Positions 1 to 64,000 of a stretch of 64,000 nt of DNA are shown piece after piece. The notes under the pieces were generated by a model. The model had not been told where the DNA came from. It ran no database searches and was given only the letters and a program-made list of their open reading frames with translations. The translations under genes were made by a program, and so were the position numbers. The stretch's first letter is position 1; the number at the start of each line of letters is the position of its first letter. This DNA is from Ignavibacteria bacterium. Lineage in GTDB: Bacteria > Bacteroidota > Ignavibacteria > Ignavibacteriales > SURF-24. Location of the stretch: contig JAAXKQ010000011.1 of the NCBI GenBank assembly GCA_025612245.1, positions 1-64,000 of the forward strand. Direction: 5' to 3'.

Positions 1-818
1 GTGAGGATAAATATTATAACCTCCTGAAATGGGACGGAAGCAAGTGGACTTATGATGTCCAGCTTTATAGGGGGAGTATCTATGGTGTATTATATTCAAT
101 CTTCTCAACTTCAAAATCAGATATCTGGGTAGGGAATAACACGCCTTCAGCTTGGAATGGAACATATTGGATTGATTACGGTGCTGCTGAAGGTTATCCG
201 AAAACGCATGCATGGATAAGAAAGATCTGGGGAACAAATTCCTCTAACATGTACTTTGCGGGTGAGGATGGCTCTGTGGTAAAGTATGACGGCAAGAGCT
301 GGAGGCTCTTAAACGCAGGCTCAATAGGCTATACGGCTGATATGTGTGGCTACAAGGATGAGCTGACAGGAGAAGAGGTCGTCTACTGCCCGTATTCAAT
401 CAACTACAATCCAATGCTATCCAAGGTAATCCGTATTACCAGCAGGCCCAATAGTATTGAAAAGGTTGAACTCATAGGATTTCCTGATGAAATGGTCCCT
501 TTGACGGTCTGGACACACAAAGGCTATCCGGTATATGCCGGGGGAAGCGGTCTATTTTATTACACACAGGACAGGTGGAAGGATGCAGGCCTGAAAACAG
601 ATAAATACATACAACTGGTGCGCGGCAACGCGTTAAATGACATATTTGTGACAGGATGGGGTTTACTTGCCCATTATAATGGAATTGAATGGAAGACCTA
701 CGAAGAGTTCTCAGGCTCATGGGATGCAATCTTCAGCATGGACGTAAAGGGAAACACAATTGCAGTCGTTGGAATACACAACGGCCGTGTCGCAGTTGCA
801 ATAGTAAAAAGGAATTAG
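1..818 (+). CDS. Beta-propeller (WD/Kelch-like) surface protein, 5' end outside window
   Basis: The reading frame is open from base 3 (EDKYYNLLKWDGSKWTYDVQ...) through to the stop at 818, so the listed 249 start is internal. It has repeated 'SDIWVG...WNG..W' propeller-type motifs. Confidence 0.75.
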   Translation, partial: EDKYYNLLKWDGSKWTYDVQLYRGSIYGVLYSIFSTSKSDIWVGNNTPSAWNGTYWIDYGAAEGYPKTHAWIRKIWGTNSSNMYFAGEDGSVVKYDGKSWRLLNAGSIGYTADMCGYKDELTGEEVVYCPYSINYNPMLSKVIRITSRPNSIEKVELIGFPDEMVPLTVWTHKGYPVYAGGSGLFYYTQDRWKDAGLKTDKYIQLVRGNALNDIFVTGWGLLAHYNGIEWKTYEEFSGSWDAIFSMDVKGNTIAVVGIHNGRVAVAIVKRN

Positions 819-1163
819 AAGCACACACACAGAGAGAGGAGGAATAGCCGCGAATGAAATTTCATGCCGGGAGAAGATAGCTCCCGGGAATTATATACAT
901 CAATCTATCATTTAGCTAAACTTAATTAAAAGGAGTCCTATGAATTCAACAGGAAGAAGAATCCCTGAAAATTAAAAAAAGTTTCTGGAATATTTTTCCG
1001 AAAACGCTCCTCGTTACCATATATATATATATGTAAGAAAAATTTATTGTGAACTTAATGAAAAAGTATAAACATTGAAAACATGTAACGTTAGTAGTTT
1101 AGAACATGATATCTCCGAAAATCTAATAATCACCGAATCTGCAATAAAAATGGAATCAGTTTT

Positions 1164-1751
1164 ATGAAATTAGCTAATATCGTATGCATCTTTTTGCTCG
1201 TGTCATTATCTATAAATCAGGATAGTTTTGGCCAGGAAAATAAATACAGCCTTTCAGCTCTAATTGGAACAGTGGCTTACGGATGGCCGACTGAAGGCGG
1301 CGGATGGGCAAAAGGAACAAACTATTCGCTTTCAGGAGAGTATAAGCTTTTCGAGAGCATGGATTTAGCCCTTCAGGCAGATTACTCATCCTTCAGATTT
1401 ACAGAGGAGTATGGGGGCAGTATTGATATAAAAAACCTGCGCAACCGTGTCTATTCTTTTTCAGGAGAGATAATTCCAAAGCTGTGGGTCTTTAATATAG
1501 TTTTAGGAGGTGGAGTGTCTTATCAGAAGGCTGATGCCGTCATGTACCCAAGTTATGTTTATGAAGGGAAGACAATAGAGAGCCACCAATTGGTAAAGGG
1601 GGAGGATAATTTCAGAGTTCACGGGGTAGTCGGTTTTGGCGGTGACATAAAGATAATTAAAGAAATAAGTCTGGTCCTTCAGACAAGATTTATCATAAGA
1701 AGCGAGTATTCCCTCTGGTTTGGGGAAACAGGGCTGAAATATAACTTTTAA
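1164..1751 (+). CDS. Outer-membrane beta-barrel-like protein with signal peptide
   Basis: N-terminal hydrophobic signal (MKLANIVCIFLLVSLSINQDSFGQ), alternating aromatic/glycine strands, C-terminal 'GLKYNF'. Confidence 0.6.
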   Translation: MKLANIVCIFLLVSLSINQDSFGQENKYSLSALIGTVAYGWPTEGGGWAKGTNYSLSGEYKLFESMDLALQADYSSFRFTEEYGGSIDIKNLRNRVYSFSGEIIPKLWVFNIVLGGGVSYQKADAVMYPSYVYEGKTIESHQLVKGEDNFRVHGVVGFGGDIKIIKEISLVLQTRFIIRSEYSLWFGETGLKYNF

Positions 1752-1763
1752 TCCAGACTTAAT

Positions 1764-2783
1764 ATGAAAAGAAATAGTATTTATATCTTCTGTGCCATAA
1801 CTCTTCTACTTACTACAGGATGCAAGGAAAGCGTTTCAGAGCCTAAACTTCCAAGCGGCAGAAGGGACTACACCTGGACAATTGACACGGTAAAATTCCC
1901 TCCAAATGAAATTGCCGAATTCGGAAGAATATCGGGCAGCTCCCCAAATGACATCTGGGTTACATGCCACAATACGAGTGACTTGAGGTATGACATCTGG
2001 CATTATGACGGCAAGTCGTGGAAACCTTATACACTTCCCAAAATAGGAGATGCCTTTGGGGTGCTCTCCCTTAGTCCAAATAATGTATGGATCGGTACAA
2101 TTGCGGGGTCCATATGGCACTATGACGGAGTAAGCTGGAAAGAATCCGGTCCATTTAAGCTTGAGGGTTATGACAATATAATTATTGAAGGAATATGGGG
2201 AAGAAGTCCCTCAGATTTATACGCATATGGAGCAGCATGGATCTTTGGAAAAGACGTTCATAAAGCTGTCATCTTACACTTCAACGGTGACACCTGGAAA
2301 TTTATGGAATTCCCCGACATAAGAACCGATTTCATTAACCTTAGAGAAAAATACAGTACCGGAGAAATCTTTATTCTGGGATCAGAAGACATAGAGTATA
2401 ATCTCTATCTTCTGAAGGGCAACAATCTTACGGAGATAGGAAAGGGAAGGTATTGCAGCTTAAATAATATTGGTGACGAGGTTTATTTCTCCATCAACAA
2501 TATTATTTATAAGTACAAAAATGAATTAAATAAATGGTTGGATCTCTCGGGTACTTCTTATAAGTTCCGGGTCTGGGGAAGGTCGGAAAGTGACTTCTTC
2601 GGCATGACGGATAATTATATTCTAGGCCATTATAACGGCTCCGACTTCAAGGAAATGTATCACCTGCCCAATTATTCGCCTATTACAAATGCTTTAATTT
2701 TTGACAAGGAAGTGTTTTTCCTGATCCTTCCATACGCAGCAAGGGAAAATTATATCCTCAGGGGTAAATTAACTGAAAATTAG
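1764..2783 (+). CDS. Lipoprotein with beta-propeller-like repeats
   Basis: Lipobox 'LLTTGCKE'; 'PSGRRDYTWTID' signature; repeats of 'SPNDIWV...HYDGKSWK'. Confidence 0.75.
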   Translation: MKRNSIYIFCAITLLLTTGCKESVSEPKLPSGRRDYTWTIDTVKFPPNEIAEFGRISGSSPNDIWVTCHNTSDLRYDIWHYDGKSWKPYTLPKIGDAFGVLSLSPNNVWIGTIAGSIWHYDGVSWKESGPFKLEGYDNIIIEGIWGRSPSDLYAYGAAWIFGKDVHKAVILHFNGDTWKFMEFPDIRTDFINLREKYSTGEIFILGSEDIEYNLYLLKGNNLTEIGKGRYCSLNNIGDEVYFSINNIIYKYKNELNKWLDLSGTSYKFRVWGRSESDFFGMTDNYILGHYNGSDFKEMYHLPNYSPITNALIFDKEVFFLILPYAARENYILRGKLTEN

Positions 2784-2806
2784 TATCTTTTTACAGGAAA
2801 TAACAT

Positions 2807-3138
2807 ATGATATGTTTTGCCGGAGTCTTTCTTTTTCTTGCTTTTTTAAGCAGCATTCAGTTTGCACAAACCAGAAGTGTTGCGGTTGTATTTAAGATGG
2901 GCTCTTCCGGTTATGATCTGGGGGGCTTTAATGAATCCAGCATTTTGCACAGTTCCTTGCAGACCTCGGCAGGAGTTGAATTTCCTATAAGCAGCGATTT
3001 TTCTTTACAGACCAGCTATATTACTCACAGCACAAGGTAGAGGACGTTGGTATTTATATGAATCTTGTACAGAAGTATCCCAAAATCAGGCTTGTCGATC
3101 TAATGTGCAACCTGAAGTGGAACATAGGCTTTCTTTAG
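2807..3138 (+). pseudogene. Truncated or frameshifted outer-membrane beta-barrel protein
   Basis: A 77-aa ORF with a signal peptide ends at 3040. Another frame directly continues as HKVEDVGIYMNLVQKYPKIRLVDLMCNLKWNIGFL*, which resembles a beta-barrel C-terminus. Confidence 0.45.
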
Positions 3139-3144
3139 AAGAGC

Positions 3145-3196
3145 GTCAGAATTCGCTGGCGGTTCTGACCATTAAAAGTGTCAGACTTTCTCTGAC
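3145..3196. repeat. Two adjacent stem-loops sharing the same GTCAGA/TCTGAC stem
   Basis: GTCAGAA(3145-3151)...TTCTGAC(3163-3169) and GTCAGA(3180-3185)-CTTTC-TCTGAC(3191-3196), between convergent genes. Confidence 0.5.
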
Positions 3197-3209
3197 GGTT
3201 CACAAATAA

Positions 3210-3782
3210 TTACTTGTTTTGAACGCCATGTTGGCTAGCCTTCTCAAAGTCGCTAAATATCATAAAAGCAATACCAAAAGCAATTTGTACAAAAGTTGTT
3301 GAATAAAAGAACAGGTATCCTGTGCTTTCTTCAAGAATGAGAAAGAGGAATTTAAAAATAATTGTCAATTCATAAAGTATGAGCAGAATATGGAAAATTC
3401 CGGCTTTGTGTTCGATAATAAACTGTGCGAGTACAGATTTAATAATCAGACAGACAATTACAAGATGAATTATAACAATGATCCAAATTAAGTCTAACCA
3501 GCTGGAATAGACCAGAAGAAATGTGATCAGAAAACCCACAGCAGCTGATAGAATATTTGGCTTCTGCAGGTTGATTCCCACAATAGAAAGAATTAAAAAA
3601 TAAGAACCAAAAATGTAAACGATTGATGGATTGTAATGAAAAACACCCTGAGCGACGGGGGCAATAATATCGCAAAAGGCTAAGATCAGGAAAAAATAAA
3701 AGAAATTCCCTCTATATTGCCTTATTGGGGGAAAAATCCAGACCAAAGTGCTGCAATAATGAATTAATAGTGCGGGTGTCAT
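3210..3782 (-). CDS. Multi-pass membrane protein of unknown function
   Basis: 190-aa ORF, mostly hydrophobic helices. Confidence 0.6.
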   Translation of the reverse strand: MTPALLIHYCSTLVWIFPPIRQYRGNFFYFFLILAFCDIIAPVAQGVFHYNPSIVYIFGSYFLILSIVGINLQKPNILSAAVGFLITFLLVYSSWLDLIWIIVIIHLVIVCLIIKSVLAQFIIEHKAGIFHILLILYELTIIFKFLFLILEESTGYLFFYSTTFVQIAFGIAFMIFSDFEKASQHGVQNK

Positions 3783-4064
3783 AAATATAACTTTTAGTTA
3801 CAAAATGGAGGACATGCTACTGATAGCTCCAGTGTATAAGCCCCATTAGTTATGCTGAGAACGTCTTTTCGTTTTTCTACTCTTGTCATCTCATCTTGCC
3901 CCTTTAAGAGTAATTCCCTTACTAGAGAAACACTGAACATTTTAAAAGCTGCAGCTGCATCTATTGGAAAATTAGGTGGTGATAGCACTTTCCGCCCTTC
4001 GCCAAGAATAATAAATGTTTTAGGTACTTTTGCCAAAATTGCTAATCCTAAGAATGGCAACAGA

Positions 4065-4733
4065 TTATTGTTCCTTTCTCCTACTGATATTAAATTCTAC
4101 TGCTAATTTGAAAAGCCCATGAAATGAATTGACTCCGAGTTTATCATATAAATGGGTCCTATGTGTATCAACAGTTCTTTTTGCAATGGAAAGTTTGTCG
4201 GCAATCTGTGTACTTGAATAACCATTGCCTATAAGTAGAAAAATTTCCCTTTCACGTTCACTTAATGAGTCTATATATTGTCGGTTTTTATGAGAGTCAC
4301 TTTCCCGAAATCCTGATGACTTTATTTGGCTCATCATGTCCGGGCTCCATTTTTCACCGAAGCAAAACTCTCCTTTATATACCTTTTGAATTATTTTAAA
4401 GAGATCTTCTTCCAGATAATTCTTATTAATTAAGCCTCGACCTCCTTCCTTGAATATTTTGTAGATATACTCTTCATCATCGTGCATCGTAAGAAAGAGT
4501 GCTTTAACGGATTTGTCCATTTTCATTATTTCAATAAAAGCGTCTATACCGGAAATTCCCGGCATTGATATATCCACCAATACCACATCCGGCTTTAGAA
4601 TGAAATACTTCTTAATCAGCTCCTGTCCGTTTTCGGCCTCTCCGGTAACCTGGCACTTACCGCTATCATTCAGAATCTTTATAATACCTTTTCTGAAAAG
4701 GCCATGATCATCGGCAATTAAAACACTTATCAT
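4065..4733 (-). CDS. NarL/FixJ-family response regulator (REC + LuxR HTH)
   Basis: ISVLIADDHGLFRKGI; phosphoacceptor context VLVDISMPG; C-terminal HTH 'LSEREREIFLLIGNGYSSTQIADKLSIAKRTVDTHRTHLYDKLGV'. Confidence 0.92.
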   Translation of the reverse strand: MISVLIADDHGLFRKGIIKILNDSGKCQVTGEAENGQELIKKYFILKPDVVLVDISMPGISGIDAFIEIMKMDKSVKALFLTMHDDEEYIYKIFKEGGRGLINKNYLEEDLFKIIQKVYKGEFCFGEKWSPDMMSQIKSSGFRESDSHKNRQYIDSLSEREREIFLLIGNGYSSTQIADKLSIAKRTVDTHRTHLYDKLGVNSFHGLFKLAVEFNISRRKEQ

Positions 4734-5164
4734 GATTCGTCTTTTCTCCGGATGGGAATTTCTACTGAAAGGAATGTACCCTCACCAGGGGAAGTTTCTA
4801 TTTCAAAATGACCTCCAATTGCTTCGGCTCTTTCCCGCATTGAAATAAGCCCCATTCCTTTTTCTATTGCTGCTTTAGATTCGGTATTTTCAAAATCAAA
4901 GCCATTGCCGTTGTCTGAAATTATGAGCCTGAGGTTTTCAATCCTTAGTTTTTCTTTGTTTCGCAGGGCAGGTATGAGAAAATCCTTGTTCAGAATAAAA
5001 ACAACAAAAGATACGAGCAGGAGTACAACAAATGAGTAAAAAAGTGGATTAAAATCCAGGAGAGTTCTGCTGTAATCTGAAATTTCTTTAGAAATATTTT
5101 CCGGATTCATTTTTTTTACGCATAAAATTGTTATGGTTTTACAAATGACATCTTCAGAAAACAA
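4730..5164 (-). CDS. NarL-type histidine kinase remnant: TM segment joined to the C-terminal part of the ATPase domain
   Basis: TM helix FYSFVVLLLVSFVVFIL, then 'IISDNGNGFDFENTES...GMGLISMRERAEAIGGHFEIETSPGEGTFLSVEIP' (G1/G2 boxes of HATPase_c) with no HisKA_3 region. Overlaps the response regulator by 4 bp. Confidence 0.7.
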   Translation of the reverse strand: MFSEDVICKTITILCVKKMNPENISKEISDYSRTLLDFNPLFYSFVVLLLVSFVVFILNKDFLIPALRNKEKLRIENLRLIISDNGNGFDFENTESKAAIEKGMGLISMRERAEAIGGHFEIETSPGEGTFLSVEIPIRRKDES

Positions 5165-5364
5165 AGTACAGAACAGCCATATACCAGAGGGGGCCGGAAG
5201 CGCACTGACTTAAAACTCATCTTTAATATAATACATACAAAATCAAAAAGATATGTTATGAGGATTTTTTTTTGTATCCCAAGCCGGCCAATTAGGAATA
5301 ATATTGGCCATTTGTAGCTGGTAATTAGCTTTGACCCTTACTTCTGCAATAAAAATATCCGTAA

Positions 5365-5386
5365 AAATACGTATGATTACGTATTT
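5365..5386. promoter_or_regulatory. Perfect inverted repeat AAATACGTA-N4-TACGTATTT (copy 1)
   Basis: AAATACGTA TGAT TACGTATTT read directly. Confidence 0.7.
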
Positions 5387-5513
5387 GCTTTGGGACCGGA
5401 ACTCAGTAAATTCAGAACAGAACGATATACCAGGTATTTTGGTAATGCTTTTCAATCTCCAAAAGGATTCCAAACGGGAAATAGCTCACATAATCTAAAG
5501 AAACCGATTTTAA

Positions 5514-5535
5514 AAATACGTACATATACGTATTT
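5514..5535. promoter_or_regulatory. Perfect inverted repeat AAATACGTA-N4-TACGTATTT (copy 2)
   Basis: AAATACGTA CATA TACGTATTT; identical arms to copy 1, 149 bp downstream. Confidence 0.7.
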
Positions 5536-5736
5536 ACTTTAAGTTTTGGGGACAATAATTTCATAATGAGAACCCATAGTAGATAAAGCTTAGGGAGATT
5601 TGCATATGTGAGGAAACATTATTAACGGAAAAAGACCTGAATTGTGATACCTATGTAATTAGCTCTTTCTTTATTTATGAAAGTCAGCGTACAATTCGAA
5701 ATAATTTATAAATAACAATCGGTCTAAAGGGAATAT

Positions 5737-6804
5737 ATGAAAAAATATTTCACTCTCATTTTTCTAATTCTTGCAGAACTCATAAACCTTGGCTGCCAAA
5801 AAGACGGCCCTTTGGAAAGCAAACTTGAACCCGGAAAGCGTGACTTCCTCTGGAGTATAGATAGCATTGATTACGGGGATCTTCCAGGAGAAATTGAGTT
5901 AAGGTCCCTCTGGGGCAGTGCTCCTGATGACATCTGGGGAGCAAGCTATTCAGCCGATGTGCGTGACTGCCTGTGGCACTATGACGGGAAGGTATGGAAA
6001 AGAGCAACCGAGAACTCTCCTCTTACCTCCTACGGCAAGGGCTCCAGGGAAGTATGGAATCTATGGGGTACGGCAAAGAATGACGTCTGGGCTATTGGAG
6101 GCAGGGTGTATAGTTCAGGGAAAGATCCCGAGCCATATGTAATGCACTTTGACGGGAATAAGTGGAGTGAGGTCCCTATGGTCTCAACCATGCCCCTTGG
6201 AAGCAGCGACATACTTGGAATTGCGAAGGATGACTTCTGGGTAGCATCCGTGGGTATGATTACACATTATTACCATGGAGAATGGATTAGGTATTACCAT
6301 GGCGACTCGATGACGGAAATATCCAAGTTGGGCTTAATTGGAGGAACAGTTTATGCCACTTCATACCAGATCGGTTCCACTACTTTATTCCTGTCTAAAT
6401 TTGCTAATGACAGATTCATTACTATCGATTCAACGGATGCATATAGTGGAACCTTCGGACACAGCGGGCTTATTCAATCTGGCAATAAGGTTTATTCCTT
6501 TGGATTTTACAGGATTACTTCGACTTTAATTTCAAAGGATGGAATAGAGTTAAGAGCATGGAATAGGAAAATTGAGACGAGTAAAAGCTTTGCAAATTCA
6601 TTCTGCTGCAATCAGAATAATATTTGGACTTATGGTTATCCCTCAAACCTGTACCATTTTAACGGGATCGACTGGAAAGAGGTTAGAATCTCAGGCACTT
6701 CAAAGCCGGTTCCTTATGATGGTGGCTTCTATGGGTTATGGACGGACGGGAAAGAAATAGTTGTATGCGATTGCTTGAATGGCGTAATATACCACGGGCG
6801 ATAA
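5737..6804 (+). CDS. Lipoprotein with beta-propeller-like repeats, paralog of 1764-2783
   Basis: Lipobox 'LINLGCQK'; 'EPGKRDFLWSID'; 'SAPDDIWGAS...LWHYDGKVWKR'. Confidence 0.75.
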   Translation: MKKYFTLIFLILAELINLGCQKDGPLESKLEPGKRDFLWSIDSIDYGDLPGEIELRSLWGSAPDDIWGASYSADVRDCLWHYDGKVWKRATENSPLTSYGKGSREVWNLWGTAKNDVWAIGGRVYSSGKDPEPYVMHFDGNKWSEVPMVSTMPLGSSDILGIAKDDFWVASVGMITHYYHGEWIRYYHGDSMTEISKLGLIGGTVYATSYQIGSTTLFLSKFANDRFITIDSTDAYSGTFGHSGLIQSGNKVYSFGFYRITSTLISKDGIELRAWNRKIETSKSFANSFCCNQNNIWTYGYPSNLYHFNGIDWKEVRISGTSKPVPYDGGFYGLWTDGKEIVVCDCLNGVIYHGR

Positions 6805-6832
6805 TTAAAAATTATCAATTTATCTTTAACAA

Positions 6833-6910
6833 AATAGGGGGCAATATGAGAGCTATGAGATAAGGGCAAATGACTTCGTCAAGAGCGGCAAGATGATGCT
6901 CCTTAAATAA
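6833..6910 (+). pseudogene. Fragment of a T9SS-type C-terminal sorting domain
   Basis: A short open stretch reads ...GQYESYEIRANDFVKSGKMMLLK*, resembling the end of Por-secretion C-terminal domains, but has no upstream gene. Confidence 0.4.
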
Positions 6911-7067
6911 GTGTGGCTTGTGTTATGAATGGGGCAGAGGCCCATCCTGGGACCTCTGCCTTAATTTTGAAATTGTGTCCTGAATGCGGGGCAGTATGTA
7001 TCTGATCTTTAGGGCAAGGCTTCCCGGGCATTTGACCCCGGAGGCGGAATTTTCTTAGGAGTTTTAT

Positions 7068-10000
7068 TCAGAACCGGGCTAACTTTTCTACATCTTCAAT
7101 CGTAATGGTCATAAGGTCTTCATCGTTCAAGTCACTGAGTTTTGAAATCCTTTCTTCCTGGTTTCCTATGGTTTCATAAAATATCTGACGCGCCGTGCGC
7201 GCATTGCCGAAATTCTTGTCCCTCTTTATATATATGCGGTTGAATATCTCCAGCAAAAACTGAAGGGCACCTTCATCCAGCTTGTAGCCGCTTTCGTCTG
7301 CAATGTTGGCTGCAATCTCAAGCATCTGCCGCGGTGAATAATCCTCAAACATCAGTATGTTGGAAAAACGGGATTTTAAGCCGGGATTGGAATTCAAAAA
7401 CCGGTTCATTTCATCAGGATATCCCGCCGTTATTACGGCAAACTGCCCCTTGAAATCTTCCATCCTTTTTAAGAGCGTGTCTATCGCTTCCTGGCCGAAA
7501 TCATTCCCGTTCCGGGAGAGGGTATAAGCCTCGTCAATAAAAAGCGTGCCGCCAATGGCCTGCCTTATAACTTCATCTGTCTTAAGCGCTGTCTGCCCCT
7601 GGTAGCCTGCAACAAGAGAGGCGCGGTCCACTTCAACTAAATGCCCCTTTTCCAGGAGCCCCATTTCCTTGTAAATCCTGCTCAAAAGCCTTGCTACGGT
7701 TGTCTTTCCCGTTCCAGGATTCCCGAGGAAAACCGCGTTAATATTTTTTTCAATTACCGACAGGCCCCTTTTTTCCCTTAACCTGGCTACCTTCAGTCCT
7801 GAAACCAGCTTTTCGACGCTCTTTTTTACCTGATCCAGGCCAGTCAGGTTCTTGAGCTCCTGCATGCAGTGGTTGAGCTGCTCTATGTCGCCTTCAACCC
7901 TGAAAGATTTCCTTTCCCCGGGTGCGGAAATTATGCTTCGTAAATCCGGGAGCCTTACCGTTCTTGTTTCATCTTCACTTCTTAAATCTTCCGGCATTTC
8001 AGCCAGCCTTAGCATCTGATTTTTCAGCGCGGCCTCAACAAGGTTTCTTACAATTCGGGCGTTGCCGAAGGACTTGTCGCGATTCCTGAAAAGTGTGTTA
8101 TAATGTTTCCTTAAGGGTTCGTGAGCTTCCTTTTCCAGGCTGAATCCTTTTCCGGAAAGCATGGAAAGCGTTATTTCCAGGAGGTCGTCCGGGTTATAGT
8201 CCTCAAACGTAATTGTTTTCGTGAACCTCGATTTCAGTCCGGGGTTGCTCTCAAGGAAGCTTTTCATCTCTTCTGTATAACCCGCGGCTATAACAATGAA
8301 CTTGTCGCGGTCGTCTTCCATTCTTTTAAGCAGTGTGTCAATTGCTTCACGTCCCTGACTGTCGTTGCCGTCCTTGCGGTTAACAAGCGTGTAGGCTTCG
8401 TCAATAAAAAGCGTGCCTCCAATGGCCTGGTCAATAAGCTCAGTGGTCTGTATTGCTGTCTGCCCCGTGTAAGCTGAAACCAGCTTCTGCCTGTCGGCCT
8501 CAATAAGGTGCCCTCGCGGCAGTATACCGAGAGCCGAAATGATCTCACTGTAAATTCTTGCAACCGTGGTTTTCCCGGTTCCGGGATTTCCAAGGAATAC
8601 AACGTGCGAAAGGAACCTTTTTTGAAGGTCTTCTCCCTGTAGCGCCAGGTACCGGGCTAGCTTTACCGTATCCCTGATTTCTTTTTTAACCGATTCAATA
8701 CCGGAGAGGCTGTTGATCTTCTTTAGGGCCCTTCCGAGGGCTTCCTCGTCAATTGGAATTGCAATACTTTTCTGCTTGCTTACGGCAAGTATCATCCTTA
8801 TGTCATCACCCGTAATTGTGGTCATTGCCTGCTTCGACTTTTCCTGGTCGCTGAGCTTTATAAACCTCCGGCTCAGCTGAAGCTTTGCTTCGTTAAAGAA
8901 CTTGCTTACCAGGCGGGCGTTGCCGAATGACTTATCCCTTTTCCTGTACAGGCGCGTGAACTCTCTCTTTAAGAGTTCAAGAGCTTCCTCGTCCGGATTG
9001 TATTCTTCCAGGGATGCTGCGGACTTGAATATCTCAAGGAGCTCTTCGGGTGAATAGTCCTCAAACTCAAACTGGCGGGTGAAGCGCGATTTAAGCCCCG
9101 GGTTGGAGGCCAAAAAAGCCTGCATTTCCTCCGGGTAGCCCGCCGCAATGACTACAAATTCACCCTTGTGGTCTTCCATTCTTTTAAGAAGTGTGTCAAT
9201 GGCTTCCTGTCCGAAATCCTGTCCACTGCCCGATTTTTTTACAAGAGTGTATGCCTCGTCAATAAAGAGAACTCCTCCCATGGCTTCAGCTACCAGCTTG
9301 TCGGTTTTAATTGCGGTCTCTCCAATGTACTGGCCTACGAGTCCGGCGCGGTCCACTTCAACAACGTGTCCTTTCTCCAAAAATCCCGTTGCCTTAAGTA
9401 TCTTCCCGAGCATTCTGGCTATTGTGGTTTTGCCCGTCCCGGGGTTCCCCTGGAAGATGCAGTGCAGTGTAAAACTCGAGCCTCCGGAAAGTCCGAGCCT
9501 TTGCCTTTCATTCTGGAATTCGAGATAGCTCATAAAATCTCTGATGGATTCTTTCACCTTTTTCAGGCCGGTGAAGCTGTCGAGCTTTTTTAAGAGCGCC
9601 GGAAGCGATTCTTCCTCTTGAAGCTGCTCTTCTATTGAAGACATGGGAGAATAGGAATTTCTGCTGCTAAACCCGGGGCGGCTTAACACGGTGTTCATGT
9701 CCTCTTCGTACGGAATCTGGTTTTCAATAACTCCGGTTGACGTCCTTGGCTCAGGCGACTGCTCAATTTCCGTATTACCTATTAAAAACCAGCGTTCGCA
9801 AACTTTCTCTTCTTCAACAAAAATTTCAAGCTTCCCCTGGCCTTTTTCCCAATACCCTGGAACGTCAGCTCCCCAGTACTGAATGAAGGTGGCTTCCTCC
9901 CAGTTCCTGTCAATAAGGACCTCAAAGTCGTTCTCGCCCTTTAGCTCCCCTTCAAGGTACCATAAGGCCTTTCCAAAGAGCTTAAAATCCCTCAGCCCAT

Positions 10001-11117
10001 AGCAAGGATTTACAAGGAAGAGTTCAGCTCCTATAAAGGAAGTTCTATCTTTATCAAACTGTACTAGGTACCTCTTTACGCCGCCTTTTCTGATGGAATT
10101 AAAGGGAAACATTTTTGCATCCAGAAACTCAGAGGCTCTGCCGGGAAAACTCCTGAAATCAATTCTTTTCTTAAGACTTATAATGGTGTTCGAAGTTTCT
10201 TCTGGAAGTATGTCCTTTTGCGTCTCTAATTCTTCCGTACTCTCCTGGTTCTGAACTTGAGCCGAGACTCCCTGTGTCTCGTCACCATCTTTTCTTTTGC
10301 AGAGTCTTAAAAGCTCTGTGTGTAAAGCCCTGAACTCAGGGCTTGTTGTAAGCGTTTCCTTTAGCTTTTCTGCTTTCTGAAGGGCAGGAAGGTACTGGAA
10401 AAGGGCAATCATGGCGCGAAGTTCCAGCAGGTGTGCCTTGTTTAATACTTCTTCGGAAGCACTTTCTGCAATCTGACTGCCTGAAGAAATGACCTTTCTT
10501 GCAATAAGAAGTGTAAACCAGTTCTCTCCATAGCCAAGCGCCTTTTCCGCCTCTTCTATAAGCTTTATATCCAAACCTTCATTTTCTTCAAAGAGGTCAT
10601 TATATCCTGCTGCAATCCTGTACCACTTTTTAATTTCTTTTAGCCTGGAGGAGGCATTTTCGCCAGCAAGCAGAATGGCTTTTTCAATTTCTTCAAGCGC
10701 CTCAGGGTATCTTCCAATCCCGGCCAGGCTGCCGGCTTTACTCAGGTAAGCCGAGGATAACAGGTCCTCCCCGTTTTTAATTGCCACGTTAAGATCGCTC
10801 AAAGCCCCTTCATAAATGCTCATGCGGCTTAGGAGAAGTCCCCTTTGCAATCGCGAATTCATGCTGCTTTCATCCGATTCCACGGCCAGATTTGCCAGTT
10901 CAAGAGCTTTAGCGGGGTATCCGTTTTCCAGAAGTGCCCGTGCGTGGCATATAATAGCACTGCTTTCGTTCGGAATGGCATCGTATACCTCCCGGGAGAT
11001 TTCAAGAGCCTGCTGAAAATTTCCGTTCCTCAGGTGCTCATAAGCCTTAACAAGGAGCTCTTTTACGTCGAGCGGTGTGCTATTTATATCTTTTACTTTC
11101 ATATTTCTTAGTTGCAA
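7068..11117 (-). CDS. TPR-like protein with three tandem CbxX/CfxQ (EccA-like) AAA+ ATPase modules
   Basis: Three Walker A motifs (GNPGTGKTTIARML, GNPGTGKTTVARIY, GNPGTGKTTVARLL), three Walker B motifs (GG[VT]LFIDEAYTL), three 'FGNAR' sensor segments; N-terminal TPR-like helices. The ORF start is TTG; the true start may be the ATG a few codons downstream (MKVKDIN...). Confidence 0.92.
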   Translation of the reverse strand: MQLRNMKVKDINSTPLDVKELLVKAYEHLRNGNFQQALEISREVYDAIPNESSAIICHARALLENGYPAKALELANLAVESDESSMNSRLQRGLLLSRMSIYEGALSDLNVAIKNGEDLLSSAYLSKAGSLAGIGRYPEALEEIEKAILLAGENASSRLKEIKKWYRIAAGYNDLFEENEGLDIKLIEEAEKALGYGENWFTLLIARKVISSGSQIAESASEEVLNKAHLLELRAMIALFQYLPALQKAEKLKETLTTSPEFRALHTELLRLCKRKDGDETQGVSAQVQNQESTEELETQKDILPEETSNTIISLKKRIDFRSFPGRASEFLDAKMFPFNSIRKGGVKRYLVQFDKDRTSFIGAELFLVNPCYGLRDFKLFGKALWYLEGELKGENDFEVLIDRNWEEATFIQYWGADVPGYWEKGQGKLEIFVEEEKVCERWFLIGNTEIEQSPEPRTSTGVIENQIPYEEDMNTVLSRPGFSSRNSYSPMSSIEEQLQEEESLPALLKKLDSFTGLKKVKESIRDFMSYLEFQNERQRLGLSGGSSFTLHCIFQGNPGTGKTTIARMLGKILKATGFLEKGHVVEVDRAGLVGQYIGETAIKTDKLVAEAMGGVLFIDEAYTLVKKSGSGQDFGQEAIDTLLKRMEDHKGEFVVIAAGYPEEMQAFLASNPGLKSRFTRQFEFEDYSPEELLEIFKSAASLEEYNPDEEALELLKREFTRLYRKRDKSFGNARLVSKFFNEAKLQLSRRFIKLSDQEKSKQAMTTITGDDIRMILAVSKQKSIAIPIDEEALGRALKKINSLSGIESVKKEIRDTVKLARYLALQGEDLQKRFLSHVVFLGNPGTGKTTVARIYSEIISALGILPRGHLIEADRQKLVSAYTGQTAIQTTELIDQAIGGTLFIDEAYTLVNRKDGNDSQGREAIDTLLKRMEDDRDKFIVIAAGYTEEMKSFLESNPGLKSRFTKTITFEDYNPDDLLEITLSMLSGKGFSLEKEAHEPLRKHYNTLFRNRDKSFGNARIVRNLVEAALKNQMLRLAEMPEDLRSEDETRTVRLPDLRSIISAPGERKSFRVEGDIEQLNHCMQELKNLTGLDQVKKSVEKLVSGLKVARLREKRGLSVIEKNINAVFLGNPGTGKTTVARLLSRIYKEMGLLEKGHLVEVDRASLVAGYQGQTALKTDEVIRQAIGGTLFIDEAYTLSRNGNDFGQEAIDTLLKRMEDFKGQFAVITAGYPDEMNRFLNSNPGLKSRFSNILMFEDYSPRQMLEIAANIADESGYKLDEGALQFLLEIFNRIYIKRDKNFGNARTARQIFYETIGNQEERISKLSDLNDEDLMTITIEDVEKLARF

Positions 11118-11412
11118 GAATATTTTCTACCGGCGCGCATGTTCTGTTTACTTAAAACGTGATGCTTCAGGCTTTAAGCCTGAACTTTGAAAAGGTTCAG
11201 CAAATATATAATATTTTTCTTCAAAAATCCGGAATTCCCGGGAATTTACTATCGAAAGAAACCTTAAATTTATTGAACCCGCACCAGGAAATCCGTCAGG
11301 TTGGTTATGACTTAAAGCAGTGAAATTCAGAAAATAAATTTCTTTTTGAACTTCCCGGAATTTCCTGCGTCTAAATTTACAGAAGGGTCAAGATTTTAAG
11401 CATGGAGGATTT

Positions 11413-12078
11413 ATGAAAAGATTATTACTCGTATCAGCTCTGTTATTTCTCGTTTTTGCCGGCTGTCACGGCCTCGGGTTCAACTGCCACGGCATTGGCG
11501 TAAGAGGCAGCGGCGTAAGCAGGGAAGAAAGCCGCTCAATAAGCGGTTTTGATGCCCTGGATATTGGCGGGGCGTATGAAGTGGACATTATATGCGGAAG
11601 TACGCCTGGCGTAACTATCGACGCTGAAAGCAATATTCTGCCCCTGATCAAGTCGGAAATAAGCGGAAATACACTGCATATTTATAATGCCAAGAGCATT
11701 AGCCCAAGAAAAAAAATCAGGATCAAGATTACAACGGCTAACGTCGACATACTGGAGACTTCAGGCGCAAGCAACATTTCAGTTGAAAAGATTAATAACG
11801 AAAGAATAAAGGTTGACGCCAGCGGCGCCGGAAAGATCTACTTATCGGGGAAAACCGGGATGCTGAGGGTAAGCCTTTCAGGAGCAGTAAAGCTGGAAGG
11901 AAGGGACCTCCGTGCGGATAATGTAAACGTAGAGATAAGCGGAGCCTCGAAGGCCGACGTTTATGCCTCCACGGAATTAAGAGCCGACATTTCCGGTGTA
12001 GGCAGCGTCGATTACTACGGAAATCCAAAGAATGTAAGAAGGAGTGTCTCAGGCATCGGATCAATTAACGAAAAGTGA
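11413..12078 (+). CDS. DUF2807-type (GIN) head domain lipoprotein
   Basis: Signal/lipobox 'LVFAGCHG'; 'ISGFDALDIGGAYEVDI', repeated 'SGASNI..' beta-helix pattern. Confidence 0.8.
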   Translation: MKRLLLVSALLFLVFAGCHGLGFNCHGIGVRGSGVSREESRSISGFDALDIGGAYEVDIICGSTPGVTIDAESNILPLIKSEISGNTLHIYNAKSISPRKKIRIKITTANVDILETSGASNISVEKINNERIKVDASGAGKIYLSGKTGMLRVSLSGAVKLEGRDLRADNVNVEISGASKADVYASTELRADISGVGSVDYYGNPKNVRRSVSGIGSINEK

Positions 12079-12110
12079 CTGATGACCTGCTTCAATTATT
12101 GAAACTCCCG

Positions 12111-12151
12111 AAAAAGGAATGCCACTCTGAAACCGGCATTCCTTTTTTTTT
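12111..12151 (+). terminator. Rho-independent terminator
   Basis: Stem AAAAAGGAATGCC/GGCATTCCTTTTT followed by a T run. Confidence 0.8.
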
Positions 12152-12252
12152 ATGCCTTTTTCCCCCTGTTCGGGTGCTCTACTGTCTTCTTGAAATTGAA
12201 TCTTTCTTAAATTGAATGTATCTTTTGAAAGCAACAAATTCAGGAAACATAA

Positions 12253-12744
12253 ATGGAAAACTATAGTCCGCAAATAGCTATAATAATGGGCAGCGATTCA
12301 GATCTGCCCGTAATGAAGGAAGCAGCTGCAATATGCGATCAGTTCGGCGTGATGTTCGAGTTAAAGATTATTTCTGCACACCGTACGCCTCACATGCTGG
12401 CTGAATATGCTACAGAAGCAATAAACAGGGGGATAAAGGTAATTATTGCAGGCGCCGGCGGCGCGGCACACCTGCCGGGAGTAACGGCAGCCTATACACC
12501 GCTTCCCGTTATCGGGGTTCCAATACTAAGCAAGGCCTTAAACGGCCTGGATTCTCTTTTATCAATCGTACAGATGCCTTCGGGTATCCCGGTAGCTACC
12601 GTGGCAATCGGGGGAGCCAAGAACGCGGCGCTCCTGGCCATACAGATTCTGGCAGTGGAGGATAAAAGCCTTCTTGAAAAGATGAAATCCTATAAGAAAA
12701 AGCTCGCCGAGGAATCGGCAGCAAAGAACAATGCAATAGGGTAA
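12253..12744 (+). CDS. purE: N5-carboxyaminoimidazole ribonucleotide mutase
   Basis: [52 protein letters not shown]. Confidence 0.96.
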
Positions 12745-12895
12745 TTTCCCGGTAATTTTTTCAATTTCTCAGTTCGTAGCCCGGTTTGCCCACCAGACCG
12801 GGCGCTTTACCTAATTCCCGCCATTTTATTCAATTTTTGAGCCATTTTGTGCAAAAAATACTCTGCATCCTGTTTTATTGCACCATTTTCTTTTC

Positions 12896-12941
12896 TTATT
12901 GTTAGGAAAATTTTAGTTATTGTTAGAAAAATTCACAATAA
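12896..12941 (+). promoter_or_regulatory. Two 17-bp direct repeats (21-bp period) with a dyad, upstream of the hydrogenase locus
   Basis: TTATTGTTAGGAAAATT (12896-12912) and TTATTGTTAGAAAAATT (12917-12933), one mismatch. The second repeat begins a TTATTGT...ACAATAA dyad (12917-12941). Confidence 0.45.
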
Positions 12942-13049
12942 TTCCCGAATAAAAGAAATCAGATAGCCTTGTTCTAATTAAAAAACGAACTATGGGGCCG
13001 TGGCATATTAATTGTAAATACATCTGTAACCAAAATAAAAGGTATTAAG

Positions 13050-13544
13050 ATGCATTCACATATTTTCTCTAATTATCCTCCCAAAGATAAAAGCAATTTA
13101 ATATCCTTGCTGCAAGAGGTGCAGAATATATATGGTTACCTACCCGAATCAGCTCTGATGGATATTAGCGAATTTCTTGATATGCCCCTGAGCAGGATCT
13201 ATGGAGTTGCTACCTTTTACAACCAGTTCAGATTAAAACCCCTTGGGAAAAACATCATAAGAGTATGCAGGGGAACAGCATGCCACGTGAAAGGTTCAGC
13301 AAACCTGTTATTTGCTTTGGAAACAGCCTTGAACTGCAAGGCAGGGGAGACCACAAGAGATAAGAATTTTACTTTGGAAGTTGTAGCTTGTATCGGAGCA
13401 TGCAGTATTGCTCCTGTGATTGTCGTAAATGATGATTATTACGGCAGGGCAACGGTTAAGGACATTCCGAAAATTCTGAAAAAATATACTGCTTCAGAAG
13501 TCGATACAGAAAAAATTGAAGAACAAACAACGAGTGAACAATGA
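13050..13544 (+). CDS. hydC: NuoE-like [2Fe-2S] subunit of trimeric [FeFe]-hydrogenase 1
   Basis: LLQEVQNIYGYLPE, VATFYNQFRL, CRGTACHVKGS, CIGACSIAPVIVVND. Confidence 0.92.
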   Translation: MHSHIFSNYPPKDKSNLISLLQEVQNIYGYLPESALMDISEFLDMPLSRIYGVATFYNQFRLKPLGKNIIRVCRGTACHVKGSANLLFALETALNCKAGETTRDKNFTLEVVACIGACSIAPVIVVNDDYYGRATVKDIPKILKKYTASEVDTEKIEEQTTSEQ

Positions 13545-15526
13545 AAACCTTTCTGGATAAATGCTGTGATGAATGCTGGCACAGCATAGAAAAACCGTGT
13601 AGCCAGTTTATTACGTGCTGCACGGAAGGACCTCTTTGTCATCACAATACCGAATGTCAGGAAAAATTCCAAAGCCTGAACAAACAACTTACCTTCAAAG
13701 AACACGACCTTCCTATTATTTTTATCGGCATGGGCACATGCGGACTGGCCTCCGGAGCAAAGAAAGTAGAAGAGGCCATTATCAGTGAATTGAAAAGACT
13801 TAATATCTCAGCCCGTATTATTGCTACAGGTTGCATCGGATACTGTGCCAAAGAAGTTATTGTTGATATTAAACTTCCGGGGCAGGACAGAATTTCTTAC
13901 TGCGAGATTGTCCCTAAAATTGTTCCCAAGTTCATTCAGAGGACCATCATTGAAAAAGGAATTTTTAAGGAAAAGCTGCTTGGAACTCACGGTAAATCCA
14001 GCAGCGAAGTCCCGAACATTAACGAAGACCCGTTCTTCAGGCATCAGCTCAAGGTTGTGCTTGAAAACTGTGGAATTATTGATCCCGTATCAATTGACGC
14101 TTACTTAAGCGCCGGAGGCTTCAAGGGGTTTGATAAAGTCCTCCGGCTCATGAAACCAGAAGGCGTTGTAAAGGAAATCCTTGCCAGCGGTCTTCGTGGT
14201 AGAGGCGGCGGCGGATTCCCTACGGGAAAAAAATGGGAGCTCGCGCTTAAAAACAAATCAGACGTAAAATACGTTATCTGCAATGCCGATGAAGGCGACC
14301 CGGGAGCGTTCATGGACCGTTCGGTCCTGGAAAGCGATCCTTACAGGGTAATTGAAGGAATGCTCATTGCGGCATACGCAATTGAGGCTACACACGGCTA
14401 CATCTACTGCCGTGCCGAATATCCGCTTGCAATTGAAAGACTTGAAAACTCCATTAAAGAGTGCAGAAAATATGGTTTATTAGGAAAAAATATACTGGGA
14501 AGCAATTTCAGCTTCGACCTGAAAGTTAAGAAGGGTGCAGGCGCTTTTGTCTGCGGTGAGGAAACAGCACTCATCGCTTCAATTGAAGGCAAAAGAGGAA
14601 TGCCTAAGCCCCGCCCGCCTTACCCGGCAAACGCTGGGCTCTGGGGAAAGCCGACCATCATAAACAATGTTGAGACGCTTGCAAACGTATCTTCCATAAT
14701 TGTAAGGGGCTCCGTCTGGTTCTCTAAGATTGGTACACCTTCAAGCAAGGGAACAAAAGTATTTGCCCTCAGCGGCAAAATTAAGAACTCTGGCCTTGTG
14801 GAAGTCCCTATGGGCGTAACGCTCGAAGATATCGTATTCAATATCGGCGGCGGAATTCCAAACAACAAGCTCTTCAAGGCTGTTCAGATCGGAGGTCCCT
14901 CGGGCGGATGCCTTCCGGACAGCGTCATTAAGACACAGGTGGACTACGAATCCTTAAAGACTGTGGGAGCCATGATGGGTTCCGGCGGCTTTGTGGTAAT
15001 GGATGAAGATACCTGTATGGTGGACATTGCAAGATTCTTCCTGACTTTCATCCAGAACGAATCCTGCGGAAAGTGTGTACCTTGCCGCGAAGGAACAAAG
15101 CGCATGCTCGAAATAATCGAAAGGATTCCAAAAAGCTACAAGAATACAAAAGACAAGCTCGATCAGCTCCAGAGGTTTAAAGGGGTTGTTCACCTCCAGC
15201 GCCTGGCTGACGTGATAAAAGACACTTCTCTTTGCGGTCTCGGACAGACTGCTCCAAACCCGGTCCTATCGGGACTCAGGTACTTCAAGGATGAATACGA
15301 AGCTCACCTCTACGACAGGAAATGCCCTGCCGGAGTCTGCAAGGAGCTCCTGACCTTTACTATCAATAATAATATCTGCAGTGGCTGCGGCCTTTGCCTC
15401 AGGAAATGCCCCAATGAAGCCATTGCAGGAGAGAAAGGACAAGCACACTACATTATACAGGATAAGTGTATTCAGTGCGGCATGTGTTTCGAATCCTGCC
15501 GTTTTAAGGCTATTGAGATAAACTAA
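13541..15526 (+). CDS. hydB: NuoF-like flavin/FeS subunit of [FeFe]-hydrogenase 1, with Cys-rich N-terminus, thioredoxin-like [2Fe-2S] domain and C-terminal 2x[4Fe-4S] ferredoxin
   Basis: GRGGGGFPTGKKWELA, NADEGDPGAFMDR, ESCGKCVPCREGTKRM; C-terminal CSGCGLCLRKCPNEA and CIQCGMCFESCRFKA. Confidence 0.93.
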   Translation: MKTFLDKCCDECWHSIEKPCSQFITCCTEGPLCHHNTECQEKFQSLNKQLTFKEHDLPIIFIGMGTCGLASGAKKVEEAIISELKRLNISARIIATGCIGYCAKEVIVDIKLPGQDRISYCEIVPKIVPKFIQRTIIEKGIFKEKLLGTHGKSSSEVPNINEDPFFRHQLKVVLENCGIIDPVSIDAYLSAGGFKGFDKVLRLMKPEGVVKEILASGLRGRGGGGFPTGKKWELALKNKSDVKYVICNADEGDPGAFMDRSVLESDPYRVIEGMLIAAYAIEATHGYIYCRAEYPLAIERLENSIKECRKYGLLGKNILGSNFSFDLKVKKGAGAFVCGEETALIASIEGKRGMPKPRPPYPANAGLWGKPTIINNVETLANVSSIIVRGSVWFSKIGTPSSKGTKVFALSGKIKNSGLVEVPMGVTLEDIVFNIGGGIPNNKLFKAVQIGGPSGGCLPDSVIKTQVDYESLKTVGAMMGSGGFVVMDEDTCMVDIARFFLTFIQNESCGKCVPCREGTKRMLEIIERIPKSYKNTKDKLDQLQRFKGVVHLQRLADVIKDTSLCGLGQTAPNPVLSGLRYFKDEYEAHLYDRKCPAGVCKELLTFTINNNICSGCGLCLRKCPNEAIAGEKGQAHYIIQDKCIQCGMCFESCRFKAIEIN

Positions 15527-15563
15527 TTTTTTCCGATAAAATTCGAAATAGTAGGAGTTTCTA

Positions 15564-17300
15564 ATGGTTCAATTAACCATAAACAATATAAAAGTAAATG
15601 CAGAGGAAGGAATGACAATTCTGGATGCTGCTAAGTCTGTGGGAATACATGTGCCTACCTTGTGCCATTTGAAGAATCTGACTCCCACAGGGGCCTGCCG
15701 TATTTGTGTGGTTGAAGTTGAAGGACAAAGGGGGCTCATTCCAAGCTGCGCTTATCCGGTCTACGAGGGAATGGTTGTGGAAACCAACTCTCCCAGGGTA
15801 AGAAAAGCCAGAAAAACCATTGTTGAACTTTTGGTCGAAAACCATCCGCAGGACTGCCTTGTATGCGTACGCAACAAGAACTGCGAACTTCAGGACCTCT
15901 CCGAGCAGTACGGCGTCAGGGAACACCGCTATAAAGGTGAAACCAAAAAACACGCAATAGACGTCTCCAGCTCCGCCCTCGAAAGGGACCCCGCCAAATG
16001 CATACTCTGCGGCCGCTGCGTCCGTGTTTGCAACGAGGTCCAGAAAGTCGGCGCAATCGACTTTACAAAGAGGGGATTTTCCAGCATCGTTACAACCCCT
16101 TACAATAAAGGCATTAACGTCAGCGATTGCATACTCTGCGGACAGTGCATACTGGTCTGCCCGACTGCGGCCTTAAGGGAAAAGAGTGCATTAAAGGAAG
16201 TTGCTTATGCACTTAACGACAAGAGTAAATTTACCGTTGCACAGGTCGCTCCCGCGGTACGTGCCTCCCTGGGCGAAGAATATAATTTCCCCGTGGGTAC
16301 TAACGTTACGGGACAGCTCGTTACGGGATTGAAACGCCTGGGATTCGACAGGGTCTTCGATACCAACTTTGCCGCTGATCTTACGATCATGGAAGAAGGT
16401 ACGGAACTGGTAGACAGGATAAAAAATAAGAAAAAGCTTCCCATGTTCACCAGCTGCTGCCCTGGCTGGATCAAGTACATTGAGCAGAACAGGCCTCAGA
16501 TGCTGGAGCACATATCAACGTGCAAGTCGCCCCACGAAATGCTGGGTGCAGTTACAAAGACATACTACGCAAAGAAGATGGGGCTCGACCCGAAGGATAT
16601 ATTCGTGGTTTCAATAATGCCCTGCACGGTCAAGAAATTTGAATCCGACCGCTCTGAGCTTAACGAAGCCCTCAGGCAGGACGTTGATGCCGTTCTGACT
16701 ACAAGGGAACTGGTCAGGTACTTCAAGATGGCAGGAATTGATTTCAGCGACCTGCCCGAAGATAAATTTGACAATCCACTTGGTGAATCAACCGGAGCCG
16801 CTGCAATTTTCGGTACCTCTGGCGGTGTTATGGAAGCTGCCTTGAGAACGGCTTACCATATTCTTACCGGAAGCGAACTTGAAAAGCTCGAGTTCGAGGA
16901 TATACGCGGGCTCCAGGGCATAAAAGAAACCTCGGTTAAGATTGGTGATCTGGAACTGAACATTGCAGTAGTAAACGGCATTGGAAACGTCGCTCCTATT
17001 CTGGACGAAATCCAGAAGGGCGAGTCCAAATACGACTTTATCGAAGTCATGTCCTGCCCCGGCGGTTGCATCAACGGCGGAGGCCAGCCGATACACAACA
17101 AACCGGAGAAGGTACAGAAAAGAATTAAGGTCCTCTATGAAATAGATTCTCAGATGGTCTGCCGCAAATCCCATGAAAACGACGCGGTTAAGACTATTTA
17201 CAAGGAATTTTTCAAGGAACCAAATAGTCATAAAGCTCATGAAATTCTGCATACTACATATACCGACAGGAAAGAACTGCTCAAGAATAGCGTCGGTTAA
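15564..17300 (+). CDS. hydA: [FeFe]-hydrogenase catalytic subunit 1 with NuoG-like N-terminus
   Basis: H-cluster motifs TSCCPGW, MPCTVKKFE, EVMSCPGGCINGGGQP; N-terminal [2Fe-2S] and ferredoxin domains; C-terminal small-subunit-like tail. Confidence 0.95.
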   Translation: MVQLTINNIKVNAEEGMTILDAAKSVGIHVPTLCHLKNLTPTGACRICVVEVEGQRGLIPSCAYPVYEGMVVETNSPRVRKARKTIVELLVENHPQDCLVCVRNKNCELQDLSEQYGVREHRYKGETKKHAIDVSSSALERDPAKCILCGRCVRVCNEVQKVGAIDFTKRGFSSIVTTPYNKGINVSDCILCGQCILVCPTAALREKSALKEVAYALNDKSKFTVAQVAPAVRASLGEEYNFPVGTNVTGQLVTGLKRLGFDRVFDTNFAADLTIMEEGTELVDRIKNKKKLPMFTSCCPGWIKYIEQNRPQMLEHISTCKSPHEMLGAVTKTYYAKKMGLDPKDIFVVSIMPCTVKKFESDRSELNEALRQDVDAVLTTRELVRYFKMAGIDFSDLPEDKFDNPLGESTGAAAIFGTSGGVMEAALRTAYHILTGSELEKLEFEDIRGLQGIKETSVKIGDLELNIAVVNGIGNVAPILDEIQKGESKYDFIEVMSCPGGCINGGGQPIHNKPEKVQKRIKVLYEIDSQMVCRKSHENDAVKTIYKEFFKEPNSHKAHEILHTTYTDRKELLKNSVG

Positions 17301-17337
17301 TATGTGCGGCAGGTGGATTTAGTCAAGCTTTTTTTAA

Positions 17338-19362
17338 TTGCATAACCATATAGAGTCTGATATGGCAATGAGCAAAGGAATTGTCAGTACAATTGGACAG
17401 AAATGTAAAAGATGTTACTCTTGTATCAGGGAATGTCCTGCTATTGCAATCAGAGTAGTAAATGGCCAGGCAGTCGTAATCGAGGACAGGTGCATCAGCT
17501 GTGGACATTGCCTTAAGGTCTGTTCGCAGCAGGCAAAACAGATAAAAAGTGACATAGAAATTATACTGGAGGAGATACTGACCTCCGGTAAAGCCGTTGC
17601 TATTATTGCTCCTTCGTTTGCTGCATCTTTTCCTGAGAGTTACTTAAAACTGCCTGCTGCACTTCGGCTTTTGGGCTTTAAGGCCGTAACCGAGGCTGCC
17701 TTCGGGGCTGATCTTATTGGACAGCTTTATTCCCGTGAAATGGAGTCATTTCAGGGTAAAACGATAATCAGTTCAGCCTGCCCGGCAGTATATAATTATA
17801 TAGAAAAATATGTTGATGAGCTGGTGCCGAACCTTGCAACCATTGTTTCTCCAATGATCGCAATGGGGAGGTATCTGAAGGCGAACCTGGGAGAAGACAT
17901 TAAAGTTGTTTTTATCGGTCCGTGTGTAGCCAAGAAAAGCGAATACATCGATGACGAGGTAAGCGGTGCCATCGATGCTGTTCTTACCTTTACTGAACTA
18001 AAGGAAATTTTCCGTAACAAGGGAATTAGCCCTTCTGAACTTCAGGACAGCGATTTTGATCCGCCGCATTCTTCCATCGGAAAGGTTTTTCCGCTGGCAG
18101 GCGGGCTGCTGAAAACAGCGGCCATTTCAAACGACATACTTGCAAAAGAGATCATAGTGGTTGAAGGCAAGGATAAGGTCCTCGAAATAATCAACGAAAT
18201 TGCCAATGGAAACATTAATTCCAAGTTCGTGGATATCCTTTTCTGCGAAGGCTGCATAAGCGGGCCGGCTATCGACAGCGACCTGAACTATTATTCCAGG
18301 AGGGAAAAGGTTATTAAGTACTGCGAGGAAAAGATCAACACGGTTGACAAGCACTTGTGGAAAAGTAACCTCTTCAACAGCAGGAATATCAATTTCAGGA
18401 GGAACTTCTCTTCAAAAAATCAGCGCAAGCCGATGCCTTCGGAAGAGAAGATAAAAGAGATACTTGCACGTTCGAATAAATTTGAAAAAAAGGATGAGCT
18501 TAACTGTACGGCTTGCGGATATGTTTCCTGCCGTGAGTACGCTGTTGCAATTGCAAAGGGGCTGGCTGAGGATGAAATGTGCCTGCCGTTTTTGATTGAA
18601 AAGCTTGAAAACGCCTACGATGAGCTGAAAAATACGCAGGAACAGCTCCATTCGGCAGAAAAGCTCGCCTCAATCGGGCAGCTGGCAGCGGGCGTGGCGC
18701 ACGAGATAAACAATCCGCTGGGTACAATTCTTTTGTATTCATCCATGCTGAGAAACGAATGGTCCAAAGTTTCCGGATGTAACCAGTATACAGAAGACCT
18801 GAATATGATCATCGATGAGACTAACCGCTGCAAGAACATTGTGGCAAATCTTCTGAACTTTGCAAGGCAGGGAAAACTCAGAGTTTCTAAAATTAACGTC
18901 TGGGAGCTTCTCTCAAAAATAATTAAGACCTTTTCGGTTAACCCGGTCTACCGGGATGTGAAAATAAACCTGGAATGCACGGCAACAGATCCGGTAATCG
19001 AAGCCGATGCAGACCAGATAAAGGAAGTTTTTCTTAACGTTCTGAACAATGCCTTTGAGTCTTTTGAAGATAAAAAGGATAAAAATGTTTCTGTGAGCCT
19101 CCGCAGCCAGGATGAGTACCTTTCCGTTGAATTCAGCGATACGGGCTGCGGCATAGTGAAGGAAAATATCAGCAAGTTATTTACACCTTTCTTCACGACA
19201 AAGAAAATGGGAAAGGGTACCGGGCTGGGCCTCGCAATAGCTTACGGTATTGTAAAAATGCACAGAGGGGATATAGCGGTTCAAAGTAAACTGGGTGAGG
19301 GGACAAAATTCACGATAAAGTTACCCACTCATCTCAACAACACTCAAACCATAATGAACTAA
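17338..19362 (+). CDS. hydS: [FeFe]-hydrogenase-like (HydS, group C type) sensor histidine kinase
   Basis: N-terminal 2x[4Fe-4S] (CKRCYSCIRECP, CISCGHCLKVC), degenerate H-cluster motifs (SSACPAV, GPCVAKKSE, FCEGCISGP), a CTACGYVSC...C 4Fe-4S motif, then HisKA (GVAHEINNPLGTI) and HATPase (DTGCGI, GKGTGLGLAI). Confidence 0.9.
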   Translation: MHNHIESDMAMSKGIVSTIGQKCKRCYSCIRECPAIAIRVVNGQAVVIEDRCISCGHCLKVCSQQAKQIKSDIEIILEEILTSGKAVAIIAPSFAASFPESYLKLPAALRLLGFKAVTEAAFGADLIGQLYSREMESFQGKTIISSACPAVYNYIEKYVDELVPNLATIVSPMIAMGRYLKANLGEDIKVVFIGPCVAKKSEYIDDEVSGAIDAVLTFTELKEIFRNKGISPSELQDSDFDPPHSSIGKVFPLAGGLLKTAAISNDILAKEIIVVEGKDKVLEIINEIANGNINSKFVDILFCEGCISGPAIDSDLNYYSRREKVIKYCEEKINTVDKHLWKSNLFNSRNINFRRNFSSKNQRKPMPSEEKIKEILARSNKFEKKDELNCTACGYVSCREYAVAIAKGLAEDEMCLPFLIEKLENAYDELKNTQEQLHSAEKLASIGQLAAGVAHEINNPLGTILLYSSMLRNEWSKVSGCNQYTEDLNMIIDETNRCKNIVANLLNFARQGKLRVSKINVWELLSKIIKTFSVNPVYRDVKINLECTATDPVIEADADQIKEVFLNVLNNAFESFEDKKDKNVSVSLRSQDEYLSVEFSDTGCGIVKENISKLFTPFFTTKKMGKGTGLGLAIAYGIVKMHRGDIAVQSKLGEGTKFTIKLPTHLNNTQTIMN

Positions 19363-19374
19363 GGAGTTGTATAA

Positions 19375-19788
19375 ATGTCAGTTCACGAAAAAGTAAAAAA
19401 GATACTGCTGGTTGATGACGATATTGATCTGCTTGAACAGAACAAAATCATGCTGGAATCAAAGGGTTACAAAGTTGTCACGGCCGAAAACGTGGAAGAT
19501 GGCTGGAACCAGTTCAAAAAAGAAAAGCCTGAGGCCGCAATTGTAGATCTTATTATGGAAGAGCACGATTCCGGATTTATTCTCTGCCATAGGATTAAGA
19601 AAGATTCCTACGGGAAAACCATTCCCGTTTTCTTACTTACTTCCGCCACTTACTTTACCGGTTTTAAGTTCGGTTCCTCTACAAATGAAGAAAAGGAATG
19701 GATAAACTGCGATGCAGTGCTCAATAAGCCGATAGTGCTCGAAGAGCTGCTGAAAAAAATTGAGCATTTTTTTGAAGCCGTAGCTTGA
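19375..19788 (+). CDS. Stand-alone receiver domain protein
   Basis: KKILLVDDDIDLLEQNK, AIVDLIMEEHDSGF, LLTSATYF, LNKPI; no output domain. Confidence 0.88.
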   Translation: MSVHEKVKKILLVDDDIDLLEQNKIMLESKGYKVVTAENVEDGWNQFKKEKPEAAIVDLIMEEHDSGFILCHRIKKDSYGKTIPVFLLTSATYFTGFKFGSSTNEEKEWINCDAVLNKPIVLEELLKKIEHFFEAVA

Positions 19789-19901
19789 TTTTTATGGTGG
19801 AAATTTCGTAAATATCCGTAAATTTCTTTCTTAAAATAGTGTCAGCTTTTGATTCATCATCTGTTCTGAAAACGGTTTCAAAACTAAGTAAGGAATAACA
19901 A

Positions 19902-21386
19902 GTGGAAAACCAAAAACCACATGTCCTGATTGTGGATGATGAAAGAGGACTCCGGCTGGGTACAAAACGCCTTCTGGAAAGCGAAGGCTTTGTTGCTGAA
20001 GCCGCTGAAAACGGCGCCGAGGGGATCAGGCTTGCTAAAAGCAATGAGTATGATCTGGCCATTATTGACCTTAAGATGCCCGATATTGACGGCATCGAGG
20101 TCCTAAAGGCAATCCGTAAGGAAAACCCGAATACGGTGTGTTTCATTGCAACGGCCTATGCCAGCTTCGACACGGCAATTGAGTCCACAAAGCTGGGCGC
20201 TTACAGCTATATTCCAAAGCCTTTTACTCCTGAAGAGCTTCTGCTTCAGCTGAGAAAGGGGTACGAGAAGCGGCTTTTGATTCTTGAGGCCGAGCGCCTC
20301 AGGAAAGAGCGTGAGGAAAGGCTTCTGGAAATTGCCTATGAGAAGACCAGGCTGAAAACTATAATGGATTCAATTACAGAAGGCGCACTGGTAGTTAACA
20401 GGACTGGGGAGCTGGTCATGTATAATTCCGGTGCCCTGAAGTACCTGGATCTGCACGAAATTTTTATCGGGGATGTCATCCTCGAAATCCTTCCCGTTGA
20501 AATTACCGCAATTATTCAAAAATTCATCGATTCTGAAACATACATCCCGAATTCCTATTCGACACAGGTTGAACTGAAACCTAACAAGGAACTTGTCATT
20601 GAAGCCACCTGCTCACCCGTTCCGCATACAGATGGCTCTCTGGCAGGAGTCGTTACGGTCATCAGAAATATAACGGAATCCGTAAAAGTTGAAGCCGTAA
20701 AGTCGCAATTTGTTTCAATGGTAGCCCACGAACTAAAAACCCCTCTGGCTGCCGTCATCGGTTTTCTGAAGATTATTCTGGACGATGAGGTTAAAGTTTC
20801 GCCGGAACAGCAGAAGGACTTCCTTAAAAGGTCCTATACGAGGCTCCAGAGCCTTGTTGTTATGGTAAATGACCTTCTGGACATCTCCAGGATGGAGCTA
20901 AGAAAAGCACAGCGTGAAATTAAAGAGCTCGAAATTGATCAGATACTCAAATCCATAATCGATTTCCTTGAAATTGAGCTGCAGAAGAAAAAAATTACAG
21001 TTTCCCTTCACACCGACTCTCCAGCCTGCAGGCTTAAAGCTGATCAGAATGAAATTAACAGGCTCTTTACAAACATACTCAGTAATGCCGTAAAGTATAA
21101 CAAAGATAATGGCTCAATTGATATAAACATCAGTAACTCGGGAAATTATCTCGTCACCCGGATTTCCGACACCGGAATTGGAATGACAAAGGAAGAAAAA
21201 GCAAAGCTCTTCCAGGAATTCTACAGGGTCAAAAACGATAAAACCCGCGGCATCAGCGGCACGGGTCTTGGCCTTGCAATTGTAAGGCGCATCGTGGATT
21301 CCTATGCCGGCAAGATAGACGTGGAGAGCAATCCGGGTGAAGGCTCAACTTTTTCCGTTTATTTACCCTTAAGCCTCAGCAAATAA
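19902..21386 (+). CDS. REC-PAS-HisKA-HATPase signalling kinase
   Basis: VLIVDDERGLRLGTKRLLE receiver, central PAS, MVAHELKTPLAAVIGF, DTGIGM, GTGLGLAIVRRI. Confidence 0.92.
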   Translation: MENQKPHVLIVDDERGLRLGTKRLLESEGFVAEAAENGAEGIRLAKSNEYDLAIIDLKMPDIDGIEVLKAIRKENPNTVCFIATAYASFDTAIESTKLGAYSYIPKPFTPEELLLQLRKGYEKRLLILEAERLRKEREERLLEIAYEKTRLKTIMDSITEGALVVNRTGELVMYNSGALKYLDLHEIFIGDVILEILPVEITAIIQKFIDSETYIPNSYSTQVELKPNKELVIEATCSPVPHTDGSLAGVVTVIRNITESVKVEAVKSQFVSMVAHELKTPLAAVIGFLKIILDDEVKVSPEQQKDFLKRSYTRLQSLVVMVNDLLDISRMELRKAQREIKELEIDQILKSIIDFLEIELQKKKITVSLHTDSPACRLKADQNEINRLFTNILSNAVKYNKDNGSIDINISNSGNYLVTRISDTGIGMTKEEKAKLFQEFYRVKNDKTRGISGTGLGLAIVRRIVDSYAGKIDVESNPGEGSTFSVYLPLSLSK

Positions 21387-21500
21387 ACAGTTTATATCGT
21401 TTAGCAACTTTAATCTCCGGGCAATGCTCTGAACAAGAAAAGCATCTGCCCATGCGGAAATAATCTCATTTTCATCCTAAATAATAAATCTAAAACTTAA

Positions 21501-21899
21501 ATGTTGGAGAATACCTGTATGGCACTAATCGCAATCATCGATGATGATCCGGATATTCTTGACGCCAGTACTCTGGTCCTGGAATCCAAGGGCTACGAGG
21601 TAGTTACCGCCTCAAACCCAAAGGACGGCTATGCAATAGTTTTCAAGCACAATCCGGATCTGATCATTCTGGACGTTATGATGGATGAGCCAGATGACGG
21701 CTTCTTCCTGGCCCAGAAGTTCAGAAGAGAGAAAATCCAGACTCCCATTATCATGTACACATCCGTTTCCAAGACAATAGGAATGGATTACGGAGCCAGT
21801 GAGATGGTTCCTGTGGATGACTTTGTTGAAAAGCCTATCACGCCCGACGAGCTAATTAGAAAGGTCGAAAAACTTTTGGTCAACCAAGTTAAGGAGTAA
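21501..21899 (+). CDS. Stand-alone receiver domain protein
   Basis: AIIDDDPDILDAS, LIILDVMMDEPDDGFFLAQKF, MYTSVSK, VEKPI. Confidence 0.88.
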   Translation: MLENTCMALIAIIDDDPDILDASTLVLESKGYEVVTASNPKDGYAIVFKHNPDLIILDVMMDEPDDGFFLAQKFRREKIQTPIIMYTSVSKTIGMDYGASEMVPVDDFVEKPITPDELIRKVEKLLVNQVKE

Positions 21900-21902
21900 A
21901 AC

Positions 21903-22376
21903 ATGCTGGTACTGGAAAAAAACTCGTTAACAGAAGAAGTTGAAAGCCTCGTGGAGTTTTACGGGACTGAGCGTTCAGCCCTTCTGCCGATTCTTCAGGC
22001 CGTGCAAAGAAAGCACAAGTACGTAAGCGACTTTGTCCAGCAGGAGATAGCACGACTTTTGGATATACATCCTGTTGAAGTCTACAGCGTGGTTTCTTTC
22101 TATGCATTTCTTCATTCAGAGCCTCAGGGCAGAAATATCGTGCGTTTGTGCCAGACCATAGCCTGCGACCTGGCGGGCAAGGAAGCCGTAGCCAGGGCTG
22201 TTGAAAGGGAACTTGGAATTACTTTCGGCCAAACCACAAAGGATAAAAGAATAACCCTGGAATATGCAAACTGTCTTGGCATGTGTGATCAGGGCCCTGC
22301 TATGATTGTAAATGACAGGGTATATACCCACCTGACACCGGAAAAAGCCATTAATATTCTGAATGAAATCAAATAG
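21903..22376 (+). CDS. hydC: NuoE-like [2Fe-2S] subunit of [FeFe]-hydrogenase 2
   Basis: ILQAVQRKHKYVSDFVQQEIA, CQTIACDLAGKE, CLGMCDQGPAMIVND. Confidence 0.9.
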   Translation: MLVLEKNSLTEEVESLVEFYGTERSALLPILQAVQRKHKYVSDFVQQEIARLLDIHPVEVYSVVSFYAFLHSEPQGRNIVRLCQTIACDLAGKEAVARAVERELGITFGQTTKDKRITLEYANCLGMCDQGPAMIVNDRVYTHLTPEKAINILNEIK

Positions 22377-22384
22377 GAGCCAAA

Positions 22385-23605
22385 ATGAAACCTAACGGAA
22401 ATAAGTATGCCGTGCGCCAGGGGGCCGTTCTGTTTTCCGAATACGCACCGGGCAGCGGTATAAAGAAAGCTCTGGAGATCGGTCGGGAGAATATTCTCCT
22501 TGAACTAAGAGAATCCAAATTGAAAGGCCGCGGCGGCGCCGGGTTCCCTACGGCTACAAAATGGATGCTCGTTGCAGCTGCAAAGTCGGAGGAAAAATTC
22601 ATCGTCTGCAACGCCGACGAAGGTGAACCGGGAACTTTCAAGGACAGGGTTCTGCTTTTGGAGTATCCTGAACTTGTCTTTGAGGGAATGCTCATTGCGG
22701 GCTATACGCTTGGGGCGCGCCAGGGAATTATTTACCTCAGGGGTGAGTATGAATACATGCTGAAAAGCCTCGAAAGCTACCTCGAGCAGATGAAGGAAGA
22801 TAACCTGTTAGGAAATAACATACTTGGCAACCCGAATTTTAACTTTGAAATTGTAATTCGCCTCGGCTCGGGCGCTTATGTCTGTGGCGAGGAGACAGCG
22901 CTCATTGAATCTCTTGAAGGTAACCGCGGCGAAGCCCGTAACAGGCCCCCTTACCCGGTTAATACCGGATACCTCGGTAGGCCGACCGTAGTAAATAACG
23001 TTGAAACCCTTGCCTCCGTTCCGCACATACTGGTCAAAGGCGGCGAGTGGTTCAGAACCTTCGGGACGGATAAATCGACCGGGTCGAAACTGTTTTCCGT
23101 CTCCGGCGACTGCGAGCGCCCTGGAGTCTATGAGCTCCCGTGGGGGACAAAGATAAAAGACCTGCTTGAGATTGTAGGGGCAAAAAATACAAAGGCGGTT
23201 CAGGTTGGCGGCGCCTCAGGCAGCTGTATACCCAAAAGCCAGTTTGAAAGGACGCTTGCATACGAGGATGCCGCAACCGGAGGCTCCATTATGATCTTTA
23301 ATGAAAGCCGTAATATGCTTAAGATCCTGAAAAACTTCATGGAATTTTTTGTCGAGGAATCCTGCGGGCAGTGCACCCCGTGCAGGGTTGGTAACGTGAA
23401 GCTGCTTGAAGGAATTGAAAAAATTGAAAGAGGGGTATATACCTTTGGACACCTGAATAAACTCAAGGAGCTTGGCCGCACCATGCAGGTAGCCTCTAAG
23501 TGCGGGCTGGGTCAGTCGAGTCCCAACGCATTTCTGTCCATTCTGGAGAACTTCAAAGAGGAAATATTCAATAAAAACGGTTACGGAGGTCATAATGGAA
23601 AGTAA
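22385..23605 (+). CDS. hydB: Minimal NuoF-like subunit of [FeFe]-hydrogenase 2 (no thioredoxin-like or C-terminal ferredoxin domain)
   Basis: GRGGAGFPTATKWMLV, CNADEGEPGTFKDR, ESCGQCTPCRVGNVKL; ends right after the NuoF core. Confidence 0.92.
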   Translation: MKPNGNKYAVRQGAVLFSEYAPGSGIKKALEIGRENILLELRESKLKGRGGAGFPTATKWMLVAAAKSEEKFIVCNADEGEPGTFKDRVLLLEYPELVFEGMLIAGYTLGARQGIIYLRGEYEYMLKSLESYLEQMKEDNLLGNNILGNPNFNFEIVIRLGSGAYVCGEETALIESLEGNRGEARNRPPYPVNTGYLGRPTVVNNVETLASVPHILVKGGEWFRTFGTDKSTGSKLFSVSGDCERPGVYELPWGTKIKDLLEIVGAKNTKAVQVGGASGSCIPKSQFERTLAYEDAATGGSIMIFNESRNMLKILKNFMEFFVEESCGQCTPCRVGNVKLLEGIEKIERGVYTFGHLNKLKELGRTMQVASKCGLGQSSPNAFLSILENFKEEIFNKNGYGGHNGK

Positions 23606-25472
23606 AGAAAAATACAGGGTCCCCGTCAGTCAAAAGCCTCACGTTGTTGAAAAACCCAGGGATATAAATACAATTGGCGGCACGGTAACGATTGAAATTA
23701 ACGAGAAGAAAGTTTCCGTTCCAATGGGTACTACAATCCTTGAAGCCTGCCGCGAAAACCAGATACACATTCCCACGCTCTGCCACCACGACGACCTGTG
23801 TGTTGCAGGCGTCTGCCGCGTCTGCGTCGTGGAGGTTGAGGGCATGCGTACACTCCAGGCCTCGTGCACCTTCCCGATTACGGCTCCTGTCAAGATACAT
23901 ACTTCAACTCCAATGGTAAGAAAGGCCAGGCGTCACATAATAGACCTGCTTTTAAGCGAGCACTACGGGGAATGCTATTCCTGCTTCAGGAACCAGAACT
24001 GCGAGCTCCAGAAGCTTGCCAAGGAATACGGAGTCGATCAGTATAACTTCGGGCACTTGGAAAAGCCCAGGTATGAGACCGATCGCTCTTCGGCTTCCGT
24101 TATCAGGGATATGAATAAGTGCATACTTTGCAAAAGATGCGTAAGAACCTGCATAGACCTCCAGGAAGTGGGAGTCCTTGAGGCAATAAACAGGGGGCAT
24201 GAAACGCACATAGGTACATTTTTCGATAAGCCCCTTTCCGACGTAATCTGCATAAACTGCGGACAGTGCATCAATCGGTGCCCGACGGCGGCCCTGCGCG
24301 CAAATGACCCTTCCGATGAACTCTGGGAGGCAATAGAAAACCCGAAGAAGCACGTCGTAATTCAGACTGCTCCTTCTCCAAGAGCCGGAATTGGCGAAGA
24401 ATTCGGCCTGGAACCGGGCCATTCAATGACCGGGGAGCTCAATACGGCTCTTCGAAGGATTGGCTTCGACAGGGTATTTGACACAAATTTCACTGCCGAC
24501 CTTACCATCATGGAAGAAGGTACGGAACTGCTGAACAGGCTGAAAAAAGCGGTTCTTCTTGGCGATGAGTCGGTTAAGCTGCCTCAGTTTACCTCCTGCT
24601 CACCCGGCTGGGTAAAGTTTATCGAACACTTCTACCCCGAATTCCTGGGCTATCTTTCTACGGCAAAGTCCCCGCAGCAGATGTTTGGTGCCGTAATTAA
24701 AACCTTCTATGCCAAGGAATCGGGCATAGACCCCGCTGACATCGTCTCGGTTGCCTTGATGCCATGCTCGGCAAAGAAGTTTGAATGCAACCGCCCCGAG
24801 ATGAGGGCCTCGGGCTACAAGGACGTGGACTACGGCCTTACGACGCGTGAGCTCGCGCAGATGATCAAGGAAGCCGGCATATACCTGCCGGAAATGCCGA
24901 AGAGCCATTTCGACGAGCCTTTCGGGGATGCCTCGGGTGCAGGGCTCATCTTCGGCGCCACGGGCGGCGTTATGGAGGCGGCCTTGAGGACTGTCTATGA
25001 GCTTGTAACGGGAAGGGAAGTCCCGTTCAAAAACCTGAACATAGTTCCATGCCGCGGCTTTGAAGGCATAAAGCAGGCCTCGGTTATGCTTGAGGGCTGC
25101 AAGGATGAGTACAGCTTCCTGGAAGGAATTGAGCTTAAGTTCATCGTTGCCCACGGAACAGCCAATGCAAAGAAGGTAATGGAAATGCTGCGCAAGGGTG
25201 AACTGAAGGATGTTCATTTTGTGGAGATTATGGCCTGCCCGGGCGGCTGCCTTGGCGGCGGAGGCCAGCCCATACCAACTTCAGAAGAGATCAGGAAAAA
25301 ACGCGCTGAGGCAATCTATGCCGAGGATGAATCGCTGAGCCTCAGGAAATCCCATGAAAACCCATACGTAAAGTACATTTATGAGAATTTCCTGACCGAA
25401 GGTCCCTGCAGCGAGCTTTCGCACCATCTGCTGCACACGCATTATCAAAAGCGCGGAAAGTTCATTGCCTAA
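23595..25472 (+). CDS. hydA: [FeFe]-hydrogenase catalytic subunit 2 with NuoG-like N-terminus
   Basis: TSCSPGW, MPCSAKKFE, EIMACPGGCLGGGGQP; N-terminal [2Fe-2S] and two [4Fe-4S] sites; C-terminal 'SHENPYVKYIYENFL...HHLLHTHYQKR'. Confidence 0.95.
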   Translation: MESKEKYRVPVSQKPHVVEKPRDINTIGGTVTIEINEKKVSVPMGTTILEACRENQIHIPTLCHHDDLCVAGVCRVCVVEVEGMRTLQASCTFPITAPVKIHTSTPMVRKARRHIIDLLLSEHYGECYSCFRNQNCELQKLAKEYGVDQYNFGHLEKPRYETDRSSASVIRDMNKCILCKRCVRTCIDLQEVGVLEAINRGHETHIGTFFDKPLSDVICINCGQCINRCPTAALRANDPSDELWEAIENPKKHVVIQTAPSPRAGIGEEFGLEPGHSMTGELNTALRRIGFDRVFDTNFTADLTIMEEGTELLNRLKKAVLLGDESVKLPQFTSCSPGWVKFIEHFYPEFLGYLSTAKSPQQMFGAVIKTFYAKESGIDPADIVSVALMPCSAKKFECNRPEMRASGYKDVDYGLTTRELAQMIKEAGIYLPEMPKSHFDEPFGDASGAGLIFGATGGVMEAALRTVYELVTGREVPFKNLNIVPCRGFEGIKQASVMLEGCKDEYSFLEGIELKFIVAHGTANAKKVMEMLRKGELKDVHFVEIMACPGGCLGGGGQPIPTSEEIRKKRAEAIYAEDESLSLRKSHENPYVKYIYENFLTEGPCSELSHHLLHTHYQKRGKFIA

Positions 25473-25522
25473 ATTGACTTAGTATTTATTTTTGTTCTTT
25501 CAGTACATACTGAAATATCTCA

Positions 25523-25555
25523 GGAAAGCCGGACCATGCGTGTCCGGCTTTTTAT
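25523..25555 (+). terminator. Rho-independent terminator after the hydrogenase locus
   Basis: AAAGCCGGAC-N7-GTCCGGCTTT followed by T residues. Confidence 0.8.
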
Positions 25556-25767
25556 TAAGCTGCCAAGGCATCCCATTAAAATCCTGCTTTAGAAGAAAAA
25601 ATATAGACATGGTATCCGGCATTCTAATATACCGCATAGTTTTGTGTAAGAATATTCATATAAACAATTAATTAATAATTAATAAAAAAAAATTGTTGTA
25701 CCGAAGCCAGAAATCCTGTATGTTGCCGAAAATTTTACTTTTGCCTGAGATCACATATAACGCTATA

Positions 25768-26316
25768 ATGGAACAGATAGAAGATCGTGTTGAGCTGTTA
25801 AACCTGATAAAATGCGGAGATGAGGAAGCATTCGAGGAATTCTTTTGCCTTTACCAGCATTCTTTGTTCCGTTTCCTGTACCATTATACGGGCGAAAGGC
25901 AGGCTGCCGAGGACCTGACACAGGATTGCTTCATCAAATTCTGGCAGGTCAGGGAAAAGCTGGATCCGTCGTTTTCACCTACTGCACTTCTTTTCAGGAT
26001 TGCGCGTAACCTGGGAATTAACCACGCTACACGCAAGCCGCCGCTTCAGCCCATATTTAACCAGGATGAACTTTTAGTTACAATATGCCGTGATCCCGAA
26101 ACGGAGTACGACCAGGCCTTTCTGATGGATGACTTCCAGAAAGCAATCAATACACTGCCCGAACGCTGCCGTGCTATCTTTATACTGAGCCGTTTTGAGG
26201 ATCTCGGGTATTCGGAAATAGCTGAAACCCTGCAGATTTCTCTTCAGACGGTAAAAAACCAGATGAATAAGGCCATTTCAATCCTGAAGAAAAGGCTTTG
26301 CAGCCACCTGGACTAA
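25768..26316 (+). CDS. ECF-type RNA polymerase sigma-70 factor
   Basis: AAEDLTQDCFIKFWQVREKL (region 2) and FEDLGYSEIAETLQISLQTVKNQMNKAISILKKRL (region 4). I prefer the ATG at 25768 over the listed 25693. Confidence 0.92.
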   Translation: MEQIEDRVELLNLIKCGDEEAFEEFFCLYQHSLFRFLYHYTGERQAAEDLTQDCFIKFWQVREKLDPSFSPTALLFRIARNLGINHATRKPPLQPIFNQDELLVTICRDPETEYDQAFLMDDFQKAINTLPERCRAIFILSRFEDLGYSEIAETLQISLQTVKNQMNKAISILKKRLCSHLD

Positions 26317-26406
26317 TACCTCAATTCCTTCCTGAATTACTGCTATCAAGATAGTACTTTTTGTAACCTGCGGTGTATTATCAGTATAAAATTGAAAGAT
26401 ATTTAA

Positions 26407-27513
26407 ATGAAATTTTTTCCTAAAACAGTCGATTCGCAGTTTCTGGTAAGGGTCATCAAAAATGAAGTCAGCCCGGAAGAAAGAGAATTCTTCGAAAGCT
26501 GGCTGCAGGAATCCGAGGACCATAAGGAAGAATTTGGAAACTTTATTCTCCTTTGGGACAAGATCGGTAACGTAAAGGTTCCTGTACCCCCTACAGCTGA
26601 AGAGCAATTCATAAAAATAAAAGATGGAATTGTGGCTTCGGATGCTGCATTAAGCAGGAAAATTGAACACTCCTTAAAAATGCAATCCCTCGACCAAGGC
26701 AGCATCAAAAATGCTGAAGAAGAAAATGGCTTTGCCCTAAAGGAAAGCTGGATTAATATGATCAGCTTTTCGCTGAGGGTTGCAACTACAATAGTCCTGA
26801 TCTTTTGTGTGTATTACCTCATTTCCCGCGAAAGCACCGAAAGAGTTGATCAGCCTATAACGCAGGTGATTCCCTCGCCCCGGCAAATTGAAAAAGTTAA
26901 CTTAAAAGGGGAAAGAAGCACAGTCCTTCTTGCCGACGGAACCATCGTATATCTTAATTCCAACAGTAAACTGATTTATCCTAAGAGCTTTTCTGGTCCT
27001 AAACGTGAGGTCGAATTATTGGGTGAGGCATACTTTGATGTGGCTCATAACAAGCAGCAGCCTTTTACGGTAAAGACCGGAGAGACAGTGACAGAAGTAG
27101 TGGGTACACAGTTCGACCTGAAGTACCGCAGCAGAAAGATGAACCTTGTTGTTACGCAGGGTGCCGTTAAAACCTACAGGGAGCATTCGGATAACATCGT
27201 AAGTGTTCCCAAAGGTGAAATGGTTACTTATAATACTGCACACGGCTTTAGCTCTCCCGTAAAAGTAGACGTACATAAATACACTGCCTGGCGTAATAAT
27301 AAACTTTCATTTGTTCAGGCTCCTCTTGTGGAAGTCATGAATGAAATTGAAAACTTCTATAACGTACAGGTCTCTTACAAGAATAGATTTATCAAGAATA
27401 AAACTCTTACCGGAATTTTTGATACTGATTCGCTCGATAGAATTCTTTCTATGATTTCTTTGACCATGGAAATGGACATTAAGAGGGAAGGGAAAGTAAT
27501 AGTAGTTCGTTAA
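26407..27513 (+). CDS. FecR-family anti-sigma factor
   Basis: TM segment, then 'VNLKGERSTVLLADGTIVYLNSNSKLIYPKSF...REVELLGEAYFDVAHNKQQPFTVKTG'. Confidence 0.93.
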   Translation: MKFFPKTVDSQFLVRVIKNEVSPEEREFFESWLQESEDHKEEFGNFILLWDKIGNVKVPVPPTAEEQFIKIKDGIVASDAALSRKIEHSLKMQSLDQGSIKNAEEENGFALKESWINMISFSLRVATTIVLIFCVYYLISRESTERVDQPITQVIPSPRQIEKVNLKGERSTVLLADGTIVYLNSNSKLIYPKSFSGPKREVELLGEAYFDVAHNKQQPFTVKTGETVTEVVGTQFDLKYRSRKMNLVVTQGAVKTYREHSDNIVSVPKGEMVTYNTAHGFSSPVKVDVHKYTAWRNNKLSFVQAPLVEVMNEIENFYNVQVSYKNRFIKNKTLTGIFDTDSLDRILSMISLTMEMDIKREGKVIVVR

Positions 27514-27554
27514 ACATTATAATTGAGAAGTGAAAAGCAATCTGGGGACACTAT

Positions 27555-30500
27555 ATGAAGATTACGAAAATCTTCTTTTCTAATATTATACTTATGGTTT
27601 TGATTCTCATGCAGGCTGTGGTTTTTGCTCAGTATGAGGAATCCGAAGATACTGAAAAACTGAAACTGGACTCTTTTAAGGAGGATGAGCAGCCCTCAGG
27701 CAATTACCTGAAGTCTCTGCCGGAAGGGATGAATATGCAGGGCTCGTGCCTGTATATACCGGTTTCTGTTTCTGTTCAGCACCAGGAACTGGGTGAATGC
27801 CTGCAGACAATTGCCAGACAGGCCGGAGTCAAGCTGATTTACAATGATGCACTTTTAACCAAAGACATCCTGGACCTCGACGTATCGCAGGAGCCTTTAA
27901 GTGACGTGCTAGATATGGTCCTTGCAGGCCGTGAGATTGGCTATAAGGAATTTGGAAAAGGACAGATAGTTTTGTGGAAAAAGAGGGACACTAAGGCTAC
28001 GTCACTCAAAAGCGGCGTAATTAAGGGTGTGATAAGGGATGAAAAAGGTGAAGGCCTGCTGGGCGCCAATGTGGTGCTCCTGGAAACCAATGCCGGATGC
28101 GCAACGGATCTGAATGGAAATTATATCATAAAAAATGTTAAGCCGGGACGTTATACAATTAAGGCCTCTTTTGTCAGCTACGAGCCTCTGGTAAAAAATG
28201 TAACTGTTGGAGAGGGGAAAACGGTTGAACTGGACTTTACACTGAAGCCTTCGGCTTTTCAGATCGGCGGAATTGAAGTAGTCGGCAAAACCGAACTACT
28301 GCCGACGGACGTTGCAACAAAGACAACGATCAACAGCGGTGAGATTGAGCATTATCAGGCTTCCAGTATCAAGGACGTACTGGACCTTGTTCCGGGTGTC
28401 CAGAAAACAGAAAACCCCGGAATCGGAAAAACGGGACAGGTGGCCGTGCGCGGCGATGACCAGGACCAGATTTCTGCACTCGGCACGCTGGTGGTTATCG
28501 ACAACTCGCCCGTTTCAAACAATGCAAACCTCCAGTTCGAAAGAATGCATAATGAAAATACCGGCTCTTCTAACATGGGCGGTGGCGTTGACCTGAGGAC
28601 AATACCCGCAGACAACATCGAATCAATTGAAATTATTACCGGCCTGCCGTCGGTCAGATATGGTGACGTAACCGAAGGCGTGATTAACATTAAAACCAAG
28701 GTCGGTTATCAGCCTCACCGTCTGAAACTTAAAAATAACCCGGATACACGTGAGGCTAACCTGGGTGGCGGCTTTAACCTTGGCCTGGGCGGACTGAGCT
28801 ATAACTTTAACGTTGCAAGGAGCGAAAGGGATTTAAGACTGAAGGGCGACGAATATACACGTATTACGGGGCAGACTATTTACTCAACTTCAGTCTTTGA
28901 CAACCAGCTTACCTTTAACCACAAGATTAACGGTCAGGTAATCTTCGACGAGGAACAGCCCAAAGGTGACGTCTACCAGACAAAAAACTATAACCGCGGC
29001 TTTTCACTCGGGTATTCCACCTGGGGAAAGTACGGCTATAACGACGGTACTTCGTCTCTGGAATATAATGCCTACCTGGATTTCAGAAAAGAAAACACCA
29101 TGCAGTCAAAGCTTGTTTCGGCCCTTTTAGCACTGGCGAACGGGGACACGGTTTCTTCTTACATCGGAAAGATGGAAACAAAGGGAAATGAATGGACGGC
29201 CGGGGGAAGGCTTGAATGGAACAAGACATTCTTTACCGGCGAGGTCGTTCATAATTTCATGCTCGGCTCAGAAATCCAGTACGACGCCAATACGGGCGAA
29301 GGACTGAAGCTCGACTCTGTATTCAACTATTATGGCCCTCAATCGGGAAGAAGATCCTATAAGTTTGACGATATTCCCGGGCAGACCCTTTTAAGCCTCT
29401 ATAGCCAGGATAAAATTACCTGGCACTTCATCTTCGACTATAACCTGGTCCTTGGCTTCAGGTATGAAATGTACCGTCCATTCCAGTTTAATCTTAAAGG
29501 ACTCTGGGGCGATGGCGACCTTGTAAAGTCTCACCAGGGCTCGTTCCTAAATCCAAGAATGAATTTCATGATATACTTCTCAAAGTATAATCAGCTCAGG
29601 CTCAGCGCCGGTACAACTTCCAAGTCGCCTGCCATGAGCACGCTTTACAAAATGCCGGAGACCTATACGTGGAGAAATCCTGTTGATGGCAAGAATTACT
29701 ATTACCAGTTCAACCTCAGGGTGCCTGAATTAAAAGGCTACAGGGAGTCGCAGTATGAAGTTGCCTACGACCACAAGTTTTTTAATTTCCTGGGGACTTC
29801 AATTTCTGCCTACTACAAGGACAGGAGGAATGAAAGCGAATCACAGTCACACCCCTTTATTCAGGCCTTTTCTGAAAATGGCGTGACGAAGGCATATTAC
29901 ATTACTTCTTATGACCTGCCCGAGAACCTGGGCTGGACAATTTCAAAAGGTTTGGAGTTTGCCTTAAGAACAAACAGAATTAAAGCCCTGAACATGGACT
30001 TTGAAATTACGGGTTCATACAACAGAAACAATACCGGCAATAGAATGACAAAGTACGACTTTGTGCCGGACCTTACGAAAGGGCAGTATCCTAACTATCA
30101 GCCTTCGGGCCTGGGTGTTGATACTCTGATGGCATTTACTTATTCCTCAGGAACATCCTGGAGGGATAAACTTCAGATTAATTACTATATGAAATACACC
30201 CTGCCTCCGCTCGGCCTCTGGGTTACGCTCAGAGCAGAACAGGTAGTTTTTGAAACCTCGCAGTCACTTGACCAGGAATATGAAAACTATGACCTCTTGA
30301 GCGAAAGCGACAAGGTGAACTACAGATTCCTGCGCGCAATTAAGCGTAAGGACTCAAAGTGGCTCTTTACGCTGAATATCAGCAAATCGCTTTCCAAGAA
30401 TGCTGAAATCTCTTTCTATGTGAATAACCTTCTGGATGATCCTGCAATATTCAGAACATATAGTTCACCAACTGTCATAAGCGAAACCGTCCGTAACCCG

Positions 30501-30566
30501 GAATTATTTTACGGGATAGAGTTCAGCTGTATTTTGGATGACCTCTTCAGAGGGGGCAGCAAATGA
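27555..30566 (+). CDS. TonB-dependent receptor with STN and carboxypeptidase-regulatory-like domains
   Basis: STN domain (YIPVSVSVQHQELGECLQTIARQAGVKLIY), CarboxypepD_reg-like segment, plug and long beta-barrel. Confidence 0.93.
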   Translation: MKITKIFFSNIILMVLILMQAVVFAQYEESEDTEKLKLDSFKEDEQPSGNYLKSLPEGMNMQGSCLYIPVSVSVQHQELGECLQTIARQAGVKLIYNDALLTKDILDLDVSQEPLSDVLDMVLAGREIGYKEFGKGQIVLWKKRDTKATSLKSGVIKGVIRDEKGEGLLGANVVLLETNAGCATDLNGNYIIKNVKPGRYTIKASFVSYEPLVKNVTVGEGKTVELDFTLKPSAFQIGGIEVVGKTELLPTDVATKTTINSGEIEHYQASSIKDVLDLVPGVQKTENPGIGKTGQVAVRGDDQDQISALGTLVVIDNSPVSNNANLQFERMHNENTGSSNMGGGVDLRTIPADNIESIEIITGLPSVRYGDVTEGVINIKTKVGYQPHRLKLKNNPDTREANLGGGFNLGLGGLSYNFNVARSERDLRLKGDEYTRITGQTIYSTSVFDNQLTFNHKINGQVIFDEEQPKGDVYQTKNYNRGFSLGYSTWGKYGYNDGTSSLEYNAYLDFRKENTMQSKLVSALLALANGDTVSSYIGKMETKGNEWTAGGRLEWNKTFFTGEVVHNFMLGSEIQYDANTGEGLKLDSVFNYYGPQSGRRSYKFDDIPGQTLLSLYSQDKITWHFIFDYNLVLGFRYEMYRPFQFNLKGLWGDGDLVKSHQGSFLNPRMNFMIYFSKYNQLRLSAGTTSKSPAMSTLYKMPETYTWRNPVDGKNYYYQFNLRVPELKGYRESQYEVAYDHKFFNFLGTSISAYYKDRRNESESQSHPFIQAFSENGVTKAYYITSYDLPENLGWTISKGLEFALRTNRIKALNMDFEITGSYNRNNTGNRMTKYDFVPDLTKGQYPNYQPSGLGVDTLMAFTYSSGTSWRDKLQINYYMKYTLPPLGLWVTLRAEQVVFETSQSLDQEYENYDLLSESDKVNYRFLRAIKRKDSKWLFTLNISKSLSKNAEISFYVNNLLDDPAIFRTYSSPTVISETVRNPELFYGIEFSCILDDLFRGGSK

Positions 30567-31684
30567 AAAAAGTTATAAAAATCAGAGCGACAATGAAAAA
30601 AGTAATTTTACCCGTAGTATTAATGTTTTTAATGTTTATGCAGGGATGCGCCGAAAAGGCTCCTCTTATGGCTGACGGGGAATCTAAGATGATTGTGAGG
30701 GCTTTCTGGAACAATTCAACTGACTCAATTCCTCATTACGTCCCGATGGCAAATGCCAAGGTGATATTGAACAGTGAATATGGATATATTGTTAAAAACA
30801 CCGATGCTAACGGTGTGCTGGAATTAAACAACCTGCCATGTGCAGTTTACAACGTTTCGGTCAGGATGCAGCATCCGATGGACCCAAGCGTATTGCTCGT
30901 CGGCACAAAGCTTTCAATTGGCACCTCAACAGAAAAAGCTGCCATTGATACGATTTTTGCAAAACCCGTCTCCAGCACAGGTATAGCCATAAATGAAATT
31001 TATGCCGCGGGCCCTGTAAGCAATCTTTACTGGTACGATCAGTTCATTGAGCTTTATAACTCCAGCGACAGCGTCAAATACCTGGACGGAATGATGGTGA
31101 TGCGCTTTTCAGGTAACAGCACCGGTAAGGGCCCTGGGGCTGACGAGGGGGATGACGGGGATATAGACGGCCTTACTTATGCATTTAAGTTCCCGGGAAA
31201 GTGCGGAGAAAAGAATTATCCATTCCCTCCAAAGACCTTTCTCGTGCTGGCTTCTAATGCCATTAACCACCAGAAGAACTACAGCACGAGCGTGGACCTT
31301 TCACATGCCGACTGGGAGTTCTACAACCAGTATTCTGCTTTGGATATGGATAACCCGAAGGTTCCGAACCTGATCAATATGCGTCCTGATATTACGGCTG
31401 ATTTTGTCATTGCCCTTACAAATGACATCGTCGTTCTTTCAAACGGGAAGGACCAGAACTGGCAGGATGGAATAGATATTTCTACAATTCTGGATGCCGT
31501 TGAATACCAGACAACTGCAACCGTCCAGAAGACACTTGATCCTAGGTTGGACAGGGGATATGTGCTTTCACCCCCAAGATATAGCGGCAGGTCAATTCAA
31601 AGAAGAGAGGCCGGTGTAGATACAAACGACGGCTCTGTTGACTGGGAGACCTTAGCACATCCGACGCCGGGATATCAAAAGTAA
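30563..31684 (+). CDS. DUF4876-like lipoprotein
   Basis: Lipobox 'FMQGCAEK', beta-sandwich followed by LTD-like 'IAINEIYAAGPVSNLYWYDQFIELYNSSDSVKYLDGMMV'. Overlaps the TonB receptor by 4 bp. Confidence 0.7.
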   Translation: MKKVIKIRATMKKVILPVVLMFLMFMQGCAEKAPLMADGESKMIVRAFWNNSTDSIPHYVPMANAKVILNSEYGYIVKNTDANGVLELNNLPCAVYNVSVRMQHPMDPSVLLVGTKLSIGTSTEKAAIDTIFAKPVSSTGIAINEIYAAGPVSNLYWYDQFIELYNSSDSVKYLDGMMVMRFSGNSTGKGPGADEGDDGDIDGLTYAFKFPGKCGEKNYPFPPKTFLVLASNAINHQKNYSTSVDLSHADWEFYNQYSALDMDNPKVPNLINMRPDITADFVIALTNDIVVLSNGKDQNWQDGIDISTILDAVEYQTTATVQKTLDPRLDRGYVLSPPRYSGRSIQRREAGVDTNDGSVDWETLAHPTPGYQK

Positions 31685-31905
31685 AGATCCGAGGATCTGC
31701 CGAAAGGCCAAGGTCAATTATATATTGCTATTACTCTCTCCTAAGATACAGGCATGAGTAGACTTCTATTAAGAATCTGCTGCAACGATTTTGAATAATA
31801 AAAGTTCTACTCTGCCTACTATCTGGGTCGATAAAATAACTATTGGATGCCCCGGCCAAAAAGGGACATCCGGAAAAGAGAAAAGTGCAGGAGCTTGAAA
31901 AATAG

Positions 31906-33366
31906 ATGAAGAAAAGTTTACTAATTACAGTTTTTACATTATCCGTATTTGTATCGTTTTCCCGTGCACAGAATGTCAGGATACAGTCTTTAGGCGGAAT
32001 TAAATATGGCCTTATTGACCAGGATAATTCCCTGAATATTTATGACTTCGGAAAAAATCCTGCCTGGCTCATAAATGATGAAAAACAGATATGGCTTAAG
32101 GTGACCCCATCATTCGACAGGCAATGGGGCGATTATAAAAGGCTTTACGATTTTAAGTCCTCCAATCAGGGAGGAATGTCTTTTACGGGATTAAAGCCGC
32201 TTGGTAATAATGGCACCTTCCTTGGAAGCGCTTCCTATGTGTATGAGCAGAGAAAAGATGTTACTAGGATACTGAAGAGAAATCCTTACGATGGACAGTC
32301 GTTTTTCCCCACGGACACTACGACGGGAAACTTCAAGTACGACGGACCGGTTGTGGGCTTTGCATACAGCTTTGAGCTCTTTCCTAAGATGTTCTTAGGT
32401 ACTGCTGTTAACTACCAGGTACTGGACGGGCTGAAGAATATTTATTCAATGGCTAAGACCGTCTACAGGGACGTCAATGGAAAGGCTGGCCTTGCATACG
32501 CATTTTCCGATAATTGCGTCCTGGGTCTGGATTATGGAATCTTCAGCAACCAGGAATCACTCGAAATGAAAAATGAGATCTCGCAGACCGAGGTCCAGAT
32601 TTTCAACTTCAGGGGTGATACCTACTCTACTTTTATCAGAAAAACATCGGTTGAGCAGAAAATCCGCCAGATGGGGCAGACTCTGGGCACTCAGGTTTAC
32701 TGCAGGCCTTCAGAGAATCTGGAACTGGCGCTTAAAGGCGAATACCTCAACTCGGGAGCAAAGGTCCTTTTGCCTCAGCAGAACTTAAAAGAGTTTGAAG
32801 AGGGGTATTCAAGCCTCGAAAATTATAATATAGATTTTGAGGCAAGATGCCGGCTGTCAAATAATCTTACTCTGGGTGCCGAACTGGGGTATTCAAAGGA
32901 TGATTCCTGGTCCAAAAACTCGGAGCTCAATCTCTTATTGTGGAAGTGGGATGTTAAGAGAACCGTGCTTGGACTTGGAGCTACATACGACCTTAAAGCC
33001 CTGGACCTCCTGGTGGGATTTGATTATGAAGTCAACCTCATTAAGGCTGACTCATCAAAATATATCGACTCAAAGTTCCGCAACATTTCCTCTACAAACG
33101 GCATTCTCCGCCTGGGAGGCGAGCAGAGGATTTACGGCGACCTTTACCTGAGGGCGGGTTACAACTATGGGCATGAACAGTTCGACATAGTCTACGGTGG
33201 CAGCGACGTTGCAGTAAATTACGGAACATTCGGGCTCGGTCTTGACCTGTTTGGGGCAAGGGTGGACGTTTTCATGCAGTACGGAAAGGCTGCGCCACAG
33301 AGTTACTCTGATATCTCAAGGGATCATTTGAGTGCAGCTGCTACTTTAAGATTGAACTCTTTTTAA
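31906..33366 (+). CDS. Outer-membrane beta-barrel protein (DUF6850-like)
   Basis: Signal peptide; 'LGGIKYGLIDQDNSLNIYDFGKNPAWLINDE'; alternating barrel strands. Follows the DUF4876-like gene. Confidence 0.6.
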   Translation: MKKSLLITVFTLSVFVSFSRAQNVRIQSLGGIKYGLIDQDNSLNIYDFGKNPAWLINDEKQIWLKVTPSFDRQWGDYKRLYDFKSSNQGGMSFTGLKPLGNNGTFLGSASYVYEQRKDVTRILKRNPYDGQSFFPTDTTTGNFKYDGPVVGFAYSFELFPKMFLGTAVNYQVLDGLKNIYSMAKTVYRDVNGKAGLAYAFSDNCVLGLDYGIFSNQESLEMKNEISQTEVQIFNFRGDTYSTFIRKTSVEQKIRQMGQTLGTQVYCRPSENLELALKGEYLNSGAKVLLPQQNLKEFEEGYSSLENYNIDFEARCRLSNNLTLGAELGYSKDDSWSKNSELNLLLWKWDVKRTVLGLGATYDLKALDLLVGFDYEVNLIKADSSKYIDSKFRNISSTNGILRLGGEQRIYGDLYLRAGYNYGHEQFDIVYGGSDVAVNYGTFGLGLDLFGARVDVFMQYGKAAPQSYSDISRDHLSAAATLRLNSF

Positions 33367-33387
33367 GATAAAGTTACTGGAGAAGAA

Positions 33388-35616
33388 ATGAAAAATTTAA
33401 TACGTTCGGTTGTCTTTTGTGTATTAGTCTTTGCGGTTTCTTTTTCATCTCTAAATGCAGGAGAATGGAAAAAAGTTACGCCGTCTCCAATGGAGTCATT
33501 ATTATATAAAATATATTTCAAAAATCCGGCACTTGGCTTTGCTTCGGGCGCTAACGGGGTGATCTATAGAACCCTGAATGGCGGCCACGACTGGACGGAA
33601 ATATACAGGGATCCAAATGCAGGCGACCTGGGCGAAATATTCTTCCTGAACAGCACCACCGGATTCGTAGGCGGAAAAGGCGGCAGGCTCCTTAAGACGG
33701 TTGACGGAGGAAACAGCTGGGCTCCCGTGGCTCTTAACGGCGTTACTACCGAAATCAAGTCGATTTACTTCTTAAACGATATGACGGGATGGATTCTCGC
33801 AAGTGAGTACGGAATTCTGATGACAAATGACGGCGGGGCTACCTGGACTACTGTAAAGTCCTTGCCTACGGTAAAGATGGACAGGCTTGCTTTCTGGGAT
33901 AATACTCACGCCGTTGCCGTGGGAATGTCTGCTACAGAGCTCTATTATACCACTGACGGAATAAACTGGACAAAATCAAAGGCCGCTCCTTTTGGAGGTT
34001 TCACCTATACCAAGTATGAACTGAAGGATGTATATGCCGTTGACGCAAATAACATTTACGGCGTCGGCTGGGGAAGTCTTATTGGCATACAGCCGACAAT
34101 TCTTCTTAAATCCTCCGATGGCGGTGCCAGCTGGCAGTTTTCAGTGCAGGAGGCTTCAAACAGGACTTACGACAACCTCAATGGTGTCTATTTTAAGGAT
34201 GCCCTTCACGGGATTGCTGCCGGGGGAGGCTCCAGGGGAAGCGTTATAATTAGAACCAGCGACGGCGGACAGAACTGGATTCCACTCGAAATCCCAATGG
34301 GCCCGACACTTTATTCACTCTCGGCTATTGGCGACGAGGTCTGGGTTGCCGGAAGCGGCGGTGCAATCATGTACTCACCGGACTTCGGAAACAGCTGGCA
34401 GCAGCAGATGGTAGTTCCAAACGTGTCTTTGAATGCCATTCAGTTTGCTTCAGATAAAATTGCTTTTGCCGCGGGCAGCGACGGATCTTTCTTTAGGTCT
34501 ACTGACGGCGGTAATTCATGGAGCAATAAATATTTAAGGATAAACCATGTTTCGCCCGACGTACAGGACATCTTTTTCCTGAACGACAAGGTCGGCTACG
34601 CATCTTTTTCTTATAAAATGATTGCAAAGACGACAGACGGAGGTGACTCATGGAAAGCCGTTCTGGCCGATACAACCGATGCTGCACTGGCTTCCTATGG
34701 AATCTATTTCTTCAACGAGCTCTCGGGCTACGTTGTAGGTAAATCAGGCAGTAAAATTGATGCTATATATAAGACCGTCGATGGGGGCCAAAGCTGGGAG
34801 GCCAAAACCGGACTCCTTTCTGCTAACCTCAGGGACGTGGCGTTTTGTGACGAAAACAGGGGCATCATTGTAGCCGAGGGCCTTAAGGGCATGTATACTG
34901 CTGATGGCGGAAAAACCTGGAATCCCTCGAAGTTTAACGGCCTTACGGGGAAAACTCCGAACTTGATGAAAGTAAGCTTCCTTAGTCCTTCTAACGCGGT
35001 TGCCGTAGGAAATACCTGCATCTTTAAGTCCTCCGACGGCGGCGCAAACTGGGATTATGTTGCCGTGGATGGACTCATTGAAAATCTTACGGGACTGACT
35101 TTCCAGGATGCCCAGAAGGGATGGGCGGTTGGGACATATATTACCACGCCAAAAAAACTTGGAATTTACCAGACGAACGACGGCGGCAGCAGCTGGTCGT
35201 ATATAACGGATACCACAGTATTTACTAAAAATGAAACCGTGTATAACGTCGCTCTGGATAAAAGCGGAAACCTTTGGATCAGCGGCTCAAAGGGAGCTAT
35301 CTTTACCAATAGTTCAACCCTGGGCGTTGAAACCGGCAGGGGACAAAAGCCCGGAGCTTATGCCCTCATGCAGAACTACCCCAATCCCTTCAATCCCTCA
35401 ACCGTGATTGAATACAAAATGGCTGAAAACGGTTTCGTCCACCTTGGAGTTTATGATCCCTTGGGCAGGCTAGTAGGGGACCTGGTAAATGAGTACCAGA
35501 GTGCCGGTACACATAAGGTTAACTTTGACGCCGGAAGACTTTCCAGCGGGGTTTATTTCTACTCTCTTGGCGTAAATGGAAATCTGATAACAAGGAAAAT
35601 GTCTATAGTAAAATAA
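33388..35616 (+). CDS. Secreted BNR/Ycf48-like repeat protein with T9SS type A sorting domain
   Basis: Many 'TTDGGxSW' repeats; C-terminal 'NYPNPFNPSTVIEYKMAENGFVHLGVYDPLGR...FDAGRLSSGVYFYSL'. Confidence 0.93.
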   Translation: MKNLIRSVVFCVLVFAVSFSSLNAGEWKKVTPSPMESLLYKIYFKNPALGFASGANGVIYRTLNGGHDWTEIYRDPNAGDLGEIFFLNSTTGFVGGKGGRLLKTVDGGNSWAPVALNGVTTEIKSIYFLNDMTGWILASEYGILMTNDGGATWTTVKSLPTVKMDRLAFWDNTHAVAVGMSATELYYTTDGINWTKSKAAPFGGFTYTKYELKDVYAVDANNIYGVGWGSLIGIQPTILLKSSDGGASWQFSVQEASNRTYDNLNGVYFKDALHGIAAGGGSRGSVIIRTSDGGQNWIPLEIPMGPTLYSLSAIGDEVWVAGSGGAIMYSPDFGNSWQQQMVVPNVSLNAIQFASDKIAFAAGSDGSFFRSTDGGNSWSNKYLRINHVSPDVQDIFFLNDKVGYASFSYKMIAKTTDGGDSWKAVLADTTDAALASYGIYFFNELSGYVVGKSGSKIDAIYKTVDGGQSWEAKTGLLSANLRDVAFCDENRGIIVAEGLKGMYTADGGKTWNPSKFNGLTGKTPNLMKVSFLSPSNAVAVGNTCIFKSSDGGANWDYVAVDGLIENLTGLTFQDAQKGWAVGTYITTPKKLGIYQTNDGGSSWSYITDTTVFTKNETVYNVALDKSGNLWISGSKGAIFTNSSTLGVETGRGQKPGAYALMQNYPNPFNPSTVIEYKMAENGFVHLGVYDPLGRLVGDLVNEYQSAGTHKVNFDAGRLSSGVYFYSLGVNGNLITRKMSIVK

Positions 35617-35688
35617 TTTTCAGGGCAATAGGCAGACTCGTCTCATGCTCAATTGCCCTTTATCGTACTTTTAATAAGAAGGAAATAA

Positions 35689-37440
35689 ATGCACTTTGTG
35701 AGATCTTTATTTTTAGGTTTTATCTGCTTTTGCCTGATGTATTCCATCAGCATGGCCCAGATCCCGGGGGGATATGAAAAGGGGCTGTCTACAATCAGCA
35801 AAAAAGAGATTTATGAGAGTATTTCAGTTCTTGCTGCCGACAGCATGAAAGGTCGCCCGGCAGGCAGCCGGGAAAATCTTACTGCAGCAAGATACATTGC
35901 AGAAAGATTCAGGCAGTACGGCTTAAAGCCGTTGTTCAAGTCGACAAGAAAAAATATAAATAAAAATGCCGACAATGAGGATGTATCCGACCTTTCGGCC
36001 TCGGACGACCCGTCGCAGGATGACCTGTATCTTCAGAAATTTGTGATCAAAAAGTTTAAGCTTTCGGATAATAACAGCCTCAGCATAAGCAGTAATTTTG
36101 CAAACGGGAGTTCAAAGCTTTCATATAAATACCTGACCGATTTCCTGGTCCAGTTTCCCGTTCCTGAAAACCTTAACACCTCGGCACCCATCGTCTTTGC
36201 CGGATACGGGATCGACAAGGGGGAAAAGGGCTACAGCGATTACCTGGATAAAGACGGGAAAAGTCTGGATGTAAGAAATAAAATTGTAGTGGTTGTGGAT
36301 GGTTTCCCGCAGGAACGCGATACCTTAAGCCTTTTTTCAAAATCCAAGAACGCTCTTTACCGGAACATTCTGCGGAAAGCAGACCTGGCGCAAGAAAAAG
36401 GGGCTCTGGCAGTAATTGTTATAGGCTCTCCTTTTAAGAATGAACCCCCGATGAACATCAGGTGTGAAAAAATGCTGCACAACTTTCAGAGGGAAACTTT
36501 CTGCATCCCCGGCCTGGAGAAAAGGGAGATTCCAATAATCTACGTTTCACAGAAAATCCTGAACGACCTATTTGAAGGCAGCGGAAAAAAGGCAGTTGAG
36601 ATTCTGGAGAACATAGACAAAAGCCTTAAGCCTGAATCCTTTGAAATAAAGGACAAGACTCTGAGCCTTGAAATCGGCTTTGACGAGGATATGCTGAAGA
36701 CACAGAATGTCATTGGCGTAATTGAAGGTACCGATCCGGTCCTGAAAAATGAATTTGTCGTTATTGGAGCCCATTATGACCACATAGGTCTGGGCTATTA
36801 CGGGACGAGCGACAAAAACAGCATCGGGAAAATTCACAACGGTGCCGATGATAATGCTTCGGGCGTAAGCGGACTTTTGGAAATTGCAGAAGCGTTTTCA
36901 AAGTGCCCGGCTAAAAGAAGCATACTGTTCATCTCTTTTTCAGGTGAGGAGAACGGGATGCTTGGTTCCAAGTATTATGTCAACTCACAGCCACTTAAGC
37001 CTCTGGACAAGACGGTAGCAATGCTGAACCTGGATATGATTGGCCGTAATGAAAGGAATGAATTGTGGTTGGGCGGGGCATTCTACAGTACAGACATAAT
37101 AAAGGTTGCCGAAAGGGCAAACAAAGAAGTTTCTATGAATTTACTTTATAATACAGGTCTTTATACACTCGGCAGCGACCAGGCTTCTTTCTTAAGGAAA
37201 GGAATTCCGTCGCTGTATTTCTTTTCCGGGATACATGAGGATTATCATATGCCTACGGACGACATAGAAAAAATTGACGTCCAGAAAGTGGAGAATGTAT
37301 CGAAGCTGGCATACTTAACGGCATGGATTTCGGGAAATGAAGCTGTTAAAGCTGCATTCAGGGAAGTATCGATGAAGGAAAGAGCCGAAATAGTGCGTGA
37401 ATCCAGGATTCGCCAGGAAAAGTTAAAACAGAATAAGTAA
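35689..37440 (+). CDS. M28-family zinc peptidase with PA-like insert
   Basis: VIGAHYDHIG, NGADDNASGVSGLLE, FSGEENGMLGSKYY, NLDMIGR. Confidence 0.92.
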   Translation: MHFVRSLFLGFICFCLMYSISMAQIPGGYEKGLSTISKKEIYESISVLAADSMKGRPAGSRENLTAARYIAERFRQYGLKPLFKSTRKNINKNADNEDVSDLSASDDPSQDDLYLQKFVIKKFKLSDNNSLSISSNFANGSSKLSYKYLTDFLVQFPVPENLNTSAPIVFAGYGIDKGEKGYSDYLDKDGKSLDVRNKIVVVVDGFPQERDTLSLFSKSKNALYRNILRKADLAQEKGALAVIVIGSPFKNEPPMNIRCEKMLHNFQRETFCIPGLEKREIPIIYVSQKILNDLFEGSGKKAVEILENIDKSLKPESFEIKDKTLSLEIGFDEDMLKTQNVIGVIEGTDPVLKNEFVVIGAHYDHIGLGYYGTSDKNSIGKIHNGADDNASGVSGLLEIAEAFSKCPAKRSILFISFSGEENGMLGSKYYVNSQPLKPLDKTVAMLNLDMIGRNERNELWLGGAFYSTDIIKVAERANKEVSMNLLYNTGLYTLGSDQASFLRKGIPSLYFFSGIHEDYHMPTDDIEKIDVQKVENVSKLAYLTAWISGNEAVKAAFREVSMKERAEIVRESRIRQEKLKQNK

Positions 37441-37488
37441 TGCAGAAGTTTTAATAATTATTATCAATCTATAGCATGGAGTTATTAC

Positions 37489-40314
37489 ATGAGAGAAAAC
37501 CTTAGGTATAAGTTGAGATACTTTATACCATTATTAATTGTTCTTTTAGTGTCTCAGTTAAGTGCCGCACAGAAGAAGACCAGCTACGAGGAAGGCAAGC
37601 TTTATAAGCATGTCTTGAAAAACGGGCTGGAAGTTCTTACCATAGAAAGGCACATTGCCCCTTTGATCTACCACCAGCTGACATACAAGGTTGGTTCAAG
37701 AAACGAAAGACTTGGAATTACAGGCGTTTCACACATTGTTGAACACATGATGTTCAAGGGAACAAAAAGATACAAAAAAGGCGAAGTATCAAAGAAGATT
37801 TCCGACAATTCCGGCATCTTTAACGCATTTACTGCAAATGATATGACGAGCTACTTTGAATATCTGCCAAAGAATAAAATCGAACTGGCTATGGATATTG
37901 AGTCAGACAGAATGCAGAACAGCTCTTTTGATCCTGCCGAATTCAAGCCCGAGGTGGAAGTAATTAAGCAGGAAAGGAGAATGAGGACTGAAAGCACTCC
38001 AAAAGGCATTTTTGCCGAAAGCATGAATGCAATTGCTTACGACAGTCACCCGAACCGCGATCCTATAATCGGCTGGCCGAGCGACCTGGACCACATCTCC
38101 AGGGACGACGCCTATAGTTATTATAAGACCTTCTATACACCGAATAACTCGTTCCTCGTGCTCGTTGGTGATTTCAACACCGATAAGATTATGGAACTTG
38201 TAAAGAAATACTATGAAAAAATACCTAAGGGTCCTGCAGTCAGCGACATTTATGCCATTGAACAGCCCCAGAAGGTAAGAAAAACTTTCACACTTTCTCA
38301 CAACGACATTACTGAGTCCTCATTCAGGATGTCCTTCCACGCTCCCTTGTACAGCGATTCTGATGCTGCCGCTCTTAAGGTTGCAGGTATGATTCTTTGC
38401 GAAAAGAGCAGGGATGCAAGGCTTTACAAGAGACTGGTTGAAAAAGCACAGATTGCCTCTATGGCCTCCGGCGGCTTTGGAATGACTAAAGACCCGGGAC
38501 TTTTCTCAATCGGTGTAGGCATGAAACCTGATAGCAGCATGGACCGTGCCGAAGAGATGATCTGGGATGAAATCGCTCTCATGCAGAAAGAGCCCGTTAG
38601 CGACCATGAGCTCCAGAAGGTCAAAAACAGGTACAGATTTGGTGAGGTTACTTCCTATACAAAGAATGCCGACATAGGTTCAAGATTAAGCCGTTATGAA
38701 GCATTCTTCGGATATGGACTTATGGATGAGTTTTCAAAAAGGGTTCATGACGTAACAAAAGATGACATCATCAGGGTTATGAACAAATACTTCAGCCCTG
38801 AAAAAGTGACAATCGGTTACTCTGTTCCAAAATCAAAGGTCAAAAAGGGCAAGCAGGCCGGCGATTCCAAAGAAGGAGCCGCAATTCAAGGTGACGACGA
38901 CAACGCAACAGAGGAAGTAAAAGAGCTTCCGGAAAACGAATTCTATTACAAGTCGCCACTCGCCCTCTATGATATGGTCAGCGGAAACGGTCTTGGTGAA
39001 CTGATAAAGCCCAAAGAAATTATGCCCTCAATTAACGTAATGAAGCTCGATAACGGCGTAAAGCTTTATGCCATAGAGAACCATCTGGTTCCGGCTCTTA
39101 CAATCGTTGGCCGTTTTGAATCGGGCAACATACTCGAGGCAAATGAAGGCAAGCAGCCAGGTATCTGCAACGTGCTTGGCGACGTTATGTCCAGAGGAAC
39201 TGAAACAATGTCATACGACGAACTTTCCGAAAGAATGGCCTTCCTGCCGTTTTCCTTCCAGATAGGCGGAAGCTACAGAGGCTTTACGTTCCAGGGCTAT
39301 TCATTAAATGACAATGCAGATGAAATGATGAAAACCACCTTTGACATCGTAACACGTCCGGCCCTCAGGCAGGAAGACCTTACAAAGGTGAAACCAAGAT
39401 ATGAAATCTCTGCCCGCAATCAGATGAAGCAGACCAGCATGCAGGCATTTTATTACATGTACAACAAGCTCTATGAAGACCATCCTTACGCTAAGGTAAG
39501 GCCAACAGAAGAGTCGGTAAAGAGCATTACTCTTGACGACATCAAAAAACTGCACTCAAAGTATTTCCGCCCCGAGAACATGACCATACTTATGGTTGGG
39601 GATATGAAGCCTGAAGAAATGAAGGCTATGGTTAACAAGTATTTCGGTCAGTGGAAGAATCCTACTCCTGCTCCCGAAACTGTAAAGATTCCTGCATCCA
39701 AGGATCTTAAAGGTAAAGAAATAAAAGTTTTCACCGACAAGGATTACACAGAATGCACCATTAACCTCGGGTTCAACACATTCAACAACGTTAACCCCGA
39801 TGAGAAAGAAACCATATCTGTCCTTAATTACATTCTTGCCGCAAGTGCCCTTACTTCAAGAATGGGTATCGAGCTCCGCGACAAGCAGGGACTCATATAT
39901 GGACTTAAGAGTGAATTCTGGGCTCCTACGGACAACATCGGTTACTGGAAATTCAACACAAAGACCGGTCCAAAGAATGTTGAGAAGGTAATAACCGGCA
40001 TATTCAAGGAAATCAGAAAGCTGCTTGACGGCGGAATTACGGACGAAGAACTCACTGCTGCCAAAAACCGCCAGCTTGGAATGCTGCCTTTTCAGGTTGA
40101 GACACCGGATGACGTTGCCGGCGTTGCATGGGATATGATACTGGATAAGAGACCTCTGGATAGTTTCGACAAGAAAGGCCAGAGAATCCTTGCAATTACA
40201 AAAGAGGATGTGATGCGTGTGGCTAAGAAATATTTCACGCTCGATAAATTCATTCTTGTTGTCGATGGCCCGATTGAAGAACATTCACTTGACCATCTGG
40301 TTGACAAGTTATAA
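37489..40314 (+). CDS. M16-family peptidase, two-lobed single chain
   Basis: HIVEHMMFKGT (HxxEH) in the N-lobe; a second M16-like lobe lacks HxxEH. Confidence 0.93.
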   Translation: MRENLRYKLRYFIPLLIVLLVSQLSAAQKKTSYEEGKLYKHVLKNGLEVLTIERHIAPLIYHQLTYKVGSRNERLGITGVSHIVEHMMFKGTKRYKKGEVSKKISDNSGIFNAFTANDMTSYFEYLPKNKIELAMDIESDRMQNSSFDPAEFKPEVEVIKQERRMRTESTPKGIFAESMNAIAYDSHPNRDPIIGWPSDLDHISRDDAYSYYKTFYTPNNSFLVLVGDFNTDKIMELVKKYYEKIPKGPAVSDIYAIEQPQKVRKTFTLSHNDITESSFRMSFHAPLYSDSDAAALKVAGMILCEKSRDARLYKRLVEKAQIASMASGGFGMTKDPGLFSIGVGMKPDSSMDRAEEMIWDEIALMQKEPVSDHELQKVKNRYRFGEVTSYTKNADIGSRLSRYEAFFGYGLMDEFSKRVHDVTKDDIIRVMNKYFSPEKVTIGYSVPKSKVKKGKQAGDSKEGAAIQGDDDNATEEVKELPENEFYYKSPLALYDMVSGNGLGELIKPKEIMPSINVMKLDNGVKLYAIENHLVPALTIVGRFESGNILEANEGKQPGICNVLGDVMSRGTETMSYDELSERMAFLPFSFQIGGSYRGFTFQGYSLNDNADEMMKTTFDIVTRPALRQEDLTKVKPRYEISARNQMKQTSMQAFYYMYNKLYEDHPYAKVRPTEESVKSITLDDIKKLHSKYFRPENMTILMVGDMKPEEMKAMVNKYFGQWKNPTPAPETVKIPASKDLKGKEIKVFTDKDYTECTINLGFNTFNNVNPDEKETISVLNYILAASALTSRMGIELRDKQGLIYGLKSEFWAPTDNIGYWKFNTKTGPKNVEKVITGIFKEIRKLLDGGITDEELTAAKNRQLGMLPFQVETPDDVAGVAWDMILDKRPLDSFDKKGQRILAITKEDVMRVAKKYFTLDKFILVVDGPIEEHSLDHLVDKL

Positions 40315-40356
40315 GGCTGAAAAAAATTATTGCCTTAATTAGTTAAAATGCCAGAA

Positions 40357-40388
40357 TAATCCCGGGCCACAAAGAAGGCCCGGGATTA
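40357..40388. terminator. Strong hairpin after the M16 peptidase
   Basis: TAATCCCGGGCC-N8-GGCCCGGGATTA; no clear T tract. Confidence 0.5.
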
Positions 40389-40459
40389 CTGTAAAGGCAT
40401 TTCTAAATAGATAAACGTAAAACAAATTGAAAATTTATTTTTTCAGGAGACGGTTTCAG

Positions 40460-42415
40460 ATGAAAAACAAAGTCAGGCTCATTTTCCAATTTATCTTTCT
40501 GGGATTAGTTGGATACGTGGCCATAAGGCCGGCCTTTGATAAGGGGTATGCGGCCGATTTTGAAAAATACTGCCCCTATGGCGGAATTGGCTCTTTTATG
40601 AGCAAATTGAACCAGGGCACAATGGCTTGTACAATGGGCGAGGTGCAGGTTGCTCTCGGTATCGGACTTTTGATTGGCGTGCTGCTTGTTGGAAAACTCT
40701 TCTGCAGCTATGCTTGCCCGATCGGTACCGTCACAGAGTGGCTTGGAAGGCTGGGCGATAAGCTGAAAATACGCCGTGAAATGCCTAAACTACTTGACAG
40801 GCCTTTCCGTGCGCTGAAATATGTGGTGCTCTTCCTTGCGCTTTATTTTACAATGACTTCGAGCGAGCTTTTCTGCAAGGAGTTTGACCCTTATTTCGCA
40901 AGCGCCAACCTTTTTGGCAACGGAGATACGGTCCTTTATCTGGCTGTTCCGGCATTTGTGCTCGCAATTCTCGGCGCCGTATTTTTCAGACTCTTCTGGT
41001 GCAGGTATCTCTGCCCGCTTGGTGCTATTAGCAACGTATTTATGAACGTCATTGGTTCAGGCAGTGTCATTATCCTTTTCATCATTGCTAAATATTTCAT
41101 GCCCGGACTGGGTTATGTATGGCTCGTTGGTGGACTGGCAGCTTCTGGTTTAGTTACAGAGCTTGGCTTTATGAAGAGCTTTTTGAGCCCGCTTCCTAAG
41201 ATTACAAGGGATGCCAGCAAGTGCACTTCATGCGGCCTTTGCGACAGGAAATGCCCGCAGGGTATCATGATTTCAAAGCTTGAGAAGGTTAACCACATCG
41301 ATTGTACTCTCTGCTCGGATTGCGTTAAGACATGCCCTAAGAAGGACACTCTTACAATTAACAACAAAAAGAACCTGAAGCACCTTGCTCCTGTTGCTTT
41401 TGTTGTAATACTTCTCTTAAGTCTTGGAGCAGCAAGCCGTCTTAACTTTACTACAATTTCAGAGCGCTGGGGAAATTTTGCTTCCGTTTCTAACGTCGCA
41501 ACATATGAACAGTCAGGCCTGAAAAATGTAAAGTGCTTCAGCAGCTCAATGGCCTTAAAAGGCAAGCTCGAAACCGTTGAAGGGATCGTTGGACTCGATA
41601 CATGGGCAAGCGCACATGCAGTAAAGATTTACTACGACCCGTCGAAAATTACTGAACAGAAGGTAAAGGCTTCACTCTTTACTCCGACAAAGCAGGAAGT
41701 CCACCTGTTAAAGGATCCTTCGTTGACAAACCTGGCAATGTGGCAGGTTGGCGTTAACCACCTGTTTGACCTTTATGACTTTATTTATCTTACTTCTGCC
41801 TTAAAGCAGGATCCCGCAGTCTACGGTTTTGAGACGCATTACGGCGAACCAATTATGCTTACGGTTTTCTATGACGCTTCAAAGACCAACCCTGCAAAAA
41901 TTAAACAGAAGGTTGAGCTCAAGGAAGTTGAAGTTAAGATGGGTAAGCTGATTCAGAACGTAAAAATAGACTTTGAAGTACAGGATGACGGCAAAGTGCT
42001 AGGCAGCATTGCAGTTCCTGACTACAAAAAGCGCATTTTTAAGTTATATGACAGGACATTTAACGACTATAAGGAATACGACAAGTCGCAGCTGGAAGCA
42101 TTCGTCTTCCCGATGCCTGAGTCTACAAACCCTGCCTTAAGACAGAGGTTCAGTTCCCTGACAAGCCACCTTTCGGCTGACCAAGGAGTTGTTCGTTTCT
42201 CAACCCGGTACCTGGATGTACCGAGCGCTATTATTTATTTTGATCCTTCAAAGACTAACGTTGAAAAAATCAAAAAGGCTCTTGGAAAACCTGTGCTGAC
42301 TATTTTTACTAGCGACACAGAAACAAAGGATATTCCTAATCCTTTCCACATTAAACCTGATGGAAAGACGCTTAAGGCTTCAGAGCTTTCTATTGACGAG
42401 GATGAAAAAATCTGA
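40460..42415 (+). CDS. NapH/CcoG-like membrane polyferredoxin with C-terminal HMA-like repeats
   Basis: Multi-TM with CSYACPIGTVTEW and CRYLCPLGAIS; ferredoxin sites CTSCGLCDRKCPQG and CTLCSDCVKTCPKK; three C-terminal 'FDPSKTN..KIK' segments. The ORF track starts at 40427. Confidence 0.85.
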   Translation: MKNKVRLIFQFIFLGLVGYVAIRPAFDKGYAADFEKYCPYGGIGSFMSKLNQGTMACTMGEVQVALGIGLLIGVLLVGKLFCSYACPIGTVTEWLGRLGDKLKIRREMPKLLDRPFRALKYVVLFLALYFTMTSSELFCKEFDPYFASANLFGNGDTVLYLAVPAFVLAILGAVFFRLFWCRYLCPLGAISNVFMNVIGSGSVIILFIIAKYFMPGLGYVWLVGGLAASGLVTELGFMKSFLSPLPKITRDASKCTSCGLCDRKCPQGIMISKLEKVNHIDCTLCSDCVKTCPKKDTLTINNKKNLKHLAPVAFVVILLLSLGAASRLNFTTISERWGNFASVSNVATYEQSGLKNVKCFSSSMALKGKLETVEGIVGLDTWASAHAVKIYYDPSKITEQKVKASLFTPTKQEVHLLKDPSLTNLAMWQVGVNHLFDLYDFIYLTSALKQDPAVYGFETHYGEPIMLTVFYDASKTNPAKIKQKVELKEVEVKMGKLIQNVKIDFEVQDDGKVLGSIAVPDYKKRIFKLYDRTFNDYKEYDKSQLEAFVFPMPESTNPALRQRFSSLTSHLSADQGVVRFSTRYLDVPSAIIYFDPSKTNVEKIKKALGKPVLTIFTSDTETKDIPNPFHIKPDGKTLKASELSIDEDEKI

Positions 42416-42683
42416 CCTGAAGTGAGAGAAAATAGCTACAGGAAAGGGGATAAAAATCGGTAAAATATTCTTTGGCTTTTGATATGGATCACAATGCCGG
42501 TTGAAAAATGGCAGATAAGTGATAAAAAAGCTTAAACTTTATTGATTTATCACTTCAGTTTTATTAAAATATTTTCAGGAAGTCCAAAAGAAGGAATGAA
42601 AAGGCGAGAACTGAAGAAAAACTGATTAATTTCTCCTAAAAAGATGACTCCCGTCAGCTAAAACACATAAGGGAGTTTTTGAG

Positions 42684-42714
42684 ATGCCGCCCGTAAAAAG
42701 GCGGCATTTTTTTT
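42684..42714 (+). terminator. Rho-independent terminator
   Basis: ATGCCGCC-N8-GGCGGCAT followed by TTTTTTT. Confidence 0.8.
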
Positions 42715-42838
42715 CTTCGTCACTCCAGGCCTCCTCTGAGCAGATACAAAATTGACCCCGCGCTGTTTTGCCGCTTTTTTGTTTTACGATTTCTTTTTAA
42801 TTTACTGGTGTTTTCTAACTCAATATCAGTTTCAAGCA

Positions 42839-44065
42839 ATGATAAGTTTCAGACAGGCAAACGAATTAGTCATTAACGCATTAAAAAAACTCACTCCAGG
42901 AACGGAACTGGTGTCCATATTGGATGCGCAGGGAAGGACAATTGCTGAGGACGTTACCTCGGACGTGGACCTGCCTTCATTCAATAATTCCGCCATGGAT
43001 GGCTTTGCCATCAGGTTCGATCAGTCCATTAGAAGCTGGATAGTAAAAGGGGAAATCCAGGCCGGTAATTTCACCAATTCCGGGAATTACAGCAGTTCCG
43101 GCAGTCTGGACAATCTTTCTGCCGTTTCCATAATGACCGGCAGCAGGCTCCCGGATGGGTTTGATACCGTTATTCCGATTGAAGATGCATTTGTACGTGA
43201 AGACAACCTTATACTTAATACTAATGCCAGACTTGTTAAAGGGATGAACGTCTCAAAGAAAGGGCAGGATGTCTTAAAAGGAGAGACTGTGCTAAGGAAA
43301 GGCACTTTTCTTAAAGCTCCGCAGATTGCAGCACTTGCCGCATGCGGGAAGTCTCAAGTAAGGGTTTTCGAAAGGCTTAAGATAGGAGTGCTCGTAACCG
43401 GAGACGAACTTATCCGAATTGAACAGACTCCTTCTGGCGACAAGATTCGGGCCTCAAATCTTTATTCCATTCTTAGCGCTATAAAAGAAATGGGGATGAT
43501 TGCACTGAACTTCGGAATTGCCAGGGACAACAGGTCTGAAATAAAAGCTGCAATGGCCTTTGCACTTGAAAAATGCGACGTGCTTGTTACAACAGGTGGC
43601 GTCTCGGTAGGTAAGTACGACTTTGTAAAGGATATATCCGGTGAACTGGGTATAGAAACCGTATTCCATAAGATAAACATAAAACCGGGGAAGCCCGTGC
43701 TTTTCGGTGTAAAAAGGGATAATGGGAGGCTTCAACCCGTATTTGGCCTGCCCGGAAACCCTGTCTCTTCACTCGTAACCTTTTACCTCCTGGTCAAAGC
43801 AAACATGCTGAAATGCTTTGGACTTGATGAACTTACTTCAGTTAAGGCAATCCTTAGGGGTGACATAGTGAAAACAGATTCCAAAAGGCATTTCATAAGG
43901 GGATTTCTTGAAAGGGATGAAAATGGGAACGTATCTGCAAGTCCCGTTGGGCTTGAGTCCTCGGGCAATCTTGTGCAGATGAGTGTGTCGAACTGCCTGA
44001 TAGTAATTGAGGAAGAAAGAATTAACCCTTTAAGCGGTGAAGAAGTAGAATGTATAATGATATAA
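42839..44065 (+). CDS. moeA: Molybdopterin molybdotransferase
   Basis: DLPSFNNSAMDGFA, GVLVTGDEL, TTGGVSVGKYDFVKD, GLPGNPVSS. Start placed at ATG 42839 rather than the listed 42752. Confidence 0.95.
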   Translation: MISFRQANELVINALKKLTPGTELVSILDAQGRTIAEDVTSDVDLPSFNNSAMDGFAIRFDQSIRSWIVKGEIQAGNFTNSGNYSSSGSLDNLSAVSIMTGSRLPDGFDTVIPIEDAFVREDNLILNTNARLVKGMNVSKKGQDVLKGETVLRKGTFLKAPQIAALAACGKSQVRVFERLKIGVLVTGDELIRIEQTPSGDKIRASNLYSILSAIKEMGMIALNFGIARDNRSEIKAAMAFALEKCDVLVTTGGVSVGKYDFVKDISGELGIETVFHKINIKPGKPVLFGVKRDNGRLQPVFGLPGNPVSSLVTFYLLVKANMLKCFGLDELTSVKAILRGDIVKTDSKRHFIRGFLERDENGNVSASPVGLESSGNLVQMSVSNCLIVIEEERINPLSGEEVECIMI

Positions 44066-44688
44066 CAGCAGCAATTCTTTCAGGCGGCAAGAGTACCCGA
44101 ATGGGGGAGAATAAGTCCTTCCTGAAGATCGGCGGCAGGACCGTAATTGAGAGGGTAGGTGAGCTTCTGGAGCCCATGTTTGGTAAAATTATACTGATTA
44201 CAAATGAGCCCGGGGAGTACAGTTTCCTTAATGTTGAGGCATTCAGAGACATTTATCCCTTCAAAGGACCCCTTTCAGGAATACATTCAGCCCTCAGGAA
44301 TTCAAAAACGGATAGATGCTTCATCATCTCCTGCGACATTCCGCTGATGAAAAGGGAAATGATAGACTACCTAGTTAACTACAAGACGGATAAAAAAATA
44401 ACCATAGCGCGCGCGGGCGGATTTATTCAGCAGCTTTGCGGAGTCTATCATAAAGGCAGCATTACCGAGGCTGAAAGAATTCTATTGGCTGTAAATCCTG
44501 CAGCAGAAGTAAGAGCACCGGGGCAAAGAGAAAGAAGGTGCAGCGTGCTGGAACTTGTTGACAGGACTGGCGCCGAGATAATAAATGCAGAAGACCTGCC
44601 ATTTTATACCGATGAGATGTATTTCAACATGAATCGTAAAGAAGAGTTTGAATACGTAAAGTCCAGGTTACAGATCCAGGGCGGGTAA
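44050..44688 (+). CDS. mobA: Molybdenum cofactor guanylyltransferase
   Basis: AAILSGGKSTRMGENKSFLKIGG, KGPLSGIHSAL, ISCDIPLM. Confidence 0.93.
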   Translation: MYNDITAAILSGGKSTRMGENKSFLKIGGRTVIERVGELLEPMFGKIILITNEPGEYSFLNVEAFRDIYPFKGPLSGIHSALRNSKTDRCFIISCDIPLMKREMIDYLVNYKTDKKITIARAGGFIQQLCGVYHKGSITEAERILLAVNPAAEVRAPGQRERRCSVLELVDRTGAEIINAEDLPFYTDEMYFNMNRKEEFEYVKSRLQIQGG

Positions 44689-44694
44689 ACCCTT

Positions 44695-45195
44695 TTATTT
44701 AGCCCCGGATTCAGTCTGGTATACTCCGTTTAGCACAAGAATCTCGTCATCAATAAAAATTTCACCCGACCTAATAACCCTGGCAAAAATCCCTTCTTTC
44801 GGCATAATGCAGTCGCCTGCTTTTTCGTAAATTGCACAGCGTGCGTGGCATTCTTTGCCAATCTGAGTAACTTCAATTTCGGCATTACTGCCGATTTTAA
44901 GCCTCGTTCCGATCTTAATTTTGCTCAGGTCCAGGGACCTGGTGGTAAGGTTTTCGGCAAATATGCCGGGCTTAAGCAGGGGAAGTCCCAGTGTTTTCAT
45001 CCTTTCAATGCTTTCAAGTGCAAGAAGGCTTACCTGCCTGTGCCAGTTGCCCGCGTGGGCGTCTCCTTCGATTCCGAAGTTTTCAATGAGCCTGGCCGCA
45101 GGAACGTTTGTCTTGGGAATACCCTTTTTACTGCTGATTGAAATTGCACTTATTTTCCCTTTTAAGGAGTCATTCTCCATACGTGTAGTCTCCAC
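44695..45195 (-). CDS. MOSC-domain protein
   Basis: GIEGDAHAGNWHRQVSLLALESIE, FAENLTTRSLDLS, IGKECHARCAIYEKAGDCIMPKEGIFARVI. Confidence 0.93.
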   Translation of the reverse strand: METTRMENDSLKGKISAISISSKKGIPKTNVPAARLIENFGIEGDAHAGNWHRQVSLLALESIERMKTLGLPLLKPGIFAENLTTRSLDLSKIKIGTRLKIGSNAEIEVTQIGKECHARCAIYEKAGDCIMPKEGIFARVIRSGEIFIDDEILVLNGVYQTESGAK

Positions 45196-45649
45196 TTTTA
45201 CCCCCGCTTTTGTGCAAGAGCTTTATGCCTGAAATAACCATCGACTTGCTTATGGCCTTGCACATGTCGTAAACCGTTAGTGCAGCAACCGAGACTGCAG
45301 TAAGGGCTTCCATTTCAACGCCTGTTTTTGAAACTGTTTTTGCCTCTGCAGTAATTACTACGGATTTACTTTCTTCTTTTAGTTCGAGCCTCAGACTGAT
45401 ATTTGAGATAAATATATTGTGGCAGAGGGGAATGAACTCGTAAGTCTTTTTTGCGGCCTGAATTCCTGCAATTTTGGCAACCGTAAGGACGTCCCCTTTT
45501 TCCACTTCATTGTCCCTGATTTTCCAGAATACTTCCTCTCCAAGTATTACTTCTCCAATAGCCACTGCCACGCGGTCTGTATCGCTTTTTTCCGTAACGT
45601 CAACCATCTTAGCCTTGCCGTTTTCATCAAGGTGCGAGAAACTACTCAT
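45170..45649 (-). CDS. moaC: Cyclic pyranopterin monophosphate synthase
   Basis: AAKKTYEFIPLCHNI, SKTGVEMEALTAVSVAALTVYDMCKAI. Confidence 0.96.
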   Translation of the reverse strand: MSSFSHLDENGKAKMVDVTEKSDTDRVAVAIGEVILGEEVFWKIRDNEVEKGDVLTVAKIAGIQAAKKTYEFIPLCHNIFISNISLRLELKEESKSVVITAEAKTVSKTGVEMEALTAVSVAALTVYDMCKAISKSMVISGIKLLHKSGGKSGDYTYGE

Positions 45650-45650
45650 A

Positions 45651-46655
45651 TTATCCTCCTATATTCTGCATGGAATTCCTGTTTCCCTGAGCGAGGCTGC
45701 CAACATCCGGGTGCTCTTTTTCTTTTAACTTCATGGCTTCTGAAATGAGCCTTATTAGCTCAATGTCATCTGAGCCGTTGCGAAGAGCAGCCTTAAGGTC
45801 AATTTCGCTCTCCTCAGGGTCAAAAAGGCAAAGCTTCATGCTGCCGTTTGCCTTTATTCTAAGTCTGTTGCAATTAGCGCAGAAGTGCTCAGAGATTGGC
45901 CTGATAAAGCCTACTTTTACCTTATAGCCTTTTACTCTGTAAAGGTCTGCTATCTGATGCCTGTCCTCAATTTTTTCAAGAATAAACCTTTTTTCAATAT
46001 GTCTTCTTACCTCTTCAGAGCTCACGAATGCCTCTTTTGTCCAGCCGTTATTCTGGAAGGGCATGAACTCAATAAACCTCAGCGTTATGTCGCGATACCT
46101 GAAGAAATCCACAAAATCTGCCGTCTCCAGATGGTTAATGTCCCTGATTACAACGGTGTTAAGCTTAAGGTTTTCAAATCCGGCCTCCTCAAGGCTGGAG
46201 ATGCATCCAAGCACGTCCTGAAGCTTATCGGATCCTGTAATGTACTTAAAGACCCCGGGGCACAGTGAATCGAGGCTCAGGTTTACCCTGTCCAGACCGC
46301 ATTTCTTCAAGGCTTCAATATTTTCCTTAAGGAGTGTTCCGTTGGTGGTAATGGCAAATTCAAAGCCCGTTTTTTCCTTCAGCGGCGCCAGGGTCCAAAA
46401 GAACTTCATTATATCCTTTCTTGCCATGGCTTCGCCCCCGGTAAAGCGGACTTTCTTTATGCCAAGCCTGGTCGTGAAGACTCTGATGATCCTGAGTAAC
46501 TCGTCAAAGCTCAGAATCTCACTTTTATCCAGTTTATCGCGTGCGTTGATCTGATGAGGGGTGCAATAGATGCATTTCAGGTTGCACTTGTCTGTAAGTG
46601 AAACCCTCAGATAGTCGTGAATTCTGCCGAATCTGTCTTTAAGCACCAGTGTCAT
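45651..46655 (-). CDS. moaA: GTP 3',8-cyclase (radical SAM)
   Basis: RVSLTDKCNLKCIYCTP, KVRFTGGEAMARKDI, C-terminal CANCNRLRIKANGSMKLCLF. Confidence 0.97.
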   Translation of the reverse strand: MTLVLKDRFGRIHDYLRVSLTDKCNLKCIYCTPHQINARDKLDKSEILSFDELLRIIRVFTTRLGIKKVRFTGGEAMARKDIMKFFWTLAPLKEKTGFEFAITTNGTLLKENIEALKKCGLDRVNLSLDSLCPGVFKYITGSDKLQDVLGCISSLEEAGFENLKLNTVVIRDINHLETADFVDFFRYRDITLRFIEFMPFQNNGWTKEAFVSSEEVRRHIEKRFILEKIEDRHQIADLYRVKGYKVKVGFIRPISEHFCANCNRLRIKANGSMKLCLFDPEESEIDLKAALRNGSDDIELIRLISEAMKLKEKEHPDVGSLAQGNRNSMQNIGG

Positions 46656-46681
46656 ATGATTTCCATTAAATCCAGGGATAA

Positions 46682-47206
46682 TTAAAGAACCAGCAAGGCA
46701 ACTATGGCTGCACCAACTACAATTAAGATAGGGTGCAGTTTAAGCCAGTACGTCAAAGCGAAACCAAGTACAATAAAGATAACCCCTTTCCAGTTTGAAA
46801 AACTTGAGAAAAGATAGCGTACCATGATTGCAAGTATCATTCCAATAACGGCAAACTTTATTCCTTCAAAGCCTTTGAATACATATTTGTTCTTCTCAAA
46901 TTGGCTATAGAAATATGCAGCCAAGCTGATAAGGGCAACAGGCATAAACATGTTTCCCAGGTTTGCTGCAACTACCCCCCAGACTCCCGCAACTTTATAT
47001 CCCGTGTAGGTCGCATATTTAACCGATATTGCCCCCGGAACCACCTCTACCATGCCAAGGACTTTCAGGAACTCGCTATGGCTGAGCCAGGAGTGTTTCT
47101 CAACGACTTCAGCTTCAATGAGCGGAACGAGCGAATAAGCTCCTCCAAAGGAAAAACTGCCTACCTTGAAAAAGGAAACAAAAAGCTCAAAGAGGTTATT
47201 TATCAT
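46682..47206 (-). CDS. chrA: Short (single-domain) ChrA-family transporter
   Basis: FFKVGSFSFGGAYSLVPLIEAEVVEKHSWLSHSEFLKVLGMVEVVPGAISVKYATYTGY; about half the length of a two-domain ChrA. Confidence 0.88.
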   Translation of the reverse strand: MINNLFELFVSFFKVGSFSFGGAYSLVPLIEAEVVEKHSWLSHSEFLKVLGMVEVVPGAISVKYATYTGYKVAGVWGVVAANLGNMFMPVALISLAAYFYSQFEKNKYVFKGFEGIKFAVIGMILAIMVRYLFSSFSNWKGVIFIVLGFALTYWLKLHPILIVVGAAIVALLVL

Positions 47207-47803
47207 TTAAGACTTTTCCTTCGCGCCAGAAGGTTTATCGTTTGTAGCTGCTTCAAGAACATCATCCACCCAGTTCATCCCGGCCATCGTAGAAGGAAGG
47301 CCAATTGTGGGCAAAGCCAGCATAACCGCGTGCCTGATTTCCCCCGGCGTAAGTCCCGATTTGAGGGCCTTTCTCGTATGCGAGTGAACCGCTCCTTCCA
47401 TACGGGCTCCTAAGGATATGGCAAGCTTAACAATTGCACGCGTTTTTTCGTCAAGAGGACCTGCCTTTTGGACTGCTTCTCCCAGGCTCTCGTATGCCCC
47501 GGCAACCAGGGGGTAATCTTCCGTAAACTTCCGGTACCTGTTGGGTATTTCTGCCACCTTAACCTCTTGTTTGTCTTTTGTTAAAATAAAATATAAATCC
47601 CCTAATCGCAATAATGCCTCATTCTTAAAGAAACTCCGTATTGCTTCAAAAGAGGGAAAATTAAACATGCTTTTCAATATTTTTTCTGTTAATTTTCTTT
47701 GTCCAAAATGAAGCAGCTGCCTCAGGATTGTCTCAAATCGGAACAGGACAGGCGGCCCCGGTACTTTATTTGCAACAAAATTGATCGTTTTGCTTGGCAT
47801 CAA
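47207..47803 (-). CDS. Carboxymuconolactone decarboxylase/AhpD-like protein
   Basis: LDEKTRAIVKLAISLGARMEGAVHSHTRKALKSGLTPGEIRHAVMLALPTIGLPSTMAGMNW. The N-terminal extension may be non-coding. Confidence 0.8.
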   Translation of the reverse strand: MMPSKTINFVANKVPGPPVLFRFETILRQLLHFGQRKLTEKILKSMFNFPSFEAIRSFFKNEALLRLGDLYFILTKDKQEVKVAEIPNRYRKFTEDYPLVAGAYESLGEAVQKAGPLDEKTRAIVKLAISLGARMEGAVHSHTRKALKSGLTPGEIRHAVMLALPTIGLPSTMAGMNWVDDVLEAATNDKPSGAKEKS

Positions 47804-47909
47804 AATTGAATCATTAATCCGTATGTACTTTTATAAGAGGGGATATTTTATCCTGAATCCGGATGCATGAAAAATCAACTGACGGTTTGATAAAAGAAAG
47901 ACAAAAAAA

Positions 47910-49304
47910 ATGAGTAAAAACAAGGAAATACTGCGCGGGAAAATTATTCTGGATAATTTTGAAAAGCCGCACGAAGACAATGCCACTGGAAATAAACTAC
48001 TTGCAACAATAGTTACTACGGGAATAGTATCCTTTGTACTGATTGTTACCATAATGTTTACTCTGCCCATAACCGGACTTTCCTACAGTAACCTGTTTGT
48101 ATTTTCTTCTATCGTGTCACTGGTAATTTTCCTGTTTGTACTGCTCTTTAGGTATTTTTCAATCCTCGGGATGGCATATCTTTATATTACAAAATATACT
48201 GTGGAGAATAAGGGAGACTTCTTTCCCTTTGTTTCCATTATTGTTCCTGTTTACAATGAAGGGAAAGTTCTTAAGAACTCTGTTACTTCGCTGCTGGACC
48301 TGGATTATCCTAACTACGAGATCATAGTTGTAAACGATGGCTCCACGGACAATACGAGACAGGTAGGCGAGTCTTTGGTTGGAATCCATAAAGGCAGGCT
48401 GGGCGATGTAAGGGTTTCTCTTATAAATAAACCGAACGGCGGAAAATCAAAAGCCCTTAATGCAGGCATTCAATTCTCGAAGGCCGATTTTGTGCTCTGC
48501 ATGGACGGTGATTCACAGCTTTCGACAAACACCCTTAAATTCGGCATAAAGCACTTTACCGATCCTTCAATTGGTGCCGTTGCAGGCAATGTTAAGGTCC
48601 TCAACAGAAAGAAAATGCTCACTGACCTTCAGGCTCTGGAATACGTTGAAGGCTTGAACATGCCCCGCAGCGCTCAGAGCCTAATAAAGCTGGTTAACAT
48701 TATTCCGGGACCCGTTGGAATCTTCAGGAAGAAAGCAATTCAGGATGCCGGCTGGTATTCGAGTGATACATTTGCCGAAGATGCCGACCTGACGCTGAAT
48801 ATAATGGCAGCAGGCTGGAAAATTTATTATGAGCAGAATGCCGTTTCTTATACCGAGGCTCCGGAAACACTGAACCAGCTCCTAAAGCAGAGGTACAGGT
48901 GGACCCGCGGCATTCTGCAGTCAATCTTAAAGCACAAAAAGCACCTGTTTAACCCGACACTTAATTTCGGAAACTCGCTGGTGCTTTGGTCCATGTTTTA
49001 TGAGGCCCTGATATGGCCTGTAATGAATATTTTTGCAAACCTGTTCTTTATTGTTGTCGCACTGATCTACGGCATGAGTAACCTTCTGGCATTTTGGTGG
49101 GCTGGAATAGCGCTTCTGGATTTAATGACAGCGCTTTACTGTGTCGCGGTTGAAAAGGAGGATATACGCCTGGTGCCTTACGCGTTTATATACAGGCTGA
49201 TCTTCATTCTGATGATTGATATTACAAAAGCTATGGCTACGGTTGAGGAGTTCCTGGGTATTGAAATGAACTGGGGCAAACTGGAAAGAATAGGAAATGG
49301 ATAA
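47910..49304 (+). CDS. Membrane GT2 glycosyltransferase (processive synthase type)
   Basis: SIIVPVYNEGKVLKNSVTSLLDLDYPNYEIIVVNDGSTDNT, CMDGDSQL, EDADLTLNI, QRYRWTRG. Confidence 0.95.
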   Translation: MSKNKEILRGKIILDNFEKPHEDNATGNKLLATIVTTGIVSFVLIVTIMFTLPITGLSYSNLFVFSSIVSLVIFLFVLLFRYFSILGMAYLYITKYTVENKGDFFPFVSIIVPVYNEGKVLKNSVTSLLDLDYPNYEIIVVNDGSTDNTRQVGESLVGIHKGRLGDVRVSLINKPNGGKSKALNAGIQFSKADFVLCMDGDSQLSTNTLKFGIKHFTDPSIGAVAGNVKVLNRKKMLTDLQALEYVEGLNMPRSAQSLIKLVNIIPGPVGIFRKKAIQDAGWYSSDTFAEDADLTLNIMAAGWKIYYEQNAVSYTEAPETLNQLLKQRYRWTRGILQSILKHKKHLFNPTLNFGNSLVLWSMFYEALIWPVMNIFANLFFIVVALIYGMSNLLAFWWAGIALLDLMTALYCVAVEKEDIRLVPYAFIYRLIFILMIDITKAMATVEEFLGIEMNWGKLERIGNG

Positions 49305-49328
49305 TTTTGAAAAACACAGAGGTATAAA

Positions 49329-49811
49329 ATGGAATTAATTCCGATACTATCGTTCATTATTCTGGTGGCTACTATAAGCACGTTTATTCTTGCCATCGGA
49401 GCCTACATACTCTACAAAATGCGTGAAAGGAAAGGGCGCACTTCCGCTGCTCCTGTGCCGCGTTATATTGAAGCTGAACTTTTGACGCCAAATCAGGCAG
49501 CACTGCAGCAGGGAACTCCTGCAATGCAGGCCGGTAATATGATGCAGCCCGGTGGACAGGTAATCTACCAGGAGCAGTATCAAAGACAGGTCCCTGAGAT
49601 GCGGACTCCTGTACTTCAGCCGCAGCAGACTTCACAAGGACGTACAGTTGCCCAGCAGGTCCACGCAAGGCAGCAGGACTACCAGATGCAGCAGCCCTCA
49701 GGCGATGAGTACGAAGAGAATCCGGCTAATAAAAAATTCATGAAGTATACCTCTGAAGGCTACGTGCCTGTTAATAAAACAAAAACCGGGGAAAATCTGA
49801 AGTGGCGATAA
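49329..49811 (+). CDS. Small single-TM protein with Gln-rich tail
   Basis: N-terminal TM helix followed by a low-complexity Q/P-rich region; tightly placed between the GT2 and deacetylase-like genes. Confidence 0.65.
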   Translation: MELIPILSFIILVATISTFILAIGAYILYKMRERKGRTSAAPVPRYIEAELLTPNQAALQQGTPAMQAGNMMQPGGQVIYQEQYQRQVPEMRTPVLQPQQTSQGRTVAQQVHARQQDYQMQQPSGDEYEENPANKKFMKYTSEGYVPVNKTKTGENLKWR

Positions 49812-51700
49812 AAACAGTAAATAGGATTAAAGTAAATCAGCTTATGATTATTCTGACGGGGTTGGTAATACTGACCGCTGCGGTGCTCATATTCCTATTT
49901 ATAATCAAAGGTGTTTACGGGAACTACAACATCTCTGAAATTCTCCCTACGCGCGAGAATCTCAGCCTTTTGAGCTCCGACGGCGAGTCTTCGGCTGCCA
50001 TACTTTATTCCAAGTACACGGAAAACCTTTTACCGCAGGGAAGTACCTGGCTGAACGATAATATCAACACCTGGAAAAACTTCCTTCGCTCCTCCAAGAT
50101 CAGGGGGGAGGTCATTAGCGATCAGGCCATTGAACTCGGCGAACACTTTAAGTATAAACTCCTCATACTGCCCGGGGCAAAATCCCTAAGCGACAGGGAA
50201 ATTGCCCAGATCAAGAGATTTATTGAAAAAGGCGGCAGCGTTTTTGCAACCAGCGGAACTGCCTCTTTCTCAGACAACGGAAAGTGGAGAGGCTGGGATT
50301 TCTTCAGCGAGGTTTTCGGCCTTAAATTTACGAAGGAAATCATGCCCGATGAGTTTACAAAGATCCATACCTTAAGAGGCGGGCTGCCGCTTACGGCAGG
50401 AATACCTACGGGCTACCCTCTGAAAATTGCAACCTGGGACAGGCCCATGGCCTGTGAAATCCTTGACCCCAGGACCACACAGGTAAGCTTCTGGTACAAC
50501 TTCAGAACCGAGCTCGGACTGGTCAGGGAAGAGGTAAGTAAAAGCGCCGGAATTGCTTATGGCTCCTACGGAAACGGCAGGTTCATCTGGATGGGCTTTG
50601 AACTGAACTCCGTCATCGGGCAGCAGGAAGACTACATTAATTTCGGCAGGCTTTTCCAGAATTCAATTAACTGGCTGACTTATTCACCAACAGCTTTTGT
50701 AAGAGACTGGCCTGGCACGCATGAGTCGGCAGCCGTATTTATGCCTGTCATTGGCGCAAATGCATATAACGTTCAGAACCTTTTCGGCATAATCAGCTCT
50801 GAGAAAACGCCAATGACCTTCTTCGTCGACCCCGCATCTGCCGAGGAGAACAGGGACATACTGAAAAACATACATTATTACGGGGAGCTTTCGCCAATTG
50901 TGGACCTGGGCTACCTGACTTCAATTAACGATACGATAAACAAACTATACGACTTTAATACACAGCTGAATCATTTTAACCAGTCCAAACTCGGACTCTC
51001 AAGGCTGCCGGGACGCCCGGGCAAGGGAGCTATTCCTCTGTACGGGCTTTATGACGACAACTCTGTACACGCCCTTATTAATGCCGGGTATAACTATATT
51101 ATTACGGATTCTCTTACAGACAGATCCGTTCCGAAGACCATCATCAAGGGCGACAAACGCATAATAGCTTTTACCAAGACCGCAAGGGATGATTACGAGG
51201 TCATTAGAAACTATGGACTTACTGACCGTGAGTTCCAGCTTTATACTTATGAGGAAGACATAGACAGGCTCCTTTTTGAAGGCGGACTCTATATCTTTAA
51301 GATGCATACCGACTACCAGTGCCAGCCGCAGTATGTGGATGTGGTAAGAGAACTGATCAGATACTTAAGACAGAAGAATATCTGGATTACAACCATTTCC
51401 GAGGTAAGGGACTGGTGGCTCTCGAAATCGAACCTTGAAGTAAATGCCGAGGTCAGGAGCTCAAGAAGAATTGCGGTCGAGGTTTCAAACCCAGGAAATT
51501 TTCAGGTAAATGACGTGGTCGTACAGGTAAACCTTAACCGGGATATACATAACCTTCAGCTCTCATCCGATATATTCGGAACCAGGATACCTAAGTACAG
51601 CTTTGACAGGAAAAACCAGATACTGAGACTAAAAATTGACAGAATAGATGCTGGTGAGGCTTTTTCATATTTCGTGGATTTTGACAGCCCTGCAATTTAA
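49802..51700 (+). CDS. Membrane-anchored protein with glutamine-amidotransferase-like fold and polysaccharide-deacetylase-like C-terminal region
   Basis: N-terminal TM; 'YKLLILPGAKSLSDREIAQIKRFIEKGGSVFATSG'; C-terminal 'TPMTFFVDPA...GYNYIITDSLTD...KMHTDYQC...VVRELIRYLRQKNIWITTISEVRDWW'. Confidence 0.65.
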   Translation: MAIKTVNRIKVNQLMIILTGLVILTAAVLIFLFIIKGVYGNYNISEILPTRENLSLLSSDGESSAAILYSKYTENLLPQGSTWLNDNINTWKNFLRSSKIRGEVISDQAIELGEHFKYKLLILPGAKSLSDREIAQIKRFIEKGGSVFATSGTASFSDNGKWRGWDFFSEVFGLKFTKEIMPDEFTKIHTLRGGLPLTAGIPTGYPLKIATWDRPMACEILDPRTTQVSFWYNFRTELGLVREEVSKSAGIAYGSYGNGRFIWMGFELNSVIGQQEDYINFGRLFQNSINWLTYSPTAFVRDWPGTHESAAVFMPVIGANAYNVQNLFGIISSEKTPMTFFVDPASAEENRDILKNIHYYGELSPIVDLGYLTSINDTINKLYDFNTQLNHFNQSKLGLSRLPGRPGKGAIPLYGLYDDNSVHALINAGYNYIITDSLTDRSVPKTIIKGDKRIIAFTKTARDDYEVIRNYGLTDREFQLYTYEEDIDRLLFEGGLYIFKMHTDYQCQPQYVDVVRELIRYLRQKNIWITTISEVRDWWLSKSNLEVNAEVRSSRRIAVEVSNPGNFQVNDVVVQVNLNRDIHNLQLSSDIFGTRIPKYSFDRKNQILRLKIDRIDAGEAFSYFVDFDSPAI

Positions 51701-51786
51701 TTGTTCCCGTGCTGCCATAGAAAATAGGTAATGAAGGGAAAAGCAACTTAGAAAAACGGCATTTTTAGAGCGCAAGCGAGGCTTTA

Positions 51787-52752
51787 ATGAAAAAAAACAA
51801 TTTACATATTTTATTTATACTTTTTCTGGCTTTAATGCTGGGCGGCGGCTGCGCCGATTCAACTAATTCCCCGGATAAACTGGCTCCGGCTCTTGAAGTC
51901 TATAAACCTGCCGTCAATGATACGGTAACCGTGGGAAAACAGACTATAGTTTATGCTGCCTCAGATGACCAGAAGGTTTCCTTCTATGAGCTTTATGTAA
52001 ACGGAAAGTTTGTCTCTCATATAGATTCAAATCCCGACGGGACAAATCCCGTGATTTACTGGAACGTGGATTCTTCTCTTATAAACACAAAGGCTAGCTA
52101 TTACATAATTGCATACGACGAGGGGGGCAATTCTACAAAAAGCAAGGAAATAACGGGCATTTTCGTTGCCGAAAGCCATGAGCCTCCGCGTGCCCCGTCA
52201 AACCTGGAACTAAGAAAGTTCAACAATACCATATTTAATCTTACCTGGACAGACAACTCAAATAATGAGGACGGGTTCGAGTTATGGCGCAAAGACGGGC
52301 AGGATGGACAGTTCCATATAGTATATACCGCTATCCCGCGCAATAATACTTCAGCCAACGACCAGGTGCCCTCAGAAAGCGTTACTTATTATTATAAAAT
52401 CAGGGCCTTTAGAGACACCATTAAATCCGAATTCAGCAATATCGTCGGCACGACTGGCTCGAACAGCCTTATCCCGCGTCCGGTCAGTCTTACGGCAGAA
52501 CCCAGTAAGTCTCAGGTTAAGCTCGACTGGATTTTCCCCGGTGCCTCTGAGAACATTCTGGGATTTGAAATTGAGCGCAAAGGATGGGGCGACTATTCTC
52601 AGCTTGCCATAGTACTGCCCAGCGTAAGGCAGTACGTGGATACAAAGCAGATGAATGCCTATCAGATCTACACCTACAGAGTCCGGGCTTTTACGGGAGA
52701 AGGAAAATCTGACTGGTCAGACGAAATAGCTGTTACAATACCAAAAGAGTAG
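51787..52752 (+). CDS. Fibronectin type III domain lipoprotein
   Basis: Lipobox 'LGGGCADS'; FN3-like 'APSNLELRKFNNTIFNLTWTDNSNNEDGFELWRK' and 'YTYRVRAFTGEGKSDWSDEIAVTIP'. Confidence 0.85.
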   Translation: MKKNNLHILFILFLALMLGGGCADSTNSPDKLAPALEVYKPAVNDTVTVGKQTIVYAASDDQKVSFYELYVNGKFVSHIDSNPDGTNPVIYWNVDSSLINTKASYYIIAYDEGGNSTKSKEITGIFVAESHEPPRAPSNLELRKFNNTIFNLTWTDNSNNEDGFELWRKDGQDGQFHIVYTAIPRNNTSANDQVPSESVTYYYKIRAFRDTIKSEFSNIVGTTGSNSLIPRPVSLTAEPSKSQVKLDWIFPGASENILGFEIERKGWGDYSQLAIVLPSVRQYVDTKQMNAYQIYTYRVRAFTGEGKSDWSDEIAVTIPKE

Positions 52753-52860
52753 GATAACCGGGCACAGTGCTTATTTGGGCTGCACAGGAGGGAATTTTCC
52801 GGTGCGAAAAATTCTGTCTTTCTTTTCCGCCTGGAGCAGCTCTCTGCGATAAACCAATTT

Positions 52861-55800
52861 ATGACATTAAAAGCAGACATATTAAGGATTCTAAACGGAC
52901 TGAAAGTCCCGGCTTTTGTCGTGGATAAAGACGGTAAGGTTTTGCATTCCAATTCTGAAGGTGAACTTCTCCAAGTGCAGGGACATAGACTGCGGAACAT
53001 AGGGGAGATTTTTACGCCTGAGTGTGCCGGGAGGGTAAAGAACAGGCTTGCAGAATGCATCGGCTACTTAAATTCTTCAACTTTGAAAAGCATGGACACT
53101 GCTGCGGCCATAAAAGAGCTAAACGGCAAAAGCGAGGCCGAAGTATCCTTTACGGCTTTTGAGTCTGAAGATAGTCTTTCTTATGCCGTATGCACGCTTA
53201 AGTTTGTACACATGGAAAAGAAACCTGAAAAGTTCGAGTTCAGTTTCTCCCCGGGGGAATTCAATGAAATAATTGAGGATGACGCCTTAATTAAAATATT
53301 TGAGGAAATCAAATCCTCTTTCCCGTTCACCTTCCTGGGCAAGAACAGGCTGCAGAATGAAATAAATAAACTGGACGAGTTTTTCTGGCTCAAAGACAGC
53401 GATGGAAAATACTTGCTGGTTAATTTGCTATTTTCACAGTTCCTCGGCCTCAAGCCTAACCAGATTGAGGGAAAGCATGAAACGGAATTCTTTCCGAAAC
53501 ACATGACTGAGATGCTCCTTGCGGTTGACAAGTACATAAAAGATACGGCAAACATGGTAATCAGAAACGGATTTCCGCTTTACCAGCTGAACGGAGAAAC
53601 TGCACGAGTAGTTGAAGTCCCCTTGTGCGATCTGGATAACAAGGTAATTGCCGTCATGGGTTTCTCGCAGAAAAGCTATTCTCAGGCTCCTGGAGGAAAG
53701 TTTAGCCCGGAACTACTGTTCGAAAGCGCCATAGGCCTGATGCCCGCTACGGTTATAATTGCAGATAAAGATGGAATAGTAAAGAGTAAAAGCGGAGAGC
53801 TTGCAGCGCTGAAGACTTCTGAGGTCTACCCGGGGGTAACCTTAAAGAGCATACTGCCCCCTGAAATTTGCTTTGAGGCCGATAGCTTTATGCACGACGA
53901 AGCCCTGGACACTCTGGAATTGAAAAAGAAGGTCACGTCTGGCGCAAAAGCAATTCCTTTTGTTTTTCACTTAAGAAAGATATATAATTGCAGGGGAAAA
54001 CTGGAAGGGTTCCTGCTTTTTGTTGAAGAGGAGCATAGTTTATCAGCTAACAGTAATACAATAGGGAATAACGAAAAGATGTACGAAATCTTAATGCAAA
54101 CGAGTCCTGAACCGATGTTTATTTATGACATCGAAAACCTGCGTTTTCTCGACGTAAATCAGGCTGCACTGCAGGTCTATGGCTATTCCATGCACGAATT
54201 CCTGCAGATGGATCTGACGGATTTGTATGCTCCGGAAGATATACAGACACTTTTGGACTCCTCCAATTCCCGCAATAAAGAAGGCGTCTTTACTGGCCCC
54301 TGGAGGCACAGAAAAAAAGACGGATCTTCACTGCTTGTGGAGATAAGCAAATCGGCATTCGACTTCCAGGGCAAAAAGGCCCACTTCAATATTGTAAAGG
54401 ACGTCACACAGAAAGCGGAACTTGAGAAGAATTCCCAGTTCTTTAACGCTGCTTTCAACACTGTAAGCGACCCGATATTTATTACTGATCCGGAAGGCTT
54501 CATAACAAAAGTTAACGACTCTGTTACAAGCCTGCTTGGATACAGCAGGACCGAAATGGATATGCGGCCTTTTCTTACGCTGGCTACCGACAGCTACAGG
54601 ACAGAGATAAATACTTCCATATTCTATTCCAAATCCAAGGTGCCCGTCAGCCTTGAGGTTGAACTGAAAAAGTCGGACGGATCTGCCGTTGAAGCTAAAC
54701 TGGTTGCCCTTCCGGTCCTTGGCTACGACGGGCAGGTAAGTTCCTTTAGTGTTGTTGCCAAAATAAAACAGAAAGCCCAAAGTGAAGTTGGAATTTATAA
54801 CGCTGAAGATTCAAGACAGGCAAGAGTCAAGCCTTTTGAGGATTCTTCTTCTCCAGTAAAAAAGAGCGCAAGCGGCAGCATTGATCCCGGATTCCTGTCC
54901 AGCATGTTCCACGAGATACTGACCCCGATGAATGTAATACTGGGATTTATACAGGAACTGACTGAGAATATGGAGTCTCCTACCCAGGAGCAGAAGGAAT
55001 CCATAGATATAATCAATCAGAACAGAGCCATACTTATGCAGACCATGGATTCTGTGCTTGAGTACTCGCATATTGAACAAAACAGGGTGGAGATTACACC
55101 GCAGAGGGTCTTTTTTACCGAGGTCGTGGACAACCTTCAGAAAGACCTCAGCCGCCTGATGGCAGAAAGCAAGATACTATTTAACTATGGGAAAATCTCT
55201 ACTTCCTTGAGCTTCGAGACGGACAGGCAAAGGCTTGAGTCTTTCCTTGCCATGTTTATCAAGATGGCCATGCGCATTACAAGGGAAGGCAATATTTTCC
55301 TTTCGGCCTATCAGTACGACGACCAGCATTGCCTTATCAGCCTGAAGGACAGAAGGGCTTCCATTTCACCTTATCTTCTTGAAAACATTGCCTTGCTTTT
55401 TACGGCCGATGAGGACAAAATTAAAAAGGATTTCGGAATTTCCAGGCTTACACTCCGGCTTGTACGCCGCCTGATGGCGCTTCTGCATGGAAAAATTGAA
55501 GTGGTAAAAAGATCCGGAGAGCCCGCCGAATTCGGCTTCCTTTTCCCGCTCGTCTTTCAAAATAATGGCCTTGAGCCTGAAGGCGCCTTAGACGTAGAGG
55601 AAGAAAAGGGGAGTCCTGAGCCTTTAAGATCCCAGCCTGATTATGAAGAATCACGCTCCAGGACCTCACAGGCTAAAGAAGATGAGATGGATATAATTGA
55701 AGACGGTGAAATTGCAGCAGACCTTAAACATGCTCTAAGAGAAGAAGAACCGGTAAAGATGTTCGAGCCGCAGATCCCAAAAAAAGAAACGACTGCACCC

Positions 55801-56241
55801 CCTGCCTCCGGCGCTGAGGCTACAGTAACAGCGAAGCCGGAAGAAAAGCCCATCCCTTCTTCGCCTGAGTTCGACCTCTCACGTCTTCAGTGCCTTTATG
55901 TCGAGGACCAGATCGATTCACAGATACTCTTCAAGGTGCAGATGAAGGACCTCAAGAAGGTGGACTCGGTGGCAAGCTTTGAATCTGCACTGCCTTTACT
56001 GGAAGAGAATAAGTACGACTTTATCATCATGGATATTAACCTTCAGGGAGAATATAACGGCCTGGATGCCCTGAGGATAATCCGCAGGATGCCCGGGTAC
56101 AGGAACATCCCTGTAATTGCCGTTACGGCTTATATACTTGCAGGAGACAAAGAAAAGTTTATTGCAGCCGGATTTAACGGATTTATTTCCAAACCTGTCA
56201 TGCGCGACAAGGTTATGGACGCTCTCAAAAAAATCATCTGA
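52861..56241 (+). CDS. Multi-PAS hybrid histidine kinase with degenerate ATPase domain and C-terminal receiver
   Basis: Several PAS domains; HisKA 'FLSSMFHEILTPMNVILGF'; receiver 'CLYVEDQIDSQ...FIIMDINLQG...IAVTAY...ISKPV'. Confidence 0.88.
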   Translation: MTLKADILRILNGLKVPAFVVDKDGKVLHSNSEGELLQVQGHRLRNIGEIFTPECAGRVKNRLAECIGYLNSSTLKSMDTAAAIKELNGKSEAEVSFTAFESEDSLSYAVCTLKFVHMEKKPEKFEFSFSPGEFNEIIEDDALIKIFEEIKSSFPFTFLGKNRLQNEINKLDEFFWLKDSDGKYLLVNLLFSQFLGLKPNQIEGKHETEFFPKHMTEMLLAVDKYIKDTANMVIRNGFPLYQLNGETARVVEVPLCDLDNKVIAVMGFSQKSYSQAPGGKFSPELLFESAIGLMPATVIIADKDGIVKSKSGELAALKTSEVYPGVTLKSILPPEICFEADSFMHDEALDTLELKKKVTSGAKAIPFVFHLRKIYNCRGKLEGFLLFVEEEHSLSANSNTIGNNEKMYEILMQTSPEPMFIYDIENLRFLDVNQAALQVYGYSMHEFLQMDLTDLYAPEDIQTLLDSSNSRNKEGVFTGPWRHRKKDGSSLLVEISKSAFDFQGKKAHFNIVKDVTQKAELEKNSQFFNAAFNTVSDPIFITDPEGFITKVNDSVTSLLGYSRTEMDMRPFLTLATDSYRTEINTSIFYSKSKVPVSLEVELKKSDGSAVEAKLVALPVLGYDGQVSSFSVVAKIKQKAQSEVGIYNAEDSRQARVKPFEDSSSPVKKSASGSIDPGFLSSMFHEILTPMNVILGFIQELTENMESPTQEQKESIDIINQNRAILMQTMDSVLEYSHIEQNRVEITPQRVFFTEVVDNLQKDLSRLMAESKILFNYGKISTSLSFETDRQRLESFLAMFIKMAMRITREGNIFLSAYQYDDQHCLISLKDRRASISPYLLENIALLFTADEDKIKKDFGISRLTLRLVRRLMALLHGKIEVVKRSGEPAEFGFLFPLVFQNNGLEPEGALDVEEEKGSPEPLRSQPDYEESRSRTSQAKEDEMDIIEDGEIAADLKHALREEEPVKMFEPQIPKKETTAPPASGAEATVTAKPEEKPIPSSPEFDLSRLQCLYVEDQIDSQILFKVQMKDLKKVDSVASFESALPLLEENKYDFIIMDINLQGEYNGLDALRIIRRMPGYRNIPVIAVTAYILAGDKEKFIAAGFNGFISKPVMRDKVMDALKKII

Positions 56242-56440
56242 AAAATGCCGCATAAATAAGCTCCGGAAGCCTTTTACAGAATTGTCTTTCCGCGCCCGGA
56301 GCTTTAAGTCCGGAGCTTTAAGTCCTGTAAAAAAAGGAGGACGGGCTTTTATCTAATGACTCCTCTCAGCTGCTAGAGCAATTTATCCCCCAGTACTCAT
56401 CATATTCTTAAGCAATTACCGCACTTTCTTTAGAAATTGA

Positions 56441-56460
56441 ATTTGTCAATATTGACAAAT
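56441..56460. promoter_or_regulatory. Perfect 20-bp palindrome ATTTGTCAATATTGACAAAT upstream of lexA
   Basis: The two 10-bp halves are exact reverse complements. Confidence 0.65.
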
Positions 56461-56474
56461 TATATTTTCTTGTT

Positions 56475-56506
56475 TAAAATTACCATACAGATGTATGGTA
56501 ATTTTA
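56475..56506. promoter_or_regulatory. Perfect 32-bp inverted repeat (15-bp arms) upstream of lexA; candidate LexA operator
   Basis: TAAAATTACCATACA-GA-TGTATGGTAATTTTA. Confidence 0.7.
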
Positions 56507-56551
56507 TAAAAACAGAGATACATACAGATATCGTTCCGGGGGAGGAATATC

Positions 56552-57175
56552 ATGCCGCGCAGTCTGACAGAAATCCAGAAGAAAATACTCGACTTTCTCA
56601 TCGAGGAAAGAGCAGTCGGGGGGAGAGTGCCTACGCTTTCTGAAATTGCAGAGAGGTTTGGCTATAAGAACCGGGCTACCGTACAGCAGCATCTGCAGGC
56701 CCTTGAGAAGAAGGGCTACATAAAAAGACACCCACGGCTTTCGCGCTCAATTGAAATCACACTTGAGGATAAGTACTTTGTACCCAGGCCCGTCCTGGGA
56801 GAAGTTGCAGCCGGAAATCCACTGGTAATATATCCCGATGCAATAGACACGGTGGAACTGCCTTCAATTGCAAGAATGCCGAAGGACTCGTTCCTTCTCC
56901 GTGTAAAAGGGGACAGCCTTAAGGATGCATATATCTTCAGCGGCGACTTTGTTATAGTAAATCCCAATATGAATCCCGTAAACGGCCAGATTGTAGTTGC
57001 CATACTGGACGGTGCCGCCGTGGTAAAAAGGTTTTATAAAAAGAGCGACCACATTGAGCTACATTCGGAAAATCCCGAGTATGCACCCATAATCGTGGAA
57101 AGAAAAGGCCATGTCTTCAAGATATCCGGCGTTGTGGTGGGGATATACAGAAGCATGGATAAGAAAACAGTATAA
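56552..57175 (+). CDS. lexA: LexA repressor
   Basis: LTEIQKKILDFLIEERAVGGRVPTLSEIAERFGYKNRATVQQHLQAL; catalytic Ser context 'LLRVKGDSLKDAYIFSGDFVIV' and Lys in 'GAAVVKRFYK'. Confidence 0.94.
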   Translation: MPRSLTEIQKKILDFLIEERAVGGRVPTLSEIAERFGYKNRATVQQHLQALEKKGYIKRHPRLSRSIEITLEDKYFVPRPVLGEVAAGNPLVIYPDAIDTVELPSIARMPKDSFLLRVKGDSLKDAYIFSGDFVIVNPNMNPVNGQIVVAILDGAAVVKRFYKKSDHIELHSENPEYAPIIVERKGHVFKISGVVVGIYRSMDKKTV

Positions 57176-57191
57176 GGAGGACCTTTCTTAA

Positions 57192-58079
57192 ATGACTAAT
57201 ATCTATATCGGAACCGCCGGATGGTCCTACAAGGACTGGGTCCCAAACTTTTACCCAAAAGGACAGTCGGGAAGTTTTGACTGGCTGGAGTTTTACAGCC
57301 GCTACTTTAACCTCGTGGAGGTTAATGCAACTTATTACGCTTACCTGAGCCCCAAGGCAGCTGCGGGCTGGGTGGAAAAGGTCGCAAAAGCCGATCACTT
57401 TCTCTTTACGGTAAAGCTTCACCAGGATTTTACGCACGCAAGGAAATTTGAAAATGCGAACATAAAAGCCGTCCAGGCGAATCTGGACATCCTCTCGGAT
57501 GCCGGGCGCCTTGGTGGGCTGCTCATCCAGTTCCCTTATTCATTTGCCTTTGACTCTGCAGCCCTTGAGCACATAAGAATATTAAACGACCTGTTCGCGA
57601 GCTATAAGCGCTTTGTGGAGGTAAGGCACTCCTCGTGGATTAACCAGGAGGCTTACGGCTTTTTCCACGAAATGGACATTTCGCTTTGCACCATAGACCA
57701 GCCCCAGATAGGGCGTTCGGTCGCTTTTGAACCCATCGTTACAAACGCCAGTGCTTATTTCCGCTTTCACGGACGTAACGTCGAGGCCTGGAAGCAGTCG
57801 GTGCATAACTTCGGCAGGGATCAGAGCTACGAGCAGGCAAGTGAGAGGTATAAGTACCTTTATTCACCGGGCGAACTGGTGGAAATTGAAAATAAGATAA
57901 AAGAAATTTATGACAGGGTGAAGGATATCTACGTCGTAATGAATAATCATCCCAGCACCTACGGAATTGTCAATGCTTTTGAAATGATGCATATTCTGAG
58001 AGGAAGGTCGAGGGTTACCGTACCGGAGAATGCCATAAAGGCGTTCCCAAGATTATCTCCAATAGCTCAGGCAGGTTAA
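57192..58079 (+). CDS. DUF72-family protein
   Basis: IYIGTAGWSYKDWVPNFYPKG, VEVNATYYAYLS, FTVKLHQDFTH, VEVRHSSWIN, YVVMNNHPS. Confidence 0.93.
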   Translation: MTNIYIGTAGWSYKDWVPNFYPKGQSGSFDWLEFYSRYFNLVEVNATYYAYLSPKAAAGWVEKVAKADHFLFTVKLHQDFTHARKFENANIKAVQANLDILSDAGRLGGLLIQFPYSFAFDSAALEHIRILNDLFASYKRFVEVRHSSWINQEAYGFFHEMDISLCTIDQPQIGRSVAFEPIVTNASAYFRFHGRNVEAWKQSVHNFGRDQSYEQASERYKYLYSPGELVEIENKIKEIYDRVKDIYVVMNNHPSTYGIVNAFEMMHILRGRSRVTVPENAIKAFPRLSPIAQAG

Positions 58080-58089
58080 GAAACAATAT

Positions 58090-59235
58090 ATGCGCACAAT
58101 ATTTCACCTGGACCTGGATGCATTTTTTATATCGGTTGAACGCATACTCGACCCGACTCTTGAAGGAAAGCCCGTCATAGTAGGCGGGGACCCTCACGGC
58201 AGGGGAGTTGTAGCCGCCTGCTCTTATGAGGCCAGAAAGTACGGCCTTCGTTCGGGCATGCCTATACGCGATGCATACAGGCTCTGTACACACGGAGTCT
58301 ATCTTCACGGGCACCACCAGGAGTATTCAAATTATTCGCAGGCCGTAAAAAGGCTGCTGGAAGGCTATGCCCCTCTTATAGAGCAGGCGTCCATAGATGA
58401 ATTCTATATGGACTTTACCGGGTGCAGCAAAACATACGGGCCTCCTCTGCCTTTTGCCAGGCGCCTTCAGGAAGAAGTGCTGCAAAAACTTTCCCTGCCG
58501 TGTTCAATTGGAATAGCAAGCAACAAGACGCTTGCCAAGGTGGCCTCAGACTTCATGAAGCCCCGGGGAATTACTTTTGTATTACCCGGAATGGAAAAGG
58601 AATTCTTAAGGCGCATGCCCGTTGAGGCCCTGCCAGGCGTAGGAAAGGTTACGCTCAGGGAGCTTAACAGCAAAGGGTTCTATAAGGTGGGCGATATAGC
58701 AAACCTCTCGGAGGAGTACCTCAACGTGGCTTTCGGAAAGCATGGGCTTGACCTTTGGAACAAGGCCAACGGAAGGGGCAACGACTGCCTCAGCGTTTCT
58801 TTTGAAAGAAAAAGCATATCAAAGGAACATACATTTGGTGAGGATACCTCGGATAATAAAAAGGTGGAAAAAGTGCTTTTCGGCCTGACCGGGCACGTCT
58901 GCCAGTCGCTCAGGGACAGGAACTGGCAGACCTCAACCATCAGCATTAAGCTCCGTTACTCTGATTTTAACACCGTTGTAAGATCCAAGACAACCCTTCC
59001 AACCGATGACGACCAGGTGATCTACCAGACGGCAGCCGACCTGTTCCGCAAGGCCTGCCAGAGGAGGGTTGCCGTAAGGCTTATCGGTATTCATTTAAGC
59101 AACTTCTGCGAAGCTGCGGAACAGGAAGGCCTTTTTGATGCCGGCGGGCCCTCCAGAAGAAAAAGAATGCTGAGCGCGGTTGATGCGCTGAGGAATAAGT
59201 ACGGCTATGCGGCTCTTTTGCTGGGGAAAAACTGA
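58090..59235 (+). CDS. dinB: Y-family DNA polymerase (Pol IV)
   Basis: IFHLDLDAFFISVERILDP, VVAACSYEARKYGLRSGMP, ASIDEFYMDFTG, GIASNKTLAKVASDFMKP. Confidence 0.96.
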   Translation: MRTIFHLDLDAFFISVERILDPTLEGKPVIVGGDPHGRGVVAACSYEARKYGLRSGMPIRDAYRLCTHGVYLHGHHQEYSNYSQAVKRLLEGYAPLIEQASIDEFYMDFTGCSKTYGPPLPFARRLQEEVLQKLSLPCSIGIASNKTLAKVASDFMKPRGITFVLPGMEKEFLRRMPVEALPGVGKVTLRELNSKGFYKVGDIANLSEEYLNVAFGKHGLDLWNKANGRGNDCLSVSFERKSISKEHTFGEDTSDNKKVEKVLFGLTGHVCQSLRDRNWQTSTISIKLRYSDFNTVVRSKTTLPTDDDQVIYQTAADLFRKACQRRVAVRLIGIHLSNFCEAAEQEGLFDAGGPSRRKRMLSAVDALRNKYGYAALLLGKN

Positions 59236-59297
59236 TGGAAAAGACGGGGGAGAAAGCATGAAATTTACCTTAAAGCAGGCTGGGAGTACCTTTACGT

Positions 59298-60980
59298 GTG
59301 CTGTCGCTTCATAACCACTCTTACTATTCCATGCTCCAGGGTACAATGTCCCCGGATCAGATTATTGCCCATGCAAAGGCTTCAGGGAGCTCTTATGTTG
59401 CCTTAAGCGACAGAAATAATATGTACGGACTTATACAGTTTGCAAAGAAAGCTTTTGCAGAAAACCTTAAGCCTGTACTGGGGGCTTTAATTGATGACCC
59501 AAAAGACAGAACCTTAAACGCGCTTTTTATCGCCCGGAACAACCGGGGTTATTCTCAGCTCTGCAAGCTGATTACTGCAAGAAACCTGAAGGAGGATTTC
59601 GCGCTTCAGGAGGTCTTCAGCAGCGACATCAAGGATTTTTTCGTCATTTCATCTTCTCTGGGGCTCCTTAACAAGATCAAAGGATGCAAGTGCTGGAAGG
59701 AGAACATTTTTGCCGAACTGATAGTAACAGAAAGACGCAGGAGAAAAACAAGGGAACTCTATGAGTTCGCCAGGGCTAACGGCCTGCAGATTGTGGCCTC
59801 GCACCCGGCTTACTTCCTGAAGCCGGAGGATTATGAACTGCACCGGGTAGTTACTGCCATCAGGCTGAATTCCACTCTTTACAACCTCTGCAGTGAAGAT
59901 TTAGCCGATGAGGAGTACTGCCTCAAGTCTTCGGAGGAAATGGATAAGCTGTGGAAATCCCTGCCCGAGGCACTCTGGAACATCGGGCGTATTGTAAGGG
60001 AGTCTAACGTGGAGCTCGACCTGGGGAGCCGGAAATTTCCCGTATTTTCACTTCCCGAAGGGGAGACCTCATTTTCTTACCTCTGGAAGGTGGCCTTCCG
60101 CGGCCTCGAGGAAAAGTACAAGCCCATCACCGAAAAGGCCATTAAAAGGCTTCAGCACGAGCTGGAGGTAATTGAAGAACTGAATTATGCCGACTATTTC
60201 CTCATCATATGGGACGTAATAAGGGAGGCGCGTAAAAGAGGGATGGTTTCCATTGGACGCGGCTCTGCTGCAAACAGCCTCGTATCCTACTGCCTGGATT
60301 TTACGCAAGTCGATCCCCTGTACCACAATTTTTATTTTGAACGCTTCTTAAACCGCGGGCGCAAAAGCCCACCTGACGTGGACCTGGACTTCTCCTGGCA
60401 GGAGAGGGACCAGATAGTAAAATATATCTATGAAAAGTACGGCTTTAGCCGTGTTGCAATGATTTCCACTACCGTAACCTTCCGGGCCCGTTCGGCCTTC
60501 AGGGAAGTAGCCAAAGCCTTCGGCATTGCGAACGAGGAGATCTCGCGCTACAGCAAGTTCATCCCTTGGACAAGCGCGCAGAATCTGCCCGGCATTGCAG
60601 ACAAGTTCCCGGAGACAAAGTCACTGGATTTTAGCACCGAACCTTGGCGCTCAATAGTCCGTATTGCCTCCCGCCTGGCAGATTTCCCCAGGCACCTGAG
60701 CGTCCACCCGAGCGGAATTGTAATTACGGACCAGCCCATTACAAACTATGTAGCGCTTGAATATGCAAAGAATAAAGGGCTGGGACTTATAATTACACAG
60801 CCCGACATGTACTCCATTGAAGAGATGGGACTCATAAAAATTGACCTTCTAAGCCAGCGTTCGCTTGGTGTGCTGAAAGACACACTCCTCAGGATAAACA
60901 GGGGTCCTTCTGCTCCTGAGGGCAGCCTTACGGATGATCATTCCAAAGTCCGTGTCTTCCGGATAAATTCGCAAAACTAG
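59298..60980 (+). CDS. dnaE2: C-terminally truncated DnaE2-like DNA polymerase III alpha subunit
   Basis: PHP-type N-terminus (LHNHSYYSMLQG, LSDRNNMYGLIQFA), GRGSAANSLVSYCL, PDVDLDF, IKIDLLSQRSLGVLKDTL; stops ~30 residues later. Confidence 0.85.
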   Translation: MLSLHNHSYYSMLQGTMSPDQIIAHAKASGSSYVALSDRNNMYGLIQFAKKAFAENLKPVLGALIDDPKDRTLNALFIARNNRGYSQLCKLITARNLKEDFALQEVFSSDIKDFFVISSSLGLLNKIKGCKCWKENIFAELIVTERRRRKTRELYEFARANGLQIVASHPAYFLKPEDYELHRVVTAIRLNSTLYNLCSEDLADEEYCLKSSEEMDKLWKSLPEALWNIGRIVRESNVELDLGSRKFPVFSLPEGETSFSYLWKVAFRGLEEKYKPITEKAIKRLQHELEVIEELNYADYFLIIWDVIREARKRGMVSIGRGSAANSLVSYCLDFTQVDPLYHNFYFERFLNRGRKSPPDVDLDFSWQERDQIVKYIYEKYGFSRVAMISTTVTFRARSAFREVAKAFGIANEEISRYSKFIPWTSAQNLPGIADKFPETKSLDFSTEPWRSIVRIASRLADFPRHLSVHPSGIVITDQPITNYVALEYAKNKGLGLIITQPDMYSIEEMGLIKIDLLSQRSLGVLKDTLLRINRGPSAPEGSLTDDHSKVRVFRINSQN

Positions 60981-61085
60981 GGGGAGTTTCCCCCGTGTAG
61001 GGGAAAATCCTACAGAAACATTCCATAAAATCCCACAAAACTTTCAGAAACATCCCTATACCAATCTCCCCTTAAATCAACTATT

Positions 61086-61295
61086 TTGGTACATCTGTCA
61101 CTTATGAATTTACGTTTTGATAATATGAAACAGGAGCAAACAATGTTGTGGAATTTCTTTATACTATTATTTCTCTGGCTCATCGGGATGTCCAGCTCAT
61201 TAACACTGGGAGGCGGAATCCATTTACTCCTTATTCTTGCTGTAATTTCCCTTAGCAGGGAGTTTATAAGGGAAAGAAGGGAAAAATTCTTCTAA
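61086..61295 (+). CDS. Small membrane protein, lmo0937-like
   Basis: MLWNFFILLFLWLIGMSSSLTLGGGIHLLLILAVISLSREFIRERR; the true start is probably the ATG of MLWNFF. Confidence 0.7.
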   Translation: MVHLSLMNLRFDNMKQEQTMLWNFFILLFLWLIGMSSSLTLGGGIHLLLILAVISLSREFIRERREKFF

Positions 61296-61395
61296 GATTA
61301 AGCATTCCCGCCACTGCACACAAAAACAGATTTGCAACCATCAGGTTTTATGCAATGGGTGAAGTCATTTATATGAATTACGCAAAGAGAAAGGG

Positions 61396-62040
61396 ATGAA
61401 AATTCTTGAAAGTCACGACAGGTTAAACAGGTACAATTCCATTGCCCAGGTTCTAAGTGTGAACAGGGCAGTAGTTGCTTACAGCAGGGAACTTTCCTTT
61501 TCCACCTCAAAATTCTGCAAAGTAGTTGAAGTCATAAGAAAAAAACAAAAAGAATTTAATTTAGAGCATCGCTCCGGGCAGTTAAAAACGTTAAAAATAA
61601 AAGACGAACTGATAATAATATTGTCAGCCGTTTCGGGTGCTCTTTATGAATTTGGCAAAGAGACTGGAGATCCCGGACTTAAAAACCTCTCAAAATGCGG
61701 CCCGAAGGGGCTCTTTGCCATGGATGAGAATCTTCTGATAAGTAAGGCAGATGAAACCTACAGACTTTCAGAAAAATACTGCCGGGACTTGAAGGAGTAC
61801 AATATCGGGAAAAGCAGCCTGCAGTTCCTGAAAAGTAAAACCGCCGAATTCAAGGAAGCCCTCCGTGAAAACAGTTCGAAGTATTATTTTTTGAACCATT
61901 CCATCGTCATGCTCGACCGGCTTTTTATGCAGGCAGATGAAATTCTGAAAAATATAGACGGTTTTGTTGAAGTTTTAAGCAGCAACCATTTACAGTTCAG
62001 CAGGGACTACTTGAATATCCGCCATAGTAAAAATAATTAA
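61396..62040 (+). CDS. Helical protein of unknown function
   Basis: 214-aa ORF, charged alpha-helical composition, no recognised family. Confidence 0.55.
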   Translation: MKILESHDRLNRYNSIAQVLSVNRAVVAYSRELSFSTSKFCKVVEVIRKKQKEFNLEHRSGQLKTLKIKDELIIILSAVSGALYEFGKETGDPGLKNLSKCGPKGLFAMDENLLISKADETYRLSEKYCRDLKEYNIGKSSLQFLKSKTAEFKEALRENSSKYYFLNHSIVMLDRLFMQADEILKNIDGFVEVLSSNHLQFSRDYLNIRHSKNN

Positions 62041-62081
62041 AACCGGCAGAAAATCACCCGCCGGCGATAAACAAAAGCGCT

Positions 62082-62882
62082 TTAATCCTGAAATTCGCTG
62101 AATCCAAAACCCAGATAATTCATCTTTCCAAAACCGCACTGGTATCCTACCCTTATCAGCTCAGGATTTCCTTTTATTCTAAAAGGCACCACGTTTCCTA
62201 AAACAGCATAGTTTTTCTGGTTATATTCCAGCATAAATTTCGGTTTTAATTTTTTGCTCGTTTTTTCATTTGCGTATATGTAGTTCCTGTCCCACTGGAA
62301 AAAAATAAAATCATTACTTACCTGTGAATTGTAAATTGATTCATATTTTCTGCAGAGGTCCTCTTTTATCAGCTTACTTACCGTGCGTATGTCATCCCTG
62401 TAGGAAAAGTAGATGTTTCTCAGCACGTTTTTAATCATCTTCTTGCCGGGAAGGATAATGGGGGATTTGGGGACAAAAATAATATCGTCCCTGAAGAGAG
62501 GGTCCTGTATGGTTTCCACCTTGGTGATTAAAAAAGTCGTCTGCGACTGCCCCTTCTGAATAATCAGTTCCTTGTCGGACAGCCTGTCAATCACGTTACT
62601 TTTTATATAATCATTGATCAATGGGAAAGAAATGCTCAGGTGCGCATTGTTGCTTCTTAAAAAGAGCGTCTCTTTTTTGTGAAAGACATTTTCGAAGTGC
62701 AGATTGAAGGTAAAAAGCCCGAAAGGTTTATCGGTTGCCCTGAAGCCCTTACTTTTCAGATAATCCTTGAATTCAGGGGTTTCAAAACCCAGGAGGTTAG
62801 AAATTTCCTTTGAAACAATCGCATTGTAGTTGTACGGGAATTCTTTCTCCTTAATTGCCTTCAATTTAAGTACTAAACGCAT
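62082..62882 (-). CDS. CRISPR-associated Cas6-like endoribonuclease (tentative) or unknown protein
   Basis: 'MRLVLKLKAIKEKEFPYNYNAIVSKEISNLLG' start, 'FTFNLHF' segment and a Gly-rich C-terminus 'GYQCGFGKMNYLGFGF' resemble Cas6 RAMP architecture. Confidence 0.5.
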   Translation of the reverse strand: MRLVLKLKAIKEKEFPYNYNAIVSKEISNLLGFETPEFKDYLKSKGFRATDKPFGLFTFNLHFENVFHKKETLFLRSNNAHLSISFPLINDYIKSNVIDRLSDKELIIQKGQSQTTFLITKVETIQDPLFRDDIIFVPKSPIILPGKKMIKNVLRNIYFSYRDDIRTVSKLIKEDLCRKYESIYNSQVSNDFIFFQWDRNYIYANEKTSKKLKPKFMLEYNQKNYAVLGNVVPFRIKGNPELIRVGYQCGFGKMNYLGFGFSEFQD

Positions 62883-63091
62883 AACCCTCTCATTTTAGAA
62901 AAAACCAGCTGGAAACAGAATTATGATAACTAAAATACCAAGCTAAAATATTTTACAATTATTATCAACCCATATTAAATTTTAACTTTTCTGTTAAATC
63001 GGATTAAAGCAGAAAAAAATAAAGGCAAAGAAGCAGATTAAACATAAAGCGGGTCTCTCAAAACTGTTCAACCTCTTCTTTGCCTTTAGTT

Positions 63092-63385
63092 TTAGGACAT
63101 TGGAATTAATTTCTTTTTATATACCGGAGCCAGACTTTCAGTTGTGGACAGGTGCTCTTTAACGTTCTTGTTTGTTTTTCTAAACTGGGCAAAAATATAC
63201 TGCACGGTGCGTATACTCCAGTGATCCATCCTAGCCAGCTCATTGTAAGAAGGAACATAAATATCGTTGTGCTGACTAAAATACTTTCTGTACGAATACA
63301 GCTCCATGTGTATGCGTACTAAGTACAGTACAAATACCCATACCAGAAACAGCCAAAACAGTTCCATAGGTAACCTCCCTCTCAA
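63092..63385 (-). CDS. Small membrane-anchored protein of unknown function
   Basis: 97-aa ORF with an N-terminal TM helix (LFWLFLVWVFVLYLV). Confidence 0.5.
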   Translation of the reverse strand: MRGRLPMELFWLFLVWVFVLYLVRIHMELYSYRKYFSQHNDIYVPSYNELARMDHWSIRTVQYIFAQFRKTNKNVKEHLSTTESLAPVYKKKLIPMS

Positions 63386-63861
63386 ATAATGCTTCTTTAT
63401 CCCTGGATGATTGATTGGAAAAAATTAACAAAAAAACATGCCCTCTCTGAAAAAACATAATGTTATGTAACAAAAAATCTTTTTTGCTTATAAAAATAAG
63501 TGGTATAGAAAATTATAACCGGGCAAATGGAGTATAGTTTTTTAATAATTTCCCCTGGGGCGATGGTCATTCAATCCTGGCTTGATAAAGAAGTTTTCCT
63601 GTCTGGTCGTTTACATGAGTATCTAATTATAATATAAAACTTAATTTCATATACGCAAATCAATCCGAAAAAAAATCTTGCAAAAAAACTCGCAAAAATA
63701 TTTCTTTATTGCCTCGTGCTCTCAAGGAAAATTGCTTTATTTCAGTGATTTAAGGCATTGCGAAATTTGCATAGGCCTTATGAGTACGGGCCTTTGGAGT
63801 TATATTTTTTTGTAATTGATCTTAGCCCGCGCTGAGGCTCCAAGGGGCAGGCCGCGCGTTT

Positions 63862-64000
<139 letters not shown>

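What the first reader, a model, noticed from the sequence alone, without database searches (positions are those of the whole stretch)
56552..60980. SOS mutagenesis operon of unusual composition: lexA-DUF72-dinB-dnaE2'
Four genes are separated by 10-62 bp. The usual cassette is imuA-imuB-dnaE2, often with lexA. Here the position between lexA and the Y-family polymerase holds a DUF72 protein of unknown function, and no ImuA/RecA-like gene is present. This ties DUF72 to translesion synthesis or the damage response.
Basis: partly seen in the sequence, partly recalled or inferred. Interest (0 to 1): 0.62.

Follow-up and report, generated by a model that had tools for sequence, protein, structure and literature searches.

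The report
SOS operon with half a polymerase
The four-gene DNA-damage operon is real, and its last gene, which looks like a truncated polymerase, is one half of an error-prone DNA polymerase that these bacteria (Ignavibacteria) encode as two separate genes, apparently an undescribed way of building this enzyme.

Summary
The operon is confirmed: lexA-DUF72-dinB-dnaE', gaps of 10-62 bp, behind a perfect 22-bp palindrome that precedes lexA in relatives and occurs once in this genome. DUF72 linkage is real: 24 of 38 loci with dinB near the dnaE' gene also have DUF72 within 3 kb. No ImuA is present, but DinB carries a clamp motif and a RecA-N-terminus-like tail, as in the published DnaE2-PolY-RecA type.

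The "dnaE2'" is not decay. It is the N-terminal half (PHP-palm-thumb, catalytic aspartates invariant) of a split DnaE2. The C-terminal half (fingers-HhH-OB) is a separate gene, on another contig here. The halves meet at the palm/fingers linker and carry no intein. In 116 genomes of the order, 73 have both, 5 only N, 4 only C, 34 neither; no fused version was seen. The 33 halves-pairs form one clade (0.998) inside DnaE2, and both halves are under purifying selection. Gene order varies (N-C, C-N, divergent, unlinked), so frameshift or read-through cannot explain it.

Physical association and activity are untested. I found no description of an intein-free split C-family polymerase in the papers held.

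The parts
56452..56480 (+). sigma-70-like promoter, TTGACA (56452-56457), 17 bp, TAAAAT (56475-56480), abutting the LexA box
   Evidence: read by eye from the sequence; a TTGACA just upstream of the box recurs in relatives
56480..56501 (.). LexA operator, TTACCATACA-GA-TGTATGGTAA, perfect palindrome
   Evidence: same box before lexA in relatives of three families; the only clear match in the own genome
56552..57175 (+). lexA, S24 repressor with winged-helix DNA-binding domain, 207 aa
   Evidence: TIGR00498, PF01726, PF00717
57192..58079 (+). DUF72 (YecE/TM1631-like) TIM-barrel protein, 295 aa
   Evidence: PF01904; AlphaFold2 pLDDT 92, best PDB match 1VPQ TM1631; linkage
58090..59235 (+). dinB, Y-family polymerase with intact catalytic residues, beta-clamp-like motif (QEGLF) and RecA-N-terminus-like C-tail, 381 aa
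59298..60980 (+). dnaE2 N-half: PHP + palm + thumb, ends at the palm/fingers linker, 560 aa
   Evidence: C-half partner is G000:C31:268929-270632 (L168:6927-8633 -), outside the window

Best explanation
The operon is a LexA-autoregulated translesion-synthesis module. LexA binds the palindrome at 56480-56501, which sits on the promoter; after RecA-triggered self-cleavage of LexA the operon is induced (inferred from LexA homology). It supplies DinB, DUF72 and the N-terminal half (PHP-palm-thumb, with all three catalytic aspartates) of a DnaE2-type error-prone polymerase. The C-terminal half (fingers, HhH, OB) is made from a separate gene on another contig, downstream of dnaX. The two halves most likely associate non-covalently at the palm/fingers boundary to form one working DnaE2. 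Through DinB, which has a clamp-like motif and a RecA-NT-like tail, this would work as a DnaE2-PolY-RecA mutasome. Shown by sequence: the genes, the operator, the split point, the complementary halves, their co-occurrence, common descent and purifying selection. Inferred: physical assembly, polymerase activity, SOS induction and the role of DUF72.
For: N-half aligns to Taq alpha 9-631 and E. coli alpha up to 575. The own-genome C-half aligns to Taq 645-1115 and E. coli 597-1054, with finger, HHH_6 and OB domains. Together they tile a DnaE2, with the break in the linker between palm helix and fingers. Catalytic Asp 360/362/516 are invariant and the GRGSAANS loop invariant or nearly so in 38 N-halves; finger motifs are invariant in 23 C-halves. 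Co-occurrence in 116 genomes of the order: 73 both, 5 N only, 4 C only, 34 neither (Fisher 1e-19, not corrected for shared ancestry). All C-half frames there are short (242-628 aa), none fused. In single-contig genomes such as G117, G123, G335, G385 and G392 both are present as separate genes. The 33 paired halves form one clade (0.998) inside DnaE2 (0.997); mean identity 0.62 and 0.61; tree-distance correlation 0.87. dN/dS 0.085 (N) and 0.069 (C). Both halves sit side by side in many genomes: lexA-DUF72-dinB-N-C in L105 and L108, C-N-DUF72-dinB in L122 and L123. AlphaFold2 folds the N-half confidently as PHP-palm-thumb (pLDDT 88), closest to DnaE structures.
Against: No direct evidence that the halves bind each other; no co-folding tool was available. 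In this genome the C-half has no LexA box and is unlinked to the operon, so the halves are not obviously co-regulated here. Nine genomes show only one half; some are fragmented or incomplete (G552, G553), but G110 and G485 are listed as 99% complete. The RecA-NT likeness of the DinB tail is short (hhalign P 0.037).
Confidence: 0.78

Rival explanations
1. The short DnaE is a pseudogene or an assembly/sequencing truncation of an ordinary DnaE2.
Against: Same length (mostly 530-590 aa) and same end point in about 80 species-level loci at 47-85% identity; dN/dS 0.085; catalytic residues invariant; the missing half exists as its own conserved gene.
Confidence: 0.02
2. The two halves are joined after translation by a split intein, as in cyanobacterial DnaE, or by frameshift/read-through of adjacent genes.
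For: Split-intein DnaE is the known precedent for a divided C-family polymerase.
Against: No intein domain in either half; the tails are short and poorly conserved (about 25 aa after the last palm helix; about 55 aa before the fingers), with no conserved Cys or His-Asn junction. Genes are in N-C, C-N, divergent and unlinked arrangements, which excludes frameshift or read-through as a general mechanism.
Confidence: 0.04
3. The N-half works alone after SOS induction, for example as a regulator that competes with the replicative DnaE1 for a partner, and the C-half has a separate role.
For: In this genome only the N-half is in the LexA operon; the C-half is elsewhere without a LexA box. Five genomes show an N-half without a detected C-half.
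Against: Co-occurrence in 73 genomes, conservation of catalytic residues in both halves, equal evolutionary rates, and frequent adjacency of the halves. The PHP metal site is largely lost (3 of 9 residues), so a nuclease role is unlikely.
Confidence: 0.12
4. DUF72 is a passenger gene, not part of the damage response (this concerns one member of the operon and can be true together with the best explanation for the polymerase).
For: DUF72 is widespread and its function is unknown; in 14 of 38 dinB loci it is not within 3 kb, although some of those contigs are short.
Against: Tight lexA-DUF72-dinB order in seven loci plus G123; an Ogt-type alkyltransferase is also nearby in some; DUF72 is enriched beside PolB2 in other lineages (PMC11791011).
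Confidence: 0.2

Closest known systems
DnaE2B-PolY-RecA putative mutasome of Bacteroidetes (PMC6511836, PMC12926913; Cellulophaga algicola polY-dnaE2)
   Same: Active Y-family polymerase with a RecA-NT motif next to a DnaE2; no ImuA or ImuB; often with lexA.
   Different: There DnaE2 is a single chain. Here it is two genes split between palm and fingers, with DUF72 and lexA in the operon. The 2026 survey lists 11 multimeric types; its main text names no split DnaE2, no DUF72 and no Ignavibacteria.
Cyanobacterial split-intein DnaE (noted in PMC3919608; details from general knowledge)
   Same: A C-family polymerase encoded by two separate genes.
   Different: That one is the replicative DnaE and is rejoined by a split intein; here it is a DnaE2 and neither half carries an intein.
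imuA-imuB-dnaE2 (lexA) cassette
   Same: LexA-controlled Y-family member plus DnaE2.
   Different: No imuA; DinB is catalytically intact; DnaE2 is halved.
Geobacter lexA-imuB-C-polY operon (PMC6511836)
   Same: lexA followed by one gene and an active Y-family polymerase in one damage-induced operon.
   Different: The middle gene is ImuB-C there, DUF72 here, and there is no dnaE2 half.
DUF72 proteins TM1631 (1VPQ) and EF0366 (1ZTV)
   Same: Same fold and family; TM1631 was proposed from computation to be a DNA-repair nuclease (PMC3828134, PMC4939058).
   Different: No tested function in either case; the Foldseek list gave sugar epimerase/isomerase-like and other barrels, not a DNA-repair nuclease, as next best.

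Membership tests
DnaE2 (C-family error-prone polymerase) | Groups with DnaE2, not DnaE1, in a tree | tested here: met
   45 of 45 split + full-length DnaE2 in one clade, support 0.997
DnaE2 (C-family error-prone polymerase) | Palm catalytic aspartates present | tested here: met
   D360, D362, D516 invariant in 38
DnaE2 (C-family error-prone polymerase) | Fingers, HhH and OB present, no C-terminal tau-binding domain | tested here: met
   met only by the separate C-half gene; the operon protein alone lacks them
DnaE2 (C-family error-prone polymerase) | Single polypeptide | tested here: not met
   two separate genes in the order genomes examined; hence 'split variant', not ordinary member
DnaE2 (C-family error-prone polymerase) | Degenerate PHP metal site | tested here: met
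   3 of 9 ligands kept
DnaE2 (C-family error-prone polymerase) | Polymerase activity and role in damage-induced mutagenesis | not testable with these tools
   needs protein or genetics
ImuA-ImuB-DnaE2 cassette | imuA present | tested here: not met
   none in the operon; the RecA-family search of the genome gave one match, RecA itself
ImuA-ImuB-DnaE2 cassette | Y-family member catalytically dead | tested here: not met
   D8, D103 and E104 invariant in 42 DinB
DnaE2B-PolY-RecA type mutasome | Active PolY linked to DnaE2 in the genome | tested here: met
DnaE2B-PolY-RecA type mutasome | RecA-NT motif in the PolY tail | tested here: inconclusive
   conserved R/K..L..a...iR.kyG...i..G tail across 42 DinB, in register with RecA N-termini, but hhalign P only 0.037
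DnaE2B-PolY-RecA type mutasome | Proteins form a complex | not testable with these tools
   no co-folding or binding assay
Split-intein DnaE | Intein halves at the junction | tested here: not met
   no intein domain; short tails
LexA SOS regulon | LexA repressor with S24 peptidase and its own operator | tested here: met
LexA SOS regulon | Damage-inducible transcription | not testable with these tools
   no RNA data

The most novel reading that the evidence does not exclude
The split is used for control. The fingers half is made outside the LexA regulon (here its gene lies 272 bp downstream of dnaX with no LexA box), while the palm half appears only after DNA damage, so an error-prone polymerase is assembled only when SOS supplies the catalytic half. 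This would be a protein-level two-key lock on mutagenesis built from a divided C-family polymerase.
Probability: 0.25. Interest if true: 0.85.

Novelty: new variant of a known kind. Interest (0 to 1): 0.68.

Why it matters
C-family catalytic subunits are treated as single chains unless an intein rejoins them. A natural, intein-free break between palm and fingers, kept through the divergence of several families, would show that this polymerase can work as a two-subunit enzyme. It would give biochemists a ready-made way to switch it on and off or to study fingers closing. Annotation would tend to record both halves as truncated DnaE genes, so the enzyme is easily overlooked. It also gives DUF72, a widespread family without a known function, a second link to translesion synthesis besides PolB2.

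Tried and rejected
A genome-wide LexA regulon: patterns with up to 3 mismatches gave only the lexA box above the control level, so no further targets could be named; a LexA box at the own C-half was sought and not found. An apparent internal deletion in the G001 C-half was a run of 100 Ns. The idea that DUF72 is a UV-endonuclease was not supported by our own fold search, whose next-best matches were sugar epimerases and other barrels. Pfam DUF4113 was not hit by the DinB tail. Pseudogene, split-intein and frameshift readings were rejected as described under the rivals. Literature searches for a split DnaE2 found only intein cases.

Full report
OBSERVATION. Pfam and NCBIfam agree on all four. 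A perfect palindrome, TTACCATACAGATGTATGGTAA, lies at 56480-56501; dinucleotide shuffles of the window give none. Read by eye, TTGACA-17 bp-TAAAAT abuts the palindrome, which is where a repressor would sit.

THE OPERATOR. The same box (consensus TTACCATACAAATGTATGGTAA) stands before lexA in relatives of at least three families. In L108 a second copy stands before dnaE(N). In the own genome (4.84 Mb, 44 contigs) it is the only clear match; weaker matches are at the level of the reversed-pattern control. This LexA therefore seems to control mainly its own operon. A second, more distant S24 protein is present in the same genome.

THE FRAGMENT IS HALF OF A SPLIT POLYMERASE. The 560-aa protein has the PHP, palm and thumb regions only. 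It aligns to Taq DnaE 9-631 and E. coli alpha up to residue 575. An AlphaFold2 model (pLDDT 88) matches DnaE structures, with a disordered tail at 539-560. Near dinB in relatives lies a conserved gene of about 567 aa that turned out to be the other half: DNA_pol3_finger, HHH_6 and an OB fold. The own genome has it at G000:C31:268929-270632 on the minus strand, a different contig. It aligns to Taq 645-1115 and E. coli 597-1054. The two halves thus tile a DnaE2; the break is in the linker between the last palm helix and the fingers, where both halves carry short extra tails. Neither has an intein domain. A full-length DnaE1 of 1158 aa is encoded separately at G000:C44.

IS IT GENERAL? A scan of named genomes returned 80 loci from species-level genomes, mostly with titles naming Ignavibacteria, Melioribacter, Ignavibacterium or unclassified Bacteroidetes/Chlorobi-group MAGs, and nearly all with the same short product. 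In 116 genomes of the order, 78 have the N-half and 77 the C-half: 73 both, 5 only N, 4 only C, 34 neither. In the class-wide draw of 149 genomes the 17 with the short N-half (families f1, f2, f3 and f13) all have a standalone C-half; one further genome, G110, has only the C-half; other families have full-length DnaE2 of about 1040-1110 aa or only DnaE1. In a phylum-wide draw at a strict threshold no short form appeared outside the order, and the few other matches were about 1020-1040 aa. Single-contig genomes such as G117 (halves a few kb apart) and G123 (657 kb apart) rule out an assembly artefact.

ORIGIN AND SELECTION. A tree of 33 concatenated pairs with 12 full-length DnaE2 and DnaE1 outgroups puts all split forms in one clade (0.998) inside DnaE2 (0.997), consistent with one fission. 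Mean identities are 0.62 (N) and 0.61 (C); the distance correlation is 0.87, which shared ancestry alone could also give. Between the two species of the genus, dN/dS is 0.085 for N and 0.069 for C, like lexA, DUF72 and dinB (0.08-0.10). Asp 360, 362 and 516 are invariant in 38 N-halves and the finger motifs in 23 C-halves. Only 3 of the 9 PHP metal ligands remain, as expected for DnaE2 (PMC12926913).

GENE ORDER. Arrangements include lexA-DUF72-dinB-N-C (L105, L108), lexA-DUF72-dinB-N (window, L038, L058, L095, L097), C-N-DUF72-dinB (L122, L123), C-N (for example L098), N-C (L073), and DUF72 followed by a C gene on the other strand and then dinB-N (six loci). Such shuffling excludes read-through or frameshifting as a general mechanism. 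DUF72 lies within 3 kb of dinB in 24 of 38 loci with dinB near the N-half, and G123 has lexA-DUF72-dinB without the DnaE halves.

DINB AND THE MISSING IMUA. All 42 DinB proteins keep the catalytic residues; nearly all carry a clamp-like motif (QExLF) and end in a tail like R+kmLrAvxkIRdKyGysxIxxG, in register with the RecA N-termini of the same genomes (K+KILddtIxxIEKxyGKGSIMKLG); the statistical support for this short motif is weak (P 0.037). Published work names this motif RecA-NT and describes PolY-DnaE2 systems in Bacteroidetes that lack ImuA (PMC6511836; PMC12926913). The genome has one RecA-family match, RecA itself. So the absence of ImuA is a known condition, not the surprise.

DUF72. 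The model is confident (pLDDT 92) and matches TM1631 (1VPQ) and EF0366 (1ZTV). Invariant His, Glu, Asp, Arg and Asn residues line up across 24 sequences, which fits an enzyme. Repair functions proposed for TM1631 are computational (PMC3828134, PMC4939058), and DUF72 is also enriched beside PolB2 (PMC11791011). Its chemistry remains open.

MECHANISM. Most likely LexA cleavage frees the promoter, and DinB, DUF72 and the palm half of DnaE2 are made. The palm half joins the fingers half, which in this genome lies 272 bp downstream of a dnaX-like gene without a LexA box, to form a working error-prone DnaE2 that acts with DinB and perhaps RecA. Steps shown by sequence are the genes, the box, the split, the co-occurrence and the selection. 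Steps inferred are assembly, activity and induction.

NOVELTY. The held papers describe divided C-family polymerases only with inteins, and the 2026 survey of bacterial polymerases mentions no split DnaE2 in its main text. Subscription papers, preprints and supplements were not searched, so prior notice cannot be excluded.

Noticed in passing
window 52861-56241: A large PAS/histidine-kinase/receiver hybrid (1126 aa) lies just upstream of lexA; a homologue is upstream of lexA also in G001, G002, G117 and G123, a conserved linkage with no explanation.
   Followed up: partly
window 62082-62882: A Cas6-type CRISPR endoribonuclease on the minus strand, next to a 214-aa protein of unknown family (61396-62040); both conserved beside the operon in G001.
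   Followed up: no
window 59258-59314: A possible 18-codon leader ORF (ATG at 59258) with a purine-rich stretch upstream overlaps the GTG start of the DnaE N-half; might couple translation. Read by eye.
   Followed up: no
L168:6927-10558: The C-half gene lies 272 bp downstream of a dnaX-like gene on the same strand in the own genome, and next to a YajQ-like gene in G000, G001 and G123 (gene names by eye).
   Followed up: partly
L044, L055, L056, L067, L071, L085, L205, L229: An O6-methylguanine-DNA methyltransferase (Ogt type) gene recurs near lexA, DUF72 or the DnaE halves in several relatives.
   Followed up: partly
G000:C18:34343-34717: A second S24-peptidase protein, 44% identical over the peptidase part only; other genomes have a second LexA-like protein about 40% identical.
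   Followed up: no
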